Positions 1 through 64,000 of a stretch of DNA of 64,000 nt are shown in pieces (within the stretch, counting starts at the first letter, position 1; each line of letters begins with the position of its first letter). The translations under genes and the position numbers were made by a program. This DNA is from an uncultured Acetatifactor sp. (GTDB taxonomy: Bacteria > Bacillota > Clostridia > Lachnospirales > Lachnospiraceae), in NCBI GenBank assembly GCA_944384205.1, contig CALWSL010000011.1, positions 1 through 64,000 of the forward strand, written 5' to 3'. A model generated the notes under the pieces. The model was not told the origin of the DNA, searched no databases, and saw nothing but the letters and a program-made list of their open reading frames with translations.

Positions 1-71
1 GAATAGGCAACGACAAACGCTGAAACCCTTGAAAACACTGGGTTTTTCCGTTTGTCTTTATTATACCGTAA

Positions 72-302
72 GGGCACTCGCACATCGCTTTGTTAATCGA
101 GAAGGGGCTGCAGCCACTGGTTATCGCACAGAGAGTTGGACACGACTCCGTAAATACTACCATGAACATTTACGGACACCTGTATCCCAACAAGCAGAAG
201 GAAGTGGCAGATCTGCTCAATGCCGAGGCTACCGGGGAGCTGGAAAACAATCTGGTGGATATGGCAACGGAGATGCGGTTCCGAAAGGCAGGTGGATGGT
301 AA
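72..302 (+). pseudogene. C-terminal stump of a tyrosine integrase
   Basis: The open frame begins right after a stop at 69-71 and reads GHSHIALLIEKG, then GHDSVNTTMNIYGHLYP. This is the catalytic C-terminus of phage/ICE tyrosine recombinases: the HxxR-like box, the GH..VNTT stretch and the tyrosine in the YGHLYP context. The catalytic core and the DNA-binding N-terminus are absent; the sequence upstream of 72 does not continue the frame. A TTG at 90 could start a 70-residue peptide, but it would not be an active recombinase. The stop overlaps the next ATG (taATG at 300-304). I read it as the remnant of the integrase of the mobile element whose mob genes follow. Confidence 0.8.
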
Positions 303-544
303 TGAGAATGGTAAGAGGATTTTACAACGAGCAGAATAATACGGTGAATGTGGTTCACTACGATACCAATTGTGTTATCAGTCTTGATTGTGGGAAATGG
401 GAGCAGGGTCTTCGGACCACTCCCAACTCTCAAGGGAAGATGGATGCACTGGCTATCGAGGACCCGGTGGAGTATGTGAGAATGATGCTTAACGGAGAGA
501 TGCAGGTGTGGCTGGATGCATTAGATGACTTGAGTGTATGGTAG
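302..544 (+). CDS. DUF6061-like small protein
   Basis: An 80-residue protein whose ATG overlaps the integrase stop. It has the layout I associate with DUF6061: a short N-terminal beta segment (YNEQNNTVNVVHYDT), an 'ISLDC' core, and a C-terminal 'DPVEYVRMMLNGEMQVWLDAL' type helix. Such proteins are common next to integrases and relaxases in Clostridial mobile elements. The function is unknown. The family name is from memory; that it is a real gene rests on the stop-start overlap and the continuous protein-like composition. Confidence 0.6.
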   Translation: MRMVRGFYNEQNNTVNVVHYDTNCVISLDCGKWEQGLRTTPNSQGKMDALAIEDPVEYVRMMLNGEMQVWLDALDDLSVW

Positions 545-548
545 GACG

Positions 549-740
549 AAAGTGGAGCCATTTCACGAAAGGTGCTCCAAAAAGTGGAGCCAAAATCGAA
601 AAGTGGCGTCAAAAAGTGGAGCACCTTTTCAGAGGAGAGGATTTTCCAATATAAAAAGGTGAGTCACAAAATGGAGCCATAATTGAAAAGTGACGCCAAA
701 AAGTGGAGCCGTTTTTCAAAAAGGGAGACGAAAGTGGCAC
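549..740 (+). repeat. Cluster of AAAGTGGAGCC-type direct repeats
   Basis: Imperfect copies of AAAGTGGAGCC start near 549, 581, 600, 613, 668, 687, 700 and 731. Two pairs (600/613 and 687/700) share a 13-bp offset and similar flanks (GAAAAGTGRCGYC then AAAAAGTGGAGC). Multiple short repeats of this kind are typical of transposon ends bound by a multimeric transposase, as in the IS21 family. No istA or istB gene is nearby, so it would be an orphan end. The IS21 assignment is inference. Confidence 0.6.
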
Positions 741-819
741 ACCTGTGGATAGAGGATTTCCGGTTGGTGCTAAGAATAAAAATATCCCTAAGGAATGGCG
801 CCAACATACAGCTGTGAAT

Positions 820-960
820 ACCGGCTACTGGCAGTAGATTTCGCCAAATGCCGGTAGGAGCAGATGTATTCGAGGTCAAGCGACGGAACGCTTGCCCCGT
901 TTGTGTTTGGGGTACCCCCAAACCAATAAGGGGACATTACTTTAGGGGAAGCGAAGAGTA
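820..960 (+). other. Candidate oriT upstream of mobV
   Basis: The sequence upstream of the relaxase operon contains a palindrome GTTTGGGG-TAC-CCCCAAAC (905-923), a GC-rich tract with an ACGGAACGCTTGCCCCG core just before it, and an AAGGGGACATTACTTTAGGGG stretch after it. MobV relaxases nick at origins immediately upstream of their own genes, which makes this the best oriT location in the window. No nick site can be assigned from sequence alone. Confidence 0.4.
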
Positions 961-993
961 TGGGGGGAACCCAAAGAAAGGAGGAAGACGACC

Positions 994-1059
994 ATGAGCG
1001 GAGATTTCTTAAGGAAGCTTTTGATAAAACTAAATACAGATAAGAAGAGAGGGATTTGA
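994..1059 (+). CDS. 21-residue ORF coupled to mobV
   Basis: ATG at 994 follows a strong ribosome binding site (AAAGGAGGA, 977-985). The ORF encodes 21 residues beginning MSGDFLRKLL and its TGA stop (1057-1059) overlaps the ATG of mobV by one base. Either it is a leader that couples translation into mobV or it is the remnant of a longer mob accessory gene. The strong site lies in front of this ORF and not in front of mobV itself, which favours coupling. Confidence 0.45.
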   Translation: MSGDFLRKLLIKLNTDKKRGI

Positions 1060-2513
1060 TGACAGGTAAGAAAGAAAAGACCATCAGTGGTGCAATGTAC
1101 AGCGCACCGAATCTGGAACACAATCTTAGAACCCACATTCCGCCAAACTCCGTAGAGGAGAGGCGGCATTTAAACATGGTATATACAGATGATTGGGGGA
1201 TTACCCTACAGCAGGTATATGAGAAGTTATTTGCCGAGCATTACCGAGTGTGGAGGGAGAGGGAAATCAAGAAAGGGCGCGGAAAAAGATTTCCCCCGAC
1301 CTATTATGAGAAGATTGAGCAGGATAAACAGAAGCACCTTTGCTACGAGATTATCTGGCAGATAGGGGATATGCGGGACACGGGTTTCGTGTATACGCCG
1401 GAGGATGCGAACCGGGCACAGGACTTGCTGGATGAATTTGCAAAGTATCTGCTGGAGCTGCCGGAGGTATGTGTGGTAACGGAGAAGGAACTGAATGATC
1501 CGAATTGGAAGCCACCATTTGAGGCAGGGCTGATTGTTCACCACATGGTTTATCACGGGGATGAAAATTCTCCCCACATTCATATGACCTATATTCCATA
1601 TACAACCAACTCCTCAAAAGGTGCGCCGGTCCAGAATGCATTTGCACAGACCTTCAAGGACTTAGGGTATCCCACAACCATGAAGCAGGCGGTGACCGAG
1701 ACCGGCGATTTGGTCTGGCAGAAAGACGAGGATGGCAACCTGAAGCCACAAATGAAGCGTGACCGTTACGGTGGCGCTGATTGGGTGGAAACCCAGAAGG
1801 CGGTGCTTCAGGAGATGATGCTAAAGGAGTTTGGTTGGGAGCGTTTTTACAAAGGATCCAATCCGAGAGGAAATCTTACCTTGTCGGACTACCGCAGGGA
1901 GAAAGCGGCAGAGATGGCAAAAGAAGAGGAGCGGAAACTTGAGGATATTAAGGATAAGGTTACAGCCGGACAGGCTACCATTCAGGCACAGGCGGAGCAG
2001 ATGGAAGAAATACTGGAGTCCTTGGATAAGGGAGTCGAAGCAGAGCGGCAGCTGTCAGTTAGGATTACTGATAAAAGTGCCGAGCTGAATGAGGTAATGC
2101 AAAACCTGGCAGAGAAAAGCACCGAGCTGGATGAAGTGAAGCAGGACCTGACGGATAAAAAGAGTGAGGTTCTGGAGCAGGAGCGGAAGTTGTCACTTAT
2201 CAAGGAAGATGCAGATGAGACGATTCAGAAAGCGAAGTTTGCAGAAGAACTTATTGAATACTTTAAGAATACTAATTCCGGTGAACGGGAGAAGGCATAC
2301 TTTGAAAAGATGCTGGACCTTAAATACGAGAATGAGTGTCTGAAGCGAGAGAATCAGGAGCTGAAAGCTGAGAATCGGACGCTTAAGGAGAAACTTAATA
2401 AAGCGTATGAATTCATGAAGCAGTTTACCATCAATGGAATGAGTATGCTGGAACACTTCCTGCGGAGTATCGGTGAATGGGTACAGCAGAAGGTGGCTGG
2501 GATGAGTAGGTAG
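1059..2513 (+). CDS. MobV-family relaxase (Mob_Pre)
   Basis: A 484-residue plasmid recombination/mobilisation enzyme of the Mob_Pre (MobV) family. It would nick oriT and pilot single-stranded DNA to a helper conjugation machine. The relaxase domain is N-terminal; the histidine motif is visible as HHMVYHGDENSPHIHMTYIP (about residues 165-185). The second half (about 285-450) is a long heptad-rich Glu/Lys/Leu coiled coil, usual in this family. ATG 1059 is preferred over TTG 1056 because it overlaps the stop of the 21-residue ORF. No type IV secretion genes are present, so the element would at most be mobilisable, and with its integrase broken it is probably stranded. Confidence 0.88.
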   Translation: MTGKKEKTISGAMYSAPNLEHNLRTHIPPNSVEERRHLNMVYTDDWGITLQQVYEKLFAEHYRVWREREIKKGRGKRFPPTYYEKIEQDKQKHLCYEIIWQIGDMRDTGFVYTPEDANRAQDLLDEFAKYLLELPEVCVVTEKELNDPNWKPPFEAGLIVHHMVYHGDENSPHIHMTYIPYTTNSSKGAPVQNAFAQTFKDLGYPTTMKQAVTETGDLVWQKDEDGNLKPQMKRDRYGGADWVETQKAVLQEMMLKEFGWERFYKGSNPRGNLTLSDYRREKAAEMAKEEERKLEDIKDKVTAGQATIQAQAEQMEEILESLDKGVEAERQLSVRITDKSAELNEVMQNLAEKSTELDEVKQDLTDKKSEVLEQERKLSLIKEDADETIQKAKFAEELIEYFKNTNSGEREKAYFEKMLDLKYENECLKRENQELKAENRTLKEKLNKAYEFMKQFTINGMSMLEHFLRSIGEWVQQKVAGMSR

Positions 2514-2529
2514 AAAAGGTAAGCAAATG

Positions 2530-2555
2530 GGAAGGGGTGCGAAAGCACCTCTTCC
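2530..2555 (+). terminator. Hairpin after mobV
   Basis: An 11-bp stem with one mismatch (GGAAGGGGTGC / GCACCTCTTCC) closes a GAAA tetraloop 16 bases after the mobV stop. It lacks a long U-tract (TTGTGGGATTTT follows), so it may be a weak terminator or an RNA 3' stabiliser. Confidence 0.5.
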
Positions 2556-2681
2556 TTGTGGGATTTTAGTAGTAGCTATATTGAGGTCCACGTTGAATTT
2601 AAATGAAATCAACCTAATTTTGCAATATCAAGTGAATTGTAGAATTAGGTATTTAATGGTTAGCAGCAAGTCTGCTGAAAA

Positions 2682-2909
2682 TTACATTTCTTTGTTTGGT
2701 TCTATTTTTACAATGTAAAAACTATTTGATTTGATTAATTTGTGTGGGATATCCGCAATGCCTATTTTATAGGCTTTATATGATTTGAAGACAAGATAGT
2801 AATGTGTGATACCTGTGTTGGTAGTATAAGAAAATTTATTATTTGATATGTGTTTAATCATAGTTATGTCAGAGCAATTTGGAATGGTTTTTAATATTGC
2901 GTCTGACAT
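2682..2909 (-). CDS. Possible small divergent protein, unknown
   Basis: A minus-strand frame of 75 residues from ATG 2909 (MSDAILKTIPNCSDITMIKH...). The frame stays open upstream. A strong AAGGAGG lies at 2941-2947 on the minus strand, followed 4 bases later by an in-frame ATC at 2936 that would add nine residues (IENRVVLKN). This suggests either a non-AUG start or a lost ATG. It is transcribed away from the restriction-modification gene and shares its upstream region, the usual place for a small controller. No HTH is recognisable. AT-rich DNA makes chance ORFs of this size possible. The 2514-3058 gap otherwise holds only the mobV hairpin and the promoters. Confidence 0.35.
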   Translation of the reverse strand: MSDAILKTIPNCSDITMIKHISNNKFSYTTNTGITHYYLVFKSYKAYKIGIADIPHKLIKSNSFYIVKIEPNKEM

Positions 2910-2951
2910 GTTTTTTAATACTACTCTATTTTCGATAAGTCCTCCTTTCTA

Positions 2952-2979
2952 TTGACCAATAACTTTTTTGGGGTATAAA
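2952..2979 (+). promoter_or_regulatory. Upstream promoter/operator copy
   Basis: TTGACC (2952-2957), a 16-base spacer and TATAAA (2974-2979). It lies within the first copy of a 20-bp direct repeat (2951-2970) whose second copy contains the stronger promoter downstream. Confidence 0.5.
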
Positions 2980-3006
2980 ATCCAGAAAAAACAGTCAAAA
3001 ACATTA

Positions 3007-3035
3007 TTGACCAATGACTTTTTTGTATGTATAAT
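3007..3035 (+). promoter_or_regulatory. Promoter of the restriction-modification gene
   Basis: TTGACC (3007-3012), a 17-base spacer and a perfect TATAAT (3030-3035), 24 bases before the start codon at 3059. The -35 region sits in the second copy (3006-3025) of the repeat ATTGACCAATRACTTTTTTG; the two copies match at 19 of 20 positions and are 55 bp apart. GGAGG at 3048-3052 is the ribosome binding site. Confidence 0.7.
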
Positions 3036-3058
3036 AAAGAAAATAGTGGAGGTGTATT

Positions 3059-6000
3059 ATGAACTTAAGAGAGATAGAAGCTAAATTTAAAAAGAATACA
3101 TTTAATAATGAAGATGATATAAAGATTCATTTTCATTCGGACATAATAAAGCCATTATTAGAAGAATTGAACCCTGAGATGGCTGGACAATATCGCAGTG
3201 AGGATGTTTTGAAAGCAGGCGGAAGAACGGATGCGACTTTCCAGAATATTTCGTTTGAATTTAAGAAAGAAGGGTATTTTGATAAAACTTCAGGAATAAA
3301 GGAAGCGGTGTACGGAAGAGATCATGCAGATCATGGTCTGCATGATTATATTTTAAGCAATGCAGGTATAAGTGTCAATGATAAGATGGATGTCATTATA
3401 AAAAAGATTTTATCGGGTATTGGTGTTGGATTTGATGGAAAACAATTTATTTTTGCAAGATTTATTCCGTCTACTCAAAAAACATTACTTGATACGAGTA
3501 AAGTAAAGATAGATATAAATGAGGCTGTAAATATCGAATTTGTATATGAGGTGAAAGATTTCTCAAAGGGAATTAAAAGGCTTGCTTTGCTTTTGAAGCA
3601 GACAGATAAGATTTCGCTTTCGAAGCAGATGTTATGTGCTGTAATAAATCCTAAAAGTGATTATGTGCGGGGAAGTATATTAAAAATTTATAATAGTCTC
3701 GGTGAAAATCTGGATACAACTAAGGACACATTTAATAATAGAGTTAAAACTTTATATGATGAGTGGAACCGCGTATTTGGAGTAATGTACGGTGATGATG
3801 AAGATGCAACAGATTTTACAGAGGTGTCTTCTAAGATAAGAGATATGTATGGAATTAGTGATATTCACGAAATTGATAGTAAAAGATATCTTTTTTCGAT
3901 GCAAACTTTTTTCAATATTTTTCTGAAGTTATTAGTTTATTCTTTCTTGGCGCAGTTAGTAGATCCAATGTTTACTACACAACAGGAACTCTCCAAGGAT
4001 GAAATTAATAGACTCTTTGACGGTAATACAGATGATAGTTGTAAATTGGTAAATAATTTCTTTGAATCTCATTTTTTAGAGTGGTTTACATTTACAGCTA
4101 ATATAAATGATCCCGAATCAAGTTTTGATGTAAAACTTGTTAACGAAACACTGACAGTTGTTAATAAGTTTGATTTAAGTACATTTGTCTTGAGACCTGA
4201 AAATGTACAGGATATTTTACAGGAAGTGTATATGGGGTTAATCCCACAGGAAATGCGACATTTGATGGGGGAGTATTTTTCGCCGGATTGGATCGTAGAG
4301 CATGCTCTTGATATGGCAGGATATGCAGGCGATATTAGTAAAACTTTGATTGATCCAACCGCAGGATCAGGTTCTTTTTTGACGCAGGCAATTAAGCGTA
4401 TTATCAATCAAAAAGGCGGCGTTTTAACGAAAGCTGATATTGTAAATATTACACAAAATATTGTTGGATTCGATATTAATCCTATTTCAGTTGTGTCAGC
4501 AAAAGCAAATTATATTCTTATAATGTTTTCTGCGTTTTTTGATAACTGTGATGAAGAATTTGGAGATTCTGTAGGGATACCTGTTTTTATAGCTGATTCA
4601 ATACTGGCTCCGGTGGTATATACGGAGGAGAACGATGATACTCTAAAATTGGAAACTACAGTTGGAGAGATTGAAATTCCAAAGTTCGATTCATTCTCAA
4701 AAGGAAATGAATTTTTAAAACTTTTAAGTCAATCTATAGACGATAGGGGTTCGTATGAGATATTTGAGAGTTTGGCGCTTGGGAAAGGGTTGATTACCGA
4801 AAATGATGTGGATATTGTAAAGGCATTATTTTCAAAACTGAGTGTATTACATCGTGCAAGTAAAGATTCTTTTTGGCCTATTATTTTCAGAAATAGCTTT
4901 GCTCCTGTTATGATAAGAGATAAGTTTGATTTTGTTGTAGGAAATCCGCCTTGGATTGCATGGAAAGCAATGAGTAAAAGCTATCGCGCGGGTACACTTA
5001 CAATATGGCAGAGCTATGGAATATTTGAAAAAAATGCTTATGATAAAAAAACCACACATGATGATTTTGGAATGGCGGTTACATATGTTTCTGTAGATCA
5101 GTACTTAAAAATAGGAGGAAGTATGGTGTTTCTTCTTCCGGCTTCTTTTTTGAAATCAACAAAGGGGGGAGAAGGTTTTAGAAAATTTGAAATTATAAGA
5201 AATAATCAAAGCGTTCCATTTAATGTAGAAAAGGTGCATGATTTTTCTAGCGTGAGTTTGTTTACGATACCTACTGTTGCCATAAAGTTTGGAAAAGGAA
5301 CTGCTATGCAATATCCTATGCAACAATATAGATTTTATACTCAAAAGGGGAGAAAAAGTAAAATAGATTCACATGCTGATTGGAAGCAAGTGTCTGAAAT
5401 GGTGGAGTATTCAGATTGTTTAGCGCAGCCCGTAGACAAGGATGATATACAGTCTGCATGGCTAACCCTTGAAGATATGACATTTGCTAATAATGTTGTA
5501 AACCCTGAAATAGAACGTATATATAAGGGCAGAAAGGGGATTGAACCAGCAGGAGCCAAAGGTGTTTACATTTTGCTTAAACCTAAAAAAGTGAGAAACG
5601 GATATTTGGAAATAATCAATGATATGTCGAGACAAAGAAGAAAGGATATTATTGATAAAGGTATTCATAAAGGAGTCGTTGAAGAAAAATATATTTATCC
5701 GATGCTAGGGGGGCGTAATATTGCTCGTTGGATGGTTAAGTCTAATGAATATATGATTGTACCGCATTCATCAGAATATAAGTATGGTATACCCGAGGTA
5801 AAATTAGCGAGAGAAGCACCAGAGACATTTCAGTGGTTATCGTTTTATCATGATGAACTTTTGGATACGAGAATACAGAATGGTAAATTTTTCAATCCAG
5901 AAACACAGCCGTTTTATAGATTAGACAATGTGGGAACATATACATATTCTCCATATAAGGTTTTGTGGAAAGAGCAGACGGGAAGTATGGCTGCAGTTGT

Positions 6001-6373
6001 AGTTTCTACTTACTTAAAATCTGTTCCGAATGCGGATATTGATCTTTTTTCAGAAGATAAGCCGGTTGTTGTTGATTCAAAAGTTCTTATGCTAGATGTT
6101 TATGATGAAATGGAAGCCTATTATATATGTGGAATTATTAATTCTCCTAGTGTGATAGAGGTCGTTGATGGTTATGCAATTTCGACTAATAGGGGAGTTG
6201 ATGTCTTGAAGTATATTGCTATTGCTAAATATGATGAGACAAATCAAGTGCATAGAAAGATTGCAGAAATCTCTAAAAATATTCATGATAAGATGAGAGA
6301 AACATCTGGAAAAGCAAATATTATGCAGTTAGAGAATGCACTTAATGAAGAAATTCATAAGTTGTTTTCATAA
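3059..6373 (+). CDS. Type IIG-like restriction-modification enzyme
   Basis: A 1104-residue protein that appears to join endonuclease and adenine methyltransferase. Near the N-terminus, GGRTDATFQNISFEFKKEG gives a PD-(D/E)XK-type D58...E67-x-K69. Motif I is DPTAGSGSF (from D432) and motif IV is NPPW (629-632), which is typical of N6-adenine methylases. About residues 800-1060 are a probable target-recognition region with beta-rich 'YIYPMLGGRNIARW' and 'SPYKVLWKEQTGSM' segments, as in Eco57I-like enzymes. One chain that both cuts and methylates needs no separate S or R subunit. It heads the AT-rich island and has its own promoter. A BREX PglX assignment is less likely because of the N-terminal nuclease motif and the lack of other BREX genes. 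Confidence 0.8.
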   Translation: MNLREIEAKFKKNTFNNEDDIKIHFHSDIIKPLLEELNPEMAGQYRSEDVLKAGGRTDATFQNISFEFKKEGYFDKTSGIKEAVYGRDHADHGLHDYILSNAGISVNDKMDVIIKKILSGIGVGFDGKQFIFARFIPSTQKTLLDTSKVKIDINEAVNIEFVYEVKDFSKGIKRLALLLKQTDKISLSKQMLCAVINPKSDYVRGSILKIYNSLGENLDTTKDTFNNRVKTLYDEWNRVFGVMYGDDEDATDFTEVSSKIRDMYGISDIHEIDSKRYLFSMQTFFNIFLKLLVYSFLAQLVDPMFTTQQELSKDEINRLFDGNTDDSCKLVNNFFESHFLEWFTFTANINDPESSFDVKLVNETLTVVNKFDLSTFVLRPENVQDILQEVYMGLIPQEMRHLMGEYFSPDWIVEHALDMAGYAGDISKTLIDPTAGSGSFLTQAIKRIINQKGGVLTKADIVNITQNIVGFDINPISVVSAKANYILIMFSAFFDNCDEEFGDSVGIPVFIADSILAPVVYTEENDDTLKLETTVGEIEIPKFDSFSKGNEFLKLLSQSIDDRGSYEIFESLALGKGLITENDVDIVKALFSKLSVLHRASKDSFWPIIFRNSFAPVMIRDKFDFVVGNPPWIAWKAMSKSYRAGTLTIWQSYGIFEKNAYDKKTTHDDFGMAVTYVSVDQYLKIGGSMVFLLPASFLKSTKGGEGFRKFEIIRNNQSVPFNVEKVHDFSSVSLFTIPTVAIKFGKGTAMQYPMQQYRFYTQKGRKSKIDSHADWKQVSEMVEYSDCLAQPVDKDDIQSAWLTLEDMTFANNVVNPEIERIYKGRKGIEPAGAKGVYILLKPKKVRNGYLEIINDMSRQRRKDIIDKGIHKGVVEEKYIYPMLGGRNIARWMVKSNEYMIVPHSSEYKYGIPEVKLAREAPETFQWLSFYHDELLDTRIQNGKFFNPETQPFYRLDNVGTYTYSPYKVLWKEQTGSMAAVVVSTYLKSVPNADIDLFSEDKPVVVDSKVLMLDVYDEMEAYYICGIINSPSVIEVVDGYAISTNRGVDVLKYIAIAKYDETNQVHRKIAEISKNIHDKMRETSGKANIMQLENALNEEIHKLFS

Positions 6374-6412
6374 GACGGTATTATCTATTTTTTATTTTAT
6401 GGAGTAATTTCG

Positions 6413-7021
6413 ATGAATAAAGTTAATTTTCCTTTCTGGGATGATGAGGTTGAAAAAGCGATTACAGAGGTTTATCGAGTAAAAAGTCAGATTCAAAGTG
6501 TAGGTGTAAGATTGAAGACTAATGATATTTCCGATGAGGAATTTTCAGTGTTATTGAATAATGTATATGAAACATTAAAATATTGGACTGGACATACTTA
6601 CATCGGACAGCACAAGAAGAAAGATATTCAGAAAGCATATCAAACTTTTTTTGAAGCGTTGTATGATTTCCTTTTTGTTTGCAGAGAACTTGGTAATCCT
6701 GTGCTTAAGTCTTTTGCGGACGAAGCATTGTATCGTGGTTTGTTATATAGATATTTAGGATATGGATTCGTGGAAAAGAATGCTGATAAAAGAGTAGAAC
6801 CACAATACAATAATATTTATGTTTCATGGAGTAAACAACCTAAAAATCATTACATTGAAAGTAAGCTATATGGCACAATGACCTTGTTGACTTGTAAAAT
6901 AGATGAACCATATTACGGAATTGATTTAGAGGCTTTTGGTGTAGTTCGAGGTCAAGAAGCTGAGGTTGTATTTCCGACAATCAAAGAAACAATAACAGAG
7001 GTTAAGTACATCAGAGAATAG
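6413..7021 (+). CDS. Probable ADP-ribosyltransferase (R-S-E type)
   Basis: A 202-residue protein. The C-terminal half carries the three marks of R-S-E ADP-ribosyltransferases in order: an arginine in 'LYRGLLY' (R108), a serine motif in 'YVSWSKQ' (S138/S140), and an ExE-type turn 'GQEAEVVFPT' (E182/E184) before the closing beta strand 'ITEVKYI'. Residues 1-100 are helical and may be a partner-binding or substrate-binding region. There is no signal peptide, so it should act in the cytoplasm. GGAG lies 8 bases before ATG 6413. It lies 39 bp after the restriction-modification gene and 19 bp before a GNAT, in one direction. The assignment is from motif pattern only; the target is unknown. Confidence 0.6.
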   Translation: MNKVNFPFWDDEVEKAITEVYRVKSQIQSVGVRLKTNDISDEEFSVLLNNVYETLKYWTGHTYIGQHKKKDIQKAYQTFFEALYDFLFVCRELGNPVLKSFADEALYRGLLYRYLGYGFVEKNADKRVEPQYNNIYVSWSKQPKNHYIESKLYGTMTLLTCKIDEPYYGIDLEAFGVVRGQEAEVVFPTIKETITEVKYIRE

Positions 7022-7040
7022 ACATTTAAGAAGGTGAAAA

Positions 7041-7508
7041 ATGGAGTATATTGAAATTGATAAAAAGATATTTCTACAAGTGTTCGAGTATGAGGATATC
7101 GAAGCATTTACCCAAGTATGTAAACGGTCTCAAGAAGCTAATTATTTTGCAATTAAAGAAATATGGAATCCGGGAATTGAGGTGGTTCTTATTTACAAGC
7201 GTTTTTTAGGGATATTAAGCAACAATATTGGTTTTGTTTCGATGATAGATTGTAAACGGTTAAGTAATAATGAAAAGAAAATGGTAAGTCTATTGGGAGT
7301 ACCGAAAAAATACAAGGGGATTATTATTAATGATATGAGAATGTCGGTGACATGTAGACACAAAGGGATAGGTACAAAAGTCGTAAATAAAATATTGCAA
7401 GATGATAAGACTTATATGTTGGAACCTATAGAAGATGGTAAAACATTTTGGAAGAAGTTTGGTTTTAAGGAAAATGGTAAGTTGTCTATTCGCGAAAAAA
7501 TTGAGTAA
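7041..7508 (+). CDS. GNAT-like acetyltransferase
   Basis: A 155-residue protein with a GNAT motif A, 'MRMSVTCRHKGIGTKVV' (R106-x-x-G-x-G), which holds the acetyl-CoA pyrophosphate, and a typical C-terminal 'TFWKKFGFKENG' strand-helix. AAGGTG precedes ATG 7041. Placed 19 bp after the ADP-ribosyltransferase, it could modify that protein or its target, or be an independent toxin-like acetyltransferase. Nothing in the sequence decides which. Confidence 0.7.
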   Translation: MEYIEIDKKIFLQVFEYEDIEAFTQVCKRSQEANYFAIKEIWNPGIEVVLIYKRFLGILSNNIGFVSMIDCKRLSNNEKKMVSLLGVPKKYKGIIINDMRMSVTCRHKGIGTKVVNKILQDDKTYMLEPIEDGKTFWKKFGFKENGKLSIREKIE

Positions 7509-7584
7509 AAATTGCTTGAAGTATTTTTAGTTGCATTGTTACACGAAATCTTAGTATATATGTAGAATTAAGGAATGAGGGTTT

Positions 7585-8772
7585 ATGAAATTTACAATAG
7601 GGACAGCTTCTAGTAGTATGGAATTTGCAGAAGATATGAAGTTAATAAAAAGTTCTTTGCTCTATGCAGACGAAATTGAATTAATAGGAATGGCAGAGTA
7701 TGCTATATATAATTACTTACCGAAATGTATAGCAAAGGCAAACGACATAGATGGAATATTGAGTGCGTTTATACCATTTCTTGGTGCGTTTGATAATAAA
7801 GAGGCAAATGAAATGGTTGAGCAGTTAAGAAATTTGAAACAACAAATTTCTCCGTATATGCCATATCTCAAAAAACAGAAGAAAAGAAATAAACAGGAAA
7901 TTCTTGCACAAATTAAAATGGGACAAGTAGAAAAAGAATGCAGAGAATCATTTGATGTAATGATAAATTCTTTGATTGAACAAAGCGGTGCAAAGGATAT
8001 TCAAAAGCTTGTGGATAGAAAGATTATTTCTGTTTATGATTATTCCTATAACAATTTTGGTGTTGAAGAGTTGACAGGGGGATATTTTGCCAATTTACTT
8101 GGAACTATAAAACACGGAACATCATTTCCTTTGTTTGATAATATAAGTACTGATATAGTCAGGGCGGTAATAAATAATAAGATAATAGATTTTGGAAAAA
8201 CAGATAAAGAAATTATCCGACATGCAGGTATAGCAAATAATATATTATCGACATTACCAACATTAGAAAAAGCAAGTATAGATGAAATATTGGATTTTAA
8301 AAAAGAAATGAAGGTTCCTTTGGATAATTTTAGAATTGCAATATATGATTTTTCTCAAAAGATAACTTCAATGCCTTGGGATGATGATTTTCAATATGAA
8401 TGTCTTAAGTTATATGATACGGAAGTTGTTCCAAAAGTAAATGAAATAAATGAGCTATCAAGCGAAACAAGTGTGTTGAAGAATTTTGGTAGTCGGGTTT
8501 TAGCAGATGAAGAGGAACGAAGGAAATTAGGATATGTTGGAGCAGGGCTTATTACAACTATAACGACAGGCTCGAATATTGCAAGTGCATTAGGAATATT
8601 GGAGAACTTGATTCACATGGGTTCTAAAATTGGATTAACAGGAGCAACTGTAACAGCATTTTTAAAAACAGCAGATTTGTTAAATCAATCTAATAAAGAG
8701 GTAAAAGAGAAGAAAAACGAAATTCAAAAAAATGTTATGTATTATTATTACAAGGCAAGCAAAAAAATATGA
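7585..8772 (+). CDS. Unknown protein with hydrophobic C-terminal segment
   Basis: A 395-residue protein that I do not assign to a named family. The N-terminus (IGTASSSMEFAEDMKLIKSSLLYADEI) resembles hypothetical proteins of defence islands that begin with a short strand and a 'SLLYAD' helix. The middle is helical with a Lys-rich stretch (KKQKKRNKQ). About residues 318-352 are hydrophobic and Gly/Thr/Ala-rich ('YVGAGLITTITTGSNIASALG'), which could be a membrane-inserting segment, and the tail is Lys-rich and helical. Its stop overlaps the next start (ATGA at 8769-8772), implying co-translation with the AlbA_2/GHKL protein. GAGGG precedes ATG 7585. Confidence 0.6.
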   Translation: MKFTIGTASSSMEFAEDMKLIKSSLLYADEIELIGMAEYAIYNYLPKCIAKANDIDGILSAFIPFLGAFDNKEANEMVEQLRNLKQQISPYMPYLKKQKKRNKQEILAQIKMGQVEKECRESFDVMINSLIEQSGAKDIQKLVDRKIISVYDYSYNNFGVEELTGGYFANLLGTIKHGTSFPLFDNISTDIVRAVINNKIIDFGKTDKEIIRHAGIANNILSTLPTLEKASIDEILDFKKEMKVPLDNFRIAIYDFSQKITSMPWDDDFQYECLKLYDTEVVPKVNEINELSSETSVLKNFGSRVLADEEERRKLGYVGAGLITTITTGSNIASALGILENLIHMGSKIGLTGATVTAFLKTADLLNQSNKEVKEKKNEIQKNVMYYYYKASKKI

Positions 8773-10280
8773 TAAATTTGATTATGGTAGAAAGTGAGAT
8801 GAGTATTTTGGAAAAAACTTTTGACCTTTCACAATTTGATGAATACAGAGAAGACAACAGAAGAGAAGTGAAAAAAGCAGACGGTGGTTTGCCGGTTTCG
8901 TTGTGGGACACCTATTCTTCCTTTGCGAACTGCTATGGTGGAGTTATTATTCTTGGTGTTAAGGAAAACAAAGACGGTAGTTGGAGAACTACCGGTCTTC
9001 AGAATGCATCTAAGCTTCGTAAGGAATTTTGGGATAATATGAATAATCCCAAGAAGGTAAATATTAATCTTTTGTCAGAAGATGATGTGCAGACTTATGA
9101 AGTTGGTGATAATAAGGATGTCATCATGGTTATTTATGTGCCTATGGCAAAGCGTGAGCAGAAGCCGGTGTACATCAATAATGATATTTTCAATGGCACT
9201 TTTCGTCGCAATTACGAGGGCGATTACCATTGTACCAGATTGCAGATAAAGACCATGCTTCGTGACCAGACCGAGCGTACGATGGATATGGAAGTGCTTG
9301 ATAAGGTTCCGATGGAAGATTTGAATTATGATACCATTCATGGATATCGTAACAGCCATCGTTCTTTAAAAGAAGGACATCCTTTTGAGCGCCTAAGCGA
9401 CCATGAATATCTGAGAAGCATTGGTGCGGCTGCTATTTCCGATGAAGATGGAAAGTTGCATCCGACGGCAGCAGGTATGTTGATGTTTGGTGATGAGTAC
9501 AACATTGTGCGTCACTTCCCGGAGTATTTCTTGGATTACAGAGAAGAGTTGGATCCTACCACCCGTTGGAGTGATAGATTGCAGTCAAGTTCCGGTGAAT
9601 GGTCCGGAAACGTGTGTGACTTTTATTTTAGAGTTTATAACAAGATTATCAAAGACATTAAAGTGCCTTTCAAAATGAACGGTGGCGAACGTGTTGACGA
9701 TACTCCGGTGCACAAGGCACTTCGTGAGGCTTTGGCAAACTGCCTGATTAATGCAGATTATCATGGCTTGCGTGGTGTTGTTATCCGTAAGGAACCGGAC
9801 AAGTTGGTTTTAGCAAATCCCGGTTATGTTAGAACGGGTAAAAAGCAAATGCGTCTTGGTGGCGAATCTGATCCTCGAAACAAGGCTCTTATGAAGATGT
9901 TTAATCTCATCAATATCGGTGAACGTGCTGGAAGTGGTGTGCCGAATATCTTTAATGTTTGGGCAGATGAAGGTTGGGAAGAACCGATAATTGAGGAGAG
10001 ATTTGACCCGGATAGAACGGTACTGTCGCTTTCTTTTGTGAAAAAAGAGAAGGAAGAAGTCAAATTATTAGATAAAAAAATAAGCGAAATAAAGAGTGAG
10101 CCAATTGTAAAAATCATGGAATATTTGGAACAGAATAATGAAATTACAACAGCTAAAGGTGTAGAAATAACGGGTAAATCAGAAGCACAGGTAAGAAGAT
10201 ATTTGAAAAGCTTGTGTAATGTAGGCATTATACAAAGTACAAAGACTACCAAGGGAAATGTATACATTAAAAAAATGTAA
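8769..10280 (+). CDS. AlbA_2 / GHKL ATPase (Schlafen-like) protein
   Basis: A 503-residue protein of the 'divergent AAA_4/AlbA_2' type. The N-terminal AlbA_2 domain is shown by 'GLPVSLWDTYSSFANCYGGVIILGV'. A GHKL-type ATPase region follows, with 'ALREALANCLINADYHG', 'GGESDPRNKALMKMF' and 'INIGERAGSGVPNIF'. The end (about 440-503) is a winged-helix module ('GKSEAQVRRYLKSLCNVGII'). Such proteins bind nucleic acid and occur as regulators or immune effectors. ATG 8769 overlaps the previous stop; ATG 8799 (MSILEKTFDL) matches the family N-terminus better. The central part (about 8.87-10.0 kb) uses more GC-rich codons than the genes either side, suggesting separate ancestry. Confidence 0.8.
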   Translation: MINLIMVESEMSILEKTFDLSQFDEYREDNRREVKKADGGLPVSLWDTYSSFANCYGGVIILGVKENKDGSWRTTGLQNASKLRKEFWDNMNNPKKVNINLLSEDDVQTYEVGDNKDVIMVIYVPMAKREQKPVYINNDIFNGTFRRNYEGDYHCTRLQIKTMLRDQTERTMDMEVLDKVPMEDLNYDTIHGYRNSHRSLKEGHPFERLSDHEYLRSIGAAAISDEDGKLHPTAAGMLMFGDEYNIVRHFPEYFLDYREELDPTTRWSDRLQSSSGEWSGNVCDFYFRVYNKIIKDIKVPFKMNGGERVDDTPVHKALREALANCLINADYHGLRGVVIRKEPDKLVLANPGYVRTGKKQMRLGGESDPRNKALMKMFNLINIGERAGSGVPNIFNVWADEGWEEPIIEERFDPDRTVLSLSFVKKEKEEVKLLDKKISEIKSEPIVKIMEYLEQNNEITTAKGVEITGKSEAQVRRYLKSLCNVGIIQSTKTTKGNVYIKKM

Positions 10281-10345
10281 TTCGCTCATCATTTTGAGCG
10301 GATAATGAGCGAATTATGATTGAATAATGAGCGGATTGTGATTGA
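10279..10345 (+). promoter_or_regulatory. GAGCGRAT repeat operator
   Basis: Four copies of a GAGCG(G/A)AT core lie between the AlbA_2 gene and the ATPase gene. AATTCGCTCAT (10279-10289) is a perfect inverse of ATGAGCGAATT (10305-10315), another copy is at 10295-10302, and a 20-bp direct repeat AATGAGCGRATTRTGATTGA occurs at 10304-10323 and 10326-10345 (18/20 identical, 22-bp period). The layout suits cooperative binding of a regulator upstream of the ATPase gene. Confidence 0.6.
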
Positions 10346-10364
10346 AAAATACAGAGGTGAAAAA

Positions 10365-12319
10365 ATGATTGCAGCAGTACTGTTAAGACATTATAAGAAC
10401 TATGGCAATGTAAAATTTGTGCCAATTTGTGATAATCCAAACTATAGATATTCTGTCTATGTTGGTAACAATGGAGTGGGAAAAAGTGCAATACTGGAAG
10501 CGTTGGATGTTGAATTAAATGGTAGATTTTGGAATGTAACATTTAATATGAAGAAGTCGGAAGCGTTCATTTGTCCGCTCTTTCTCATTGAAAAAAGAAA
10601 ATACCAACAAGTAGACAGGGATTATTTGAGGTAGTTAGTGACTTTTTTTGGAATACAGATGAAGCAACAAATGCAAACGTAAAAAGCAATAAGGAACTAA
10701 AAGAGTTTATACGATACAAAGATGCATTAAAAGAAACGTATAAAGATACGCATTATCTTATTTTGATTGGGACAAGTTATGATAATCCTAAAGGGGTGCA
10801 TTGTGCAACTTTTAAAGGGGCAATTGAAAAGGAGTTGGAAAATAAATTATTAAAGGATTCCACACAAGCTAAGGATGCTTTAATGGATGTAAAGAAGATA
10901 ATACATGGATTGTATAGCTATCTATATATACCAGTTGAAGAGGCACCTAATGAATTGTTGAAATTGCAGAATACAACAATGCAACAACTGCTCAATAAAA
11001 ATATTTTGTCGGAGATTGAGAAGATATTAAATAAAAAGACAAATGGCAAGTCTATTGTTACTTTAATCAACGATAATCTGGATGAATTTATTAATGATGT
11101 GAATACTATAATTTCAAGAATAGATAGTAAATATAGTTTCATGAGTGAAGCGGGAAATAAAAAGAATTTAACAGCGAAAGACATTCGTGAAAAGATTCTG
11201 GAAGCATATTTTCCTTTAAGGACGCTTAAAGCAAATAATCATCGAATTGAACAATTGAGTTCTGGTGAGCAAAGAAAAGCTATTATTGATGTCGCGTATT
11301 CGATTCTGTTAGCAAATGGAGATAAGGAAACAGAGAGAGATATTATTTTGGCTATAGATGAGCCAGAAACTTCAATGCATATTTCAAATTGTTTTAATCA
11401 GTTTTTAATGTTGGAGGAATTAGCAAGAACACATCAAAGACAGGTAATGATTACAACACATTGGTATGGCTTTTTGCCTATTGCGCAGAATGGAAGATTG
11501 CATCATATATTATCAACTGGAAATACGGCAAAAGTAGATACATTTTCTTTGTATAATGTACTTGAAGAAAGAAGAAGTTTTCCTGATGTAATAGAGTTGA
11601 AAAGTATGTATGATTTGGCTACAAGCATTATTACATACATGCGTGCAAAACCTGAAACAAGTTGGATTATATGTGAAGGAAGCGACGATAAAGTATATTT
11701 GGAATATATACTAAAAGACTATAATTCGATTTCAATACTTCCAGTTGGCGGATGCGGTAACGTTGTTAAACTGTATCAGTTATTGTATAGTCCATTAACC
11801 GAAAAAACAGAAGGAAAAGATGGGAAGGCTTTGTTTTTAATGGATACAGATTTATTATATAAATCCATAAACAAACCACTTGAATTTAGTTCCAATAGTA
11901 GTTCAATATTTTTGCGAAGACTACAGATTGATAAAGGTGAAATAAAACTACTGGATCCATGTAATCCCAATATATATAGTCAAACGGAAATGGAAGATTG
12001 CTTAAATCCCAGATGTTATTATGAAGCTGTTATGAAAGCTATTCATAATAGTGGGAATAGTAAATTAAAGTCTCTTTCGAAAAAATATTCTTTTGTGGAA
12101 GATGCCAAAGTTTCAGTATTACGAGGAGACGATTCTTGTATTCGAGCAATAGATTGTAAAGTTATTTCACAAAAAAGTCAAATAGTGGATTTTGCTGAGA
12201 GTTCAGAAAATAAGTATACAATAGCAAAATTGTATAGAGAGATTTGTGAGCAATCTTCGGATAAGGTTGAACACAAACTGAAGGAATGCATTATTAAACT
12301 TTTAGATATTTCTAAATAG
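10365..12319 (+). pseudogene. OLD/PARIS-like ATPase-TOPRIM protein, frameshifted
   Basis: ATG 10365 follows AGAGGTG. The first frame has Walker A GNNGVGKS (about 34-41) and runs to a stop near 10634. The homologous continuation is in the -1 frame, open from 10592. It carries the ABC-like signature 'LSSGEQRKAI', Walker B 'ILAIDEPETSMH', 'ITTHW', and a TOPRIM or DUF4435-like part with 'ICEGSDDKVYLEYI', 'PVGGCGNV' and the DxD of 'LFLMDTDL'. Adding one A to the A6 run at 10591-10596 restores a single protein of about 650 residues. It belongs to the overcoming-lysogenization-defect type or fused PARIS type of anti-phage ATPase. It could be a true mutation, a phase-variable tract or a consensus error. 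Confidence 0.75.
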
Positions 12320-12360
12320 TGCACTGAAAAAGAAATGATATTACAGTAAGGAAGTAAAAT

Positions 12361-12894
12361 ATGTCAAAGCAAATAGTCGTACATAATACGGACGAACTGA
12401 ATAACTACAAGAATACTATTCTGGATAATCTGAATAGTAGCGCTAATATGCTACAGAAAGTGTTGAGTAATAATGATGCATTGGATGCATTTAAAATATT
12501 CAAGTTTGAGAAGATGGCAGCAGAACCACTTTCTGGTAACCCGGAAAATCTTATTGAAGTGATTAATCAGGCACATACATATTTGATATCTATTATGGCT
12601 GTTGAGTATTTGTACAAGTTACATCCTGCACAAGCATTTATTATTAACTGGGGAAATATCCCCGGATACGATATTGAATCGGTGGATGGAACAATTATTG
12701 CTGAATGCTTTGCAGCGACAAGTTATAAAAGCAATGGAAAACTTACTGCAGATTTAAAGCGTCTTGCAGGTAATACAGAAGCTGAGTATAAGTATGAGTT
12801 TTTCTATGACAAAGATTTTACAGAAAATCATAAAGAGTATTACAAAGAAAAGTATCCGGATATAGAAATAGTTAAATTTAAAGATATTAAGTGA
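12361..12894 (+). CDS. Probable PD-(D/E)XK-like protein paired with the ATPase
   Basis: A 177-residue protein 41 bp after the ATPase gene, with AAGGAAG before ATG 12361. The C-terminal half has 'GYDIESVDGTIIAECFAA...SNGKLTADLKRL', the strand-turn-strand D..(x)..E-x pattern of restriction-endonuclease folds, with lysines shortly after ('SYKSNGKL'). The canonical ExK lysine is not in place ('ECF'), so activity is uncertain. It has no signal peptide or membrane segment. Its position suggests that it works with the ATPase-TOPRIM protein. Confidence 0.5.
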   Translation: MSKQIVVHNTDELNNYKNTILDNLNSSANMLQKVLSNNDALDAFKIFKFEKMAAEPLSGNPENLIEVINQAHTYLISIMAVEYLYKLHPAQAFIINWGNIPGYDIESVDGTIIAECFAATSYKSNGKLTADLKRLAGNTEAEYKYEFFYDKDFTENHKEYYKEKYPDIEIVKFKDIK

Positions 12895-12929
12895 GCAAAA
12901 GTATGGTTATACCAACAACTTGTATGTAG

Positions 12930-12983
12930 ACTTGCATACGCACATGCAAGCTGACGTGCAAGCTACATGCAAGTTCATGCATG
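12930..12983 (+). repeat. Iteron-like CATGCAAG array
   Basis: CTTGCATA at 12931, then CATGCAAG at 12943, CGTGCAAG at 12955, CATGCAAG at 12966 and CATGCATG at 12976. The units repeat every 10-12 bp, so they face one side of the helix. This pattern suits cooperative binding by a Rep, Xis or similar protein. It lies just after the last island gene. Confidence 0.6.
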
Positions 12984-13052
12984 TATGAAGAAGTGTGAAT
13001 GATTTGAGTAAAGATACACACAATGACCTTTTGTGTGTACTTTTACTTGAAT

Positions 13053-13276
13053 GTGTATCACGCCATAGCGTCACGGTATCTGTGTCACATTAAAAACCGG
13101 AACACAACGCTCTCTGATACATAAAAATGCGTATCATGCCCACTAAAACGAGTATCACAATCTGCGGAATGTGTATCATATCTAAATTTTTGTAAAAAAT
13201 GCCGATTTACATTGTTTTTCGCCCATGTTATATTATGGCTATGGTGGACGAAAAAGCGTGATACGTTTTTGATACT
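13053..13276 (+). repeat. Dispersed GTATCAY repeats
   Basis: GTATCAC/T units occur near 13055 (TGTGTATCACG), 13130 (GCGTATCATG), 13151 (GAGTATCACA) and 13172 (TGTGTATCAT). Inverse copies (TGATAC) lie near 13115, 13259 (CGTGATACG) and 13269. No gene is convincing here. The array could be a second set of binding sites in an old replication or recombination region of the element. Confidence 0.5.
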
Positions 13277-13653
13277 TTCCCCCGGAAAAAGCATAAATAA
13301 TAGGTAAAATACCCATAATATGAGTCAAAAAACGGCAAAAACCGTAACAATTAAGTTTCTAAATAAGCAAAATCCGACCGTGAAGGTGGTAGAACAGTAG
13401 GTTCTGGTAGAGTTGCTACTATCATCGAGTAATCTTTGATAGTGTCTCTAAAAAGCTAGATTTTATGGGGATTTCCGAGAAATCGGAGAGCCCTTTTTAA
13501 GTTTTGTTTTTATCCTTATCAAAGAAATATCCTTTCATGGAAGAAAACATTTGTATTTTGGCGTATAAAGTACTAAGTGGTTTTTATGTCTAATTATGGT
13601 ATGAATGGCAAGACCTTTATTTGTAAAAATGAGTTAGTAAGGGAGGACTGCGG
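13277..13653 (+). other. Non-coding or decayed stretch at island edge
   Basis: No supported gene. An imperfect palindrome ATAATAGGTA-AAA-TACCCATAAT lies near 13298-13320. A 26-codon ORF (13320-13400, MSQKTAKTVTIKF...) lacks a ribosome binding site and looks like a remnant. ACTATCA...TGATAGT forms a small inverted repeat near 13417-13442. A GC hairpin at about 13467-13493 followed by T5 looks like a terminator. Confidence 0.4.
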
Positions 13654-14105
13654 ATGACCATTAAGTTTAAAAGCTGACCGAAAAAGAATTGGACGTATTT
13701 ATTGAAATGAGAATAAATCAGCTTCGAGAAGAGGGAGCAACAGAAGATATAGATTTGCGCCCTGCGTTGAAGGGTTATTATAATCGTCATATGGCAGACG
13801 GAACCTTTGTATCTTGGCTTGCGCTGGATGGCGATAAGATTATTGGCACAAGCGGAATATCATTTGTGGAAAAGCCTCCTTATTTTAGCTGTCCCAATGG
13901 TAGAATTGGAATTCTCTCCAGTATGTTTACATCAAGGCAGTATCGCAGACAGGGCATTGCAAAAGAACTTTTGTCAAGGGTAGTGCAGGAAGCAAAAGAA
14001 TATGGTTGTGGGGGTGTGCAGATTACAGCATCTGATATGGGAGTGTACCTATACACGGATTTTGGCTTTAAAAAGAACGGGAATTTTATGCAGTATAACT
14101 TTTAA
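13654..14105 (+). pseudogene. GNAT acetyltransferase, frameshifted near N-terminus
   Basis: GGGAGG (13641-13646) precedes ATG 13654, which reads MTIKFKS then stops. Adding one A to the run at 13668-13672 gives MTIKFKKLTEKELDVFIEMR and joins a complete GNAT: 'SSMFTSRQYRRQGIAKELL' is motif A, and 'GVYLYTDFGFKKNG' is the C-terminal strand. As it stands, only TTG 13689 could start the main frame, without a good ribosome binding site, and it would lose the first beta strand. The substrate is unknown. Confidence 0.7.
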
Positions 14106-14135
14106 TATATTGCTCTGTATATAGTTCAATGTTTG

Positions 14136-14164
14136 GCTACAGAGTGATATCTGTAGCTTTTTTT
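14136..14164 (+). terminator. Rho-independent terminator
   Basis: A perfect 8-bp stem GCTACAGA / TCTGTAGC with a 6-base loop, followed by seven T's, 31 bases after the GNAT stop. Confidence 0.9.
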
Positions 14165-14204
14165 GCGCGTGTAGCGCAGCGCCTTGTCAGAAACAGGAGG
14201 AAAA

Positions 14205-14687
14205 ATGATAACAATTGAGAAAGTGGAAAACTTAGATGAAAAAACAAGAATTACATTAGAGGTCATGAATGCGTTACCGGAGTGGTTCTCACCGCCGGAA
14301 GATATAGTGAATAAATCGGTTATACATAGAGAATATCCGTTTATTGCGGCTTTCGATGGAGACAAGACGGTAGGCTTTGCTGCATTGAAAATCCATAATG
14401 AATATACGGCGGATATTTATAATTTTGGTGTTCTAAGAGAATATCACAGAATGGGAATTGGACATCGACTTATGGAAGTGTGTGTTCAATATTGTAAAGA
14501 AAATAATTATAAATTTTTAACGGTCAAGACCTTAGATGAATCGGCAGTATATGAACCATATAATGGTACGAGAGCATTTTATAGGAAAGAGGGATTTTAT
14601 CCACTGGAAGTGTTTACGTGCGTTTGGGATGAAGAAAATCCCTGTCTGTTTATGGTGAAGGTAATAAGTGAGATGACGGAACCGTAA
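14205..14687 (+). CDS. GNAT family N-acetyltransferase
   Basis: A 160-residue intact GNAT. AGGAGG lies 4 bases before ATG 14205, which is preferred to TTG 14184. Motif A is 'NFGVLREYHRMGIGHRLME' (R-x-x-G-x-G) and the C-terminal part has 'NGTRAFYRKEGFYPLEVF'. It resembles the common Clostridial small-molecule or peptide acetyltransferases. It is separated by a terminator from the frameshifted GNAT upstream, so it is a separate unit. The substrate cannot be read from the sequence. Confidence 0.85.
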   Translation: MITIEKVENLDEKTRITLEVMNALPEWFSPPEDIVNKSVIHREYPFIAAFDGDKTVGFAALKIHNEYTADIYNFGVLREYHRMGIGHRLMEVCVQYCKENNYKFLTVKTLDESAVYEPYNGTRAFYRKEGFYPLEVFTCVWDEENPCLFMVKVISEMTEP

Positions 14688-14710
14688 CGAAGGTTTCCAT
14701 TGTATTACGG

Positions 14711-14737
14711 GCGGATGGTTCAGCGCGGACCATCCGC
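14711..14737 (+). terminator. Bidirectional hairpin between convergent genes
   Basis: A perfect 9-bp inverted repeat GCGGATGGT / ACCATCCGC with a 9-base loop, between the GNAT (+) and the ibrB-like gene (-). It abuts the ibrB stop. There is no T-run on the plus strand. Confidence 0.5.
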
Positions 14738-15288
14738 TATCCTGTAAAGTCTGTATCGCTGTCTGCTTCCGCGTCCTCCGCAGGCAGCCAGGCTTTTCCG
14801 AAGTCAATATCCCTGAATAGCTCGGCGAGACCGGTAATCTGCTTCAGACGCAGAATTTCATCCTTATCCATGCCGAGATGCTTGGAGATCCAGGCATCAG
14901 AACGTCCCAATTCGTGGAGTTCTTTGATGATATTGCTCATCAGGTCCACATCGTGCGAACCTCTGGCGCGGTTATGGCGTATAGTGCTCGCCATGCGGTG
15001 ATCCAGAGGCTTGTCAATCACGGAGACAGGCAGCATGCCGCCTTCCCTTTCATAGATATCGGGATAATCCAGCATGATGCGGTAGCGGTGAAAGCCGTCG
15101 ACAATGATATAGGTGTCAGAAGGCTTATCATAGTAGCAGACGACGGGCATGGTATAGCCGTCCTCCTTGATGCTGTCATACAGCAACTTAAGCTCAGGGG
15201 GCGCCACGCTGTTGGGGTTATATGTATTTGGCTTAACCTTCTCAATGGGAACAGAAATAACCTGATATACAGGGCTTTTATATGTCAT
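14737..15288 (-). CDS. ibrB: ParB/Srx-like protein, IbrB-like
   Basis: A 183-residue protein with an N-terminal ParB/sulfiredoxin-like fold: 'IEKVKPNTYNPNSVAPPELKLLYDSIKEDGY', then 'YIIVDGFHRYRIML' and 'STIRHNRARGSHDVD'. A helical HTH-like end follows ('SDAWISKHLGMDKDEILRLKQ'). It matches the IbrB partner of the ibrA-ibrB pair known from E. coli, where the two regulate immunoglobulin-binding eib genes. Its ATG overlaps the ibrA-like stop (ATGA), so the pair is co-translated. Similar ParB-like/PAPS-reductase-like pairs are spread by phages and islands; the biochemical role is unclear. Confidence 0.75.
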   Translation of the reverse strand: MTYKSPVYQVISVPIEKVKPNTYNPNSVAPPELKLLYDSIKEDGYTMPVVCYYDKPSDTYIIVDGFHRYRIMLDYPDIYEREGGMLPVSVIDKPLDHRMASTIRHNRARGSHDVDLMSNIIKELHELGRSDAWISKHLGMDKDEILRLKQITGLAELFRDIDFGKAWLPAEDAEADSDTDFTG

Positions 15289-16606
15289 AATAAATCACCT
15301 AAATTCTGATATTTTTCTTTTAGCAAATTAATATTTGCCTGTTGCTGTCTTGTCAGTCCAAATCCCATAAACCGGCAAATGTGATCGTTTTTCAAAATGC
15401 AGTAGCACATACGCTTCCAGCTTGGGATGTCCTTGGTAGACTTAATGTCGTCAGTATGATCTGGCAGCTTTCCTACAAAAATAATCCGGGTGCTTTTCAT
15501 AACGGTGTAGTTGGAAATACCGTTGCGGCGTATGTTGTAGCCATGGTCAAGCAGTTCCTGTATCGTGTTTTCTTCCAGACCGCCTCCCACTGTATGCCAG
15601 AAATGAATGGATGATTTGAATTTGGTAATATAATTGTTCCGCAGTCTGGCGGGCAGTGTGGCAAGCAGAAACTTGGTATAGGACTCCCATGTGTGTCCTT
15701 CCGGAAGTGTAAGATTGCGGTAGCCGAGAGCTTTTGTTCTTCCGTAGATGGCACCGAAGTTTGCACCTCTGACGCGACCGACAAGCTTTGTCCATATCTC
15801 CGGGTCGATGACGCGGTACAAATTCAGACTGTCCTTTGCGTAATCGTTAAAGGGTGAAGCCACACGCATCTGCTCCGGTTTCAATCCTGCCATATAATAG
15901 AGATCGTATAAACGATTGTAATCATAAGAAAAATGATAGATTGCGTGCCACACATCGCTCAAGGTCCAGTCGTAGAGGGGAGAGGCACACCACATATTTT
16001 TAAACTGTTTGCTGATCCAACAGGTGTTATCATAGCCGTATTTGCGGTTTAAAAAGCCGCAATAGCGCTGCAGGGATTCCTCTGCACGGATGCCCAGAAG
16101 ACAAACCGTTTTTTTGTTTCCGTGGGAAATGCGGTACCAGCGTCCGAACTGTTTTGCCAAATCTTCCTGGTGCATACGGTAGCGATAGGTTGTCATTGGG
16201 TTGTTTTTCAGATTGATGACATAAGGGTGGTTTGGCATAGGACGCACCCAGATATCTTCTTTGGTATCGTCCCAGGGATACCAGACATTTCATAATTGCT
16301 TAGGGCTGTTCTGGTTGCCATGGGCAGACACACCCAATATGGCTCCACGTCCTGCCAGATTCGGGCAAAGGTTCTTTCGATATATTCGGTAGTCACTGTA
16401 TACTGCGCTTCAAAGTCCTGATGAAACACGCCGATTTTCCTGTCGGGATAATATTTCTTTTGAAAGTCCAGCGTCAGATTTAACAGCAGTCCGCTGTCCT
16501 TTCCGCCGGAAAAAGACACAAAGATATTATCAAATTCATTAAAAATATAGTGAAGTCTGTCCTGCAGCGCATCGTATACGTTTTGACCGGTATATTTTCG
16601 TTTCAT
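15285..16606 (-). pseudogene. ibrA: PAPS-reductase-like protein (IbrA-like), frameshifted
   Basis: ATG 16606 opens a frame with PP-loop SFSGGKDSG (residues 31-39), as in ATP pyrophosphatases of the PAPS reductase/DndC group. Homology stays in this frame to 'TRTALSNYEM' and then continues in another frame as 'PWDDTKEDIWVRPMPNHP', running to 15285 with 'LLGIRAEESLQRY' and a DUF3440-like tail. One missing base near 16284-16286 accounts for the switch. The restored length would be about 440 residues, normal for IbrA. AGGATGGTG lies upstream of the start. It is either inactive or a consensus error. Confidence 0.75.
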
Positions 16607-17062
16607 TCGTAATCACCATCCTACTGTAACAAGAGTTTACCATTTTTTTCCAAAATACACAAGTTTTTGACAAAATGCGGAAAATATGCTTATGTTTCCG
16701 GTTAAAAAATACTTGACGATAAAGTGGTTGCTTCTCAAAAAAGATATAATTTACTAAACTGGATATAAACAGATGTTGTTTATACACAAAGAAGGAAAAT
16801 TGTGAGAAAAAAATAATTGGTTGAGTGCAAATTGCAATGGATTAAGATACAGAAATTGAATACAATTTAATGCTATATGTGTTTATGACGAAAATAAACA
16901 AACTGTCGCATATATTTTTGTACTATTTACCTATTGCAATTCTAAAAAAATGATACTTCCATGGTAAAATGCTTACTTCCCAGAGATTGGAAAACTCAGT
17001 AAACTAAATACAGGTTTGAACAAATGGGGATGCAAACTGATGTATATGGAAGGAGAACAAAA
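16607..17062. other. Divergent intergenic region
   Basis: 456 bp between the ibrA-like gene (-) and the glucanase gene (+). It is AT-rich. AATTGCAAT (near 16829) and its inverse ATTGCAATT (near 16935) are about 100 bp apart. TATAAT occurs at 16745 without a convincing -35 box. No gene or structured RNA is supported. Confidence 0.4.
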
Positions 17063-20000
17063 ATGAAAAGAAAGAGCAAATGGTTGAGATGCGGTTTGGG
17101 CATTATGATGGCTGCTGCGCTGTGCGTAACAGATGTAGCGCCGGCTGCGGTCCTGACGGCATCCGCAGCAGAGCAAAGCACAAGTACAGTCATAACGTCT
17201 ATGGCGTATGATGACGGACCGACATTCACGGTGTCCGGTTTGTCAGAGGGCAGTTTCGGTTTCCGTATGCCGTTCTTTAACGGCGGCGCGAATGCCTGGG
17301 GAGATGTTGTTGCAGATTTAGGTGTCAATGTCAAAGTGGACGGCGAATGGAAAGACATTGATTCTGTGGATAAATTTGTTTACAACAGCAACTGGGGGCA
17401 TTGGTCAGACAGCGGCTTTAACGGCTATTGGTTTAAGGTGACGGAAAGCACTTATGTTCAATTATTTTCCAAAAGCAATCCAAGCGTTACTTTGGAATAT
17501 AATCTGATTTTGAATACAGCGGATACCTCCGCGGTAACAGCATTATCTGCAACGGCAGGAACTACGATTTCCGCAAATCGTACCGGAAGCGGTTTTATTG
17601 CATTCCCCAATGCGATTGCGGGTGGCGGCAGCTATCCTACAGGCGCTGACAATCTGGTTGCCTATGTAAAGAAAACGGGAGAACCTGACAGTGCCTATGT
17701 AAATATTGACAATAATGCCGAGAGCGGATGGATTTATAACACCAATTTCGGTATTGAGCAGTACGGCTACTGGTTTAAGGTGGAAGATACCGGTTCCATC
17801 AATGTAAAGCTTGCATTGAAGGATAATGAGAATGTTTCCCTGGTATATGAAATTACCTATTCCAGTGAAGCGAGAACCGATTATACGGTATATGCAAATG
17901 GCGCGACTACCATTACCGCAGATTCTGAGACAGGCGCCGCAGGCGTTGTATTCCCTTATCTGGGTGGAACGACTACAGATAACCTTCCTACCAATAAAGA
18001 GCTGGACAATTTTGTAATTGAATTCTATGATGAAAATTCCGGCTCCTGGGTAGAATTTGCAAACAGTGCAGTAAGCGGCTGGTATTATCAGGGAAATGGC
18101 TATGTAAACTATTCTTCCAAGAATCAGTGGGGTTATTTCGACGATTATGTATACGGTCTCTGGTTCCAGCCTATTACAGAGAATTTTAAGCTTCGCATCG
18201 GTTATCCTGAAAGCGGTGTGAAGGGCGATGCCGTGAACGGCAACTACATTGAATATCAGTTCATCGGAGCGCCTGATGCTTACAGACCGGAAGATGTTGA
18301 TATCGAAAATATTACAGTAGGCGGCGAGGGAAGCGATCCCAATGCACTGGATGGCTGGGTGCTGTACTATAATGATGAATTTAACGGCGATTCACTCGAT
18401 ATGAGCAGTTGGAGCTATAACACAGGATACTTCCTTGATCCTTCTGACCCTAACACCTTTGGGTGGGGCAACAATGAGGCTGAGTATTATACAGATGACG
18501 AAGAGAATATTTTTGTCAGCGACGGTTCCCTGCATTTAGTTGCAAAATATGATCCCTATACCTTCACCTGTACCGATGCGGCACAGACCCAGGTGACAGC
18601 GGATTATTCCTCCGGAAAGATTATTTCCAAGGACAAGGTTTCCTTTACCTATGGACGTATTGATTTCAGAGCAAAGCTTCCTTCCGGAAACGGAATCTGG
18701 CCTGCATTGTGGCTGCTTCCCAATGATGATACCTATGGAACCTGGGCAGCATCCGGTGAGATTGATGTAATGGAGGCAAGGGGAAGAGTGCCAAACTCTA
18801 CCAGCGGAACCATTCACTATGGCGGAACATGGCCTAATAACAGGTATACAGGAACTGATTATATTTTCCCGGAGGGTTCCACTTTTGATGACGGTTACCA
18901 TGTATATAGTCTGATTTGGGAAGAAGACAACCTGACCTGGTATGTAGACGGAAACTTCTTCCAGTACATTCCCAAGGAGCAGTGGTATTCCGCAAACTCC
19001 AGTTCTGATACAGCGCCTTTTGATCAGGATTTCTATATTATTATGAACCTTGCAGTAGGAGGATGGTTTGATGGTGGAATTTTACCCGGTTCAGATTTTA
19101 CCTCCGCTGAAATGTTAGTTGACTATGTGCGTGTTTATAAAGAAGAAGGCAGTACGGACGTACAGGTAGTGCCTGTTGAGGGATTAGCATTAGACCGGTC
19201 TGAGGTAACTTTAAAGGTTGGTCAGACTGCCAACGTGAACAAAGTATTTACGCCCAGCAACACAACACAGCGAAATGTAAACTGGACTTCTTCTAATGAG
19301 GCAGTTGCAACGGTAAGCGCAGGACAGATTACAGCAGTAGGAGAGGGAACAGCAGTCATTACGGCAGCATCTGCTGTGAACCCTGCAATCACGGCGACCT
19401 GTGTTGTAACGGTAGAGAAGAAGGATGATGCAGGCGAAACCGGTGGAGAGACCGGAGGTGAAACCGGTGGAGAGACTGGCGGCGAAACCGGTGGTAATAC
19501 CGGCGATGTTGTAGATAAGGATTTTGTTGCCAGTGATGAGTATGGCGTGGTAAAACATGCAGACGGAACCCTGACCTTCTATGTAAAGGCACAGGATACT
19601 GCTTTTGCACCGATGTTATACTGGGGTGTAAATAAAACCAATCCGGCGCTGTCAGATTTAGGCGGTGTAATCTTTGAAAAGAATACAGCGTTGGGAGAGA
19701 GTTATTTCAGCTATACTACAACACAGACATTTGCTGATACCGATACGGTTTCCTATCTGTTCAGCTATACACCGATAGACGGTGCGGGAAGAATGGATAC
19801 CGCAATTATAAGCAAGACTGTTGCTGAGCTCGGTGACGGAAGTGCGAGTGAGGGCGGAAATGAAGGCAATACCGGAAGCGAAACAGGCGGCGAGACCGGA
19901 GGCAATACCGGAGGCAATACCGGAAGCGAAACAGGAAGTGAGACCGGAGATAATACCGGTGACGATACTGTGACGGTAAATGATGAGTACGGTGTAATGC

Positions 20001-20602
20001 AGAATACGGACGGAACCTTGACGTTCTATGTGAAGGCAGAGGATACCGCATTTGCTCCGATGCTGTTCTGGGGAGTAAACAAAACCAATCCTGTATTGTC
20101 AGATTTAGGCGGAGCAGTTTTTGAGAAGAATACGTCGCTGGGAGAGAATTATTTCAGCTATACCACAGCAGAGACATTTGCTTCCTCTGATGTAATCTCC
20201 TATATGTTCAGCTACACTCCTGTAGGAGCAGCAGGCAGAATAGACAGCGCGATTATGAGCAAAGCAGTGTCGGAAATGACTGCTCCCGTTGAAGAAGAGG
20301 AAGAGGAAGACGGCGCATATGGCATGAAGAAAAATGCGGACGGAACTGTGACCTTCTATGTATATGCGAATGAAAATGAAGCCACTCCGTTAGTATTCTG
20401 GGGACTGAATAAAACAAATCCTCAGTTATGGGAGTTAAGCGGTGCTGTTATGGAGAAAACCGGCGATAAAGAAGGGTACTTTACCTATACGACTGCCGAG
20501 CAGGTTAGCAGCGGCACAAATGTATCTTATATGTTTGGCTATACACCGCTGGGTGAGACAGGAAGAAGAGATTCCGAGATTGTAACGGAAGTGGTAAAAT
20601 AG
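17063..20602 (+). CDS. Secreted multidomain GH16 beta-glucanase
   Basis: A 1179-residue exported enzyme. AAGGAG precedes ATG 17063, and the Lys-rich start, Ala-rich core and ASAAE form a signal peptide. Three related beta-rich domains of about 110 residues come first (about 45-155, 165-270, 275-405; 'GYWFKV' recurs). The GH16 domain is about 431-695 with catalytic GEIDVME (E566, D568, E571) and 'GIWPALWLLP', like endo-1,3-beta-glucanases (laminarinases). A BIG2 Ig-like domain is at about 705-790, then three repeats of about 95 residues ('DGTLTFYVKA...YWGVNKTNP...YFSYTT...GR.DS') joined by GETGG/GNTGG linkers; these are probable carbohydrate-binding modules. No LPxTG is seen. The likely role is extracellular beta-glucan degradation. 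Confidence 0.88.
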   Translation: MKRKSKWLRCGLGIMMAAALCVTDVAPAAVLTASAAEQSTSTVITSMAYDDGPTFTVSGLSEGSFGFRMPFFNGGANAWGDVVADLGVNVKVDGEWKDIDSVDKFVYNSNWGHWSDSGFNGYWFKVTESTYVQLFSKSNPSVTLEYNLILNTADTSAVTALSATAGTTISANRTGSGFIAFPNAIAGGGSYPTGADNLVAYVKKTGEPDSAYVNIDNNAESGWIYNTNFGIEQYGYWFKVEDTGSINVKLALKDNENVSLVYEITYSSEARTDYTVYANGATTITADSETGAAGVVFPYLGGTTTDNLPTNKELDNFVIEFYDENSGSWVEFANSAVSGWYYQGNGYVNYSSKNQWGYFDDYVYGLWFQPITENFKLRIGYPESGVKGDAVNGNYIEYQFIGAPDAYRPEDVDIENITVGGEGSDPNALDGWVLYYNDEFNGDSLDMSSWSYNTGYFLDPSDPNTFGWGNNEAEYYTDDEENIFVSDGSLHLVAKYDPYTFTCTDAAQTQVTADYSSGKIISKDKVSFTYGRIDFRAKLPSGNGIWPALWLLPNDDTYGTWAASGEIDVMEARGRVPNSTSGTIHYGGTWPNNRYTGTDYIFPEGSTFDDGYHVYSLIWEEDNLTWYVDGNFFQYIPKEQWYSANSSSDTAPFDQDFYIIMNLAVGGWFDGGILPGSDFTSAEMLVDYVRVYKEEGSTDVQVVPVEGLALDRSEVTLKVGQTANVNKVFTPSNTTQRNVNWTSSNEAVATVSAGQITAVGEGTAVITAASAVNPAITATCVVTVEKKDDAGETGGETGGETGGETGGETGGNTGDVVDKDFVASDEYGVVKHADGTLTFYVKAQDTAFAPMLYWGVNKTNPALSDLGGVIFEKNTALGESYFSYTTTQTFADTDTVSYLFSYTPIDGAGRMDTAIISKTVAELGDGSASEGGNEGNTGSETGGETGGNTGGNTGSETGSETGDNTGDDTVTVNDEYGVMQNTDGTLTFYVKAEDTAFAPMLFWGVNKTNPVLSDLGGAVFEKNTSLGENYFSYTTAETFASSDVISYMFSYTPVGAAGRIDSAIMSKAVSEMTAPVEEEEEEDGAYGMKKNADGTVTFYVYANENEATPLVFWGLNKTNPQLWELSGAVMEKTGDKEGYFTYTTAEQVSSGTNVSYMFGYTPLGETGRRDSEIVTEVVK

Positions 20603-20626
20603 AGATTAATAAAAAATAACTTGAGT

Positions 20627-20665
20627 GCGGCGGTAGTTCAGAAATGGACTGCCGCTAAATTTTTT
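20627..20665 (+). terminator. Terminator after glucanase
   Basis: GCGGC...GCCGC with an inner AGTTC/GGACT stem and a small bulge, then TAAA and six T's. Confidence 0.75.
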
Positions 20666-20675
20666 AAAATATTTT

Positions 20676-20698
20676 GTTGTGACTATTGACATTACAAC
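20676..20698 (+). promoter_or_regulatory. Predicted Rrf2 operator, copy 1
   Basis: GTTGTGAC-TATTGAC-ATTACAAC is an imperfect palindrome that shares the 12-bp ATTGACATTACA with the operator in front of the rrf2 gene at 21610-21630. It lies upstream of the SnoaL-like gene, so the neighbouring Rrf2 protein probably controls that gene. Confidence 0.55.
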
Positions 20699-20771
20699 AA
20701 AAACGAAAGCAGGAGATGCTCAAATGAGTATTTTCTCAAAATTATTTTCAAATTATAAGGAGGATAACACA

Positions 20772-21545
20772 ATGACACAGATCGAAAAGGCAAAGGAACT
20801 GATTAACACATTTGCAACAGGTGATGCCGATAAGGCGGCTTCTCTTTTGGCAGAAGGCTACATTCAGCATAACCTTGCATACGGTACGGGACGTGATGCT
20901 TTCGTCGGAAGTGTGCAGTATCTTGCATCTGCTCCGATAAAAACCACAGTGAAAAATATTCGTGCCTATGAGGACGGAGACAAGGTCTTTCTTCAGACGG
21001 TTTACAATTTTGCCGGAGCAGGAGAGCAGGTTGCATTTGATATTTTCCGATTTGACGATGAAGGCAAAATAGCGGAGCATTGGGATAATCTGGCAGCGCT
21101 GGCGGCTCCGAATCCCTCCGGACATACACAGATTGATAATGTGGCGCCTGTTAAGGATTTGGAGAAAACAGAAAGCAATCGTCAGCTTGTTAAGGATTTT
21201 CTGTATGATGTAATGCAGGGAAATCATTCCGAGAAGACGCCGGATTACTTTGACGGCGATATTTATATCCAGCACAATACGGGCATTGCGGATGGACTGT
21301 CCGGTTTGGGGGCAGCGCTGGAGGCGCTTGGCAAGCAGAATATTCAGATGATTTATACAACGGTACATCAGGTACTTGCACAGGGAAATTATGTGCTGGC
21401 AGTCAGTGAAGGCACTTTCGGCGGAGTGCCTACCAGCTATTATGATTTATGGAGAGTAGAAAACGGTAAGATTGCGGAGCATTGGGATGTAATGGAAACC
21501 ATTGCCGATAAATCTGAATGGCAGAATGATAACGGTAAATTTTAA
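20772..21545 (+). CDS. Two-domain SnoaL/NTF2-like protein
   Basis: A 257-residue protein made of two SnoaL-like (NTF2 fold) halves. Each half ends with the same signature: 'DIFRFDDEGKIAEHWDNL' and 'DLWRVENGKIAEHWDVME'. Both contain a 'YIQHN' motif. Members are often annotated as predicted SnoaL-like aldol-condensation enzymes and are commonly induced by reactive compounds; the substrate is unknown. AAGGAGG precedes ATG 20772. An in-frame ATG at 20724 also has a GGAG and would add 16 residues. It sits behind an Rrf2-type operator and upstream of the regulator and a MATE pump, suggesting one stress-responsive module. Confidence 0.75.
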   Translation: MTQIEKAKELINTFATGDADKAASLLAEGYIQHNLAYGTGRDAFVGSVQYLASAPIKTTVKNIRAYEDGDKVFLQTVYNFAGAGEQVAFDIFRFDDEGKIAEHWDNLAALAAPNPSGHTQIDNVAPVKDLEKTESNRQLVKDFLYDVMQGNHSEKTPDYFDGDIYIQHNTGIADGLSGLGAALEALGKQNIQMIYTTVHQVLAQGNYVLAVSEGTFGGVPTSYYDLWRVENGKIAEHWDVMETIADKSEWQNDNGKF

Positions 21546-21566
21546 AGCATACTAAAAGAAAACGGG

Positions 21567-21597
21567 AAGTGTTTTGCAGGATACTTGCAAGACACTT
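21567..21597 (+). terminator. Terminator-like hairpin
   Basis: AAGTGTTTTGCA pairs with TTGCAAGACACTT (one mismatch) around a short loop. A pyrimidine-rich but not pure T tail follows. Confidence 0.6.
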
Positions 21598-21609
21598 TCT
21601 CTGTTAGAA

Positions 21610-21647
21610 ATGTAATCATTGACATTACATCTTGAAAAATGTAAAAT
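21610..21647 (+). promoter_or_regulatory. rrf2 promoter with overlapping operator
   Basis: -35 TTGACA (21619-21624), a 17-base spacer and -10 TAAAAT (21642-21647). A perfect palindrome ATGTAAT-N7-ATTACAT (21610-21630) covers the -35 box, the layout of an autorepressor site. The same core occurs at 20676-20698. Confidence 0.75.
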
Positions 21648-21672
21648 AGATGGAAACAGAGGAGGTGTTTTT

Positions 21673-22101
21673 GTGCAAATATCCAGCAGATTTACGATTG
21701 GCATTCATGTATTTGCCTGTATGGAAATTTTTGGCAACGACCATAAGATTACCAGTGATTTTCTTGCAGCCAGTATTAATGTGAATCCGGTTATCATACG
21801 AAAAATCCTGTCACAGCTAAAGAATGCAGGACTGATTGAGGTGGCAAGGGGAACGGGAGGAACTAAGGCTGCCAGGCCTATAGAGGAGATTACATTTTAT
21901 GATGTATATCTGGCAGTCGATTTATTGGAGGAAGGAGAGCTGTTTCACTTCCATGAAAATCCTAATCCCGCCTGTCCGGTAGGCAAAAATATTCATACCG
22001 CATTGGATGATAAGCTATTACGCATTCAGGGAGCAATGGAGAATGAGATGAAAAAATATACCATTGCAGATGTTGTGAAGGATATTAAAAAACGTCTATA
22101 A
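21673..22101 (+). CDS. Rrf2-family transcriptional regulator
   Basis: A 142-residue Rrf2 winged-helix protein starting at GTG 21673 after GAGGAGG. The family N-terminus 'ISSRFTIGIHVFACMEIF' is followed by an HTH ('SDFLAASINVNPVIIRKILSQLKNAGLI') and a wing 'GTGGTKAARP'. Only one cysteine lies in the usual cluster region ('NPACPVGKN'), so it does not look like a three-Cys iron-sulfur type; it is closer to YwnA-like redox or electrophile sensors. It probably represses itself and the SnoaL-like gene through the two matching palindromes. The MATE gene follows 73 bp downstream. Confidence 0.85.
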   Translation: MQISSRFTIGIHVFACMEIFGNDHKITSDFLAASINVNPVIIRKILSQLKNAGLIEVARGTGGTKAARPIEEITFYDVYLAVDLLEEGELFHFHENPNPACPVGKNIHTALDDKLLRIQGAMENEMKKYTIADVVKDIKKRL

Positions 22102-22174
22102 GGTCTGTATAAACCTGTTACCGCAACATTCCCTTAGATTGCCAAAAAAACAATTCAAAAGGAAGTGTGGCAAA

Positions 22175-23569
22175 ATGAAACATGATTTTTCGCAGGGAAA
22201 GGTCTGGCGGAATATTGTTGAACAGTCAGTTCCATTAGTAATGGCGCAGTTGGTATTACTGCTATATAATGTGGTGGATCGCATTTATATCGGACATATG
22301 CCGGGAGTTGACAGTATGGCGTTGACCGGCATCGGACTGGCATTTCCGCTGACTACATTGATTGCAGCATTTACAAACCTGTTTGGAACAGGCGGCGCGC
22401 CGTTGTTTGCCATTGCCCGGGGCGCTGGAGACGAGGAAAAAGCGGAGAAGATTCTGGGCAATACGTTTGCTCTTTTATTAGGATGTTCTGTGGTAATATT
22501 TGTATTGTGTTATGGATTCCGACGTCCTGTGCTCTATCTTTTTGGCGCCAGTGACGCTTCTTATATTTATGCGGACGAATACTTAAGAATTTATCTATGG
22601 GGAACGCCTTTTGTCATGCTGTCTACCGGACTAAACGGCTTTATCAATGCCGAAGGCTTTCCGCGAACCGGAATGCTGACAACCGTCATTGGCGCCGCAT
22701 TAAATCTGGTTCTTGATCCTTTATTTATCTTTGGCTTTGATATGGGCGTCGGCGGAGCTGCCTTGGCAACGGTTATCAGCCAGATTGTGTCTGCCGTGTG
22801 GGTATTGCGTTTCCTGACCGGGAAAAAGACATTGCTGCATATCAGACGGCAGTGTATGAGAATCGACGGGGGACTGGTGCGGGAGATTACAAGTCTGGGA
22901 TTAGCAGGCTTTATTATGCAGGGAACCAACTGTCTGGTGCAGGTGGTATGTAATGCAACCCTTCGCAGCTACGGCGGCGATTTGTATGTCGGCATTATGA
23001 CGGTGATTACTTCTGTCAGAGAGATATTGGTGTTGCCTGTCAATGGTCTGAGCAACGGTGCACAGCCTGTTATCGGTTACAATTACGGGGCAAAAAAGTA
23101 CCGCCGTGTGAAGCAGGGTATTCGTTTCACGGCAGTGATTGGAATTATTTACACGATTGTGGCGTGGATATTCGTGATTGAAAGTCCGGGATTTCTGATT
23201 TCTGTTTTCACCAGTGACCCTGCCATGATAGAGAAAGGCGCGGATGCTTTGAAAATTTATTTCTTCGGCTTCTTTTTTATGGCGTTCCAGTTTACGGGAC
23301 AGTCTGCCTTTACGGCATTAAAGGATGCAAAGCACGCAGTTTTCTTTTCGCTGCTGCGCAAGGCAATTATCGTGGTGCCGTTGACAATACTGTTACCCCG
23401 GTTGGGCTTTGGGGTAAACGGAGTATTTCTTGCGGAACCGATTTCTAATGCCATTGGCGGGCTTGCGTGTTTTCTGACGATGTGGGCGACGCTGTATCGC
23501 AAGCTGCCCGATGAGGATATGGATAAAAAGATAGATGGAAAAGTTGAAAGGGGTGGCGGGCAGCGATGA
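22175..23569 (+). CDS. MATE family efflux transporter
   Basis: A 464-residue, 12-helix multidrug/toxin extrusion protein. ATG 22175 follows GGAAGTG; the upstream TTG at 22139 is not favoured. Family marks include 'SVPLVMAQLVLLLYNVVDRIYIGHMPG' at the start and 'LPVNGLSNGAQPVIGYNYGA' in the second half. It belongs to the Clostridial MepA/VmrA-like branch and would export cationic or other small toxic compounds using an ion gradient. Gene order after the rrf2 regulator suggests co-expression, though substrates cannot be told. Confidence 0.9.
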   Translation: MKHDFSQGKVWRNIVEQSVPLVMAQLVLLLYNVVDRIYIGHMPGVDSMALTGIGLAFPLTTLIAAFTNLFGTGGAPLFAIARGAGDEEKAEKILGNTFALLLGCSVVIFVLCYGFRRPVLYLFGASDASYIYADEYLRIYLWGTPFVMLSTGLNGFINAEGFPRTGMLTTVIGAALNLVLDPLFIFGFDMGVGGAALATVISQIVSAVWVLRFLTGKKTLLHIRRQCMRIDGGLVREITSLGLAGFIMQGTNCLVQVVCNATLRSYGGDLYVGIMTVITSVREILVLPVNGLSNGAQPVIGYNYGAKKYRRVKQGIRFTAVIGIIYTIVAWIFVIESPGFLISVFTSDPAMIEKGADALKIYFFGFFFMAFQFTGQSAFTALKDAKHAVFFSLLRKAIIVVPLTILLPRLGFGVNGVFLAEPISNAIGGLACFLTMWATLYRKLPDEDMDKKIDGKVERGGGQR

Positions 23570-23591
23570 ATAACAGCCTCAAGGAGGGAAA

Positions 23592-23618
23592 AAGCTGAGT
23601 GTGGAACTCGGCTTTTTT
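23592..23618 (+). terminator. Terminator after MATE gene
   Basis: AAGCTGAGT / ACTCGGCTT stem (one G-T pair) with a short loop and six T's. Confidence 0.85.
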
Positions 23619-23620
23619 AA

Positions 23621-23649
23621 TTGAATCTTTAAAGGCGTGCTTGTATAAT
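23621..23649 (+). promoter_or_regulatory. Promoter of helicase gene
   Basis: TTGAAT (23621-23626), a 17-base spacer and TATAAT (23644-23649), 75 bp before the start codon. Confidence 0.7.
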
Positions 23650-23723
23650 GAGATTGTAAAACGCAATTTGTAAACATCATGTTTCAAAATATTTATGCGA
23701 AATAATGAATTGGAGTGGCTGCT

Positions 23724-26210
23724 ATGGGAGAGTTACAGAATCATTTTATAGAAGAAAAAAAGAAACAGACAGCATTTTATAATGAAAGCATTGCAGTTTT
23801 AGATTTAATACTTCAAGAAATGAAAGCGTATTTGGAACAGGATATATATCTTTATGAGTTTGATTATAGTCCCCGATATAATCAATGGAGAAAACGGGCA
23901 AATGAAGTGAATGGTCATATGTCCAATCCTGTTTCTTTTTTGAGAAGAGTTATCTATGGTTTGAGCAGTCTAAAAAGGCAGTATGACAGAAAATATGTTG
24001 ATTGTACGAAAGCGCTTTCTGAGTTTGAGCAACAGGTCATAGGGCATAATAAGGTATATATGGATCGGGAGGTTACAAAGTCATATGAAATTGTGGGGAA
24101 GGTGGAGGGCAGATTGCTGGATCGTCAACAGATGGAAAGTATCATAAAAAATCCCCATAATCAGTTAGTGATTGCCGGTGCAGGGACGGGTAAGACGACT
24201 ACAATTATTGGAAAAGTAAAGTACCTGTTAGGAAATAATTTTTGCAAACCGGAAGAAATATGTGTGCTTTCTTTTACAAATGCGGCGGCTGCTGAAATGA
24301 AAAACAGGCTTTATGCAGAAACACAGGAAGAGATTCATGTGTCTACTTTTCATAGCTTGGGAATGGATATTCTGCGGCAGGCAGACCACAGAAAACCTAA
24401 TATTTATAGTGGGAATATACATGACTATATTCTTACGAGGATTGAAGAGCATCTGAAGGAGCCGGAGTATGCAAGACTGATGATGACTTATTTGCTTTTT
24501 AATCAGGCAAGTGAAAAATCGGAGTTTGATTTTAAAGACCAAAAGACATATGAGGAATATCTGAAGTTGAATCCGCCCACAACCATTTTAGGTGAACAGG
24601 TAAAAAGCTATGGCGAGATGGAAATTGCAAATTGGTTTTCACAATATGGCATTCAATATGAGTATGAGGCAGAATATGCAGTAGATACTCGAACAGAAGA
24701 GTATGGACAGTATCGTCCCGATTTTTATTTACCGGATTATGGTATTTATGTTGAATACTTTGGTATCAATAGAAAAAATGAAGTGCCCGGCTATTTTCAT
24801 GGTAAAGGCGGGAAATCTGCAAGTGAAGTGTATATGGAAGGAATGGAATGGAAGAGAAAAATTCACCGGGAAAATAATACTACGTTGGTTGAGTGTTATG
24901 CGTATGAAAAATTTGAAGGCGTTTTATTAGCAAGACTGGAAGAAAGGATGAAACAACATGGTGTTGCTTTAAAAGAAGTGACCTTAGAGCAGCTTTTTCA
25001 AAGTGAAAATACAAACAGAAGCGAGTGTATTGATAGTGTAGGTAAGGTTATGCAGACAGTGATTTCTCTCGCAAAAGGAAAGAGAATAAAACCGGAAGAA
25101 CTGATTGATTTGTGTAACGGGCATATCAGTCAAAGACCGTTGGCGCAGCTTATTGCTCCGGTGATGTCTGATTATGAAAATTATTTACGGGAAAGTGGTC
25201 ATATTGATTTTGCCGATATGCTGAATATGGCAGAGGATTATGTGAAGGAGGGAACATTCCATCACAAATATCAATATGTGATTGTGGATGAGTATCAGGA
25301 TTTGTCAGCCGGGCAATTTCGATTACTCAAAACACTGCGAGAGGATAAAGATTATACATTATTTTGTGTCGGAGATGACTGGCAGAGTATTTATAGATTT
25401 AATGGCAGTGACATTGGCTATATCATAAATTTCAGTGATTTTTGGGGAGAAAGTGAGATTAGTTATATTAAAACAACCTATCGTTTTTCACAGCGGTTAA
25501 TTGATATCTCAGGTGATTTTGTGATGCAAAATCCCAATCAGATAGAAAAGAGAATAAAATCGGAAAATAATACGGAAGCATTGGTGCTTGGTGAAATTAA
25601 CGGGTATCCACAAAATGCAATTTATTATATGATTGAACGGTTGCAGGAATTACCACAAGACAGTTCGGTATTTTTTATTGGCAGATATCGGTTTGATAAA
25701 GATATGTTGGCGAAAGAAGAGAAACTGAGTGTATTTTATGACAACACAAGAGAAACTACGGTAGTGAAGTTGGCAGGCAGACCGGATTTAGATATGAGAT
25801 TCTATACAGCTCATGGTTCTAAAGGCTTACAGGCAGACTATGTTTTTATCATCAATAATAGGAAAAAGGGAATGGGGTTTCCCAGTAAGCTGGAAAATCC
25901 ATTATTGGTTGAATTATTATTAGAACAGGCTGACCAATATCCCTATGCAGAGGAGCGGCGGCTCTTTTATGTAGCATTAACCAGGGCGAGAAAACGGGTA
26001 TACTTATTGACTTTGGGTGATGATATTTCAATATTTGCACAGGAATTAAAGGATAAGTATGCTGCGGAGATAAAACGTTGTAATTATTCTTGTCCGTTAT
26101 GCGGAGCTGCATTATTGAAGAAGGAAGGAAAATATGGCACCTTCTGGGGATGCAGTAATTATAGTAAGACAGGGTGTAGATTTACCAGAGCAATAAAGGC
26201 ACGGAGATAG
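23724..26210 (+). CDS. UvrD/Rep-type DNA helicase, helicase IV-like
   Basis: An 828-residue superfamily 1 helicase. Walker A GAGTGKTT is near residue 152, with 'IVDEYQDLS' (motif II), 'GDDWQSIYRFNGSD' (III), 'TAHGSKGLQADYVF' (V) and 'RRLFYVALTRARKRVYL' (VI). Between the two RecA halves there is a nuclease-like insertion ('YRPDFYLPDYGIYVEYFG', PD..D..E-x pattern). The C-terminus carries a topoisomerase-type zinc ribbon (CPLCG...GCSNYSKTGC). This layout fits E. coli DNA helicase IV-like proteins in DNA repair. ATG 23724 follows GGAGTGG. It is monocistronic with its own promoter. Confidence 0.88.
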   Translation: MGELQNHFIEEKKKQTAFYNESIAVLDLILQEMKAYLEQDIYLYEFDYSPRYNQWRKRANEVNGHMSNPVSFLRRVIYGLSSLKRQYDRKYVDCTKALSEFEQQVIGHNKVYMDREVTKSYEIVGKVEGRLLDRQQMESIIKNPHNQLVIAGAGTGKTTTIIGKVKYLLGNNFCKPEEICVLSFTNAAAAEMKNRLYAETQEEIHVSTFHSLGMDILRQADHRKPNIYSGNIHDYILTRIEEHLKEPEYARLMMTYLLFNQASEKSEFDFKDQKTYEEYLKLNPPTTILGEQVKSYGEMEIANWFSQYGIQYEYEAEYAVDTRTEEYGQYRPDFYLPDYGIYVEYFGINRKNEVPGYFHGKGGKSASEVYMEGMEWKRKIHRENNTTLVECYAYEKFEGVLLARLEERMKQHGVALKEVTLEQLFQSENTNRSECIDSVGKVMQTVISLAKGKRIKPEELIDLCNGHISQRPLAQLIAPVMSDYENYLRESGHIDFADMLNMAEDYVKEGTFHHKYQYVIVDEYQDLSAGQFRLLKTLREDKDYTLFCVGDDWQSIYRFNGSDIGYIINFSDFWGESEISYIKTTYRFSQRLIDISGDFVMQNPNQIEKRIKSENNTEALVLGEINGYPQNAIYYMIERLQELPQDSSVFFIGRYRFDKDMLAKEEKLSVFYDNTRETTVVKLAGRPDLDMRFYTAHGSKGLQADYVFIINNRKKGMGFPSKLENPLLVELLLEQADQYPYAEERRLFYVALTRARKRVYLLTLGDDISIFAQELKDKYAAEIKRCNYSCPLCGAALLKKEGKYGTFWGCSNYSKTGCRFTRAIKARR

Positions 26211-26216
26211 GGATGA

Positions 26217-26245
26217 TTGCTTAGAAATACATTTCATGATAAAAT
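26217..26245 (+). promoter_or_regulatory. Promoter upstream of Nudix gene
   Basis: TTGCTT (26217-26222), a 17-base spacer and TAAAAT (26240-26245). Confidence 0.5.
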
Positions 26246-26264
26246 ATTATATTAAGATAAAGTT

Positions 26265-26342
26265 ATGCAAGGAAAACAACTTATAAGTGAAGACTATTTG
26301 TTTGATGATTTGTTAAAGTATCTGCGAAAAAACGAAAGGTAA
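26265..26342 (+). CDS. 25-residue ORF before Nudix gene
   Basis: ATG 26265 opens a 25-residue acidic-to-basic helical peptide (MQGKQLISEDYLFDDLL...) ending 9 bases before the Nudix start. It lies right after a predicted promoter but lacks a good ribosome binding site. It could be a leader peptide or the remnant of a longer gene. Confidence 0.25.
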   Translation: MQGKQLISEDYLFDDLLKYLRKNER

Positions 26343-26351
26343 AACAAAGCC

Positions 26352-26741
26352 ATGAAAACAATCGAAGTCGTTGCAGCAATCATAAGAGACGGAGAGCGAA
26401 TTTTTGCAACTCAGCGAGGCTATGGAGAATTCAAAGACGGCTGGGAATTCCCCGGCGGCAAAATGGAACAGGGTGAAACACCTGGACAGGCGTTAATTCG
26501 TGAAATAAGGGAAGAATTGAACACAGAAATAGAAGTGGGGGAACTGGTCGAGACAGTGGAGTATGATTACCCGCAGTTTCATCTTACTATGCACTGTTTT
26601 TGGTGCACGGTAAAATCAGGAGATTTGGTCTTAAAAGAGCATGAGGCGGCGAAGTGGCTGACAAAAGAGACACTGGATAGCGTTGACTGGCTTCCTGCGG
26701 ATAAGGGACTAATTGAAAGACTCAAGTGTAAATTAGCATAA
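26352..26741 (+). CDS. Nudix hydrolase (MutT-like, 8-oxo-dGTP/CTP type)
   Basis: A 129-residue protein with the complete Nudix box GGKMEQGETPGQALIREIREEL (G-x5-E-x7-REUxEExGU, about 37-59). The N-terminus 'KTIEVVAAIIRDGERIFATQRG' and the Trp-rich 'GWEFPGGK' are those of small MutT-type pyrophosphohydrolases that clean oxidised or non-canonical nucleotides. It is followed 19 bp later by a VOC gene and then a histidine phosphatase, as a loose metabolic operon. The ribosome binding site is weak. Confidence 0.88.
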   Translation: MKTIEVVAAIIRDGERIFATQRGYGEFKDGWEFPGGKMEQGETPGQALIREIREELNTEIEVGELVETVEYDYPQFHLTMHCFWCTVKSGDLVLKEHEAAKWLTKETLDSVDWLPADKGLIERLKCKLA

Positions 26742-26760
26742 TAAGAAAAGGAGCACCCCC

Positions 26761-27135
26761 ATGAAACTAAAAAACATACTACTCGTCGTCCGTGACATAG
26801 AGACCTCCAAAGCCTTTTATAAAGAACTATTTGGTCTGAGCATTGTCACCGATTTCGGCGAAAACGTAATCCTCACCGAAGGACTTGTGCTGCAGGAACG
26901 TAAGCTATGGGAAAAATGCATGGAGCGGGATGTCCATTTCAGCGGTCACGATGCGGAACTATATTTCGAGGAAAATGATATGGATACCTTCCTGGAGCGG
27001 CTGGAAAACAGTTCCTTTCCCATCGAATATATCAACAACTGTAATGAGAACGCCTGGGGACGGCGAGTAATTCGCATCTACGACCCGGACAGGCATGTGA
27101 TAGAGATTAGTGAGAAAAAAGAAACAGGAGAATAA
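26761..27135 (+). CDS. VOC-superfamily (glyoxalase-like) protein
   Basis: A 124-residue vicinal-oxygen-chelate protein: 'NILLVVRDIETSKAFYKELFGL' begins the first beta-alpha-beta-beta-beta unit, and 'IRIYDPDRHVIEISE' ends the second, with its metal-ligand-like Glu. GGAG (26750-26753) precedes ATG 26761. Family members include glyoxalases, dioxygenases and antibiotic-binding proteins, and the sequence alone does not choose. Confidence 0.82.
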   Translation: MKLKNILLVVRDIETSKAFYKELFGLSIVTDFGENVILTEGLVLQERKLWEKCMERDVHFSGHDAELYFEENDMDTFLERLENSSFPIEYINNCNENAWGRRVIRIYDPDRHVIEISEKKETGE

Positions 27136-27137
27136 CG

Positions 27138-27674
27138 ATGGCACATATCTATTTCGTCCGTCACGGACAGACAACCTGGAACATCGAATACAAAATTTGC
27201 GGAGCGACAGACATTCCGCTGACCGAGCTTGGTCATGAACAGGCGATACAGCTTGGCAGAGAAGTACGAAAACAAGGCTTGCAGATAGACGAAATTCTAT
27301 ACTCTCCCCTTGTCCGTGCCGCAGACACCGCAAAGCATATTTCGGAGATAACAGGCATTCCCACCCGCATGGAACCCAGGCTGAAAGAGCAGAATTTCGG
27401 CAAATATGAAGCCCAAAGAGGCGAGACAATCAGGGAGGCAAAGACACACTTTATCGACCATTATGAGGGTGGCGAATCCATGCTTCGTGTGGCACAGCGG
27501 ATTTATAACCTGCTCGACGAAATCAGGGAAGAAGCAGACCACAAGACTTACATGCTGGTGGCACACAACGGCATCGCCAGAGTAGTCAACTCCTACTTTT
27601 TTGATATGACCAACGAGGAATATGCCGCGTTTGGTGTGGATAATTGTGAAATCAGGCGCTATGACTTCAAGTGA
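27138..27674 (+). CDS. Histidine phosphatase family protein
   Basis: A 178-residue phosphoglycerate-mutase-like phosphatase. The catalytic RHG is in 'IYFVRHGQTTWN' (His 9 is the phospho-acceptor), the acid is in 'KEQNFGKYEAQRGE', and the second histidine is in 'MLVAHNGIARV'. It starts 2 bp after the VOC stop with GGAG in the preceding gene, so it is co-translated. Substrates in this family range from sugar phosphates to alpha-ribazole phosphate; there are no cobalamin genes nearby. Confidence 0.88.
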   Translation: MAHIYFVRHGQTTWNIEYKICGATDIPLTELGHEQAIQLGREVRKQGLQIDEILYSPLVRAADTAKHISEITGIPTRMEPRLKEQNFGKYEAQRGETIREAKTHFIDHYEGGESMLRVAQRIYNLLDEIREEADHKTYMLVAHNGIARVVNSYFFDMTNEEYAAFGVDNCEIRRYDFK

Positions 27675-27727
27675 CTGTATTCATATAAGAAGCCGGAAGT
27701 ACCGAAACGATAGAATGGGGAGTACAA

Positions 27728-29080
27728 ATGAAAAAACTTTTAAATTTCCTTCTGCATATTTTCTGTGCAGGAGTTCTGTTTCTTGCATCGAATAGCATTA
27801 CCCTTGCAAAATTAACGGAGCACAAAGGGTATCTGCTGCTGTGCGTGCCGCTTCTTATCGTCATCAATATTATACCGTCCGTTTCCAACAGAAAATTAAA
27901 AACCCTGCGGCTGCAAAATTGTGCGGACGGCTGTGAATTGCTGCGGCTGTTTCTACTTTCCACGGCGGCATCCATTGTCTATTCCCTTGTGGGCTGGATG
28001 GGAAAATTACCCCTTCCCAATCTGCTGGAGGCTCCGGTTCTGTGGATTGTAAACACCCTGCTGATTTTCCTTGTGGAGCTGGTGGTATTCTGGAATGGTA
28101 TGCTTCGGATTTATCTGACCTCAGAGCAGTTAGGAATCCGTTTCCGCGTGCTCGGTGCCTTATGCGGTATGATTCCGATTGTACATCTGGTGGTGCTTGG
28201 CATGATGCTTCGCATTGTGGAAAGGGAGGTTCGCACGGAAAATCAAAAGCTAATCTTAGACGACAAGCGTAGGGCAGAGCGGATTTGCGGGACAAAATAT
28301 CCCATTCTCATGGTGCACGGCGTATTTTTCCGCGATTCCAACTATTTCAACTATTGGGGACGGATTCCTGATGCACTTTCTCGCAACGGCGCCGGAATAT
28401 TTTACGGAAATCATCAGTCTGCCGCGTCGGTGGAGGATTCCGCCCAGGAGCTGGCGGAGCGTATCAAGGAAATCGTCCGCACCACAGGCTGTGAAAAAGT
28501 AAATATTATCGCCCATTCCAAAGGCGGTCTGGACTGCCGCTATGCAGTTTCCCAATTGGATGCGGCGCCCTATGTGGCAAGCCTGACAACTATCAACACA
28601 CCCCATAGAGGATGTGAATTTGCGGATTATTTATTGGGCAAAATTCCCAGGAAGCAGCAGGCGGCAGTGGCGAAAGCCTACAATGCTGCACTGCGGAAAT
28701 TCGGCGATGCAAATCCTGATTTTCTGAAAGCGGTTTATGACCTGACAGCTGCCGCATGTCGAAAAAGAAATGAAACCGTTGAGGATGTGGAGGGTATCTA
28801 TTATCAGAGTGTGGGTTCCAAATTAAACGTTGCTTCCGGTGGGCGTTTCCCGTTGAACTTTTCTTATAAGCTTGTACATTATTTTGACGGGAAAAATGAC
28901 GGTCTGGTGGGTGAGCAGTCCTTTCCCTGGGGAGAACGCTATCAGTTTCTGACGGTCAAAGGCAAACGAGGAATTTCCCACGGAGATATGATTGATTTAA
29001 ACAGGGAAAATTTTGAGGAATTTGATGTCCGGGAATTTTATGTGCAGTTGGTGAGTGATTTGAAGTGCAGAGGATTGTAA
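27728..29080 (+). CDS. Membrane-anchored lipase/esterase (alpha/beta hydrolase)
   Basis: A 450-residue protein. The first about 170 residues contain four or five hydrophobic segments ('YLLLCVPLLIVINII', 'VLWIVNTLLIFLVELVVF', 'VLGALCGMIPIVHLVVLGMML'). A lipase domain follows: 'YPILMVHGVFFRD' oxyanion strand, 'VNIIAHSKGGLDCRY' with the nucleophile Ser in an A-H-S-K-G elbow, and 'FDGKNDGLVGEQS' and 'ISHGDMID' supplying the acid and histidine. It resembles triacylglycerol lipases or secondary acylhydrolases. It is probably anchored with the catalytic domain on one face of the membrane; topology is not certain. Confidence 0.8.
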   Translation: MKKLLNFLLHIFCAGVLFLASNSITLAKLTEHKGYLLLCVPLLIVINIIPSVSNRKLKTLRLQNCADGCELLRLFLLSTAASIVYSLVGWMGKLPLPNLLEAPVLWIVNTLLIFLVELVVFWNGMLRIYLTSEQLGIRFRVLGALCGMIPIVHLVVLGMMLRIVEREVRTENQKLILDDKRRAERICGTKYPILMVHGVFFRDSNYFNYWGRIPDALSRNGAGIFYGNHQSAASVEDSAQELAERIKEIVRTTGCEKVNIIAHSKGGLDCRYAVSQLDAAPYVASLTTINTPHRGCEFADYLLGKIPRKQQAAVAKAYNAALRKFGDANPDFLKAVYDLTAAACRKRNETVEDVEGIYYQSVGSKLNVASGGRFPLNFSYKLVHYFDGKNDGLVGEQSFPWGERYQFLTVKGKRGISHGDMIDLNRENFEEFDVREFYVQLVSDLKCRGL

Positions 29081-29103
29081 GCCTTTTTTCAAAGTGGTAT
29101 AAT
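29075..29103 (+). promoter_or_regulatory. Promoter of mur recycling operon
   Basis: TTGTAA (29075-29080), a 17-base spacer and TATAAT (29098-29103), 46 bp before the murQ start. The -35 overlaps the lipase stop codon. Confidence 0.7.
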
Positions 29104-29149
29104 TTGAAGCAGTAAAGGCTATAAAATGCAGAGAAGGAAGAGGGACAAA

Positions 29150-30061
29150 ATGGACGAATATTTATTGCATCTTTCTACGGAGAATCCCAATCAGAACTCC
29201 GAAAACATCGACTTGTGCAGCACGGAGGAAATGCTGCGGGTCATCAATCAGGAGGATATGCAGGTGCCTTTGGCGGTACAGAAGGAGATTCCCCGCATTG
29301 CTGAGGCGGTGGATGAGATTGCGAAGCGTTTGAAGGCAGGCGGTCATCTCTTTTATTTTGGCGCCGGTACTTCCGGCAGACTGGGAGTGCTGGATGCCTC
29401 CGAATGCCCGCCTACTTATGGCACGGACCCCGAACTGGTACAGGCTTATATTGCAGGCGGAGACAGTGCGCTCAGAACCCCTGCGGAGGGCTGTGAGGAT
29501 GATGAAGAGCAGGGCAGAAGAGAAGCGGACGAACACGGTATCGGTGAAAATGACGTGGTTGTGGGTATTACAGCCAGCGGCAGAGCGCCCTATGTGGTTG
29601 GAGTAGTGGACCGCGCAAAGGAAAGGGGTGCCTATACCATCGGTGTCGTGACTAACGGAAACAGTATCCTGGCGCGGCATGTGGATACCTGCATTGCCCC
29701 GGAGGTGGGAAATGAGGTAATCACCGGTTCTACCCGCATGAAATCCGGTACGGCGCAAAAACTGATTCTGAATATGCTTTCCACCGCAACCATGATTAAG
29801 CTGGGCAAGGTATACAGCAATCAGATGGTAGATTTGCGCGCTACGAATGATAAATTAAGGAACCGTGCAGTGCGGATTTTCTGCACAATTACCAAGGCGG
29901 ACGAAAATACTGCTCATGAATATCTGAAGCTGGCGGATATGGACACGAAGCTGGCAATTATGATGTATTCTTCAGGAATGGATAAGGATCAGGCGGCAGC
30001 GCTGATTGCACAGCATGACGGCTTCCTGCGCGGCGCGCTGGAGGAAGCAGGACAGCGATAA
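29150..30061 (+). CDS. murQ: N-acetylmuramic acid 6-phosphate etherase
   Basis: A 303-residue SIS-domain lyase that splits the lactyl ether of MurNAc-6-P to give GlcNAc-6-P and D-lactate. 'LFYFGAGTSGRLGVLDASECPPT' is the family sugar-phosphate site, and 'GSTRMKSGTAQKLILNM' and 'NDKLRNRAVRI' are further MurQ signatures. Length is typical. GGAAGAGGG precedes ATG 29150. It opens a run with namZ and murK, so the window encodes release, phosphorylation and cleavage of MurNAc from wall fragments. Confidence 0.95.
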   Translation: MDEYLLHLSTENPNQNSENIDLCSTEEMLRVINQEDMQVPLAVQKEIPRIAEAVDEIAKRLKAGGHLFYFGAGTSGRLGVLDASECPPTYGTDPELVQAYIAGGDSALRTPAEGCEDDEEQGRREADEHGIGENDVVVGITASGRAPYVVGVVDRAKERGAYTIGVVTNGNSILARHVDTCIAPEVGNEVITGSTRMKSGTAQKLILNMLSTATMIKLGKVYSNQMVDLRATNDKLRNRAVRIFCTITKADENTAHEYLKLADMDTKLAIMMYSSGMDKDQAAALIAQHDGFLRGALEEAGQR

Positions 30062-30127
30062 TATTTTTGTGATGTAGAGGGTGTTTGCAAAAAGTATGAC
30101 TACACTGTGGTCGGATGGAGGCTGCAT

Positions 30128-31285
30128 ATGAGAACGATTATCGGTTTGGAACGGATTTTGGAATACAAGAAAATCTTTTCCGGAAAAAGAATTGGTCTGA
30201 TTACGAATTTTACGGGTATTCTGCCTGATTTGTCAAAGGATACAGTAGATGTTTTTTGGGACAATGGTTTCCGGGTGGAAAAGATTTTTACGCCGGAGCA
30301 TGGTCTGTACGGTGCCGGTGCGGGGGAAAAGGTGGAGGACTGCGAACATCCCCGCTATCACATTCCCGTGATTTCCCTCTATGGGGAGCATAAGAAACCT
30401 ACGGATGAGGATGTGGAAGGGTTGGATATTCTGGTATATGACATTCAGGATGTGGGACTCCGCTATTACACCTATATTTATACCATGTGTTACTGTCTGG
30501 ACAAGGCGGCGGAAAAGGGCATTCCCTTTGTAGTACTGGACCGCCCCAATCCTCTGGGCAACAATGTGATTGCGGGACCAAGGATGGCGCCGCAGTATCA
30601 CAGCTTTGTGGGAGATTATGAGCTACCCATGCGCTATGGTCTGACTGCCGGAGAAATGACAGGCTATTATCTGAAATATACCGGAAAGGCGGCTTGTGTG
30701 ACCGTGGTTCCGGCACAGAATTATACAAGGGATATGATGTTTTCACAGACGGGACTGTTGTGGAATGTACCGTCTCCTTCTCTGGCAACTTATGAAGCAA
30801 CGTTGTGTTATATGGGCGGCTGTCTCTTTGAGGCGACAAATATCAGTGAAGGTCGCGGAAGCTCCAAGCCTTTTTTGATGTACGGCGCCCCCTTTATCGA
30901 TATGGATTTGCTGTATGATGATGTGCGGAAGGAGTGGAAGGAGGATTCCATTGTCTTCCGCAAAAGAAGCTTTGTACCGGGCTTTAGCAAGCATCAGGGA
31001 CAGGTGTGTTATGGTTTGGAATTTTTCCCGGTAGATGAAACCTGTGATTTCCTTCCCCTTGCGCTGATTCTGATGCGGGCGATTGTGAGAAGGTATCCCG
31101 AACAGGTGGAGTTTTTCCATCTGGAAGAGGATGCGCCCCATAGCCGTCTTGCGATTTTGTCAGGAAACGAACTGGCGGATGCGTTTATGCGGGAGGAAAT
31201 CAGCATGAAAGAGATGCAGGAGGCGTGGAGGGAGGATGCCCGTGCTTTCGAGGATTATGTGAAGGATATTCGCATTTATCACTAA
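30128..31285 (+). CDS. namZ: Exo-beta-N-acetylmuramidase (DUF1343, NamZ-like)
   Basis: A 385-residue DUF1343 protein. Signatures seen: 'GKRIGLITNFTGI', 'FTPEHGLYGAGAGEKV', 'VYDIQDVGLRYYTYIYTM', 'LDRPNPLG' and 'NISEGRGSSKPFLMYGAPFID'. NamZ of Bacillus removes terminal MurNAc from peptidoglycan fragments. GGAGG lies 6 bases before ATG 30128. No clear signal peptide is present, so it may act inside the cell on imported muropeptides. Its place between murQ and a MurNAc kinase-like gene supports this role. Confidence 0.9.
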   Translation: MRTIIGLERILEYKKIFSGKRIGLITNFTGILPDLSKDTVDVFWDNGFRVEKIFTPEHGLYGAGAGEKVEDCEHPRYHIPVISLYGEHKKPTDEDVEGLDILVYDIQDVGLRYYTYIYTMCYCLDKAAEKGIPFVVLDRPNPLGNNVIAGPRMAPQYHSFVGDYELPMRYGLTAGEMTGYYLKYTGKAACVTVVPAQNYTRDMMFSQTGLLWNVPSPSLATYEATLCYMGGCLFEATNISEGRGSSKPFLMYGAPFIDMDLLYDDVRKEWKEDSIVFRKRSFVPGFSKHQGQVCYGLEFFPVDETCDFLPLALILMRAIVRRYPEQVEFFHLEEDAPHSRLAILSGNELADAFMREEISMKEMQEAWREDARAFEDYVKDIRIYH

Positions 31286-31316
31286 CAGAGATTATCATAA
31301 AGAGGCGAGGAAGGGT

Positions 31317-32216
31317 ATGTATCGTATTGGCATGGATGGCGGCGGAACCAGAACGAGGCTGGCTGTGATTGAGCAGGAACAGGAACGGTTTCGCTGTGAG
31401 ACGGGAGGAATCAATTACAACAGCTTTCCCCAAGAGGAGATTCGGGAAAGTCTGGCAAAAGCGATAGATGATGTAAAAGAAAAAGGTTTTCTTCCAAAGG
31501 ACTGCGAGGGTATCGGTATTGGGGCTGCGGGAGTCAGCAACCCCAAGGCGTCGCCGTTTTTGACGGAGGTGTTGCGCAAGCTGGGTTTTACCTGTCCTAT
31601 TGTGATAGTGGGGGATCAGGAGGCAGCTCTGGCAGGAGCGGTAGGAAAACGCGCCGGAATTTTGCTGATTGCAGGAACGGGCTCCGTCTGTATGGCACAG
31701 GATGGTGCAGGCGGAAAGTATCGGACGGGCGGTTTTGGACATATCATTGATGATGCGGGAAGCGCGTATGCGGTTGGAAGAGATATCTTAACGGCAATCG
31801 TGAGAGCCGAGGATGGCAGGGGACAAGCCACCGCATTAAGAGAACCGGTTTTTCAAATGCTTGGCGTGGAAAACAGCGGACAGTTGATTGCTTACATCTA
31901 TGATACGGCGCGGACGAAAAAAGACATTGCGGCAGTGGCGTCCTGCCTGTCGGAAGAACTGATTCGGACGGATGCGGCAGCAGCGGAGATTGCCCGCAAG
32001 GCGGCGGGGGAGCTGGCGCTGCTGGTAGAAGCCGTTCTGCAGAAAGTAACATCAGGCGCCGGGGAGAGGATTCCGCTTTTTTTAGAAGGCGGATTGATTT
32101 TAAAGAATCGGGAGGTCAACTGTATTTTCCGCAGACTTTTAGAGGAAAAGCAGCTTCCCGTGTATCTGGCAGAGAAGGAAAAAGACGCGGCATACGGTGC
32201 AGCATCTTTAGTGTAA
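31317..32216 (+). CDS. murK: MurNAc/GlcNAc kinase (BadF/BcrA ATPase family)
   Basis: A 299-residue ASKHA-fold sugar kinase. 'YRIGMDGGGTRTRLAVIE' is the first phosphate loop, 'LLIAGTGSVCMAQ' the second, and 'GGFGHIIDDAGSAYAVGRD' the family signature of N-acetylglucosamine kinases. Clostridial MurK phosphorylates both MurNAc and GlcNAc; after murQ and namZ this is the most natural function. It would make MurNAc-6-P for MurQ without a PTS. GAGG lies shortly before ATG 31317. Confidence 0.87.
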   Translation: MYRIGMDGGGTRTRLAVIEQEQERFRCETGGINYNSFPQEEIRESLAKAIDDVKEKGFLPKDCEGIGIGAAGVSNPKASPFLTEVLRKLGFTCPIVIVGDQEAALAGAVGKRAGILLIAGTGSVCMAQDGAGGKYRTGGFGHIIDDAGSAYAVGRDILTAIVRAEDGRGQATALREPVFQMLGVENSGQLIAYIYDTARTKKDIAAVASCLSEELIRTDAAAAEIARKAAGELALLVEAVLQKVTSGAGERIPLFLEGGLILKNREVNCIFRRLLEEKQLPVYLAEKEKDAAYGAASLV

Positions 32217-32231
32217 AAAGCGGGGATTTGT

Positions 32232-32690
32232 ATGTTGATTGTGATTTGTCTGGGAATAATAGCAGGTATTTTTTTCGGAGAAATGTGGATAAAAAATCAT
32301 ATTGAGCGAACCGGTGTGGAGGGCGCTGTCAGAATAATCTTTGGCGGCAGACTCCTTATCGGCAAGCATCACAACAGGGGCGCAGTGCTGAACTTCGGGC
32401 AGAACAGACGTCCTGTTGTGGCGGCAATTTCAGCGGCAATGACCCTTGCCGCATTTGTGCTGTTTCTGTTCAGTTTAGGACAGCGGGGCAATCATTTGCT
32501 GCGCATTGGACTGTCTTTGTTGCTTGGCGGCGCGTTCAGCAATACTTATGACAGACTTTGCAGAAAGTATGTGGTGGATTATGTCAGCTTCGGAGTGAAA
32601 TGGAAGTGGCTTCGCCGCATTATTTTCAATCTCTCGGATTTCTGCATTATAATAGGCGCGTTACTGACAGCATTGGGAGTTGCGCGGTAA
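32232..32690 (+). CDS. Signal peptidase II-like protein
   Basis: A 152-residue polytopic membrane protein of the LspA family. 'HHNRGAVLNFG' is the conserved NxxR-GA segment, 'GGAFSNTYDRLCRKYVVDY' carries the first catalytic aspartate (D107), and 'IFNLSDFCIIIG' the second (D136). The usual DQ..K at the end of helix 1 is here 'GEMWIKNHI', so Asp is replaced by Glu, which suggests a divergent paralogue. It probably cleaves lipoprotein signal peptides. It starts 15 bp after murK and ends in a shared terminator. Confidence 0.78.
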   Translation: MLIVICLGIIAGIFFGEMWIKNHIERTGVEGAVRIIFGGRLLIGKHHNRGAVLNFGQNRRPVVAAISAAMTLAAFVLFLFSLGQRGNHLLRIGLSLLLGGAFSNTYDRLCRKYVVDYVSFGVKWKWLRRIIFNLSDFCIIIGALLTALGVAR

Positions 32691-32702
32691 CGCGCCTTTT
32701 TT
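32682..32702 (+). terminator. Terminator overlapping lspA-like stop
   Basis: GCGCG-GTAA-CGCGC stem-loop followed by C and six T's. The loop contains the stop codon of the LspA-like gene. Confidence 0.8.
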
Positions 32703-32716
32703 GGCGGCATAGGAAA

Positions 32717-33652
32717 TTATGCGGTAATCACGGTGCCGGTCTTGCCTTTCACGGCGTCCCTGATTTGTTCCATGGAAGTAATCAATACTTTCCCAGAGGG
32801 AACCTTTTCTAAATAAACGATGGCAGCTTCGATTTTGGGAAGCATGGTGCCTGCCTCAAACTGGTTCTCTGCAATGTAAGCCTTTGCTTCGGAGACGGTC
32901 ATGGAAGAGATTGCTTCCTGTGCATCAGTGCCAAAATTCTTGTAGACACAATCTACACTGGTGAGAATGATTAATTCATCCGTCTGCAAATCAGCGGCAA
33001 GCTTACCTGCGATAGCATCCTTTTCGATGACGGCGGAGGCGCCTTTCAGGGCATGCTTCTGCTCAATAACGGGTATGCCGCCGCCGCCGCAGGCGATGAC
33101 AACCTGATCCGCGTCTGCAAGAGTGCGGATTGCGTCAATTTCAACGATATCAATCGGCTTGGGTGCGGCAACCACACGGCGGAAGCCCTTACCGGGATAC
33201 TCTTTCACATAATTGCCCTTTTTGATTTCGATTTCGGCGTCGTCTTTGGACATATATCTGCCGATTACCTTGGTTGGCGCATAGAATGCTTCGTCGTAAG
33301 GGTCGACTGTTACCTGTGTCAGAATCGTGCTGACAGCTTTAGAAATGCCCCGGTCAAGCAGTTCCGCACGCAAGGCATTTTGAATATCATAACCTACATA
33401 GCCCTGACTCATAGCGGAGCAGACGCACATGGGGGCGGGAGTGTAGTCTATGTACACACGGCGAAGTTCGGTCATAGCCTTATGAATCATGCTGACCTGT
33501 GGGCCGTTACTGTGTGTGATAGTCAGCTGATAATCTTCTTCTATCAAATCTGCCAATGCTCTGGCTGTTATTTTTACTGCATCCCACTGCTCCGTGGTAG
33601 TATAACCGAGAGCATTATGTCCGAGGGAAACAACTGCTTTCTTTTTGCTCAT
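32717..33652 (-). CDS. Carbamate kinase-like amino acid kinase
   Basis: A 311-residue amino acid kinase-fold protein. 'AVVSLGHNALGY', 'LTITHSNGPQVSMIH', 'VCSAMSQGYVGYDIQNAL', 'VIACGGGGIPVIE', 'IEKDAIAGKLAADLQTDELIILTSVDCVYKNFG' and 'FEAGTMLPKIEAAI' align with carbamate kinase, which makes ATP from carbamoyl phosphate. The usual ALGGNA loop is SLGHNA, and HGNGPQV is HSNGPQV, so this is a variant branch. ATG 33652 follows CAGGATAAT. No arcA, arcB or other carbamoyl-forming gene is adjacent, so the pathway is not shown. Confidence 0.82.
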   Translation of the reverse strand: MSKKKAVVSLGHNALGYTTTEQWDAVKITARALADLIEEDYQLTITHSNGPQVSMIHKAMTELRRVYIDYTPAPMCVCSAMSQGYVGYDIQNALRAELLDRGISKAVSTILTQVTVDPYDEAFYAPTKVIGRYMSKDDAEIEIKKGNYVKEYPGKGFRRVVAAPKPIDIVEIDAIRTLADADQVVIACGGGGIPVIEQKHALKGASAVIEKDAIAGKLAADLQTDELIILTSVDCVYKNFGTDAQEAISSMTVSEAKAYIAENQFEAGTMLPKIEAAIVYLEKVPSGKVLITSMEQIRDAVKGKTGTVITA

Positions 33653-33732
33653 ATGAATTATCCTGCCTTTCAATGATATTTTAAATATAGCACATTTTCA
33701 TAATGGTGTATACAAAAAAATGCGGAATCCTG

Positions 33733-35052
33733 TCACGACAATGTTTTTACCGCCCTGTCAAGCACATCAAAATAGTTCTCGAAGGTTTTGCGGCAGCAGT
33801 CGGGATTGTCGATAACGATGCCTTCGCTGCGCAGTCCGATTAAGGAAAAGCCCATAGCCATGCGGTGATCGTCATAGGTTTCAACCAGCGAGGGCTTTGG
33901 AGCGCCGGGATAAATGGTAATAGAGCTTTCGCTCTCTTCACAGCGGATTCCCATTTTGCCGAGTTCCGTCACAATCGCGGCAATACGGTTGCTCTCCTGA
34001 AAACGGATGTGTCCAATGCCTGTAATCGTGGTGGGGCTGTCCGCAAAAGGCGCGATTGCCGCCAAAGTAATCGCCTGATCAGAGCAGGCGGACATATCTA
34101 CAGTAACGCCATGGAAAGCGTCTGTGGCGGGGGGCGTTACGAGAACGCCGTCTTTTGTCTCTGCCGCAGTACATCCCATTTGTTCCAAAATATGTAAAAA
34201 CGCCACATCGCCCTGCAGGGATGTAAAATGCACATTGCGCACTATTACGGGAATATGCAGCAGCGGAGCCATTGCATAGAAATAGCAGGCTGCCGACACA
34301 TCAGGCTCGACAAGATAGTCTAAGGAATGGTAGACCTGTCCCTTTTTTGTGACAAAGGTGGAGGCATCGGTTTTTTTGGCAGTCACACCGAACTGTTCCA
34401 TCATTTTACAGGTCATATCGATATATGCCATACCATGCGTTCCCTCTATTTTAATTGTAAAATCATCATCCGCAAGGCAGGAGGAAATCAGCAATGCGCT
34501 TAAAAACTGGCTGCTGTGATTAATGTCCACGGAAATCTTGTTTTTGCAGAAGCCGTTGCTTCTCAGGGTAAAAGGGAAGTATCCTTTCTGCGACGGGGAA
34601 CCGCCGGAGATTTCAGGGTAAATAATCTCACATCCCAATTCTTCCAGAGAATGCAGCAGAGGCGCCATGGGGCGTTTTCGCATCTGCTCAGAGGCATCCA
34701 TATGGTAAATACCGTGGGAAACTCCCAAATATGCTGTGAGAAAACGGGCGGCGGTTCCGGCGCTTCCGACATATTGAAAAGCTTCTTTTTTGGGTACGGC
34801 GCCGCCGTGCCCGCAGACAGTTATTGTTTTACTTTCCTCATTCACGGTGGTTTCAAAGCCAAGGTCCTGTACACATTTCAGAAAATTGCGCGAGTCGTCG
34901 CTGAATAATACCCCCCGCAGCGTAGAGGTACCTTCTGCCAGTGTGGCGAGAAGCAGGGCGCGGTTCGTGATACTCTTAGAGCCGGGTACGTCCGCAACCA
35001 GTTGGCGGTGTCCTGTTTTAATACATGGAACTTGATAGGTTTTATGGTCCAT
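33733..35052 (-). CDS. aroA: 3-phosphoshikimate 1-carboxyvinyltransferase (EPSP synthase)
   Basis: A 439-residue EPSP synthase, which joins shikimate-3-phosphate and phosphoenolpyruvate in aromatic amino acid synthesis. 'ADVPGSKSITNRALLLATLAEGTSTL' has the conserved substrate-binding Lys and Ser. 'YVGSAGTAARFLTAYLG' is the PEP loop and 'YDDHRMAMGFSLIGL' the C-terminal signature. The glyphosate-site motif is 'GSAGTAARF' rather than GNAGTAMRP, as in several Clostridial enzymes. The ATG lies about 38 bases downstream of a clear minus-strand promoter. Confidence 0.95.
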   Translation of the reverse strand: MDHKTYQVPCIKTGHRQLVADVPGSKSITNRALLLATLAEGTSTLRGVLFSDDSRNFLKCVQDLGFETTVNEESKTITVCGHGGAVPKKEAFQYVGSAGTAARFLTAYLGVSHGIYHMDASEQMRKRPMAPLLHSLEELGCEIIYPEISGGSPSQKGYFPFTLRSNGFCKNKISVDINHSSQFLSALLISSCLADDDFTIKIEGTHGMAYIDMTCKMMEQFGVTAKKTDASTFVTKKGQVYHSLDYLVEPDVSAACYFYAMAPLLHIPVIVRNVHFTSLQGDVAFLHILEQMGCTAAETKDGVLVTPPATDAFHGVTVDMSACSDQAITLAAIAPFADSPTTITGIGHIRFQESNRIAAIVTELGKMGIRCEESESSITIYPGAPKPSLVETYDDHRMAMGFSLIGLRSEGIVIDNPDCCRKTFENYFDVLDRAVKTLS

Positions 35053-35090
35053 TTGATAATATCCTCTTTGATGTCTGAATTTGTACGTCT

Positions 35091-35120
35091 AGTATATGAC
35101 AGGGGTCCGTTATTTGTCAA
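35091..35120 (-). promoter_or_regulatory. aroA promoter
   Basis: On the minus strand, TTGACA (35120-35115), an 18-base spacer and TATACT (35096-35091), about 38 bases upstream of the aroA ATG. It is back to back with the cysK promoter. Confidence 0.75.
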
Positions 35121-35130
35121 AAAAAATATT

Positions 35131-35198
35131 TTCCTACTTGACAGATAGGAATAGTGGTAGTATCATGAAGCCATAAATCCCTAGAAAAATACTAGGAA
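35131..35198 (+). promoter_or_regulatory. cysK promoter with two matching palindromes
   Basis: -35 TTGACA (35138-35143), 17 bases, -10 TATCAT (35161-35166). TTCCTA-N9-TAGGAA (35131-35151) encloses the -35, and TCCCTA-N9-TAGGAA (35178-35198) lies just after the start of transcription. Two sites of identical geometry flanking the promoter indicate a dimeric repressor, most simply the Rrf2/CymR-like protein encoded at the end of this operon. Confidence 0.75.
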
Positions 35199-35239
35199 AC
35201 GGTAATCAAAAAACAGACAAGTGCGTTACGGAGGAAAGT

Positions 35240-36178
35240 ATGGGGAAAATATATGAAAATTCTTCGCAATTAATAGGACATACCCCTTTGATGAAGGTAG
35301 AAAATTATGCAAAAGATCAGGGGATAGAGGGCGTGCAGCTTCTGGTAAAGCTTGAATATCTGAATCCCGCAGGAAGCGTAAAGGACAGAATTGCGCTGGC
35401 GATGATAGAGGATGCAGAGGAAAAAGGCATTTTAAAGAAGGGCTGTACCATTATTGAACCCACCTCCGGCAATACCGGCATCGGTCTTGCCAGCGTAGCG
35501 GCGGCAAAGGGTTATCGCGCAGTTTTAACGCTCCCGGAAACCATGAGTGTAGAGCGCAGAAATCTGTTAAAGGCGTATGGCGCCGAACTGGTATTGACAG
35601 ATGGCGACAAAGGAATGAGGGGCGCCATCGAAAAGGCTGAGGAGTTGGAAAAGAGCATTCCGGGCGCAGTGGTTCTCGGACAATTTGACAATCCCGCAAA
35701 TTCTGCGGCGCATATGGCAACAACGGGTCCTGAAATCTGGGAGGATACGGACGGCAAGGTTGATATTTTTATAGCGGGCGTAGGTACCGGCGGAACGATT
35801 ACCGGTGTGGGAGCCTATTTGAAATCAAAAAATCCCAATATTAAAATTGTGGCGGTTGAACCGAAGGATTCTGCCGTTTTGTCAGGAGGACAGCCGGGAC
35901 CTCACAAACTGCAGGGTATCGGAGCAGGCTTTATTCCGAAGGTGCTGGATACCGAAATTTATGATGAAATAATCCCGGTTACTACTGAGCAGGCGTTTTC
36001 CACAGGTCGTCTGATTGCCCACAGAGAAGGCGTAATGGTAGGCATTACTTCAGGTGCGGCGCTCTATGCGGCGACAGAACTGGCGAAACGTCCTGAAAAT
36101 GCAGGAAAAACAATCGTGGCATTATTACCCGATTCCGGAGACAGATATCTTTCTACACCGATGTTTACGGAGGAGTAA
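35240..36178 (+). CDS. cysK: Cysteine synthase A
   Basis: A 312-residue PLP enzyme that makes cysteine from O-acetylserine and sulfide. The PLP lysine is in '[12 protein letters not shown]' (K48), '[13 protein letters not shown]' binds substrate, '[15 protein letters not shown]' is the phosphate loop, and '[13 protein letters not shown]' and 'DSGDRYLST' complete the site. Length and motifs are canonical. GGAGG precedes ATG 35240. It is first in a cys-controlled operon with a MetNIQ-like importer and an Rrf2 regulator. Confidence 0.96.
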
Positions 36179-36260
36179 ACTCTGTGGCGGAATGTATTGT
36201 AAAGCAGTAGGAATCAGGGATGGGAAGGCTGCGGAAATACATTTGAAAGGTATGGAGTGA

Positions 36261-37046
36261 ATGGAAACCATTATTCAGATTCAGAATGTCGCCAAGACGT
36301 TTATGACGAAAGATAATCAGGTAGAAGCTCTGAAAGGAATCAGTCTGGATATCAATAAAGGAGATATCTATGGTATTATCGGTATGAGCGGCGCCGGAAA
36401 ATCCACATTAGTCCGATGCCTGAATTTTTTGGAAAGACCGACGAAGGGCACGATTTTGATTGAAAAACAGGACCTTTCGCAGTTGACGGAGAAGCAGCTC
36501 AGAAAGGTTCGTACCAATATAGCTATGATTTTTCAGCATTTTAATTTGCTGATGCAGAGAAATGTGCTGGACAATGTATGTTTTCCGATGGAAATTGCAG
36601 GCATCAGCAGACACGATGCAAGAAAGCGGGCAACGGAGCTTTTGGAGATTGTTGGTCTGGAGGAAAAGGCAAAAAGCTATCCTTCACAGTTGTCCGGCGG
36701 ACAGAAGCAGAGGGTGGCGATTGCAAGAGCGTTGGCAAATAATCCCGGAATATTGCTTTGCGATGAGGCAACCAGCGCACTGGATCCTGCTACGACGAAA
36801 TCCATTTTGAAGCTTTTGCAGGACATCAATCAGCAATACGGTATTACGATTGTCATTATTACCCATGAGATGGCTGTGGTACGGGAAATTTGTTCCCATG
36901 TGGCGATTCTGGATAACGGCGGGCTGGCAGAGCATGGAACCGTGGAGGAGATTTTTTTCAATCCTAAGAGTACGGCGGCAAAGGAGCTGATTTTTATGGA
37001 GGAAGGAAAATTTACAGGGGAGGAAATAAATTCAAATGTGGAATAG
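36261..37046 (+). CDS. metN: ABC importer ATPase, MetN-like
   Basis: A 261-residue ABC ATPase with Walker A GMSGAGKSTLVR, Q-loop 'MIFQHFNLL', signature '[15 protein letters not shown]', Walker B 'ILLCDEATSALDP' and H-loop 'IITHEM'. The closest family is MetN of methionine importers. It is shorter than the usual about 340 residues because the C-terminal methionine-sensing ACT-like domain is missing, so transport may not be inhibited by internal substrate. In this cys operon the cargo could be methionine, cysteine or cystine. It overlaps the permease start by 11 bases. Confidence 0.85.
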   Translation: METIIQIQNVAKTFMTKDNQVEALKGISLDINKGDIYGIIGMSGAGKSTLVRCLNFLERPTKGTILIEKQDLSQLTEKQLRKVRTNIAMIFQHFNLLMQRNVLDNVCFPMEIAGISRHDARKRATELLEIVGLEEKAKSYPSQLSGGQKQRVAIARALANNPGILLCDEATSALDPATTKSILKLLQDINQQYGITIVIITHEMAVVREICSHVAILDNGGLAEHGTVEEIFFNPKSTAAKELIFMEEGKFTGEEINSNVE

Positions 37047-37698
37047 CGCGACAATTATGATGCTGGCAGAAGGTGTTTTCGTAACCCTGTATATGACTCT
37101 GGTATCCACTTTTGCGGCATATCTGCTGGGACTTCCCATGGGAGTTGCGCTGGTGGTTACGGCAAAGGACGGACTTCGTCCCAATAAAATAATCCATAAA
37201 ATATTAGATACAATCGTCAATATTGTGCGGAGCATTCCTTTTTTAATTTTGTTGATTCTGGTGATTCCGTTGACCCGTGTGATTGTGGGACAAAGCTATG
37301 GACCCACGGCAACGATTGTTCCTCTGACGTTGGCGGCAGCGCCTTTTATTGCCCGAATGGTGGAATCCTCTTTACTGGAGGTGGATTATGGCGTAATTGA
37401 AGCAGCGCAGAGTATGGGAGCAAGCCTTTGGACAATTATCTGGAAAGTGATGCTGGCGGAATCCCGCACTTCTCTGATTGTGGGCGCTACCATTGCGCTT
37501 AGTACGATTTTGGGTTACTCGGCTATGGCAGGAGCCGTTGGCGGCGGCGGTCTGGGTGATATTGCTATCCGGTATGGTTATTATCGTTATCAGACAGATA
37601 TTATGATTGTGACAGTGATACTTTTGGTATTGCTGGTACAGATATTACAGCTTATAGGCACCGGACTTTCCAAAAAGCTGGACAGGCGTGGAAAATAA
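37036..37698 (+). CDS. metI: ABC importer permease, MetI-like
   Basis: A 220-residue inner-membrane permease with five or six helices, starting inside the ATPase gene. The coupling motif is 'EAAQSMGASLWTIIWKVMLAESRTSLI', and 'IPFLILLILVIPLTR' and 'GYSAMAGAVGGGGLGDIA' are typical of MetI. It forms the channel with the ATPase and receives substrate from the lipoprotein encoded next. Confidence 0.9.
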   Translation: MWNSATIMMLAEGVFVTLYMTLVSTFAAYLLGLPMGVALVVTAKDGLRPNKIIHKILDTIVNIVRSIPFLILLILVIPLTRVIVGQSYGPTATIVPLTLAAAPFIARMVESSLLEVDYGVIEAAQSMGASLWTIIWKVMLAESRTSLIVGATIALSTILGYSAMAGAVGGGGLGDIAIRYGYYRYQTDIMIVTVILLVLLVQILQLIGTGLSKKLDRRGK

Positions 37699-37738
37699 GG
37701 GAATGTGAAATTGAGGATATGAATTTTTGAGGAGAAAA

Positions 37739-38572
37739 ATGATGAAAAGGAAAGTGTGGGCACTGATTGCCGCGGCAGTATTCTCGGCGGGGGTTCTGGC
37801 CGGGTGCGGCGGCAAAGAGGCGGACGAGAATACAATTAAGGTTGCGGTGTCTGCGATACCTCATGCAGAGATTTTGGAACAGGCGAAGCCGATTTTGGAA
37901 GAACAGGGATATACGCTGGATATTAAGATATTTGATGATTATGTGCAGCCAAATGAGGTAGTTGAATCCGGCGAGTTTGATGCCAATTTCTTTCAACATA
38001 TCTCCTATCTGAACAGCTTTAACGAGGAGAAGGGAACCCGGCTCGTAAACGTCGGCAGCATTCACTATGAGCCGTTCGGGCTTTATCCCGGAAAAGAGTC
38101 GGATCTGGCAAATATTGACGGCGCGACGATTGCAATACCCAATGATACTACGAATGAAGCCCGTGCATTGCTGCTGTTACAGGAAAATGGTTACATTACG
38201 CTGAGAGAAGGCGCAGGTATCACCGCAACGATTAACGATATCGTGGATAATCCCTTCAATATTAAGTTTGTAGAGCTTGAGGCGGCGCAGATTCCCAGAA
38301 CGCTTCCCGAAGTTTCCTTCGGAATCATGAACGGTAATTATGCCATGAAGGCTGGATTTACCGTCGCAGAGGACGCCATTCTTCGTGAAAACGAGCAATC
38401 GGAGGCAACAGAAGCTTATGTAAATGTGATTGCTGCCAAAGAGGGAAACGAAAATTCGGAGAAGATTATGGCGTTAGTGGACGTATTAAAATCGGATGCA
38501 ATCCAAAATTTTATTAATGAGACTTATAACGGAGGAGCAATTTCTTATAAGCAGGAAGGGCAGAGTTTATGA
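37739..38572 (+). CDS. metQ: MetQ/NlpA-family substrate-binding lipoprotein
   Basis: A 277-residue lipoprotein with a short Lys/Arg start, a hydrophobic core and the lipobox 'GVLAGC'. The mature part has NlpA signatures 'TIKVAVSAIPHAEILEQAKPIL', 'DANFFQHISYL', 'IAIPNDTTNEARALLLLQENG' and 'FGIMNGNYAMKAG'. Two adjacent ATGs (37739 and 37742) are possible after GGAG; the second has better spacing. It captures methionine or a related sulfur amino acid. The stop overlaps the rrf2 start (ATGA). Confidence 0.9.
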   Translation: MMKRKVWALIAAAVFSAGVLAGCGGKEADENTIKVAVSAIPHAEILEQAKPILEEQGYTLDIKIFDDYVQPNEVVESGEFDANFFQHISYLNSFNEEKGTRLVNVGSIHYEPFGLYPGKESDLANIDGATIAIPNDTTNEARALLLLQENGYITLREGAGITATINDIVDNPFNIKFVELEAAQIPRTLPEVSFGIMNGNYAMKAGFTVAEDAILRENEQSEATEAYVNVIAAKEGNENSEKIMALVDVLKSDAIQNFINETYNGGAISYKQEGQSL

Positions 38573-39009
38573 AAATCTCAACAAAAGGCAGATATGCAGT
38601 GCGTGTCATGCTGGACTTGGCACTGAATAATACAGGGGAATGTATTAAGGTAAAGGAAATTGCAAGACGTCAGGGAATTTCAGAGAAATATCTGGAACAG
38701 ATTATTGCAATCCTGAATAAGGCGGGATATGTGAAAAGTGTCCGCGGCGCTCAGGGAGGTTATCGTATAGCCAAGGAACCGGAAAACTACACAGTGGGTA
38801 TGATTTTACGTTTGACGGAGGGGTCTTTGGCGCCTGTAGCCTGTCTGGAAGACGGGGCGGAAGAATGTGAGCGCTGTGATACCTGTGAGACCTTGGAGGT
38901 GTGGAGAGATATTTACAAAGCTGTAAACGGCGTGGTGGATAACGTTACCATTGCAGAGCTTGTTAAGAAGCGTCAGAAGCGTTTGGAAAATCTGGATTAT
39001 TCCATTTAA
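38569..39009 (+). CDS. Rrf2-family regulator, CymR-like
   Basis: A 146-residue Rrf2 protein translationally coupled to metQ. 'KISTKGRYAVRVMLDLALN' and the HTH 'EIARRQGISEKYLEQIIAILNKAGYVKSVRGAQGGYR' are very like CymR/IscR. 'ACLEDGAEECERCDTC' gives four cysteines (C-x7-C-x2-C-x2-C), more than CymR needs, so a metal or iron-sulfur cofactor is possible. Gene context favours a CymR-type cysteine-metabolism repressor acting on the palindromes before cysK. A terminator follows at once. Confidence 0.87.
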   Translation: MKISTKGRYAVRVMLDLALNNTGECIKVKEIARRQGISEKYLEQIIAILNKAGYVKSVRGAQGGYRIAKEPENYTVGMILRLTEGSLAPVACLEDGAEECERCDTCETLEVWRDIYKAVNGVVDNVTIAELVKKRQKRLENLDYSI

Positions 39010-39042
39010 AAACAGCCGGCGAAGTATTCACCGGCTGTTTTT
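39008..39042. terminator. Bidirectional terminator
   Basis: A perfect 12-bp stem AAAAACAGCCGG / CCGGCTGTTTTT with an 11-base loop, between the convergent rrf2 gene and the tocopherol-cyclase-like gene. It has U-tracts both ways. Confidence 0.9.
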
Positions 39043-40179
39043 AAATGATTTGTCTTTTTGATACTCCCAAAGCGCATTATTTATTGTCAGAGTATCAATC
39101 CATTGTCTGCCGCCGGGAATACGGCGGTATATTTCTATAGTTCCGATTCCCATACCTCCCGCCAGCAGAGGCGCTTTTGATTTTGTACCGTCGGGAGCTT
39201 CGTAATGTAGTTTCATCATCTGTTCCTTGGTACAGCAGCCCGATATTTTAATAACGGAGGTTTTATTTTGTGCCATAATACGCCAGATAAACCGTTTGTT
39301 GGTTTCTTTTATCTTCCATTTACAGCGGGAAAAGGTTCCCGGTCTGGCAAAATTATATTCAAAATCTTCTCCCGTATAGGTGAGTTGAATCATAAGCCTG
39401 CGCCGCAGAGGGAAACACAAAAGCCTGGGACAGCAGCCGTCAATGGCAAGGGCGGAATGCTTTAGCTCTCTTCCGGTGCGTTTGCTTATCAGATTGCAGG
39501 AGGCAAGCTGGAGCCAGGGTTTGTTAAAGCTTCTTCCCCAATGCTTGTCCGCATACCCCCAGCAGTTTTCCGGTGCTACCTCATAGGTAACGCCGTCAAG
39601 AATCACGGTGCCGCGAAACATTGTACGGATGCCTTCACCATGCCAGAAGCTTTCCAGTGCATTCAATGCGCTGAAAAAACGATTGGCAATGACGCCGGTA
39701 TGACAGGAAATGGTCTTGAGTACCTCTAAATCCCATTTTATACTTCCCGCATCCGTCATAAAGGAACGGTGTCTTGCTTCCGCCTTGCTTACGTCTACAA
39801 TGCCCGCAATATGATTTTCGCTGTAGAGACAGTCTCCGATTTCCATGTATAGCGGCATCTGCGCTACCCGCAGTGCGGTAATCGGATAGAAGGCATGGAG
39901 CTGCTTGCCGGGATTGCCGCATGTATCGGGAAATACTCCCGCCTTAACCAAAGCATAGGAGGGCTTTATTCCTCTGTTTTTGTAATAGGGGTGCTGCCCC
40001 AAAATGGGCTGGTCCGCTCCAGAGGCTGGATTGATAATAAAGTATTCTACAAAAAAAGTGCGCGCCTCTCCGGTGTCCGGCTGTATTCCCACAAAGGAAT
40101 GCCACCAGCGCATATATCCCTTTTTCGCAAGAGAACCACATAGCATATAAGCATTTCTGTCCGAATCAAATTTATTCAT
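39028..40179 (-). CDS. Tocopherol-cyclase-like protein
   Basis: A 383-residue protein without signal peptide. 'GYMRWWHSFVGIQPDTGEARTFFVEYFIINP' and 'WGYADKHWGRSFNKPWLQLASC' resemble the tocopherol-cyclase/CrtC-like lipocalin family, in which two beta-barrel domains bind a hydrophobic ligand. 'GAGxx' or transporter motifs are absent. There is no other isoprenoid-quinone gene near, so cyclase activity is not implied; members in Firmicutes are uncharacterised. It has a strong own promoter and ends in the shared terminator. Confidence 0.55.
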   Translation of the reverse strand: MNKFDSDRNAYMLCGSLAKKGYMRWWHSFVGIQPDTGEARTFFVEYFIINPASGADQPILGQHPYYKNRGIKPSYALVKAGVFPDTCGNPGKQLHAFYPITALRVAQMPLYMEIGDCLYSENHIAGIVDVSKAEARHRSFMTDAGSIKWDLEVLKTISCHTGVIANRFFSALNALESFWHGEGIRTMFRGTVILDGVTYEVAPENCWGYADKHWGRSFNKPWLQLASCNLISKRTGRELKHSALAIDGCCPRLLCFPLRRRLMIQLTYTGEDFEYNFARPGTFSRCKWKIKETNKRFIWRIMAQNKTSVIKISGCCTKEQMMKLHYEAPDGTKSKAPLLAGGMGIGTIEIYRRIPGGRQWIDTLTINNALWEYQKDKSFKNSR

Positions 40180-40254
40180 AAGTATCTTTCACTCTCCCCA
40201 TGAGAGGTTTGTCGATGAATCTCCCCAAAACCAGATATCGTTGTAGCTTACTCC

Positions 40255-40283
40255 ATTATAATACTATATGTTGTAAATGACAA
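40255..40283 (-). promoter_or_regulatory. Promoter of tocopherol-cyclase-like gene
   Basis: Minus strand: TTGTCA (40283-40278), a 17-base spacer and a perfect TATAAT (40260-40255). Confidence 0.75.
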
Positions 40284-40426
40284 TAGTGTCGCTCGAATTT
40301 TAAGGTTTTTTTGCAACAGTTTGACCGGGCAGCAAAAAAGTACAAAATAATACATTGAACTTTAAAAAGGCTTCGCTTATACTCAGTGCAAAATGGTTAA
40401 TGTCTTTATTGCGGAGGCTGTATACG

Positions 40427-41815
40427 ATGGCAAAGAATATGACAAAAGATTTGACACAGGGTTCTCCGATGAAATTGATTTTGGGATTCTCTATCCCGAT
40501 TTTATTCGGAACGCTTTTTCAGCAGTGCTATAACATTGTGGACACGGTGATTGTGGGCAGGTTCCTTGGAGTGGACAGTCTGGCGGCGGTGGGGGCTACC
40601 GGCTCCGTAACTTTTTTGACAATCGGTTTTTGCGTAGGCATCTGCAGTGGCTTTGCGATACCGCTTTCCCATAAATTTGGCGCGGGAGATTATGCGGGAC
40701 TGCGCAAATATACTGCAAACTGCGTATGGCTTACTGTCGGTTTTGCATTTATTATGACGGTTCTTACGGTATTGTTCTGCCGTAATATACTGGTGCTGAT
40801 GCAGACGCCGGAAAATATTATTGAGGAAGCGTACGATTATCTGATTGCAATTTTCTGGGGAATACCGGCTGTGCTTTTGTATAATATGGTGGCAGCAATC
40901 ATTCGTTCTCTGGGAGACAGCAAAACACCTGTGGTTTTTTTGGTACTGTCTTCCTTCCTGAATATTATTCTGGACCTTTTCTTCATTATCAATCTGAAGA
41001 TGGGAGTAGCGGGAGCAGCGTGGGCGACTGTGTTATCGGAAGCTATTTCCGGAGCGGCGTGCCTTATTTACATGGTAAAGAAATTTGAAATCTTACATAT
41101 CAGGAATGAAGAATGGAAGCCTGACTTACATATGATGGGTACTCTCTGCGGTATGGGACTTCCCATGGGGCTGCAGTATTCTATTACAGCAGTCGGAAGC
41201 GTTATTCTGCAAAGCGCTACCAATACCCTTGGTTCCACTGCGGTGGCTGCCGTAACTGCGGCGTCACGTATCGGCAATTTTCTCGGCTCCCCGTTTGAGG
41301 CATTGGGAAATACCATGGCGACTTATGGCGGGCAGAATGTAGGAGCCGGAAAGCTGGATCGTATCGGAGTTGGTTTAAAGGATTGTATCAAGCTGGGAAT
41401 CTCTTATGCAGTCATTGCCCTTTTGGTCAGCATATGCTTTGGACGTCCGCTGGCGCTTCTTTTTGTGGATGGGGATGAAACAGAGATTATTGCTAACGTA
41501 CGGTTTTATCTGATTATCAATACCTGCGGCTATAGCCTTCTTGCGTTGGTAAATATTATCCGTTTTCTGATACAGGGAATGGGATTCTCTAAATTTGCTA
41601 TTTTGGCGGGAGTGCTGGAAATGATTGCAAGAAGTCTGGTTGCCTTTGCCCTTGTACCGAAAATCGGCTTTATCGGAACCTGTCTCGGCGACCCGACAGC
41701 ATGGATTTTTGCGGATGCTTTCTTAATTCCGGCATATTTCCATGTGAAGAAAGCGCTGCAGAAACGGATGGAAGCGGAAAACAGTACCGGAAGTTCGGTA
41801 AAAAATCCGTTATAA
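40427..41815 (+). CDS. MATE family efflux transporter (second)
   Basis: A 462-residue, 12-helix MATE protein, distinct from the one at 22.2 kb. ATG 40427 has GGAGG 9 bases upstream; the frame extends to 40355 but without family similarity. Motifs: 'ILFGTLFQQCYNIVDTVIVGRFLGVDSLAAVGATGS', 'ASRIGNFLGSPFEALGNTMATYGGQNVGAG' and 'GFIGTCLGDPTAW'. Substrate unknown. Confidence 0.9.
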   Translation: MAKNMTKDLTQGSPMKLILGFSIPILFGTLFQQCYNIVDTVIVGRFLGVDSLAAVGATGSVTFLTIGFCVGICSGFAIPLSHKFGAGDYAGLRKYTANCVWLTVGFAFIMTVLTVLFCRNILVLMQTPENIIEEAYDYLIAIFWGIPAVLLYNMVAAIIRSLGDSKTPVVFLVLSSFLNIILDLFFIINLKMGVAGAAWATVLSEAISGAACLIYMVKKFEILHIRNEEWKPDLHMMGTLCGMGLPMGLQYSITAVGSVILQSATNTLGSTAVAAVTAASRIGNFLGSPFEALGNTMATYGGQNVGAGKLDRIGVGLKDCIKLGISYAVIALLVSICFGRPLALLFVDGDETEIIANVRFYLIINTCGYSLLALVNIIRFLIQGMGFSKFAILAGVLEMIARSLVAFALVPKIGFIGTCLGDPTAWIFADAFLIPAYFHVKKALQKRMEAENSTGSSVKNPL

Positions 41816-41867
41816 TATTTCATGCCTGATAGGGAAATCAAAAAAGAAAAAACGGAGAAATTTACAG

Positions 41868-41896
41868 GGGAGAGACAGTCGAAGGCTGGTTCTCCC
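41868..41896 (-). terminator. Hairpin after small membrane ORF
   Basis: Minus strand GGGAGA..CAG / CTG..TCTCCC stem with two unpaired bases on each side, abutting the stop of the small ORF. A T-run occurs only about 25 bases later. Confidence 0.45.
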
Positions 41897-42006
41897 TAAC
41901 TTTCTACATCCTGATCTGCTGCGACTGCGGATACAACGGATGCGACCACTGCAACGATAACTGCAAAAATAATGACAAGTAATCCACCTGCTAATACGAT
42001 AAACAT
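41896..42006 (-). CDS. 36-residue single-span membrane peptide
   Basis: A small gene on the minus strand. ATG 42006 follows GAGAGGT, and a promoter-like TTGTAC-N16-TATACT lies about 70-110 bases upstream. The peptide begins MFIVLAGGLLVIIFAV, is almost entirely hydrophobic for about 29 residues, and ends in an acidic tail (AADQDVES). It would insert as one helix. It lies alone between the MATE gene and the pilus locus. No family is recognised. Confidence 0.6.
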   Translation of the reverse strand: MFIVLAGGLLVIIFAVIVAVVASVVSAVAADQDVES

Positions 42007-42145
42007 AACTACCTCTCAATCTGCCGTCTGGCGGCTGTATCATCATATGAATCATTTTCTGTGAAGGATTTTACTCTTAGATTTAAGTATATCATATTTT
42101 CCCAAAAGTACAATCGAAATACGCAAAATATTTTTGATTTTGGGG

Positions 42146-42174
42146 TTGACAAATTAGAAAATTAGTTGTAACTT
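42146..42174 (+). promoter_or_regulatory. Promoter of the pilus locus
   Basis: TTGACA (42146-42151), a 17-base spacer and TAACTT (42169-42174). A leader of about 155 bases separates it from the first gene; no riboswitch fold was recognised in it. Confidence 0.5.
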
Positions 42175-42333
42175 ATTGATTATTCTAGAAATAATTTTTG
42201 TAGCTGCAAATCTTTGTATCCGGCTGATTCAGCCAATGTTACCAGTTATTTTTTCAGACCGGTACCCTTTTATGCCTGTCGGGGCTTATTTTTGCTCTTT
42301 CGTTGTGGGGAACCGGAGAGTTTAGGAGGGATG

Positions 42334-43488
42334 ATGAAAACAGAGACGGAAAATGTATTGACAAACACTGAGACAGCAGATGATTTGCAAAATCTTGTAA
42401 ATGATTACCTTACACAAAAGCAGACGTCACTGATGCAGATGAAGCGAGGTATTCTTAGCAAAGAGGATTTTCTTGCGGAGGTGAGAAGCCAGATAGCCGT
42501 CTATTATTACAAAAGTGAGAGGCAGGCGGAGGAGCTTTTGAAACGCTTTGAACAGTATGTTTTTGGCTATTCCAGACTATCACCGCTGATTGATGATGAA
42601 TCCATATCGGATATCAGAGTAATCAGTTATGACAATATTCGTGTGAAGCGGGGAGGACAGCGTATGGACGCAGGAGTTGCGTTTGCATCCGAAAAGGAAT
42701 ACCGGCAGTTTATTGATTATGTGGCGACCAGAAATCAGGTGAATATTTCCAATCTCAATGCCATTCAGCGATTTACCGATACGGAGAGCCATCCGGATTT
42801 TATTTTACGATTCACACTTTCTATGCCGTTAGTCAATACCTACAGTGAGCCATATCTTTGCATTCGCAAGGTTCCAAAGATGTTTCCCCTGATAAAAGAG
42901 CTGATTCAGAAAGAAATGTTAACACAGGAGACGGCGGAGCTGTTAATTCAGAGATTCCGTCAGGGTTCCACGCTTATCTGCGGCGGTAATTCCTCAGGGA
43001 AAACTACGCTTTTGAATGCGTTAAAGGAGACTCTGCCGGATGATGTGGCGATTCTGATTACCCAGCAGGCGGATGAATTGACCACCAGATTTCATCCGGA
43101 CACCATGTTTCTGCATTCGCTGCCGGGGACAGCGGAAAGCCAGGTGAGCTATGATTTACGGCATATCAGTATTGCGGGACTTACGATGGACGTGGATTTC
43201 TTTATCATTGGTGAGGTAAAAGGAGCGGAGGCCTTGTATCTGCTGAATGCCGCATATACAGGTCAGATTTGTGCGGCGACCATTCATGCGCCTGCGGCAT
43301 ATAAGGCGCCGGATAAGCTGGTGGACTATGCCATGTATGAGAGCCGGTATTCAAGGGATGAACTGATGCGGATGATGGATTGCTTTCAGACCTTGATTTT
43401 TATGGAGCATTACAAGGTGAAGGAAATTTATGCCTGTAATGGGTGGAGTGAGAAGGAGAAAAAATTGGAGTTTGAGAGGATAGTGTGA
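42334..43488 (+). CDS. cpaF: CpaF/TadA-type secretion ATPase
   Basis: A 384-residue ATPase that powers Flp pilus assembly. AGGAGG lies 4 bases before ATG 42334 (an ATG at 42331 is too close). 'SPLIDDESISDIRVISYDNIRVKRGG' is the N-terminal domain of secretion ATPases, Walker A is GGNSSGKTT (about 217), and 'DFFIIGEVKGAEAL' is Walker B, with a His box 'CAATIHA'. It is followed at once by two TadB/TadC-like membrane proteins. Confidence 0.88.
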   Translation: MKTETENVLTNTETADDLQNLVNDYLTQKQTSLMQMKRGILSKEDFLAEVRSQIAVYYYKSERQAEELLKRFEQYVFGYSRLSPLIDDESISDIRVISYDNIRVKRGGQRMDAGVAFASEKEYRQFIDYVATRNQVNISNLNAIQRFTDTESHPDFILRFTLSMPLVNTYSEPYLCIRKVPKMFPLIKELIQKEMLTQETAELLIQRFRQGSTLICGGNSSGKTTLLNALKETLPDDVAILITQQADELTTRFHPDTMFLHSLPGTAESQVSYDLRHISIAGLTMDVDFFIIGEVKGAEALYLLNAAYTGQICAATIHAPAAYKAPDKLVDYAMYESRYSRDELMRMMDCFQTLIFMEHYKVKEIYACNGWSEKEKKLEFERIV

Positions 43489-43491
43489 TCT

Positions 43492-44430
43492 ATGGTGGGA
43501 AAAAGTATTATTTTTGGGTGTCTGTTTGCAGGATTTCTGCTTGCTTTCCGTCGTATCAGGTGGCTTGAGGCAGTCAGACAGTTGATGAAGCAGACAAAGG
43601 AGAGTATGGATGAAGCGGCGAGACAGAGAATGCTGCAGAGCAGAGAAACGCTGCTGACCCTGCAAAGGGAACAATCTGTATGGCTGTTTGTGGAAAGAGA
43701 GCTGCAATACAGCGGATTAAAGAATAAATTTCCTTTTCTGACAGCAGAAAACTGGGTGTTGGGAAATATGGTTTGTGCAACGATAGTGCTGTCGGTGTTG
43801 CAGTTGATTCTGCCAGGCTGGTGGATAGCGTTTGGGGTGACGTTGTTGCTGGTGGGAACCGAAATGCTTTTGTTTGCCGCAGCCAAGGCGAGAGCCATGC
43901 GGAGTGTGGATCGCAATCTTTTAAAATTTCTTGATTTTCTGGGGAATTACAGTGTCACAGCCGGAGAAGTCACCGGCATTTTCAATCAGGTAAGCAGATA
44001 TATGGAGGAGCCCTTAAAGAGTGTACTGGACGAATGTTACTTCGAGGCGCAGACCACGGGAGATGCGGGTATGGCGCTTTTGTCCATGGCAGAGAAGATA
44101 GAACATCCAAAGTTTAAAGAGCTGGTGCGAAATATGGAAATCAGTATCCGGTATTGTGCTGATTTTACAGCGCTGGTACATAGCAGCAGAAGGTCGGTGC
44201 GGGAATATCTGCGCATGGGCGGGGAGCGGAAAAATATGCTCAGGGAAGCGGCAATCAATATGCTGCTATTGGTGGCGCTGTCGTGGTTCATTTTGCTTAC
44301 CGTAGACAGACTGATAGAAATTTCCATATGGCATATTCTGCTGTCTACACTGCCGGGGAGGATGGCAATGGGCGTGCTTTTGTTTATTTTTCTTCTCTTT
44401 ATAAGGCAGATTTATAAAATTAATAAATGA
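43492..44430 (+). CDS. TadB-like pilus assembly membrane protein
   Basis: A 312-residue T2SF-type membrane protein starting 3 bases after cpaF. It has an N-terminal span, a basic cytoplasmic stretch, a hydrophobic pair at about 88-128 ('MVCATIVLSVLQLILPGWWIAFGVTLLLVG') and C-terminal spans ('LLLVALSWFILLTV', 'MAMGVLLFIFLLFI'). The middle helical domain ('FLGNYSVTAGEVTGIFNQVSRYMEEPL') matches TadB. It should form the inner-membrane platform with the TadC-like protein. Confidence 0.75.
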   Translation: MVGKSIIFGCLFAGFLLAFRRIRWLEAVRQLMKQTKESMDEAARQRMLQSRETLLTLQREQSVWLFVERELQYSGLKNKFPFLTAENWVLGNMVCATIVLSVLQLILPGWWIAFGVTLLLVGTEMLLFAAAKARAMRSVDRNLLKFLDFLGNYSVTAGEVTGIFNQVSRYMEEPLKSVLDECYFEAQTTGDAGMALLSMAEKIEHPKFKELVRNMEISIRYCADFTALVHSSRRSVREYLRMGGERKNMLREAAINMLLLVALSWFILLTVDRLIEISIWHILLSTLPGRMAMGVLLFIFLLFIRQIYKINK

Positions 44431-44449
44431 GTGGGAGGAGTTGAAGACC

Positions 44450-45286
44450 GTGGAAGAAAGAGAGATTTTACAGTGTTTGGAGGTATTACCCTTTGTGATG
44501 GCGGCGCTCTTGTTTTTGCTGCTGGTTATTTTGTCCGTTCAGCACCCGCCCCGGATAATATTGCAGGCATACGAGGAATTTGCCGGACTTCTGCGTGAGC
44601 GAAGCAGGAAGAGCGAATGGTATCAACGGACAGAAGAGTGGCTTATGAAAAACGGTGCTTCCTTTCACTATGGGACGTGGATGAACCCAACGGTTTTTCT
44701 GGCATTGCGCATTATCTTGTCGCTGGCAGGACTGCTCGCTTTATCAAGGGTGTCTGTGGGATATGGCATATTGCTTGGGGTGATTTTGTTTTTTCTGCCG
44801 GGATGGATGCTTGTGCATCTGAACAGAAAGGACAATCTGAAGCTTTTGCCGGAGATTAAGCTGGTATATCATGCCCTTGAAATTCAAATCAGGGCGGGAG
44901 TCTATGTGACGGATGCTTTGGCGGAATGTTATGGAAGTGTGCGGAACAAAAGGCTCCGGCAGGCGCTTTTGGATTTGGCGGGTGATATTGTGATGAAAGC
45001 TGATATTTATGAGGCATTGGAGCGATTTCAGGAGAAGTTTGATAACCGATATATTGATTCCCTCTGTATTACTATATTGCAGGCGTTGGAATCAGGGCAG
45101 GCGGTGGAGCTATTGGGGGATATCTCGGAACAGATAAAGGATATGGAGACGACGGTAATGGAGCGGAAGAAAGGCGCACTGGACAGGAGCATCACCCTCT
45201 ATCAGCTGGGTGTGCTGGCAGCAGTGCTGGGAGTGGTGCTTTATGCCTGCATTACCCATATGTATTCTGCGGCGGTCAGGTTTTAA
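44450..45286 (+). CDS. TadC-like pilus assembly membrane protein
   Basis: About 278 residues, a second T2SF-type platform protein. GGAGGAG lies 9 bases before GTG 44450; TTG 44441 is also in frame but too close to it. Spans are at about 14-35, 87-135 and near the end ('LYQLGVLAAVLGVVLYACI'). The domain 'LPEIKLVYHALEIQIRAGVYVTDALAECY' is typical of TadC/GspF. Confidence 0.75.
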   Translation: MEEREILQCLEVLPFVMAALLFLLLVILSVQHPPRIILQAYEEFAGLLRERSRKSEWYQRTEEWLMKNGASFHYGTWMNPTVFLALRIILSLAGLLALSRVSVGYGILLGVILFFLPGWMLVHLNRKDNLKLLPEIKLVYHALEIQIRAGVYVTDALAECYGSVRNKRLRQALLDLAGDIVMKADIYEALERFQEKFDNRYIDSLCITILQALESGQAVELLGDISEQIKDMETTVMERKKGALDRSITLYQLGVLAAVLGVVLYACITHMYSAAVRF

Positions 45287-45349
45287 AAACAGAAGCGCTT
45301 AAGACAGAGCACTGGAAGAATTTATAAAAAAGAAAGGAAATAAAAAAGG

Positions 45350-45613
45350 ATGAGCAATATGAGTAACAAAATAAAAAACGAGAAGCTGGCAGATGTTTTC
45401 AAGGCAGGAATGAGGGCGCTTGCCAGAAAGGGAATGAAAAAAGAACCTGGAATTGACGGGATTCTTGTCACTGTGGGCTTGTGTATTATCGCGCTGGTGT
45501 TATGTGTGGTGATGAAGGACAGTATGACAACTTTCATCCAAACAATCGTTAATTCTCTGACAAATGAAGCGCAGAAAATTTTAACGGGAGTAGCAGGCGG
45601 AAGTATTTTATGA
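45350..45613 (+). CDS. Flp1-like pilin candidate
   Basis: An 87-residue protein (84 from ATG 45359) with a basic N-terminus, 'KKEPGIDGILVTVGLCIIALVLCVV' resembling a class III prepilin cleavage site (Gly before the hydrophobic helix), and a short C-terminal helix. Size and layout suit the Flp major pilin. Position directly after the TadC-like gene supports this. It overlaps the next gene (ATGA). Confidence 0.6.
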   Translation: MSNMSNKIKNEKLADVFKAGMRALARKGMKKEPGIDGILVTVGLCIIALVLCVVMKDSMTTFIQTIVNSLTNEAQKILTGVAGGSIL

Positions 45614-45966
45614 AACGGCAGAAAGGAAATGTGGGAAGTCTTTTGACGGCGGGGTTGTGCATTCTGGCTATGACGGTTGTGATGCTCTCTTATATGGAAA
45701 ACATAGCGCTGATTCACCAAAAAACAGAGATAAGCCAGCTTGCCAGAAAATATATTCTCCGGATGGAGACGGTGGGTTATTTGACAACGGAGGATAATAC
45801 GTCGCTTTGTCAGGAGTTGTCAGCAGCGGGTGTGACAGAGATTAACTTAAGCGGCACCACCCAAAGCGAAGTGTCTTATGGAGTCCCTATCACCTTGCAG
45901 ATAAGTGGAAAACTGAAGGGAGAATACTTATTTGAAGAAAAGAGAACGTCAACTGCCAAGAATTGA
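45610..45966 (+). CDS. TadE-like pseudopilin (118 residues)
   Basis: Starts in the ATGA overlap with the Flp-like gene. 'MKRQKGNVGSLLTAGLCILAMTVVMLSYMENIAL' is a basic start, a GxxG-type processing region and one long hydrophobic helix, then a small extracytoplasmic domain. This layout is that of TadE/TadF-like minor pilins. The 3' end overlaps the following gene by 35 bases. Confidence 0.55.
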   Translation: MKRQKGNVGSLLTAGLCILAMTVVMLSYMENIALIHQKTEISQLARKYILRMETVGYLTTEDNTSLCQELSAAGVTEINLSGTTQSEVSYGVPITLQISGKLKGEYLFEEKRTSTAKN

Positions 45967-46528
45967 AAAAAAGACTAAAAAAACGGGAAGTATAGAAGGG
46001 ACTGTAGGTTTATTTTATCTTTTGTTTTTGGCAATTTTGATATGTGCAGAAATTCAACTGGCTGCATTTCAATCAACAAGCCTTTATCTGGAGGATGCAC
46101 TGGCAGCTTCTAATCTGGCGTCGGCTGTCATCGACTTCAGAGAATACGGAATTACCCATACTGTGCGTATCAGTAATTCTGCAGAAGCTTATGAACGGTA
46201 TGTGGCAGCGATTAGGGAAAATTTGCAGTTGAATGAGGACTGGGAGTGTTCCAACAGGAAACTGATATCCGGAAGGGTGACAATCGAGAGATATATTGTT
46301 TATAACGTGGAAGAAAATGTGGTTTATATCTCGCAGGTTGCAGAGAATGGGCAAATTAACGAAGAACAGGGAGTGCTGGGTAGTGTCAGTGCTCCCGACG
46401 GCACTTTGATTGAACGAACGGGAATTTACAGCGAAATTTCTTTTCCGATTGAAGTGTTTTGGGGAAGTGCAGTGCAGGCACACAAAGGAAAATTAGTGGA
46501 TATTGTAGCGGGAAGCAAGGCGCTATAA
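45932..46528 (+). CDS. TadE/G-like pilus protein (198 residues)
   Basis: Starts at TTG 45932 after GGGAG, inside the previous gene. A basic N-terminus precedes 'SIEGTVGLFYLLFLAILICAEIQLAAF', one hydrophobic helix, then an about 150-residue exported beta-rich region. No cysteine pair pattern or known catalytic motif is seen. Probably a minor pseudopilin or assembly component. The stop runs into a 16-A tract. Confidence 0.5.
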   Translation: MKKRERQLPRIEKKTKKTGSIEGTVGLFYLLFLAILICAEIQLAAFQSTSLYLEDALAASNLASAVIDFREYGITHTVRISNSAEAYERYVAAIRENLQLNEDWECSNRKLISGRVTIERYIVYNVEENVVYISQVAENGQINEEQGVLGSVSAPDGTLIERTGIYSEISFPIEVFWGSAVQAHKGKLVDIVAGSKAL

Positions 46529-46542
46529 AAAAAAAAAAAAAA
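46527..46542 (+). repeat. Poly(A) tract of 16
   Basis: Sixteen consecutive A's directly at the stop codon of the 198-residue pilus gene and 38 bases before the CpaB-like start. It is the longest homopolymer in the window. Such tracts change length easily and can cause polymerase slippage. Confidence 0.95.
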
Positions 46543-46580
46543 GGGTAAAGGAAATAACATATGAAAAGGAGAATGAAAAA

Positions 46581-47243
46581 ATGCGGAAAAATACGGTAAT
46601 ACATACGGGAAAAAGCCGAATTTGGACAGGAAGCATTATTGCAGCGCTGGTGGCGGCAGCAGTTCTATTTGCCGTAATGATGCAGATGGAAAAAAATATG
46701 CTTACACAATATGAAAAGGGCAGTATATTGCTTGCCGCCGGAAACATACCGAAAGGACAGTTGATTACATTGGAGAATTGCGCAACTTATTTCAAAGAAG
46801 CCGAATTAGATAAAAAGTGTATCCCTGCCACGGCGCTGACCTCCGTGGAACAACTTCAGGACATGGTGGCGGCAGCAAATATTGATGAAGGAACCCTCCT
46901 TACGAAAGGGATGTTTGAAACGTTTGACGATATTACCAAGGATATGAAGAATCCCGTAATTGCAGGTTTTAAGGCAGAAGATTTATTTCAGGTAGTAAGC
47001 GGCGTTCTTCGTACAGGAGACAAAATACATATCTATTATGTTACGGAAGAAGGGAAAACTGTTTTAAACTGGCGAAACGTGTTTATACAGCAAGTATTTG
47101 ACAATGCGGGGAACAGTATTGCAAACGGCGATAAGCAGACTGCGGCACAGCGCATCAATATTTATTTGAATGAGACGGATGTAGAGGAATTTTATTCAGA
47201 ATTGGCAACAGGATCCCTTCGTGTAGTGAAGGTATGCAATTAG
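46581..47243 (+). CDS. CpaB/RcpC-like pilus protein
   Basis: A 220-residue protein with one N-terminal span ('IIAALVAAAVLFAVMM') and a SAF-like domain: 'SILLAAGNIPKGQLITLENCATYFKEAELD' and 'NIDEGTLLTKGMF' match the CpaB pattern of binding wall or sugar polymer during Flp pilus export. AAGGAG lies 9 bases before ATG 46581. In most Tad loci cpaB comes first; here it ends the run. Confidence 0.7.
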   Translation: MRKNTVIHTGKSRIWTGSIIAALVAAAVLFAVMMQMEKNMLTQYEKGSILLAAGNIPKGQLITLENCATYFKEAELDKKCIPATALTSVEQLQDMVAAANIDEGTLLTKGMFETFDDITKDMKNPVIAGFKAEDLFQVVSGVLRTGDKIHIYYVTEEGKTVLNWRNVFIQQVFDNAGNSIANGDKQTAAQRINIYLNETDVEEFYSELATGSLRVVKVCN

Positions 47244-47336
47244 CAGATGAAACCGGAACCTTGACAAATTCATAAAGAATCGGACGAGAAGTGGAAAGAA
47301 AAGAGAAACTATTTTTGAAGAATATAAAATGCAAAA

Positions 47337-47365
47337 TTGTATAAATTACTAAGCTGTGTTACAAT
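47337..47365 (+). promoter_or_regulatory. Promoter of secreted-protein gene
   Basis: TTGTAT (47337-47342), a 17-base spacer and TACAAT (47360-47365). It starts a separate transcript after the CpaB-like gene with a leader of about 130 bases. Confidence 0.6.
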
Positions 47366-47503
47366 GAATCGAAATGGTTATCATAAACAAAAACAAAATA
47401 TGATATTCCTATTAAATCTTTTCTAACAATACAGGCTGGTTGTTAATGAGGATATATCATAGGCTGTTTTTGATAAAAAGCACTCCGAGGGGGAAGAAAT
47501 ACA

Positions 47504-48862
47504 ATGAAACAAAAAATGCTTGCAGTGTTCATTACAGTAACGGCAGCTCTTGTAGGCAGCTTGACACTTACGATGACGGCTTTCGCAGAGGAATATCCGG
47601 TAATTTATACGGAAGATGTAGAAGATTTTCCAGACTGTAATACTAGGGATGGTATAAACTGGTATCTATATGATAAATACGGAAATTTTACAGACATTCT
47701 TCTGGAAGGATTTTTTGAAAATTATCGTTACGAACTTCAGTATTATCATAACGGCATCGGCTATACCGGCATCGCCATCGTGGATGGTGAGGAGTGGAAG
47801 TTTGAGAACGGTACCGCGCTGAATGGCTGGCATGATATAGACGGTGACGGAAGTGAGGATTGCATTTATTATAATGGAAAGCCCCTGTATGGTCCTTACA
47901 CCTATTTTAAGGATGCCTTTGTCTTGCCGGGACATCTTGAATCCTGCACTGATAAATATGGAAATGTGTATGAGGCATATTATTTATGTTATGCCGATGA
48001 AGAAGATGCTTCTCCAACCGGCTGGTATGGTCCCGAAAATTACAGACGGTTTTATCATCAAGGCGATCTGTTCAGCGGCTATGCGGGTATCTACAAGGAG
48101 GAGAATGGAGCAACCATGATAGACAACACCCTTTATGGACAGGTGAAGGATACTCCGGACTGCGGCAAATATTTTGACAAAGGACTCTGGTTTACCGGAT
48201 TTATCGGAAGTGAGAAATATCTGTCTCTTTATATAGATGGCGACAGGTATTGCGGAGAATACCGGATGCCGGATGAAATGACATGGTACAGTACCGTAAA
48301 GGACAGTGTGAAGCAGAACTGGAATTTTGAAACGGGACAGACTTATCTTTTTACAAGAGAATCCGATTCCGGTCTGCACACTGGTTTTTATGAGATAGAC
48401 GGTATAACTTACTGGTATGAAGGCGGTATCCGTCAGGGAACGGAAGGCAGGGGCAAGGAGATTTATGACCCTGACACGGATGCCTGGTACTGGCTGGATA
48501 ACGTCCGGCAGGGCGCGAAAGCAGTCAGCAAGGACGTGTATCAGGAATCCTGGGCAGGCAGCTTTGGGGATAACGGCGAGTATGGCAAATGGGTACGTTA
48601 TGACGAAAAAGGGCACATGGTGAAAGGTTGGGATACAGTATATGAATATGATGCCGCCGGTGGAAGGAGAGATTTCTACTTTGACTTAGAAACCGGAGCC
48701 ATGGCAAAGGGAATGGTATCCGTCATTGAAATGTTTTATGATTCACTTTACGAGACCATAGTACTGTTTGATGAGGAGGATGGGCATCTTATCGAATATA
48801 TATCCAATAGGGTGCCTTATACTGGGGACAGGGAAGCGGGAAGCGCCATCCGGCTGGAGTAA
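47504..48862 (+). CDS. Secreted protein with wall-associated C-terminal module
   Basis: A 452-residue exported protein: the signal peptide ends near 'LTMTAFAEE'. Residues 30-300 have no recognised family and are rich in Tyr, Trp, Gly and Asp, with a DxDxDG-like 'DIDGDGSEDC' that may bind calcium. Residues about 305-430 carry the module 'ITYWYEGGIRQGTEGRGKEIYDP..AWYWLDNVRQGAKAVSKDVYQES...GKWVRYDEKGHMVKGW', similar to choline-binding-type repeats. The same module occurs twice in the protein at 62.8 kb. GGGGGAAG precedes ATG 47504. Confidence 0.75.
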   Translation: MKQKMLAVFITVTAALVGSLTLTMTAFAEEYPVIYTEDVEDFPDCNTRDGINWYLYDKYGNFTDILLEGFFENYRYELQYYHNGIGYTGIAIVDGEEWKFENGTALNGWHDIDGDGSEDCIYYNGKPLYGPYTYFKDAFVLPGHLESCTDKYGNVYEAYYLCYADEEDASPTGWYGPENYRRFYHQGDLFSGYAGIYKEENGATMIDNTLYGQVKDTPDCGKYFDKGLWFTGFIGSEKYLSLYIDGDRYCGEYRMPDEMTWYSTVKDSVKQNWNFETGQTYLFTRESDSGLHTGFYEIDGITYWYEGGIRQGTEGRGKEIYDPDTDAWYWLDNVRQGAKAVSKDVYQESWAGSFGDNGEYGKWVRYDEKGHMVKGWDTVYEYDAAGGRRDFYFDLETGAMAKGMVSVIEMFYDSLYETIVLFDEEDGHLIEYISNRVPYTGDREAGSAIRLE

Positions 48863-48949
48863 ACAAAAAGTGCTTAAAAACGTAAAAAACTTCAGTAAAC
48901 TATAATATATTGATATACAAATCAACAATAAAATAGGCGGTAACTTAAG

Positions 48950-48976
48950 TCCGAGCAGAAAATGCCCGGATTTTTT
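48950..48976 (+). terminator. Terminator before subtilase gene
   Basis: TCCGAGCA / TGCCCGGA stem with one mismatch and GAAAA loop, then six T's. Confidence 0.75.
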
Positions 48977-49022
48977 ATGTCTGGTTCTTTAAGAAACAGC
49001 ATTGTGAGAAAGGAAAAACAGA

Positions 49023-52000
49023 ATGCAAAAGAAAAAAATAATTATAACAGCAGCAGGACTCTTCCTTGTTCTGCTGTGTGCGGTGTTCATCGGAAGCAGA
49101 TGCCACACGGAATGGAAAAAACATGCCCTCACCGGATACATGGAGGGGTTAAAGGAACATGTGGAAACATTGGAAGCGGTAACAGTGGCAGTCATTGATT
49201 CCGGATGCAGCGTGGAGGAAGCATATGCAGACCGCATCAGTGACAAAGCAAGGAGTTTTGCGGGAACAGATGGAACCGATGAATACGGACATGGTTCTCA
49301 AATGGCGTCCCTGATTCTTGCCAATACCCCGGAGAGTGTGCGAATCATGCCCCTGAAGGTTATGGACGGGAGTGGGGTTGCAGAGACGGCGGATGTGGCG
49401 GAGGCGCTTTCTTATGCCTATGAAAACGGGGCGGATGTTATCAGCCTGTCCCTGAATGCCATTCTCAGCGGGGAGGAGGACCGGTTAACCTTTCTGATAA
49501 ATGAGATTACACAGGCGGGGGTTCCCGTTATCGTATCTGCCGGCAATGACAGGATGAATGTCAAAAGCCTGTTCCCGGCAAACGTGGAATCCGCCATGGT
49601 CATCGGTGCGGCAAATGGGGATTATGCCGCCTGTGATTTTTCCAATTACGGCGATACCGTGGATTTCTGTGCATACGGGAAATTTAACGGCGAGTGGGGG
49701 ACCTCCTTTGCAGCGGCATATGTGGTTTCCCTTGTGGCGGAGCTGAAGGCATACGGGAAAGAGGATGCGGAAGAAATATTCCGTAAATATGCGGCATCCT
49801 ATGAAAAAAGCGGGGATTGTGGTTGCGGACAGGGGTATCTTTGGGTAGATTATGCAAAAACAGAGACTGCAGAAATAATGGAAACCACCGGCACCCTGTA
49901 CCTGGGAGGGACCACGAAAACGGAAAAGAACATCGGAGCTGACCTTTGCAGTCTGGACTGGGAAAACATGGACGGAGAGGAACTGACGGCATATTTGGGA
50001 GAGACCGACAGCGAATACGTGGGCATGTTTTTATGTTCTTTGACGGAAGAGGAATTCTCCCGGCTTAAGGATAAATGCACCATTTTAGACAGCATCATTA
50101 CATCATTGACAGTCACTTATGACAGGGAAACGGGAGAATACGTCACACAAAAGAAAGAGGCGCATCCTTTTACGGATTATGCCATAAACGCCTATTTACG
50201 GAAAAAAGGGAAAATGGCGGTCTCCGCATGGATTATACAGCATGGGAACGGATGTGGCGCAGTGACCTTCTATGTTTCCAACACCCCGCAGACAGGCAGA
50301 TATAAGTTTGAAATTTTCGGGATGCAGGGAAAAGAGGCGTCGAATGTCAACGGCAATGCTGTGATGGCGGAAGAGCTTACCATTAACAGAACCGAACTTG
50401 TCAGCTCAGATAAAAATAAGTTTAAGCCTGCCATAGTGAAAAAAGAAACAGAAGACGGCAGAACAGACAATAGCATATCCCTTTATCTGACGGACGTAAC
50501 TGTAAGGCATATCGCATGGGTATATGAGGAGGCTCTGAATCGTGATGAAGTGAAATTAATCCGATCCCAAAGTCTGTTAAGTCCGTGGAACGATGTCACA
50601 ATCGAACCCCGGGACATTTATTACCGGCAGGAAAACGCGGCACACAACAGACTGAATGGGGCAGATAACGGCAATGCGTTTTATGGAGTGAGCATTAAAT
50701 TTGACGGCGTGGGGTCTCCGCAAACGGGGTATTATTATGCCCCGGCTTCCACGGCATACAGATATGAAGCGGCAGGATCGACACAGCCGGCATACAGTCA
50801 TGATTATACAGAACTGACGGACGCAGGATTTATATTCCATGAAAGCCCCAAGACCCGCAATCCGATTGCAAACAACTTTAATTCCTTAACGTCGCCAATG
50901 AATGCCGTTCTTTTTAAAGGGCAGAAACAGGAATCCTACACGGACTACCCTGACCCCATAGGGGGGTGTTCCATGTATCAGGCAAGCCGGCATTATGATT
51001 TATTTGTGATATCAAATATCCGTCGGATAACGGACAGATTAAGTTATTTGGAGGAAGCGGGGACTTTCACCTTAAACAGCCATCTTTACCAGATGAGCAG
51101 CACTGTCCATTATGCGGGTGATACGGGAAAGATAGCCATTGAAAATGATGTGGCGGAGTATATTTTTCATCTGGAACCAAATGAGTACACCGTGACTGCG
51201 GATGCGGACGGCGGAACGGTAACCGATTACCCCAACGACAGGGGCAGGCAGGTAACCGCAAGCTTCCCGGTAAAATATGGCTGTGTAGATTATGACAACA
51301 TCGGCGGACTGGCGCCCCGAAAGGACGGATATGTCTTCGGGGGGTGGTATACGGAGAAAAATGGGAAAGGCGTGCAAGTCTGGGATAAAGATGGTTTGGC
51401 AAAAAGAAACGGAATTTGCTGGAGTTCTTCCGGTCGCTGGAAACACCCGGGCAACCTGACCGTCTATGCCTACTGGATTCCCAGCAGCTATGTGCAGTTG
51501 GATGCCAACTGGGGAACCATTACCGACTACATAGGCGGTGCCGGCAGCATCAACATCACCGGCTTTTTTACGGAGTATGGACAGGATTACTATGACGATA
51601 TCGGCAGACTGTATCCTGTCAGGGACGGGTTTGTGTTCCAAGGATGGTACGTGGATCCGGAAGACCCGGACAATTCCGAAGGGAAGGATGTGGGACGTAA
51701 CGGAGGCGTCATGGTATGGGGGGCGGATGGAAAGGCAGTGGGGGGTACTGGATTCTGGAGCAATGGCACTTGGAGTTATGACGGCGGCAACGTGGTTGCC
51801 TTCGCCCACTGGAGCCGCAGTACTTATAACGTCAAATTTGACGCCAACGGCGGCGCCGGTTCTAAGCCAGCCATGTCAGCATTAAAGTATGGACAGACTT
51901 ATCCCCTGTCTGTAAACACCCCGCCTTTCAACGGTTTTGCAAGAACAGGATATTCCTTTACAGGTTGGAACACCATGGCAGATGGAAAAGGTAAAACCAT

Positions 52001-53078
52001 AGATGATGGAGAAAGCTTCAGTAATCTGACAAAAACCAACGATGCAACAGTAACCTTGTATGCACAGTGGAGGGATACTACGCCGCCCTCTGTCAAAAAT
52101 GAAACTGAGAGTGAACCGGAGCCTTCCTCCACATCCGATGGTATTATTTATGACTGGACAAATCAGAAAATTCTGTTGAAATTTACGGCTGCTGACAACG
52201 GAAGCGGTATGAAATCCCTGATTCTTTACGAAGGATACGGAACAACAGGGACAGTTTTGCAAAACAGGACAGATGATGTGCAGTACCTCGTTTCCAAAGA
52301 AGGCATTCAAAAATATACCGTGGTTGCCACGGATTATTCAGGAAATACAGAAACGCTCTATATTACTACAAGGATAGACCATGTGACACCAAAAGGTGAT
52401 TTTTCACTGGACTATGACGGATATAAGCTGACCGTTTCTGTTGACAATATCATAGAGGAATGCACTGGAAATAAAGCGTCCGGTTGCAGGGAGGCGTGGA
52501 TTGACATAAAAGGACTGGACGGGAGCGGAAATATCCTGTATGAGGATAAGTTGCCTCTTATCCTTATGACACCGGAAAATATTTATACGGGAGCTTCCTA
52601 CGAGGGAGAGTTTGAACTGAGTGATGGCTTTAATTATGAAGCTGATTTTATTCGGGTGAATGCTTTTGTAAAAGACAATGCCGGAAATTATCTGCCTGCT
52701 GTAGGGGAAGAAACCGTGCCTGCTTTTACGGTGAAAGGATATGTGGAGCGCTGTCTTGGTCCTGCAAGCCGGTGGAGCTGTGGTGAATCCGGAAATGTAC
52801 ATATATACGCAGCATCCTATGCTGATTCTGTGTCTATCGAATATCCGGCAGCATGGATTACTTTAGACGATACCCTGGAGAGGCGTATCTATGATTACAT
52901 GGGAAATCAGATAAAGGAAAGGAACGAAACGGATTTGTTTTCCATACCCCTGTATGCTGAGAATCGTGAGTACAGCATTATTGTTCATGCCTTCAAAAAT
53001 GGACGGGAAAAAACGGTTACGTTGCCGGTGGTAACAGATGGTTCCGTTTTGGAAGAAATTCGGACGAGGCTGAGGTAA
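49023..53078 (+). CDS. Large secreted S8 subtilase with InlB-type repeats
   Basis: A 1351-residue exported serine protease. One N-terminal hydrophobic segment (6-24) acts as signal or anchor. The catalytic triad is visible: 'VAVIDSG' (D59), 'DEYGHGSQMAS' (H90) and 'WGTSFAAAY' (S228). There is almost no room for a propeptide before Asp59. After about 290, a long beta-rich region follows. About 720-1020 hold InlB B-type repeats ('YVFGGWYTEKNGKGVQVW', 'FVFQGWYVD', 'YSFTGWNTMADGKGKTIDDGE'), then two Ig-like domains starting 'DTTPPSVKNE'. No LPxTG is present. The stop overlaps the next gene (TAATG), so the two are made together. Confidence 0.85.
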   Translation: MQKKKIIITAAGLFLVLLCAVFIGSRCHTEWKKHALTGYMEGLKEHVETLEAVTVAVIDSGCSVEEAYADRISDKARSFAGTDGTDEYGHGSQMASLILANTPESVRIMPLKVMDGSGVAETADVAEALSYAYENGADVISLSLNAILSGEEDRLTFLINEITQAGVPVIVSAGNDRMNVKSLFPANVESAMVIGAANGDYAACDFSNYGDTVDFCAYGKFNGEWGTSFAAAYVVSLVAELKAYGKEDAEEIFRKYAASYEKSGDCGCGQGYLWVDYAKTETAEIMETTGTLYLGGTTKTEKNIGADLCSLDWENMDGEELTAYLGETDSEYVGMFLCSLTEEEFSRLKDKCTILDSIITSLTVTYDRETGEYVTQKKEAHPFTDYAINAYLRKKGKMAVSAWIIQHGNGCGAVTFYVSNTPQTGRYKFEIFGMQGKEASNVNGNAVMAEELTINRTELVSSDKNKFKPAIVKKETEDGRTDNSISLYLTDVTVRHIAWVYEEALNRDEVKLIRSQSLLSPWNDVTIEPRDIYYRQENAAHNRLNGADNGNAFYGVSIKFDGVGSPQTGYYYAPASTAYRYEAAGSTQPAYSHDYTELTDAGFIFHESPKTRNPIANNFNSLTSPMNAVLFKGQKQESYTDYPDPIGGCSMYQASRHYDLFVISNIRRITDRLSYLEEAGTFTLNSHLYQMSSTVHYAGDTGKIAIENDVAEYIFHLEPNEYTVTADADGGTVTDYPNDRGRQVTASFPVKYGCVDYDNIGGLAPRKDGYVFGGWYTEKNGKGVQVWDKDGLAKRNGICWSSSGRWKHPGNLTVYAYWIPSSYVQLDANWGTITDYIGGAGSINITGFFTEYGQDYYDDIGRLYPVRDGFVFQGWYVDPEDPDNSEGKDVGRNGGVMVWGADGKAVGGTGFWSNGTWSYDGGNVVAFAHWSRSTYNVKFDANGGAGSKPAMSALKYGQTYPLSVNTPPFNGFARTGYSFTGWNTMADGKGKTIDDGESFSNLTKTNDATVTLYAQWRDTTPPSVKNETESEPEPSSTSDGIIYDWTNQKILLKFTAADNGSGMKSLILYEGYGTTGTVLQNRTDDVQYLVSKEGIQKYTVVATDYSGNTETLYITTRIDHVTPKGDFSLDYDGYKLTVSVDNIIEECTGNKASGCREAWIDIKGLDGSGNILYEDKLPLILMTPENIYTGASYEGEFELSDGFNYEADFIRVNAFVKDNAGNYLPAVGEETVPAFTVKGYVERCLGPASRWSCGESGNVHIYAASYADSVSIEYPAAWITLDDTLERRIYDYMGNQIKERNETDLFSIPLYAENREYSIIVHAFKNGREKTVTLPVVTDGSVLEEIRTRLR

Positions 53079-53761
53079 TGGCAATCGTATTTTTCTGCTG
53101 GGGGGTTATCTATGGAGTAGTGTCTGCGGGAATATTCCTGATACAGAATATGGATGAAGAAGATTGGACAATAAAACGGAAAGAAAGAGTGATTTTGTTT
53201 GGCTGTAGCGGGATCAATAGTTTCTTGGTTTGTCACGTTTCCCGCATGGAAGGTGTAGCCGCGTTTATGCTTTCCGTTTTGGCAGGATGTCTGCTTTTTG
53301 CCTGTATAACGGATGGCAGGGCTTGCGTGGTGTTTCAGTTTACATGGTGGGTTGCAGGTGCTGTGGGAGGCGGTCTGTTATACCGGAGTTATACAACAGA
53401 CTGTACAGCATTATGGACGACGGATTTCCCACAAGAACAGCGCTTGTTGTCGTTGCTTTTTTATATCGTTCTGCAGGAGGTTATTTTTTGCAACGCATAT
53501 GGAAGGGCGGACTGTCATGCCTTTGTGGTTTGCGCTTTGGTAGGGAGCGCGTTTGGCATGAATTTTCTGGGATATCTTATCCATATGATTTTGGCATTCA
53601 GTGGTCTTGCCATTACGCAGGCTTTTCGTCATAATATTAATCAGAAAGGAAATTTAAAGCAGCCGGTTGCATTTCTTCCTTATATCACAATTTCTTTCTG
53701 GGCGCTGCTCTATGCGGTTTACAGTGCTCAAAATGGAATCATAACAATCCTGAATATATAA
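53078..53761 (+). CDS. Prepilin-peptidase-like membrane protein (A24/TadV-like)
   Basis: A 227-residue protein with about seven hydrophobic spans. Two aspartates sit where A24 peptidases have theirs: 'FACITDGRACVVF' and 'NAYGRADCHAFVV', the latter like GxGDxK but degenerate. It would process the Flp-like pilins 7-8 kb upstream, though the altered motif leaves activity open. Its ATG overlaps the subtilase stop by one base, an unusual pairing. Confidence 0.6.
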   Translation: MAIVFFCWGVIYGVVSAGIFLIQNMDEEDWTIKRKERVILFGCSGINSFLVCHVSRMEGVAAFMLSVLAGCLLFACITDGRACVVFQFTWWVAGAVGGGLLYRSYTTDCTALWTTDFPQEQRLLSLLFYIVLQEVIFCNAYGRADCHAFVVCALVGSAFGMNFLGYLIHMILAFSGLAITQAFRHNINQKGNLKQPVAFLPYITISFWALLYAVYSAQNGIITILNI

Positions 53762-53803
53762 CAGTTCAGCCATGCAGAAATGATTGTGCATGGCTAAACT
53801 GTT
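53760..53803 (+). terminator. Long hairpin after peptidase-like gene
   Basis: AACAGTT-C-AGCCATGCA pairs with TGCATGGCT-A-AACTGTT (one mismatch in 17 bp). It overlaps the stop codon. No T-run follows. Confidence 0.6.
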
Positions 53804-53834
53804 ACAAGAATATTGTATATTTATGCGTACATTC

Positions 53835-53863
53835 TTGATTTTTGCCCGAAAAAATGATATAGT
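53835..53863 (+). promoter_or_regulatory. Promoter of amino acid ABC operon
   Basis: TTGATT (53835-53840), a 17-base spacer and TATAGT (53858-53863), 40 bases before the start codon. Confidence 0.7.
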
Positions 53864-53903
53864 AAATCAAATTTCAGAAAAGAAATAACAGGAGGATATC
53901 GTT

Positions 53904-54767
53904 ATGAAGAAATTATTGGCAATATTGATGGCATCGGTTCTTTGTGTAGCTGCATTAACTGCCTGTGGTGATACCACGACAGCTACAAGTGGCGAAGAGA
54001 GCACGGCTACAACAGTAACAGAGAGTGAAGAGAGTACTTCGGCATCTACAACAGAAGGCGAAGAGAGCGTATCTGCCGAAGTGGCAGAGAACACGGAAGA
54101 GGGCGTATTAGTTGTAGGTACAAACGCAGAATTCCCTCCCTTCGAGTACATTGGAGACGATGGTGAACCGGATGGCTTTGATATCGCATTGATTAAAGCG
54201 ATTGGAGAGAAGCTTGGCATGGAAGTAAGGATTGAAAATATGGAGTTTGCTTCTTTGGTAGCTGCTATTGGTAATAAAATTGATGTAGCTATTGCAGGTA
54301 TGTCAGTTATGCCGGATCGTGAGGATGCGGTTGATTTTTCCGACTCCTACTATGAAGCAGTACAGAACGTAATTGTTTTGGCAGATTCATCCATTGCTTC
54401 TGCAGCGGATTTAGAAAATAAGACAATCGGTGTACAGATGGGTACTACAGGTCAGTATACGGCAGAGGAGATTGCAGGTGTAACGGTTCAGGCATACAAT
54501 AAAGGTGTTGATGCAGTGAATGACTTAATCAACGGCAGAGTTGATGCAGTTATTATCGACAGAAATCCTGCAAAAGTATTTGCAGATAAATATGAGGGAC
54601 AGATTGTAGCGCTTGAGGGGGACCAGTTCGGCTTTGAGGTAGAAAATTATGCGATTGCACTTCCCAACGGAAGCGACCTTGTAGAGAAAGTAAATACGGC
54701 GCTTGCTGAGTTGAAGGAAGACGGAACCTATGATGCGTTAGTTGCACAGTATATTGAAGGGGAATAA
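53904..54767 (+). CDS. Polar amino acid ABC transporter binding lipoprotein
   Basis: A 287-residue SBP_bac_3 lipoprotein: lipobox 'AALTACG', then a Thr/Ser/Glu-rich linker to about residue 68. The binding domain starts 'LVVGTNAEFPPFEYIGDDGEPDGFDIALIKAIGEKLGM' and contains 'VAIAGMSVMPDREDAVDFSDSYYEA', with the conserved Arg that holds the ligand alpha-carboxylate. The ligand is probably a polar or basic amino acid. AGGAGG precedes ATG 53904. A terminator between this gene and the permease would give excess binding protein. Confidence 0.92.
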   Translation: MKKLLAILMASVLCVAALTACGDTTTATSGEESTATTVTESEESTSASTTEGEESVSAEVAENTEEGVLVVGTNAEFPPFEYIGDDGEPDGFDIALIKAIGEKLGMEVRIENMEFASLVAAIGNKIDVAIAGMSVMPDREDAVDFSDSYYEAVQNVIVLADSSIASAADLENKTIGVQMGTTGQYTAEEIAGVTVQAYNKGVDAVNDLINGRVDAVIIDRNPAKVFADKYEGQIVALEGDQFGFEVENYAIALPNGSDLVEKVNTALAELKEDGTYDALVAQYIEGE

Positions 54768-54790
54768 TTATTTATTTTTTACAAAATCAG

Positions 54791-54823
54791 GAGGATAATG
54801 GCTTGTGCCTTTATCCTCTTTTT
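54791..54823 (+). terminator. Terminator between binding protein and permease
   Basis: GAGGATAATGGC / GCCTTTATCCTC stem (one mismatch) with TTGT loop and T5. It probably lets most transcripts stop after the binding-protein gene. Confidence 0.88.
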
Positions 54824-54881
54824 GATATGATGTAACTGTTCAGCAGAAATACATTAACAATCAGAGAGTGAGGAACGCGCA

Positions 54882-55580
54882 GTGGAATGGTTTGATTCAA
54901 TATGGGGGCATATCTATACTGCATTTATTGAAAAAGACAGATGGAGGCTTTACATAAAGGGACTTGGCGTAACAATGGAGGTGGCGGTATTTGCCGCTTT
55001 GTTGGGTGTGCTGATAGGTACAATTATTGCGTTTATGAAATTGTCGGTCAGACGAGACGGGAAAAAGACGATTCTTTCCCGCATCGCCAATATTTATATC
55101 GATATTATTCGTGGTACGCCTTCTGTACTGCAGCTCCTCATTATGTGGTTTGTGGTATTAAAAAGCTGCCACAACGGAATCCTTGTAGCAGTCATTACCT
55201 TTGGCATTAATTCCGGCGCCTATGTGGCAGAGATTGTGCGCGCGGGTATTCTGGCTGTGGATAAGGGACAGACGGAAGCAGGACGATCTTTGGGATTGAA
55301 TAAATTTCAGACCATGCGTTATATTGTCATTCCTCAGGCATTTAAAAATATACTCCCTCCTCTGGGAAATGAGTTTATTGTGTTGATTAAGGAGACGGCT
55401 ATCGTAGGTTATGTAAGTTTGAGTGATCTGACCCGCGTGGCAAATCAGATGACTTCCACGATTTATGATGCGTTTACTCCGCTGATTGGCGCGGCAGTTA
55501 TTTATTTTATAATTATAAAAATACTTACTGTATTGTTACAGAAGCTGGAGAGGAGGCTGCGTAAGAGTGATAATCGTTAA
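54882..55580 (+). CDS. Amino acid ABC transporter permease (HisM/GlnP type)
   Basis: A 232-residue permease starting at GTG 54882. '[31 protein letters not shown]' opens the BPD_transp_1 domain, '[23 protein letters not shown]' is typical of the polar amino acid family, and the coupling motif is '[35 protein letters not shown]'. It overlaps the ATPase gene by 14 bases. Confidence 0.92.
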
Positions 55581-56289
55581 GGATTTACATAAGGAATTTG
55601 AGGGAAATCATGTCCTGCGCGGCGTGAACTATCATATTCATCCCGGCGAAAAGATTGTAATAGTGGGACCTTCCGGTTCCGGGAAAAGTACTTTTTTACG
55701 CTGTCTGAATCTGTTGGAGATACCTACCAGCGGAGAAATCTGGTTTGACGGACAACTGATTACGGATAAAAAGACTAATATTAACAAAGTCAGAGAGCAT
55801 ATGGGGATGGTTTTCCAGCATTTTAATCTGTTCAACAATCTGACGATTATGGATAATATCACATTGGCGCCCACCAAACTAAAGCTGATGAAAGAGGAGG
55901 AGGCAAAAGAGAATGCCCTGAAGCTTTTGAAGCGTGTGGGACTTGCGGATAAGGCGGACGCTTATCCGGCTTCCCTCAGCGGCGGTCAGAAGCAGCGGAT
56001 TGCCATTGTGCGTTCTCTTGCCATGAATCCGAGAGTGATGCTCTTTGACGAGCCTACCTCCGCATTGGATCCTGAGATGGTTGGCGAGGTACTTGAGGTT
56101 ATGAAGGAGCTGGCTGACAGCGGCATGACCATGGTGGTGGTAACACATGAGATGGGATTTGCAAGAGAGGTAGGAACAAAAGTGCTCTTTATGGATGGAG
56201 GCAATATTATGGAGGAGAATACTCCCCGGGAATTTTTCACCAATCCGCAAAGTCCAAGGTTACAGGAATTTTTGTCCAAGGTATTATAG
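55567..56289 (+). CDS. Amino acid ABC transporter ATPase (GlnQ/HisP type)
   Basis: A 240-residue ATPase starting at GTG 55567 inside the permease gene. Walker [13 protein letters not shown], 'MVFQHFNLF', signature '[15 protein letters not shown]', Walker B '[13 protein letters not shown]' and 'VVTHEMGFA' are all complete. It finishes the three-gene importer. Confidence 0.94.
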
Positions 56290-56369
56290 AAAAAAACAGA
56301 CAGGCTGTTGCGGAGGAGATATCTGTGACAGTCTGCTTTTATAATAACGGTTTGTTTGGAGGATATGCT

Positions 56370-57419
56370 GTGATTACCATTTCGCTCTGTATGATTGTAA
56401 AAAACGAAGAGAAAATACTGGCCCGCTGTCTGGACAGTGTTGCGGATTTGATGGACGAAATCATTATTGTGGACACGGGTTCCACGGATGCGACAAAGGA
56501 AATTGCCGCCCGATATACGGATAAAATCTATGATTTTACATGGATTGATGATTTTAGCGCAGCCCGCAATTTTGCATTCTCAAAGGCAGCTTGTGAATAT
56601 ATTTATTCCGCGGATGCGGATGAAGTGGTGTCGGAGGAAAATCGTGGGAGGTTTCGGCAGCTTAAGGAGGTTTTGCTTCCGGAGATAGAGATTGTCCAAA
56701 TGAAATACGGCAATCAACTGCAGCATGGAACCGTGTATAATTTTGATGAAGAATATCGTCCAAAGCTGTTTAAAAGGCAGCGGGAATTTGTATGGGTGGA
56801 ACCTGTTCATGAGACTGTGCGCTTAGAGCCTGTGGTGTATGACAGTGATATTGTGATTACTCATTTGCCGGAGAATAGTCATGCAAAGAGGGATTTGCAG
56901 ACCTTTGCCAAACAGCTTTTGAAGGGCTTCAGATTATCTAAACGATTACATAATATGTACGCCAGAGAACTTTATCTGGCAGGAGATGCAGAGGATTTTG
57001 CGCAGGCACAAAAATTTTTTCTGGAATCCGTGGCAGATGCGGAGCGAAGTGCAGATGAAATGGTGGAGGCATGTTGTGTCGTTGCGAAGGCGGCAAGGCT
57101 TAAGGGGGACGATTACATGTTTTTCAAATATGTTTCTAAAGTGATTGCAGGAGAGGGCTGCTCGGAAATCTGCTGCGAGTTGGGACATTTTTATGAAGCG
57201 GCAGAGGATTATGAGGAAGCTTCTGTCTGGTATTACAATGCAGTCTATGAAACGGCGCCCGTGTTGAGCATTGCTGCGGGAGGAACAGAGGCGCTTGGGG
57301 GATTGGTGAGATGTTATAATCAGATGGGACTTACAGAGCAGGCAACGTTTTATCAGAAGGAATATGAACGGTTTGAAGAGGAAGCTACTGGACGAAAAAA
57401 TACATGCGTGATACAATAA
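56370..57419 (+). CDS. Family 2 glycosyltransferase with TPR-like tail
   Basis: A 349-residue protein from GTG 56370, with GGAGG 7 bases upstream; a GTG at 56325 also has GGAGGAG. 'ITISLCMIVKNEEKILARCLDSVADLMDEIIIVDTGSTDAT' is the GT-A nucleotide-sugar site and 'YIYSADADEV' is the DxD. 'VHETVRLEPVVYDSDIVITHL' resembles the SunS-like branch. The last 150 residues are helical TPR-like repeats. The acceptor is unknown. Confidence 0.85.
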   Translation: MITISLCMIVKNEEKILARCLDSVADLMDEIIIVDTGSTDATKEIAARYTDKIYDFTWIDDFSAARNFAFSKAACEYIYSADADEVVSEENRGRFRQLKEVLLPEIEIVQMKYGNQLQHGTVYNFDEEYRPKLFKRQREFVWVEPVHETVRLEPVVYDSDIVITHLPENSHAKRDLQTFAKQLLKGFRLSKRLHNMYARELYLAGDAEDFAQAQKFFLESVADAERSADEMVEACCVVAKAARLKGDDYMFFKYVSKVIAGEGCSEICCELGHFYEAAEDYEEASVWYYNAVYETAPVLSIAAGGTEALGGLVRCYNQMGLTEQATFYQKEYERFEEEATGRKNTCVIQ

Positions 57420-57485
57420 GCAGGATAAAAAACGGAATACAATAATAAAGTAAGAGCGTGCCGCAGCGCGCAGAATGGAAGGATT

Positions 57486-58547
57486 ATGAGTTGGGAAGAA
57501 AATGTGCGTAGGGTGGTTCCTTACGTTGCCGGTGAGCAGCCGGACAAAGAAAATATGATTAAATTAAATACAAATGAATGCCCTTATCCCCCGGCACCGG
57601 GGGTAAAGAAGCTGGCAGAGAGTCTGAATGTGGACGCCCTGCGTTTATATCCCAATGCGGAGGCAGCCCCCCTTGTGAATGCCCTGGCAGAATATTACGG
57701 TGTAAAGCCATCACAGGTTTTTGTAGGTGTGGGTTCGGATGATGTACTATCCATGGCTTTTTTGACCTTTTTTAACAGTGAAAAGCCGATTCTGTTCCCG
57801 GATATCACCTATTCTTTTTATGACGTGTGGGCTGATTTGTACAGGATTCCCTATAAGACCTGTGCACTGGATGAGAATTGGCGGATTCGTCCCGAGGATT
57901 ACAAACAGCAAAACGGCGGTGTGATTTTTCCCAATCCCAACGCGCCTACCGGGGTATTGGAAAGTTTGGAACTGGTAGAAGAGATTCTGCAGGCAAATCG
58001 GGATGTTGTTGTGATTGTGGATGAGGCGTATGTGGATTTTGGTGGTGTAAGTGCGCTTCCTTTGATTGAAAAGTATGATAATCTGCTGGTGGTGCAGACG
58101 TTTTCCAAGTCTCGTGCCATGGCAGGATTGAGAATCGGTTTTGGTATCGGTAATGAAAAACTGATTCACTATTTGAATGACGCCAAATTTTCCTTTAATT
58201 CCTATACCATGAATCTGCCTTCGCAGGTGCTTGGTGTGGAGGCGGTGAAGGATGATGTGTACTTTAAGGCTACAACGGCTAAAATCGTAGCCACCAGAGA
58301 GCGGGTAAAAAAAGAGCTGACCAAGCTTGGATTTACGTTCCCGGATTCCAAGACCAATTTTATTTTTGTAACCCATAAAACGGTCCCTGCCCGGGAGATT
58401 TTTCAGGCGCTTCGGGAGGCAGACATTTATGTGCGTCACTGGGATAAACCGCGTATCGGCAATTATCTGCGTATCACGGTAGGAACGGACGACGAGATGG
58501 ATTGCCTGATAAGTTTCCTGCGGAAGTATCTGGCAGAGAGAGATTGA
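57486..58547 (+). CDS. hisC: Histidinol-phosphate aminotransferase
   Basis: A 353-residue class I/II PLP aminotransferase: 'MIKLNTNECPYPPAP', 'RLYPNAEAAPLVNALAEYYGV', 'VFVGVGSDDVLSMAF', 'IFPNPNAPTG', 'IVDEAYVDFGG' and the PLP lysine in 'QTFSKSRAMAGLRIGF'. It converts imidazole-acetol phosphate to histidinol phosphate. The other his genes are not in the window. GGAAGGATT precedes ATG 57486. It heads a run with a methyltransferase, hslO and nadE. Confidence 0.93.
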   Translation: MSWEENVRRVVPYVAGEQPDKENMIKLNTNECPYPPAPGVKKLAESLNVDALRLYPNAEAAPLVNALAEYYGVKPSQVFVGVGSDDVLSMAFLTFFNSEKPILFPDITYSFYDVWADLYRIPYKTCALDENWRIRPEDYKQQNGGVIFPNPNAPTGVLESLELVEEILQANRDVVVIVDEAYVDFGGVSALPLIEKYDNLLVVQTFSKSRAMAGLRIGFGIGNEKLIHYLNDAKFSFNSYTMNLPSQVLGVEAVKDDVYFKATTAKIVATRERVKKELTKLGFTFPDSKTNFIFVTHKTVPAREIFQALREADIYVRHWDKPRIGNYLRITVGTDDEMDCLISFLRKYLAERD

Positions 58548-58579
58548 TAAGCCGCAAAAGCGGCAGAATGAGAGGAACA

Positions 58580-59386
58580 ATGGAAGCGTATCAGGATTTT
58601 GCGTATGTGTATGACGAGTTCATGGATGCTACTCCCTATGGGGAGTGGTGTGAGCTTCTGGCGGAGCTGATAGAAAAATACGGTGTGTCAAAGCCCGAGC
58701 GGGATGTGGAAGAACTGTTGGATTCGGAACGGAATCTGGTGGTGGATTTGGGCTGCGGCACAGGTACGCTGACGGAATTGCTGTACCGGAAGGGATATGA
58801 CATGATTGGCGTGGATTCTTCCGAGTCCATGCTGAATATTGCCATGGAAAAGAAAGAAAAAAGCGGGTCTGAAATTCTATATCTGTTGCAGGACATGAGA
58901 GAGCTTGAATTGTACAGTACCGTGGGAACGGTGGTCAGTGTCTGCGATTCCATAAACTATATTCTGGAGGAAGAGGAGCTTCTTACCGTGTTTTCGCTGG
59001 TGAATAATTATCTCTATCCCGGTGGAATTTTTATTTTTGACTTTAATACGGATTATAAATATCGCGAGGTCATAGGAGACACCACGATTGCAGAGAACAG
59101 AGAGGACTGCAGCTTTATCTGGGAAAATTTCTATGACCCGGAGGAGGAGCTGAACGAATATAACCTGACCATTTTTGTCCGGGAGGAAGGTGATAGTTTC
59201 CGCAGATTTACGGAAACCCATCTGCAAAGAGGCTATACCGTGGAACAGATGCGCCGTCTTGTGGAACAGGCCGGCATGACGATTGTGGAGATATTGGATG
59301 CGGACACGAGAGAGAATGTGACCGATACCAGTGAACGGGTGTACATTGTTGCCCGCGAACAGGGAAAAGAAACAGCGATAGAGTGA
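58580..59386 (+). CDS. Class I SAM-dependent methyltransferase
   Basis: A 268-residue Rossmann methyltransferase from ATG 58580, with GAGAGGA upstream. 'LVVDLGCGTGTLTELLYRKGYDMIGVDSSESML' is motif I with the acidic residue of motif II, and 'LLQDMRELEL' is motif III. The N-terminus 'AYQDFAYVYDEFMDATPYGEW' is typical of a Firmicute family of unknown substrate. It lies 32 bp after hisC and 21 bp before hslO. Confidence 0.88.
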   Translation: MEAYQDFAYVYDEFMDATPYGEWCELLAELIEKYGVSKPERDVEELLDSERNLVVDLGCGTGTLTELLYRKGYDMIGVDSSESMLNIAMEKKEKSGSEILYLLQDMRELELYSTVGTVVSVCDSINYILEEEELLTVFSLVNNYLYPGGIFIFDFNTDYKYREVIGDTTIAENREDCSFIWENFYDPEEELNEYNLTIFVREEGDSFRRFTETHLQRGYTVEQMRRLVEQAGMTIVEILDADTRENVTDTSERVYIVAREQGKETAIE

Positions 59387-59407
59387 AATGAAGAAAAGAG
59401 GGAGCTT

Positions 59408-60286
59408 ATGACAGATTATATAGTGCGGGCAACCGCAGCGGAAGCGCAGATACGTGCCTTTGCCTGTACCACAAGACAGCTTGTGGAAAAGGCAAGACAG
59501 GCGCATAACACCAGTCCTGTGGTGACGGCGGCGTTAGGGAGGCTGTTGAGCGCGGGTGCCATGATGGGTACCATGTTAAAAGGAGAAAAGGACATCCTGA
59601 CCTTGCAGATTAAAGGTGACGGACCTGTGAACGGTCTGACGGTTACGGCAGATTCCAACGCCAATGTAAAGGGGTATGCCAATGTACCGGATGTGATTCT
59701 TCCTGCCAATTCCATTGGAAAACTGGATGTGGTAGGCGCCATCGGACAGGGCGTGCTGAGTGTTATTAAGGATATGGGATTAAAGGAACCTTATGTTGGA
59801 CAGACTGTATTGCAGACAGGTGAGATTGCAGAGGATTTGACCTATTATTTTGCGACTTCGGAGCAGGTGCCGTCCTCTGTGGGACTTGGTGTGCTGATGG
59901 AGAAAGATAATACCGTAAAACAGGCGGGAGGATTTATTATTCAGTTGATGCCCTTTGCGGAGGATTCGGTGATTGATAAGCTGGAGCAGAATCTGTCAAA
60001 GGTTAGTTCGGTCACAAGCCTTTTGGATGCCGGAAATACACCGGAGCAGATGCTGGAGCTTTTGCTGGAAGGGCTGAATCCTGAAATAACAGATACGATG
60101 ACTACTGCTTTTCGCTGCAACTGCGATAAACAGCGAGTGGAAAAAGCATTGATTAGTATCGGAAAAGCCGAATTGCAAAGTATGATAGATGATGGCGAGG
60201 AGATAGAAGTGAACTGTCATTTCTGCAATTCTCATTATAAATTCAGTGTGGATGAATTAAAAGATTTGTATCGGCGCGCAAAATAA
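59408..60286 (+). CDS. hslO: Hsp33 redox-regulated chaperone
   Basis: A 292-residue Hsp33. The N-terminal domain has 'SPVVTAALGRLLSAGAMMGTMLKGEKDILTLQIKGDGP', and the C-terminal zinc switch is CNC (about 237-239) plus CHFC (about 269-272). When oxidised the four cysteines release zinc and the protein binds unfolding clients. Length and motifs are canonical. Confidence 0.96.
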   Translation: MTDYIVRATAAEAQIRAFACTTRQLVEKARQAHNTSPVVTAALGRLLSAGAMMGTMLKGEKDILTLQIKGDGPVNGLTVTADSNANVKGYANVPDVILPANSIGKLDVVGAIGQGVLSVIKDMGLKEPYVGQTVLQTGEIAEDLTYYFATSEQVPSSVGLGVLMEKDNTVKQAGGFIIQLMPFAEDSVIDKLEQNLSKVSSVTSLLDAGNTPEQMLELLLEGLNPEITDTMTTAFRCNCDKQRVEKALISIGKAELQSMIDDGEEIEVNCHFCNSHYKFSVDELKDLYRRAK

Positions 60287-60301
60287 GCAGGAAAGAGGAT
60301 A

Positions 60302-60325
60302 GTGTGAAAAATAGATTTTTCACAC
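60302..60325 (+). terminator. Perfect AT-rich hairpin between hslO and nadE
   Basis: GTGTGAAAAAT-AG-ATTTTTCACAC, a perfect 11-bp inverted repeat with a 2-base gap. It may be an operator or a weak terminator. Two CAAATTTG palindromes follow at about 60327 and 60344. Confidence 0.5.
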
Positions 60326-60380
60326 ACAAATTTGTGCTGACGCTCAAATTTGAAGGTTACCGGTAGCATGGAGGATTTCT

Positions 60381-62294
60381 ATGGAACAGGGATTTGTGAA
60401 GGTGGCGGCAGTCACCCCGAAGATTAAGGTGGCGGATCCGAAATATAATGCAAAGGTTATCTGTGAGAAGCTGCGGGAGGTATATGCAAAAGAAGCGAAA
60501 GTGATTGTCTTTCCTGAGTTGTGTATCACCGGGTATACCTGTGCTGATTTGTTTATACAGGAGCTTTTGCTGGAGGAAGCAGAAAACGCCCTTCTTTACA
60601 TTGTGGACGCAACCAGGGGGCAGGACGCTGTTGTTATGGTGGGACTGCCTGTTGTAAGAGACGGCAGACTTTATAATGTGGCTGCCATTCTGCAAAACGG
60701 CAAAATCCTGGGGATGGTACCGAAGGCGAACATTCCTTCCTATGCGGAATTCTATGAGGGACGTCATTTCACGGAGGGAAATACAGAGGTTGTAAGCTTT
60801 TATCTCAAGGGCGAGAAAATTCCGTTCGGAACAAATCTGTTGTTTGAATGTACGAATCTGAAAGGACTTGTTATCGGCTGTGAAATCTGTGAAGATTTGT
60901 GGGTGGCAAATCCCCCCGCAACCAATCATGCGCTGATGGGGGCGACGGTAATTGCCAATCTGTCTGCCTCGAATGTGACAGTGGCGAAAGACCAATACAG
61001 AGAGCTTCTGGTAAAATCCTCCAGTGCAAGACTTCTCTGCGGATATATTTATGCTTCGGCAGGAGAAGGAGAGTCCACACAGGACCTTGTTTTCGGCGGA
61101 CACAATCTGGTTGCCGAGAATGGCGTTATATTGTCAGAGTCAAAACATTTTAAAGGCGAAACCATCTATGGAGATTTAGATATACAGAAAATTTTGACAG
61201 AGAGGCGGAGAATGGGAACCTTCGGAAAGGAGCCGCAGCAGTCCTATGTGAGAGTACCGTTTACCATTCAGATAGCGGAGACGAAGCTGAACCGGACCTT
61301 CGGCTGTATGCCCTTTGTCCCCGGTGACGAGGAGACCAGGAACAAGCGATGCGAGGAAATCCTGTCCATTCAGTCCTACGGTCTAAAGAAACGTTATGAG
61401 CATACCGGCTTAAAAACAGCAGTGCTTGGTATTTCAGGAGGTTTGGATTCCACCCTTGCCCTGCTTGTGACGGTGAGAACCTTTGATATGCTTTCTTTGG
61501 ACCCAAAAGGTATTATAGCGGTTACCATGCCCTGCTTTGGCACGACGGACCGCACCTATGACAATGCCTGCAGACTGGCCCGTGTCCTTGGTGTTACTTT
61601 GGAAGAGGTGGATATCAGGGAGGCTGTGACCGTTCATTTCCGTGATATCGGACAGGATATGGAGAATCATGATGTGACATATGAGAACGGACAGGCGCGA
61701 GAGCGTACCCAGGTGCTGATGGACATTGCCAACCGTGCGAATGGTCTGGTAATCGGAACGGGCGATATGTCTGAGCTGGCGCTGGGCTGGGCAACCTACA
61801 ACGGAGATCATATGTCCATGTACGGCGTCAATGTGGGCGTTCCCAAAACCTTAGTGCGCCATCTGGTAAGATATTATGCGGATACCTGTGACAATAGGGA
61901 GTTGCAGGAGACGCTGCTGGATGTACTGGACACGCCGGTAAGTCCTGAACTGCTTCCGCCCGTGAAAGGAAATATCGCACAGAAAACCGAGGATTTGGTA
62001 GGTCCTTATGAGCTGCATGACTTTTTCCTGTATTATATGCTGCGGTGCGGTTTCCCGCCCGCAAAAATATATCGAGTGGCAAAGATTGCGTTTGTGGGAC
62101 AATACGATGATGCGACGATTTTAAAGTGGTTAAAGACCTTTTACAGAAGATTTTTCGCGCAGCAGTTTAAGCGCTCCTGTCTGCCGGACGGACCCAAGGT
62201 GGGAAGCGTGGCGGTATCGCCGAGAGGGGATTTGCGTATGCCCTCCGACGCCAGCGCAAGGCTGTGGCTGGAACAGATAGAGGAATTAAAATAA
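60381..62294 (+). CDS. nadE: Glutamine-dependent NAD+ synthetase
   Basis: A 637-residue two-domain enzyme. The N-terminal nitrilase-type glutaminase has 'VIVFPELCITGYTCADLF' (Glu), 'KANIPSYAEFYEGRHF' (Lys) and 'IGCEICEDLW' (Cys nucleophile). The C-terminal synthetase has the PP-loop 'LGISGGLDSTLALL' and 'NGLVIGTGDMSELALGW'. It amidates deamido-NAD using glutamine ammonia passed through an internal tunnel. Length is normal for the long form. Confidence 0.96.
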   Translation: MEQGFVKVAAVTPKIKVADPKYNAKVICEKLREVYAKEAKVIVFPELCITGYTCADLFIQELLLEEAENALLYIVDATRGQDAVVMVGLPVVRDGRLYNVAAILQNGKILGMVPKANIPSYAEFYEGRHFTEGNTEVVSFYLKGEKIPFGTNLLFECTNLKGLVIGCEICEDLWVANPPATNHALMGATVIANLSASNVTVAKDQYRELLVKSSSARLLCGYIYASAGEGESTQDLVFGGHNLVAENGVILSESKHFKGETIYGDLDIQKILTERRRMGTFGKEPQQSYVRVPFTIQIAETKLNRTFGCMPFVPGDEETRNKRCEEILSIQSYGLKKRYEHTGLKTAVLGISGGLDSTLALLVTVRTFDMLSLDPKGIIAVTMPCFGTTDRTYDNACRLARVLGVTLEEVDIREAVTVHFRDIGQDMENHDVTYENGQARERTQVLMDIANRANGLVIGTGDMSELALGWATYNGDHMSMYGVNVGVPKTLVRHLVRYYADTCDNRELQETLLDVLDTPVSPELLPPVKGNIAQKTEDLVGPYELHDFFLYYMLRCGFPPAKIYRVAKIAFVGQYDDATILKWLKTFYRRFFAQQFKRSCLPDGPKVGSVAVSPRGDLRMPSDASARLWLEQIEELK

Positions 62295-62397
62295 ACGAAG
62301 GAGGGAAGGTTCTTATGAGAAGATATGTTTTGTTTGCATAGCAAGTGGCTATTGCAAGTAAAATTTATTTAGTTGTTATAGCCGTTTGCTATTCCTG

Positions 62398-62567
62398 ATG
62401 AATCAATATTACAAGGAGGCAAACATAGGCTATGTAAAAGCAGAAGAGATTCTGCCGATGGAAATGATAGAATTAATTCAGGAGTATGTTGACGGTCAGA
62501 ATATTTATATACCGAGAAAAGCATACAGCGGATTGTCCGTGAAGAAAAGAGAACCATAGAGCGTTAA
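62398..62567 (+). pseudogene. CD3324-family gene with internal deletion
   Basis: AAGGAGG (62415-62421) is followed by ATA, not ATG, then 'GYVKAEEILPMEMIELIQEYVDGQNIYIPRK', the start of CD3324-family proteins. The frame then runs into a foreign tail and stops at 62559. In another frame from 62520 the sequence 'SIQRIVREEKRTIER' plus stop matches the family C-terminus (HTH recognition helix region). About 30 central residues are therefore missing and the two ends are out of frame. An upstream ATG at 62398 keeps the first part open (53 residues). The 62295-62785 interval holds nothing else coding. Confidence 0.65.
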
Positions 62568-62570
62568 GAG

Positions 62571-62603
62571 AAGTCCCCTGTTCAGAGAGTGAGCAGGGGA
62601 CTT
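62571..62603 (+). terminator. Hairpin after CD3324 remnant
   Basis: AAGTCCCCTG / CAGGGGACTT, a perfect 10-bp stem with a 13-base loop. The tail is GCTATTAG, not T-rich. Confidence 0.6.
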
Positions 62604-62785
62604 GCTATTAGTATTCAACAGTTGTCGTACTTGGATTTGTGTATAAGCTTTAAGTTTAGCTATGCTACTTGTTCCTATCTCGATAATATATTAAAATAGT
62701 TATAGATGATTACACGCAGATAAATTGATAGATGATTTTGTTACAGGAATTCTATCATTGGTTTGTAAGAAGGGAGAAGTGCATT

Positions 62786-63751
62786 ATGTGGGTGAAAGGA
62801 ATGCAGCGGATAGTATTGTTGATTGGATTATTATTGCTGGCAGGAGGAGGCTGTCTGACTGTAAGTGCGGAAGGGTTGAATGGATGGCAGACAGAGAATG
62901 GTAAGGATTATTGGTATGAGGACGGTGTGCGTCAGGGATATGACCCAGAGAACTCCAACTATCGCGGCAAGGAAATTTATGATTCCAGTCAAAGAGCATG
63001 GTTCTGGCTGGATAATGCGGAAGGAGGAGCCAAGGCTGTGAGTAAGGATGTCTATCAGGAATCCGATGCCGGTCAGTGGGCGGAAAATAAAGAGACAGGA
63101 ACCGGCAAGTGGGTGCGATATGATAAAGACGGACATATGGTGAAGGGTTGGGATGTCAATGAAAAAGGAATTTATTATTTTGATGAAACCTATGGCACCA
63201 TGGCAAAGGGGTGGGTGGTTATAGGCTTTGACGGATATTTTTTTAACGAGTCCACCGGTGTGCTTGAGAAACCCCCTGTCTATTTCCTGCAAGGAGGATG
63301 GTATACCCCTCCCACATACAAAATTGATTCTCAGTATTGGGTTGAAAATGGCGTCATACAGGGAACTGATCCGGATAACCCCGACTACCGCGGCAAGGAA
63401 ATTTATGATTCCAGTCAAGGAGCATGGTTCTGGCTGGATGCCGCAAATGGCGGCGCTAAAACTGTGAGCAAGGATGTCTATCAGGAATCCGATGCCGGTC
63501 AGTGGGCGGAGAACAAGGAGACGGGAACCGGAAAATGGGTGCGTTATGATAAAGACGGACATATGGTGAAGGGCTGGGATATCAGTGAAAAGGGAAGCTA
63601 TTATTTTGATGAGACTTATGGTACTATGGCGAAAGGCAGAGTCACGATAGAGGGTGAGGAGTATGTATTTGATGAAGTGACCGGAGTGCTGATTCCCGAA
63701 GTACGGACGGAATGGGTTCGCCTTGGCAGATTATCCGCCGGGAAGAGCTGA
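62786..63751 (+). CDS. Secreted protein of two tandem wall-associated modules
   Basis: A 321-residue exported protein from ATG 62786 (GGGAGAAG upstream); the signal peptide ends near 'LTVSAEG'. It is built from two near-identical units of about 140 residues: 'YWYEDGVRQG' or 'YWVENGVIQG', 'YRGKEIYDSSQ.AWFWLD', 'AK.VSKDVYQESDAGQWAENKETGTGKWVRYDKDGHMVKGWD', 'YYFDETYGTMAKG'. The module is shared with the 47.5-kb protein. The last about 16 residues (VRTEWVRLGRLSAGKS) do not look like the family and may be out of frame. Confidence 0.75.
   Translation: MWVKGMQRIVLLIGLLLLAGGGCLTVSAEGLNGWQTENGKDYWYEDGVRQGYDPENSNYRGKEIYDSSQRAWFWLDNAEGGAKAVSKDVYQESDAGQWAENKETGTGKWVRYDKDGHMVKGWDVNEKGIYYFDETYGTMAKGWVVIGFDGYFFNESTGVLEKPPVYFLQGGWYTPPTYKIDSQYWVENGVIQGTDPDNPDYRGKEIYDSSQGAWFWLDAANGGAKTVSKDVYQESDAGQWAENKETGTGKWVRYDKDGHMVKGWDISEKGSYYFDETYGTMAKGRVTIEGEEYVFDEVTGVLIPEVRTEWVRLGRLSAGKS
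62951..63636 (+). repeat. Two about 260-bp direct repeats
   Basis: 62951-63209 and 63377-63636 are highly similar in DNA, including silent sites, with long identical runs such as the CGCGGCAAGGAAATTTATGA segment. They encode the two modules. The high identity indicates recent duplication or gene conversion. Confidence 0.85.
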
Positions 63752-63770
63752 TGGGAAAACCGGAATACAT

Positions 63771-64000
63771 ATGACCTGTGCAACCAGTTTGGCGCCAAAC
63801 CAGTTATGGAAGGAAAATAAAAAAGTAGCATTATATGACCAAGCAGGTAAGTTGTGTGAGGGAAGACATGGAACTGTCAGAACAATAACAGATTCAAATG
63901 CTATTGCAATCATTATGAGAATGTATAGGAACGCAGGATATACTTATAATCCAAATGTGGATAAGCCGTCAGCGCTGGAGATGAACGGATGGTTTCGCAG
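63771..64000 (+). CDS. Partial ORF running off the window
   Basis: From ATG 63771 the frame is open to the window end (76 codons: MTCATSLAPNQLWKENKKV... ending ...EMNGWFR). The frame is open upstream to 63693, where it overlaps the previous gene in another frame. The composition looks protein-like, but no ribosome binding site precedes the ATG. It may be the true C-terminal continuation of the preceding gene after a frameshift, or a separate gene. Confidence 0.4.
   Translation, partial: MTCATSLAPNQLWKENKKVALYDQAGKLCEGRHGTVRTITDSNAIAIIMRMYRNAGYTYNPNVDKPSALEMNGWFR

What the first reader, a model, noticed from the sequence alone, without database searches (positions are those of the whole stretch)
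3059..12894. Seven-gene, AT-rich defence-like island of mixed, partly unrecognised parts
A fused RM enzyme, a probable ADP-ribosyltransferase, a GNAT, an unknown hydrophobic-tailed protein, an AlbA_2/GHKL protein, an OLD/PARIS-like ATPase and a small nuclease-like protein follow one another in one direction with short gaps or overlaps. The order does not match a system known to me, and the middle four genes could form an undescribed unit.
Basis: partly seen in the sequence, partly recalled or inferred. Interest (0 to 1): 0.75.

Follow-up and report, generated by a model that had tools for sequence, protein, structure and literature searches.

The report
Patchwork defence island with RM-linked toxin-like gene
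This stretch of a bacterial chromosome is a patchwork of separately acquired virus-defence genes rather than one machine, and one of its unknown genes turns up again beside or inside restriction enzymes in two other bacteria, which suggests a toxin-like enzyme tied to DNA restriction.

Summary
The seven-gene, one-strand, AT-rich block exists (GC 0.335 versus 0.454 in 17-64 kb), but I find no sign that it is one unit or that its middle four genes recur together. It divides into modules: a type IIG RM gene; a 202-aa gene plus a GNAT-like gene; a 395-aa unknown gene; a Schlafen/AlbA_2-GHKL-wHTH gene; an OLD-type ATPase-TOPRIM gene, frame-broken here, plus a 177-aa gene. The useful result is the 202-aa gene. 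Two relatives were found. In a Lachnospiraceae MAG (L016) it and the GNAT are shared as a sharply bounded 1.1-kb block behind a type I RM cluster. In another genus of the same family (G815) a 46%-identical copy, without GNAT, lies inside a type I operon between hsdM and hsdS. All three copies keep R113, S138/S140 and E182-x-E184, the residue order of an ADP-ribosyltransferase (recalled). No profile, solved structure or usable model confirms that fold. Best reading: an ADP-ribosyltransferase-like effector attached to RM operons, working like PrrC in EcoprrI or DarTG2 in the RRDM island. This rests on three loci and no experiment.

The parts
2950..3035 (+). Likely promoter region of gene 1: two copies of a 21-nt direct repeat (2950-2970, 3005-3025), each holding a -35-like TTGACC; best promoter-like site 3007-3035 (11 of 12)
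   Evidence: promoter scan overall not far above chance (63 found, shuffles 53.5, sd 6.7)
3059..6373 (+). Gene 1: fused type IIG restriction-methyltransferase, 1104 aa
   Evidence: PADLOC PDLC03625 1124 bits over residues 2-1077; Pfam Eco57I and N6_Mtase above cut-off; no PDB sequence at E<=0.001
6413..7021 (+). Gene 2: 202-aa ADP-ribosyltransferase-like protein; helical N half, conserved C half with R113, S138/S140, E182-x-E184
   Evidence: no convincing family or PDB match
7041..7508 (+). Gene 3: 155-aa GNAT-like protein
   Evidence: Acetyltransf_7 19.6 bits, below cut-off 27; 85% identical copy in L016
6400..7513 (+). Module of genes 2 and 3 shared with L016:7986-9101; identity 92-100% per 50 bp from 6441 to ~7240, 78-84% from there to ~7490
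   Evidence: blastn 93.7% over 1118 columns, the only match between L016 and the window at E<=1e-5; 50-bp profile
7585..8772 (+). Gene 4: 395-aa protein of unknown family with a mildly hydrophobic C-terminal segment
   Evidence: single-sequence model unusable (pLDDT 39.8)
8769..10280 (+). Gene 5: Schlafen/AlbA_2 + RecG-C/GHKL ATPase + winged-helix protein, 503 aa; GC 0.398, higher than the other island genes (0.306-0.341)
   Evidence: SLFN_AlbA_2, HATPase_c_4 and FaeA above cut-off; phrog_12156 1.9e-50; PDB 2kyy 4.1e-05; GC
10280..10347 (+). 11-bp-spaced repeats (TGAGCGRAT and degenerate copies, one inverted) between gene 5 and gene 6; possible operator
   Evidence: the four exact TGAGCGRAT sites in the window all lie here (mean 1.32 in shuffles; 4 of 100 shuffles reach four, without regard to clustering)
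10365..12319 (+). Gene 6: OLD-type ABC ATPase with TOPRIM-like C part, in two frames (10365-10634 and 10592-12319), frame-broken as written
   Evidence: relatives annotated as one CDS in L008, L009, L010, while 2 of 16 plasmid records match in two annotated pieces (H34, H38)
12361..12894 (+). Gene 7: 177-aa protein, 37% identical (MAFFT) to one beside a GmrSD_N (DUF262) gene on a Sulfitobacter plasmid
   Evidence: no convincing family or PDB match

Best explanation
The region is a composite defence island made by stacking independent modules. Gene 2 encodes an ADP-ribosyltransferase-like effector that attaches itself to restriction-modification operons. Proposed mechanism: the protein is made together with the RM enzyme (shown is only the position: 39 nt behind the type IIG gene here, 47 nt behind the last gene of a type I RM cluster in L016, and between hsdM and hsdS in G815). 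It is held inactive in healthy cells, by the RM complex or, where present, by the GNAT (inferred). When a phage blocks or escapes restriction it is released and modifies a host or phage target with ADP-ribose from NAD+, stopping the infection (inferred). Genes 5 and 6 are separate defence effectors of known kinds. Gene 6 is frame-broken in this sequence. Genes 4 and 7 remain of unknown activity; my guess is that gene 4 is a stand-alone effector with a membrane-seeking tail and gene 7 a partner of the enzyme in front of it.
For: Modularity: L016 shares only 6400-7513 with the window. Genes 4, 5, 6 and 7 each have relatives elsewhere without the other island genes. Gene 5 has a different base composition. 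RM linkage of gene 2: behind type IIG here; in L016 behind hsdM, hsdS, hsdR and a YgjP-like metallopeptidase, with a PDC-M36A-like and an AbiEii gene nearby; in G815 between hsdM and hsdS with a 2-nt gap and a 14-nt overlap. N6-methylase genes are few in these genomes (PF02384: 6 places in G000, 3 in G815), so such adjacency is unlikely by chance. ART reading: R113, S138/S140, E182-x-E184 invariant in 3 of 3; window against G815, C half 59% and N half 32% identical. Both genes of the pair look under purifying selection between window and L016 (dN/dS about 0.21 and 0.22). Precedents: PrrC embedded in EcoprrI (PMC3874165 and PMC12707154, passages; PMC2610378, abstract); DarTG2 embedded in a type I RM with an M48 metallopeptidase, in an island shown to protect against phage (PMC12255303, passages).
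Against: No profile or structure search supports an ART fold: no Pfam family for the window and L016 copies at E<=10 or the G815 copy at E<=1; no PDB sequence; PHROGs and NCBIfam gave only weak matches of no ART kind (best 0.028 and 0.035). The AlphaFold model is poor (mean pLDDT 54, most of its conserved half below 50), with no Foldseek match at E<=0.001. Only three loci are known, and two of them are near-identical copies from a recent transfer, so the RM link may rest on two independent events. In L016 four other genes (DUF6414, hsdS, hsdR, YgjP-like) lie between hsdM and gene 2. The GNAT is absent in G815, so it cannot be a universal antitoxin. No toxicity, defence or regulation data. Defence islands collect genes at insertion hotspots, so adjacency need not mean coupling.
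Confidence: 0.45

Rival explanations
1. Genes 2 and 3 are a self-contained toxin-antitoxin-like or abortive-infection pair (ART plus GNAT) that merely hitch-hikes into RM loci; it is not controlled by the RM enzyme.
For: Shared as a sharply bounded two-gene block between otherwise unrelated loci; 19-nt gap and joint purifying selection.
Against: The G815 copy has no GNAT and is woven into hsdM-hsdS with an overlap; a hitch-hiker need not sit directly behind RM genes in 3 of 3 loci.
Confidence: 0.3
2. Gene 2 is not an ART but an accessory subunit or regulator of RM enzymes, and its R/S/E pattern is chance conservation within a small family.
For: No ART profile match; only three sequences, two of them 98% identical.
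Against: Conservation concentrates in the C half, with R, S-x-S and E-x-E in ART order; it accompanies both type I and type IIG enzymes, which are built differently.
Confidence: 0.17
3. One reading: genes 2-5 form one undescribed multi-gene system.
For: Same strand, short gaps, 4-nt overlap of genes 4 and 5, no + strand terminator-like site in the spacers between them.
Against: No co-occurrence in any of 27 foreign loci apart from genes 2 and 3 in L016; genes 2-3 occur without 4-5; gene 5 differs in GC.
Confidence: 0.04

Closest known systems
PrrC / EcoprrI (anticodon nuclease gene embedded in a type IC RM operon)
   Same: Effector-like gene embedded in a type I RM operon (G815); acts when restriction is blocked (shown for PrrC, proposed here)
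   Different: PrrC is a tRNA nuclease with ABC ATPase motifs; gene 2 has ART-like motifs, no ATPase match, and also occurs behind a type IIG enzyme
RRDM island (RptR - type I RM - DarTG2 - M48 metallopeptidase)
   Same: ADP-ribosylating toxin embedded in a type I RM operon; L016 has a metallopeptidase gene (YgjP-like) between hsdR and gene 2
   Different: No DarT match in the profile searches; partner is a GNAT or nothing, not a DarG macrodomain; RptR was not sought here
OLD-ABC ATPase-TOPRIM proteins (OLD, PARIS, Gabija)
   Same: Gene 6: AAA_15 ATPase, LSSGEQ/DEPE motifs, TOPRIM-like E...DTD; the Acinetobacter relative sits inside a BREX-1 locus (L010)
   Different: Single protein followed by a 177-aa gene; no helicase gene and no separate AriB next to it; frame-broken here
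Schlafen RNase - minimal histidine kinase - wHTH proteins of BREX and related loci
   Same: Gene 5 has the same three parts; a relative sits between hsdS and hsdR in Pseudoalteromonas (L013)
   Different: No BREX gene seen next to it here; activity untested
Type IIG RM enzymes
   Same: Gene 1, near full-length match to PDLC03625
   Different: None detected

Membership tests
Type IIG RM | Near full-length match to a fused restriction-methyltransferase model | tested here: met
   PDLC03625, 1124 bits, residues 2-1077 of 1104; D...EFK, DPTAGSGSF and NPPW stretches are visible in the translation (their meaning as motifs is recalled)
ADP-ribosyltransferase (R-S-E class) | R, S-x-S and E-x-E residues in order in the conserved half | tested here: met
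   Invariant in 3 of 3 sequences; that these positions define ARTs is recalled
ADP-ribosyltransferase (R-S-E class) | Match to a known ART profile | tested here: not met
   None in Pfam, PHROGs or NCBIfam; none in the PDB sequences. So it is not filed as a member, only called ART-like
ADP-ribosyltransferase (R-S-E class) | ART fold | tested here: inconclusive
   Model pLDDT 54, conserved half mostly below 50; Foldseek best E 0.17
DarTG | DarT profile and adjacent macrodomain antitoxin DarG | tested here: not met
   No such match in the scans; the next gene is GNAT-like (window, L016) or HsdS (G815). PADLOC was run on the window and L016 copies only
PrrC | ABC ATPase plus anticodon nuclease domains | tested here: not met
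   Gene 2 is 202 aa without any P-loop or nuclease match
PARIS | AriA ATPase plus separate AriB | tested here: not met
   ATPase part matches an AriA model (44.6 bits); the C part lies in the same protein in the relatives; gene 7 matches no PADLOC model. Fused AriAB forms exist in PADLOC, so a PARIS-like fusion is not excluded
OLD-ABC ATPase-TOPRIM | AAA_15 ATPase followed by TOPRIM in one protein | tested here: inconclusive
   AAA_15 39.0 bits over 32.1; OLD-like_TOPRIM 18.7 under 23.2; E and DTD kept in 4 of 4 aligned sequences, window included
Schlafen-HK-wHTH | AlbA_2, GHKL-type ATPase and winged helix in one protein | tested here: met
   Three Pfam models above cut-off; architecture described in PMC12839542 (section 35 read in full)
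GNAT | Acetyltransferase profile above cut-off | tested here: inconclusive
   Acetyltransf_7 19.6 bits, cut-off 27; L016 copy 15.4

The most novel reading that the evidence does not exclude
A previously undescribed class of RM-guarding suicide effectors: an ADP-ribosyltransferase that plugs into different restriction systems (type IIG and type I), kept silent by the enzyme it accompanies and unleashed by phage anti-restriction, with an optional GNAT partner.
Probability: 0.3. Interest if true: 0.75.

Novelty: new variant of a known kind. Interest (0 to 1): 0.52.

Why it matters
PrrC and DarTG2 are examples of toxins built into restriction operons as a second line against phages. If gene 2 is another, it shows that a single effector family can accompany both type I and type IIG enzymes, which argues that what is sensed is something common to them (blocked or released RM protein, or its DNA products) rather than one particular subunit. 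It is a short gene and easy to test. For the island as a whole, the lesson is that tight gene spacing on one strand did not mark a single system here.

Tried and rejected
Rejected: a four-gene middle unit. Rejected: filing gene 6 as PARIS or Gabija (no separate AriB, no helicase beside it). For the gene 6 break I looked for a canonical -1 slippage heptamer by reading the printed sequence and saw none in the right register; a programmed shift is not excluded, an assembly error neither. Dropped from all counts: the G685 hit to the gene 2 profile (17.1 bits, E 0.005, residues 65-122, in the 3.2-kb locus no RM-like ORF that I recognised). Uninformative: the single-sequence model of gene 4 and the Foldseek list for gene 2 (top 50 of 440 seen, three HEPN entries at E 0.6-1.2). 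Led nowhere: viral-contig scans, which reach close relatives only (0 relatives in 8 scans); phage tblastn for genes 2 and 4; plasmid tblastn for gene 2, gene 3 and the G815 copy; plasmid searches with the island DNA and the left flank; PDB searches for genes 2, 4, 7 and their profiles (gene 4's profile gave only E>=0.12); right-flank DNA in 31 genus genomes (10 of 31 matched, own included, in scattered parts; no empty site worked out). Literature: ten searches. Those on ART with GNAT, RM, hsd or embedding listed 9 of 9, 15 of 19, 12 of 336, 9 of 9, 12 of 190 and 10 of 73 papers; in these listings I recognised DarTG in RM (PMC12255303) but nothing like gene 2. Papers opened: PMC12839542 (passages and section 35), PMC10568477, PMC12255303, PMC3874165, PMC12707154 (passages), PMC2610378 (outline and abstract).
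Full report
Observation. The block described is real. Seven consecutive genes lie on the + strand between 3059 and 12894 with gaps of 39, 19, 76, -4, 84 and 41 nt and GC 0.335 against 0.454 for the 17-64 kb part of the window. One correction is important: the ATPase gene is in two frames. The Walker-A part runs from an ATG at 10365 (placed by alignment to relatives L008-L010) to a stop at 10634, and the rest is open from 10592 to 12319. As written this gene is broken. A second gene nearby, the DUF3440/PAPS-reductase-like gene at 15285-16606, is also split between overlapping frames (DUF3440). Whether these are mutations or assembly errors cannot be told here. The window starts at base 1 of contig C11, so nothing upstream is known.

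Families. Gene 1 is a type IIG RM enzyme (PDLC03625, 1124 bits). Gene 5 carries AlbA_2/Schlafen, RecG-C/GHKL and winged-helix parts, each above its Pfam cut-off. Gene 6 is an AAA_15/OLD-type ATPase with a TOPRIM-like tail; the E and DTD positions are kept in 4 of 4 aligned sequences (window, two Lactiplantibacillus, one Acinetobacter), but the Pfam TOPRIM match is below cut-off. The review PMC10568477 (passages) sorts such proteins by neighbours: alone, with a helicase (Gabija), with a retron, or as PARIS. Gene 3 is weakly GNAT-like. Genes 2, 4 and 7 match nothing convincing in Pfam, PADLOC, NCBIfam or PHROGs.

Distribution. The unknown parts are rare in what was searched. Gene 2: 1 of 295 order genomes (own only), 2 of 329 family genomes (own and G815), 2 of 155 in a further draw around G815 (G815 itself and a weak G685 hit that I dropped; this draw overlaps the previous one), and 1 relative in the genome-contig scan, which reaches close relatives only (53 stretches matched a pattern; L016). 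Gene 3: 1 of 246 (own). Gene 4: 2 of 295 (own and G088), 1 of 249 with a 7-row profile drawn over the phylum (own), and 6 plasmid records, all actinobacterial, at 19.6-24.5% identity. Gene 6, second frame: 1 of 196 (own) and 16 plasmid records, 15 Lactiplantibacillus and 1 Acinetobacter. Gene 7: 1 of 199 (own) and 1 plasmid record. Gene 5 is more widespread: 20 plasmid records at E<=1e-20.

Neighbourhoods. I fetched surroundings for gene 4 relatives (L002-L007: 6 loci, that is the G088 copy with only 3.5 kb and 5 of the 6 plasmid records; the sixth, H2, matches with the same identity and coverage as H1 and was not opened), gene 5 relatives (L012-L014, 3 of 20 records), gene 6 relatives (L008-L010, 3 of 16) and the gene 7 relative (L011, 1 of 1). 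Comparing every island protein with 23 foreign loci, and again with all 27 held at the end, gave no locus with two different island genes except L016 (genes 2 and 3) and L004, where a gene 4 relative has a divergently placed N6-methylase gene beside it that resembles the gene 1 methylase part weakly (27% over 157 aa). Gene 6's relatives lie inside a BREX-1 operon between pglX and pglZ (L010), near an AlwI-type RM (L008) or among IS and recombinase genes (L009). A gene 5 relative lies between hsdS and hsdR (L013); the other two lie among glycosyltransferases (L012) and near IS256 genes (L014). Gene 7's relative follows a GmrSD_N gene (L011). These look like the contexts of independent genes, several of them in defence loci. 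The literature agrees for genes 5 and 6: PMC12839542 (section 35) lists TOPRIM-linked OLD-ABC ATPases and Schlafen-histidine kinase-wHTH proteins as back-up effectors around BREX and related systems.

The gene 2-3 module. L016, a 16.6-kb stretch of a Lachnospiraceae MAG from roe deer rumen, shares one block with the window at E<=1e-5: 6400-7513 against 7986-9101, 93.7% over 1118 columns. It starts just before the gene 2 start and ends just behind the gene 3 stop. Gene 2 is 98% and gene 3 85% identical in protein. Per 50 bp, identity is 92-100% from 6441 to ~7240 and 78-84% from there to ~7490, which points to recombination within gene 3. dN/dS is about 0.21 for gene 2 and 0.22 for gene 3 (0.0125/0.0604 and 0.0806/0.361), so both look under purifying selection. 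In L016 the block follows a type I RM cluster (HsdM, DUF6414, HsdS, HsdR; Pfam) and a YgjP-like metallopeptidase, and precedes a PDC-M36A-like gene, an IS66-type element (my reading of the ORFs) and DUF6088 and AbiEii genes.

The third copy. G815, another genus of the same family, has a 213-aa relative (46% identical in the MAFFT alignment; 41.7% by tblastn) inside a type I operon: hsdM (HsdM_N, N6_Mtase 1.8e-114) ends 2 nt before it and hsdS (Methylase_S 2e-37, start taken at 1303) begins 14 nt before its end. No gene 3 relative is found in the 14 kb held; the contig ends in a GACA-type repeat soon after hsdS. So in 3 of 3 known loci gene 2 stands directly behind an RM gene or RM cluster, in three different arrangements. 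N6-methylase genes are few in these genomes (PF02384 at E<=1e-5: 6 places in G000, 3 in G815). Two of the three copies are recent relatives of each other, so this is at least two, not certainly three, independent associations.

Is gene 2 an ADP-ribosyltransferase? The C half is more conserved (59% against 32% in the N half, window versus G815). R113, S138, S140, E182 and E184 are invariant in all three. That is the order of the R-S-E class of ARTs (recalled). Against it: no ART profile in Pfam, PHROGs or NCBIfam, no PDB sequence, and a model too poor to use (pLDDT 54; Foldseek best E 0.17). I therefore call it ART-like and do not file it as a member.

How it may work. PrrC is embedded in the EcoprrI operon, is held latent in the type I complex and is released when the phage blocks restriction (PMC3874165 and PMC12707154, passages; PMC2610378, abstract). 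DarTG2, an ADP-ribosylating toxin-antitoxin pair, is embedded in a type I RM with an M48 metallopeptidase in the RRDM island, which as a whole protects against phage (PMC12255303, passages). By analogy, gene 2 would be a latent effector expressed with the RM enzyme and set free by anti-restriction or another infection signal. The GNAT is optional, so it is at most a local antitoxin, second effector or helper. Shown: position, co-orientation, conservation. Inferred: enzymatic activity, latency, trigger.

Other details. Between gene 5 and gene 6 there is an array of 11-bp-spaced TGAGCGRAT-like repeats (four exact sites, mean 1.32 in shuffles, 4 of 100 shuffles reach four). Gene 5 has a winged helix, so an operator bound by gene 5 is possible but untested. 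[quoted passage not shown] Gene 5 relatives are annotated 'RNA-binding domain-containing protein' on many of the plasmids listed, so genes 5-6 might parallel that pair; I did not test this.

Verdict. The island as one system: not supported. That its second gene is a recurrent, RM-attached, ART-like gene is, as far as the listings and passages I saw go (lists capped), not described; it is moderately supported and cheap to test.

Noticed in passing
window 15285-16606 (-) and 14737-15288 (-): DUF3440/PAPS-reductase-like (IbrA-like, name recalled) gene split between two overlapping frames, followed by a weakly ParB-like (IbrB-like) gene; a second frame-broken gene near the island.
   Followed up: partly
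window 90-302 and 1056-2513: Integrase-like C-terminal remnant with stops at the contig edge (my reading; no Pfam match for 90-299) and a 485-aa coiled-coil protein with a weak MobV relaxase match (16.7 bits, cut-off 100) and a phrog_31146 match (3.2e-20): perhaps remains of a mobile element.
   Followed up: partly
window 10280-10347: 11-bp-spaced direct repeats with one inverted copy in the spacer before the ATPase gene; all four exact TGAGCGRAT sites of the 64-kb window are here.
   Followed up: partly
L003:6938-8146, L004:6944-8155, L005:7109-8137, L006:6785-7780, L007:7022-8089, L002:1489-2565 (-): The gene 4 family is an unnamed ~330-400 aa family; in the plasmid collection it was found only in actinobacteria. 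All 7 aligned members have a hydrophobic C-terminal segment (19-residue Kyte-Doolittle peak at least 1.26). Some lie near defence-type genes (TIR in L005, N6-methylase and RES in L004).
   Followed up: partly
L011:2114-4321: Gene 7's only relative found directly follows a GmrSD_N (DUF262) gene resembling PADLOC candidate PDC-M55C (1.6e-57): the 177-aa protein may be a partner of two different defence enzymes.
   Followed up: partly
L010:4560-6494: Gene 6 relative (AAA family ATPase) inside an Acinetobacter BREX-1 operon between pglX and pglZ.
   Followed up: no
L031:1-80: The contig with the hsdM - gene 2 - hsdS operon ends in a GACA-type tandem repeat just behind hsdS, which might be a phase-variation tract.
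   Followed up: no
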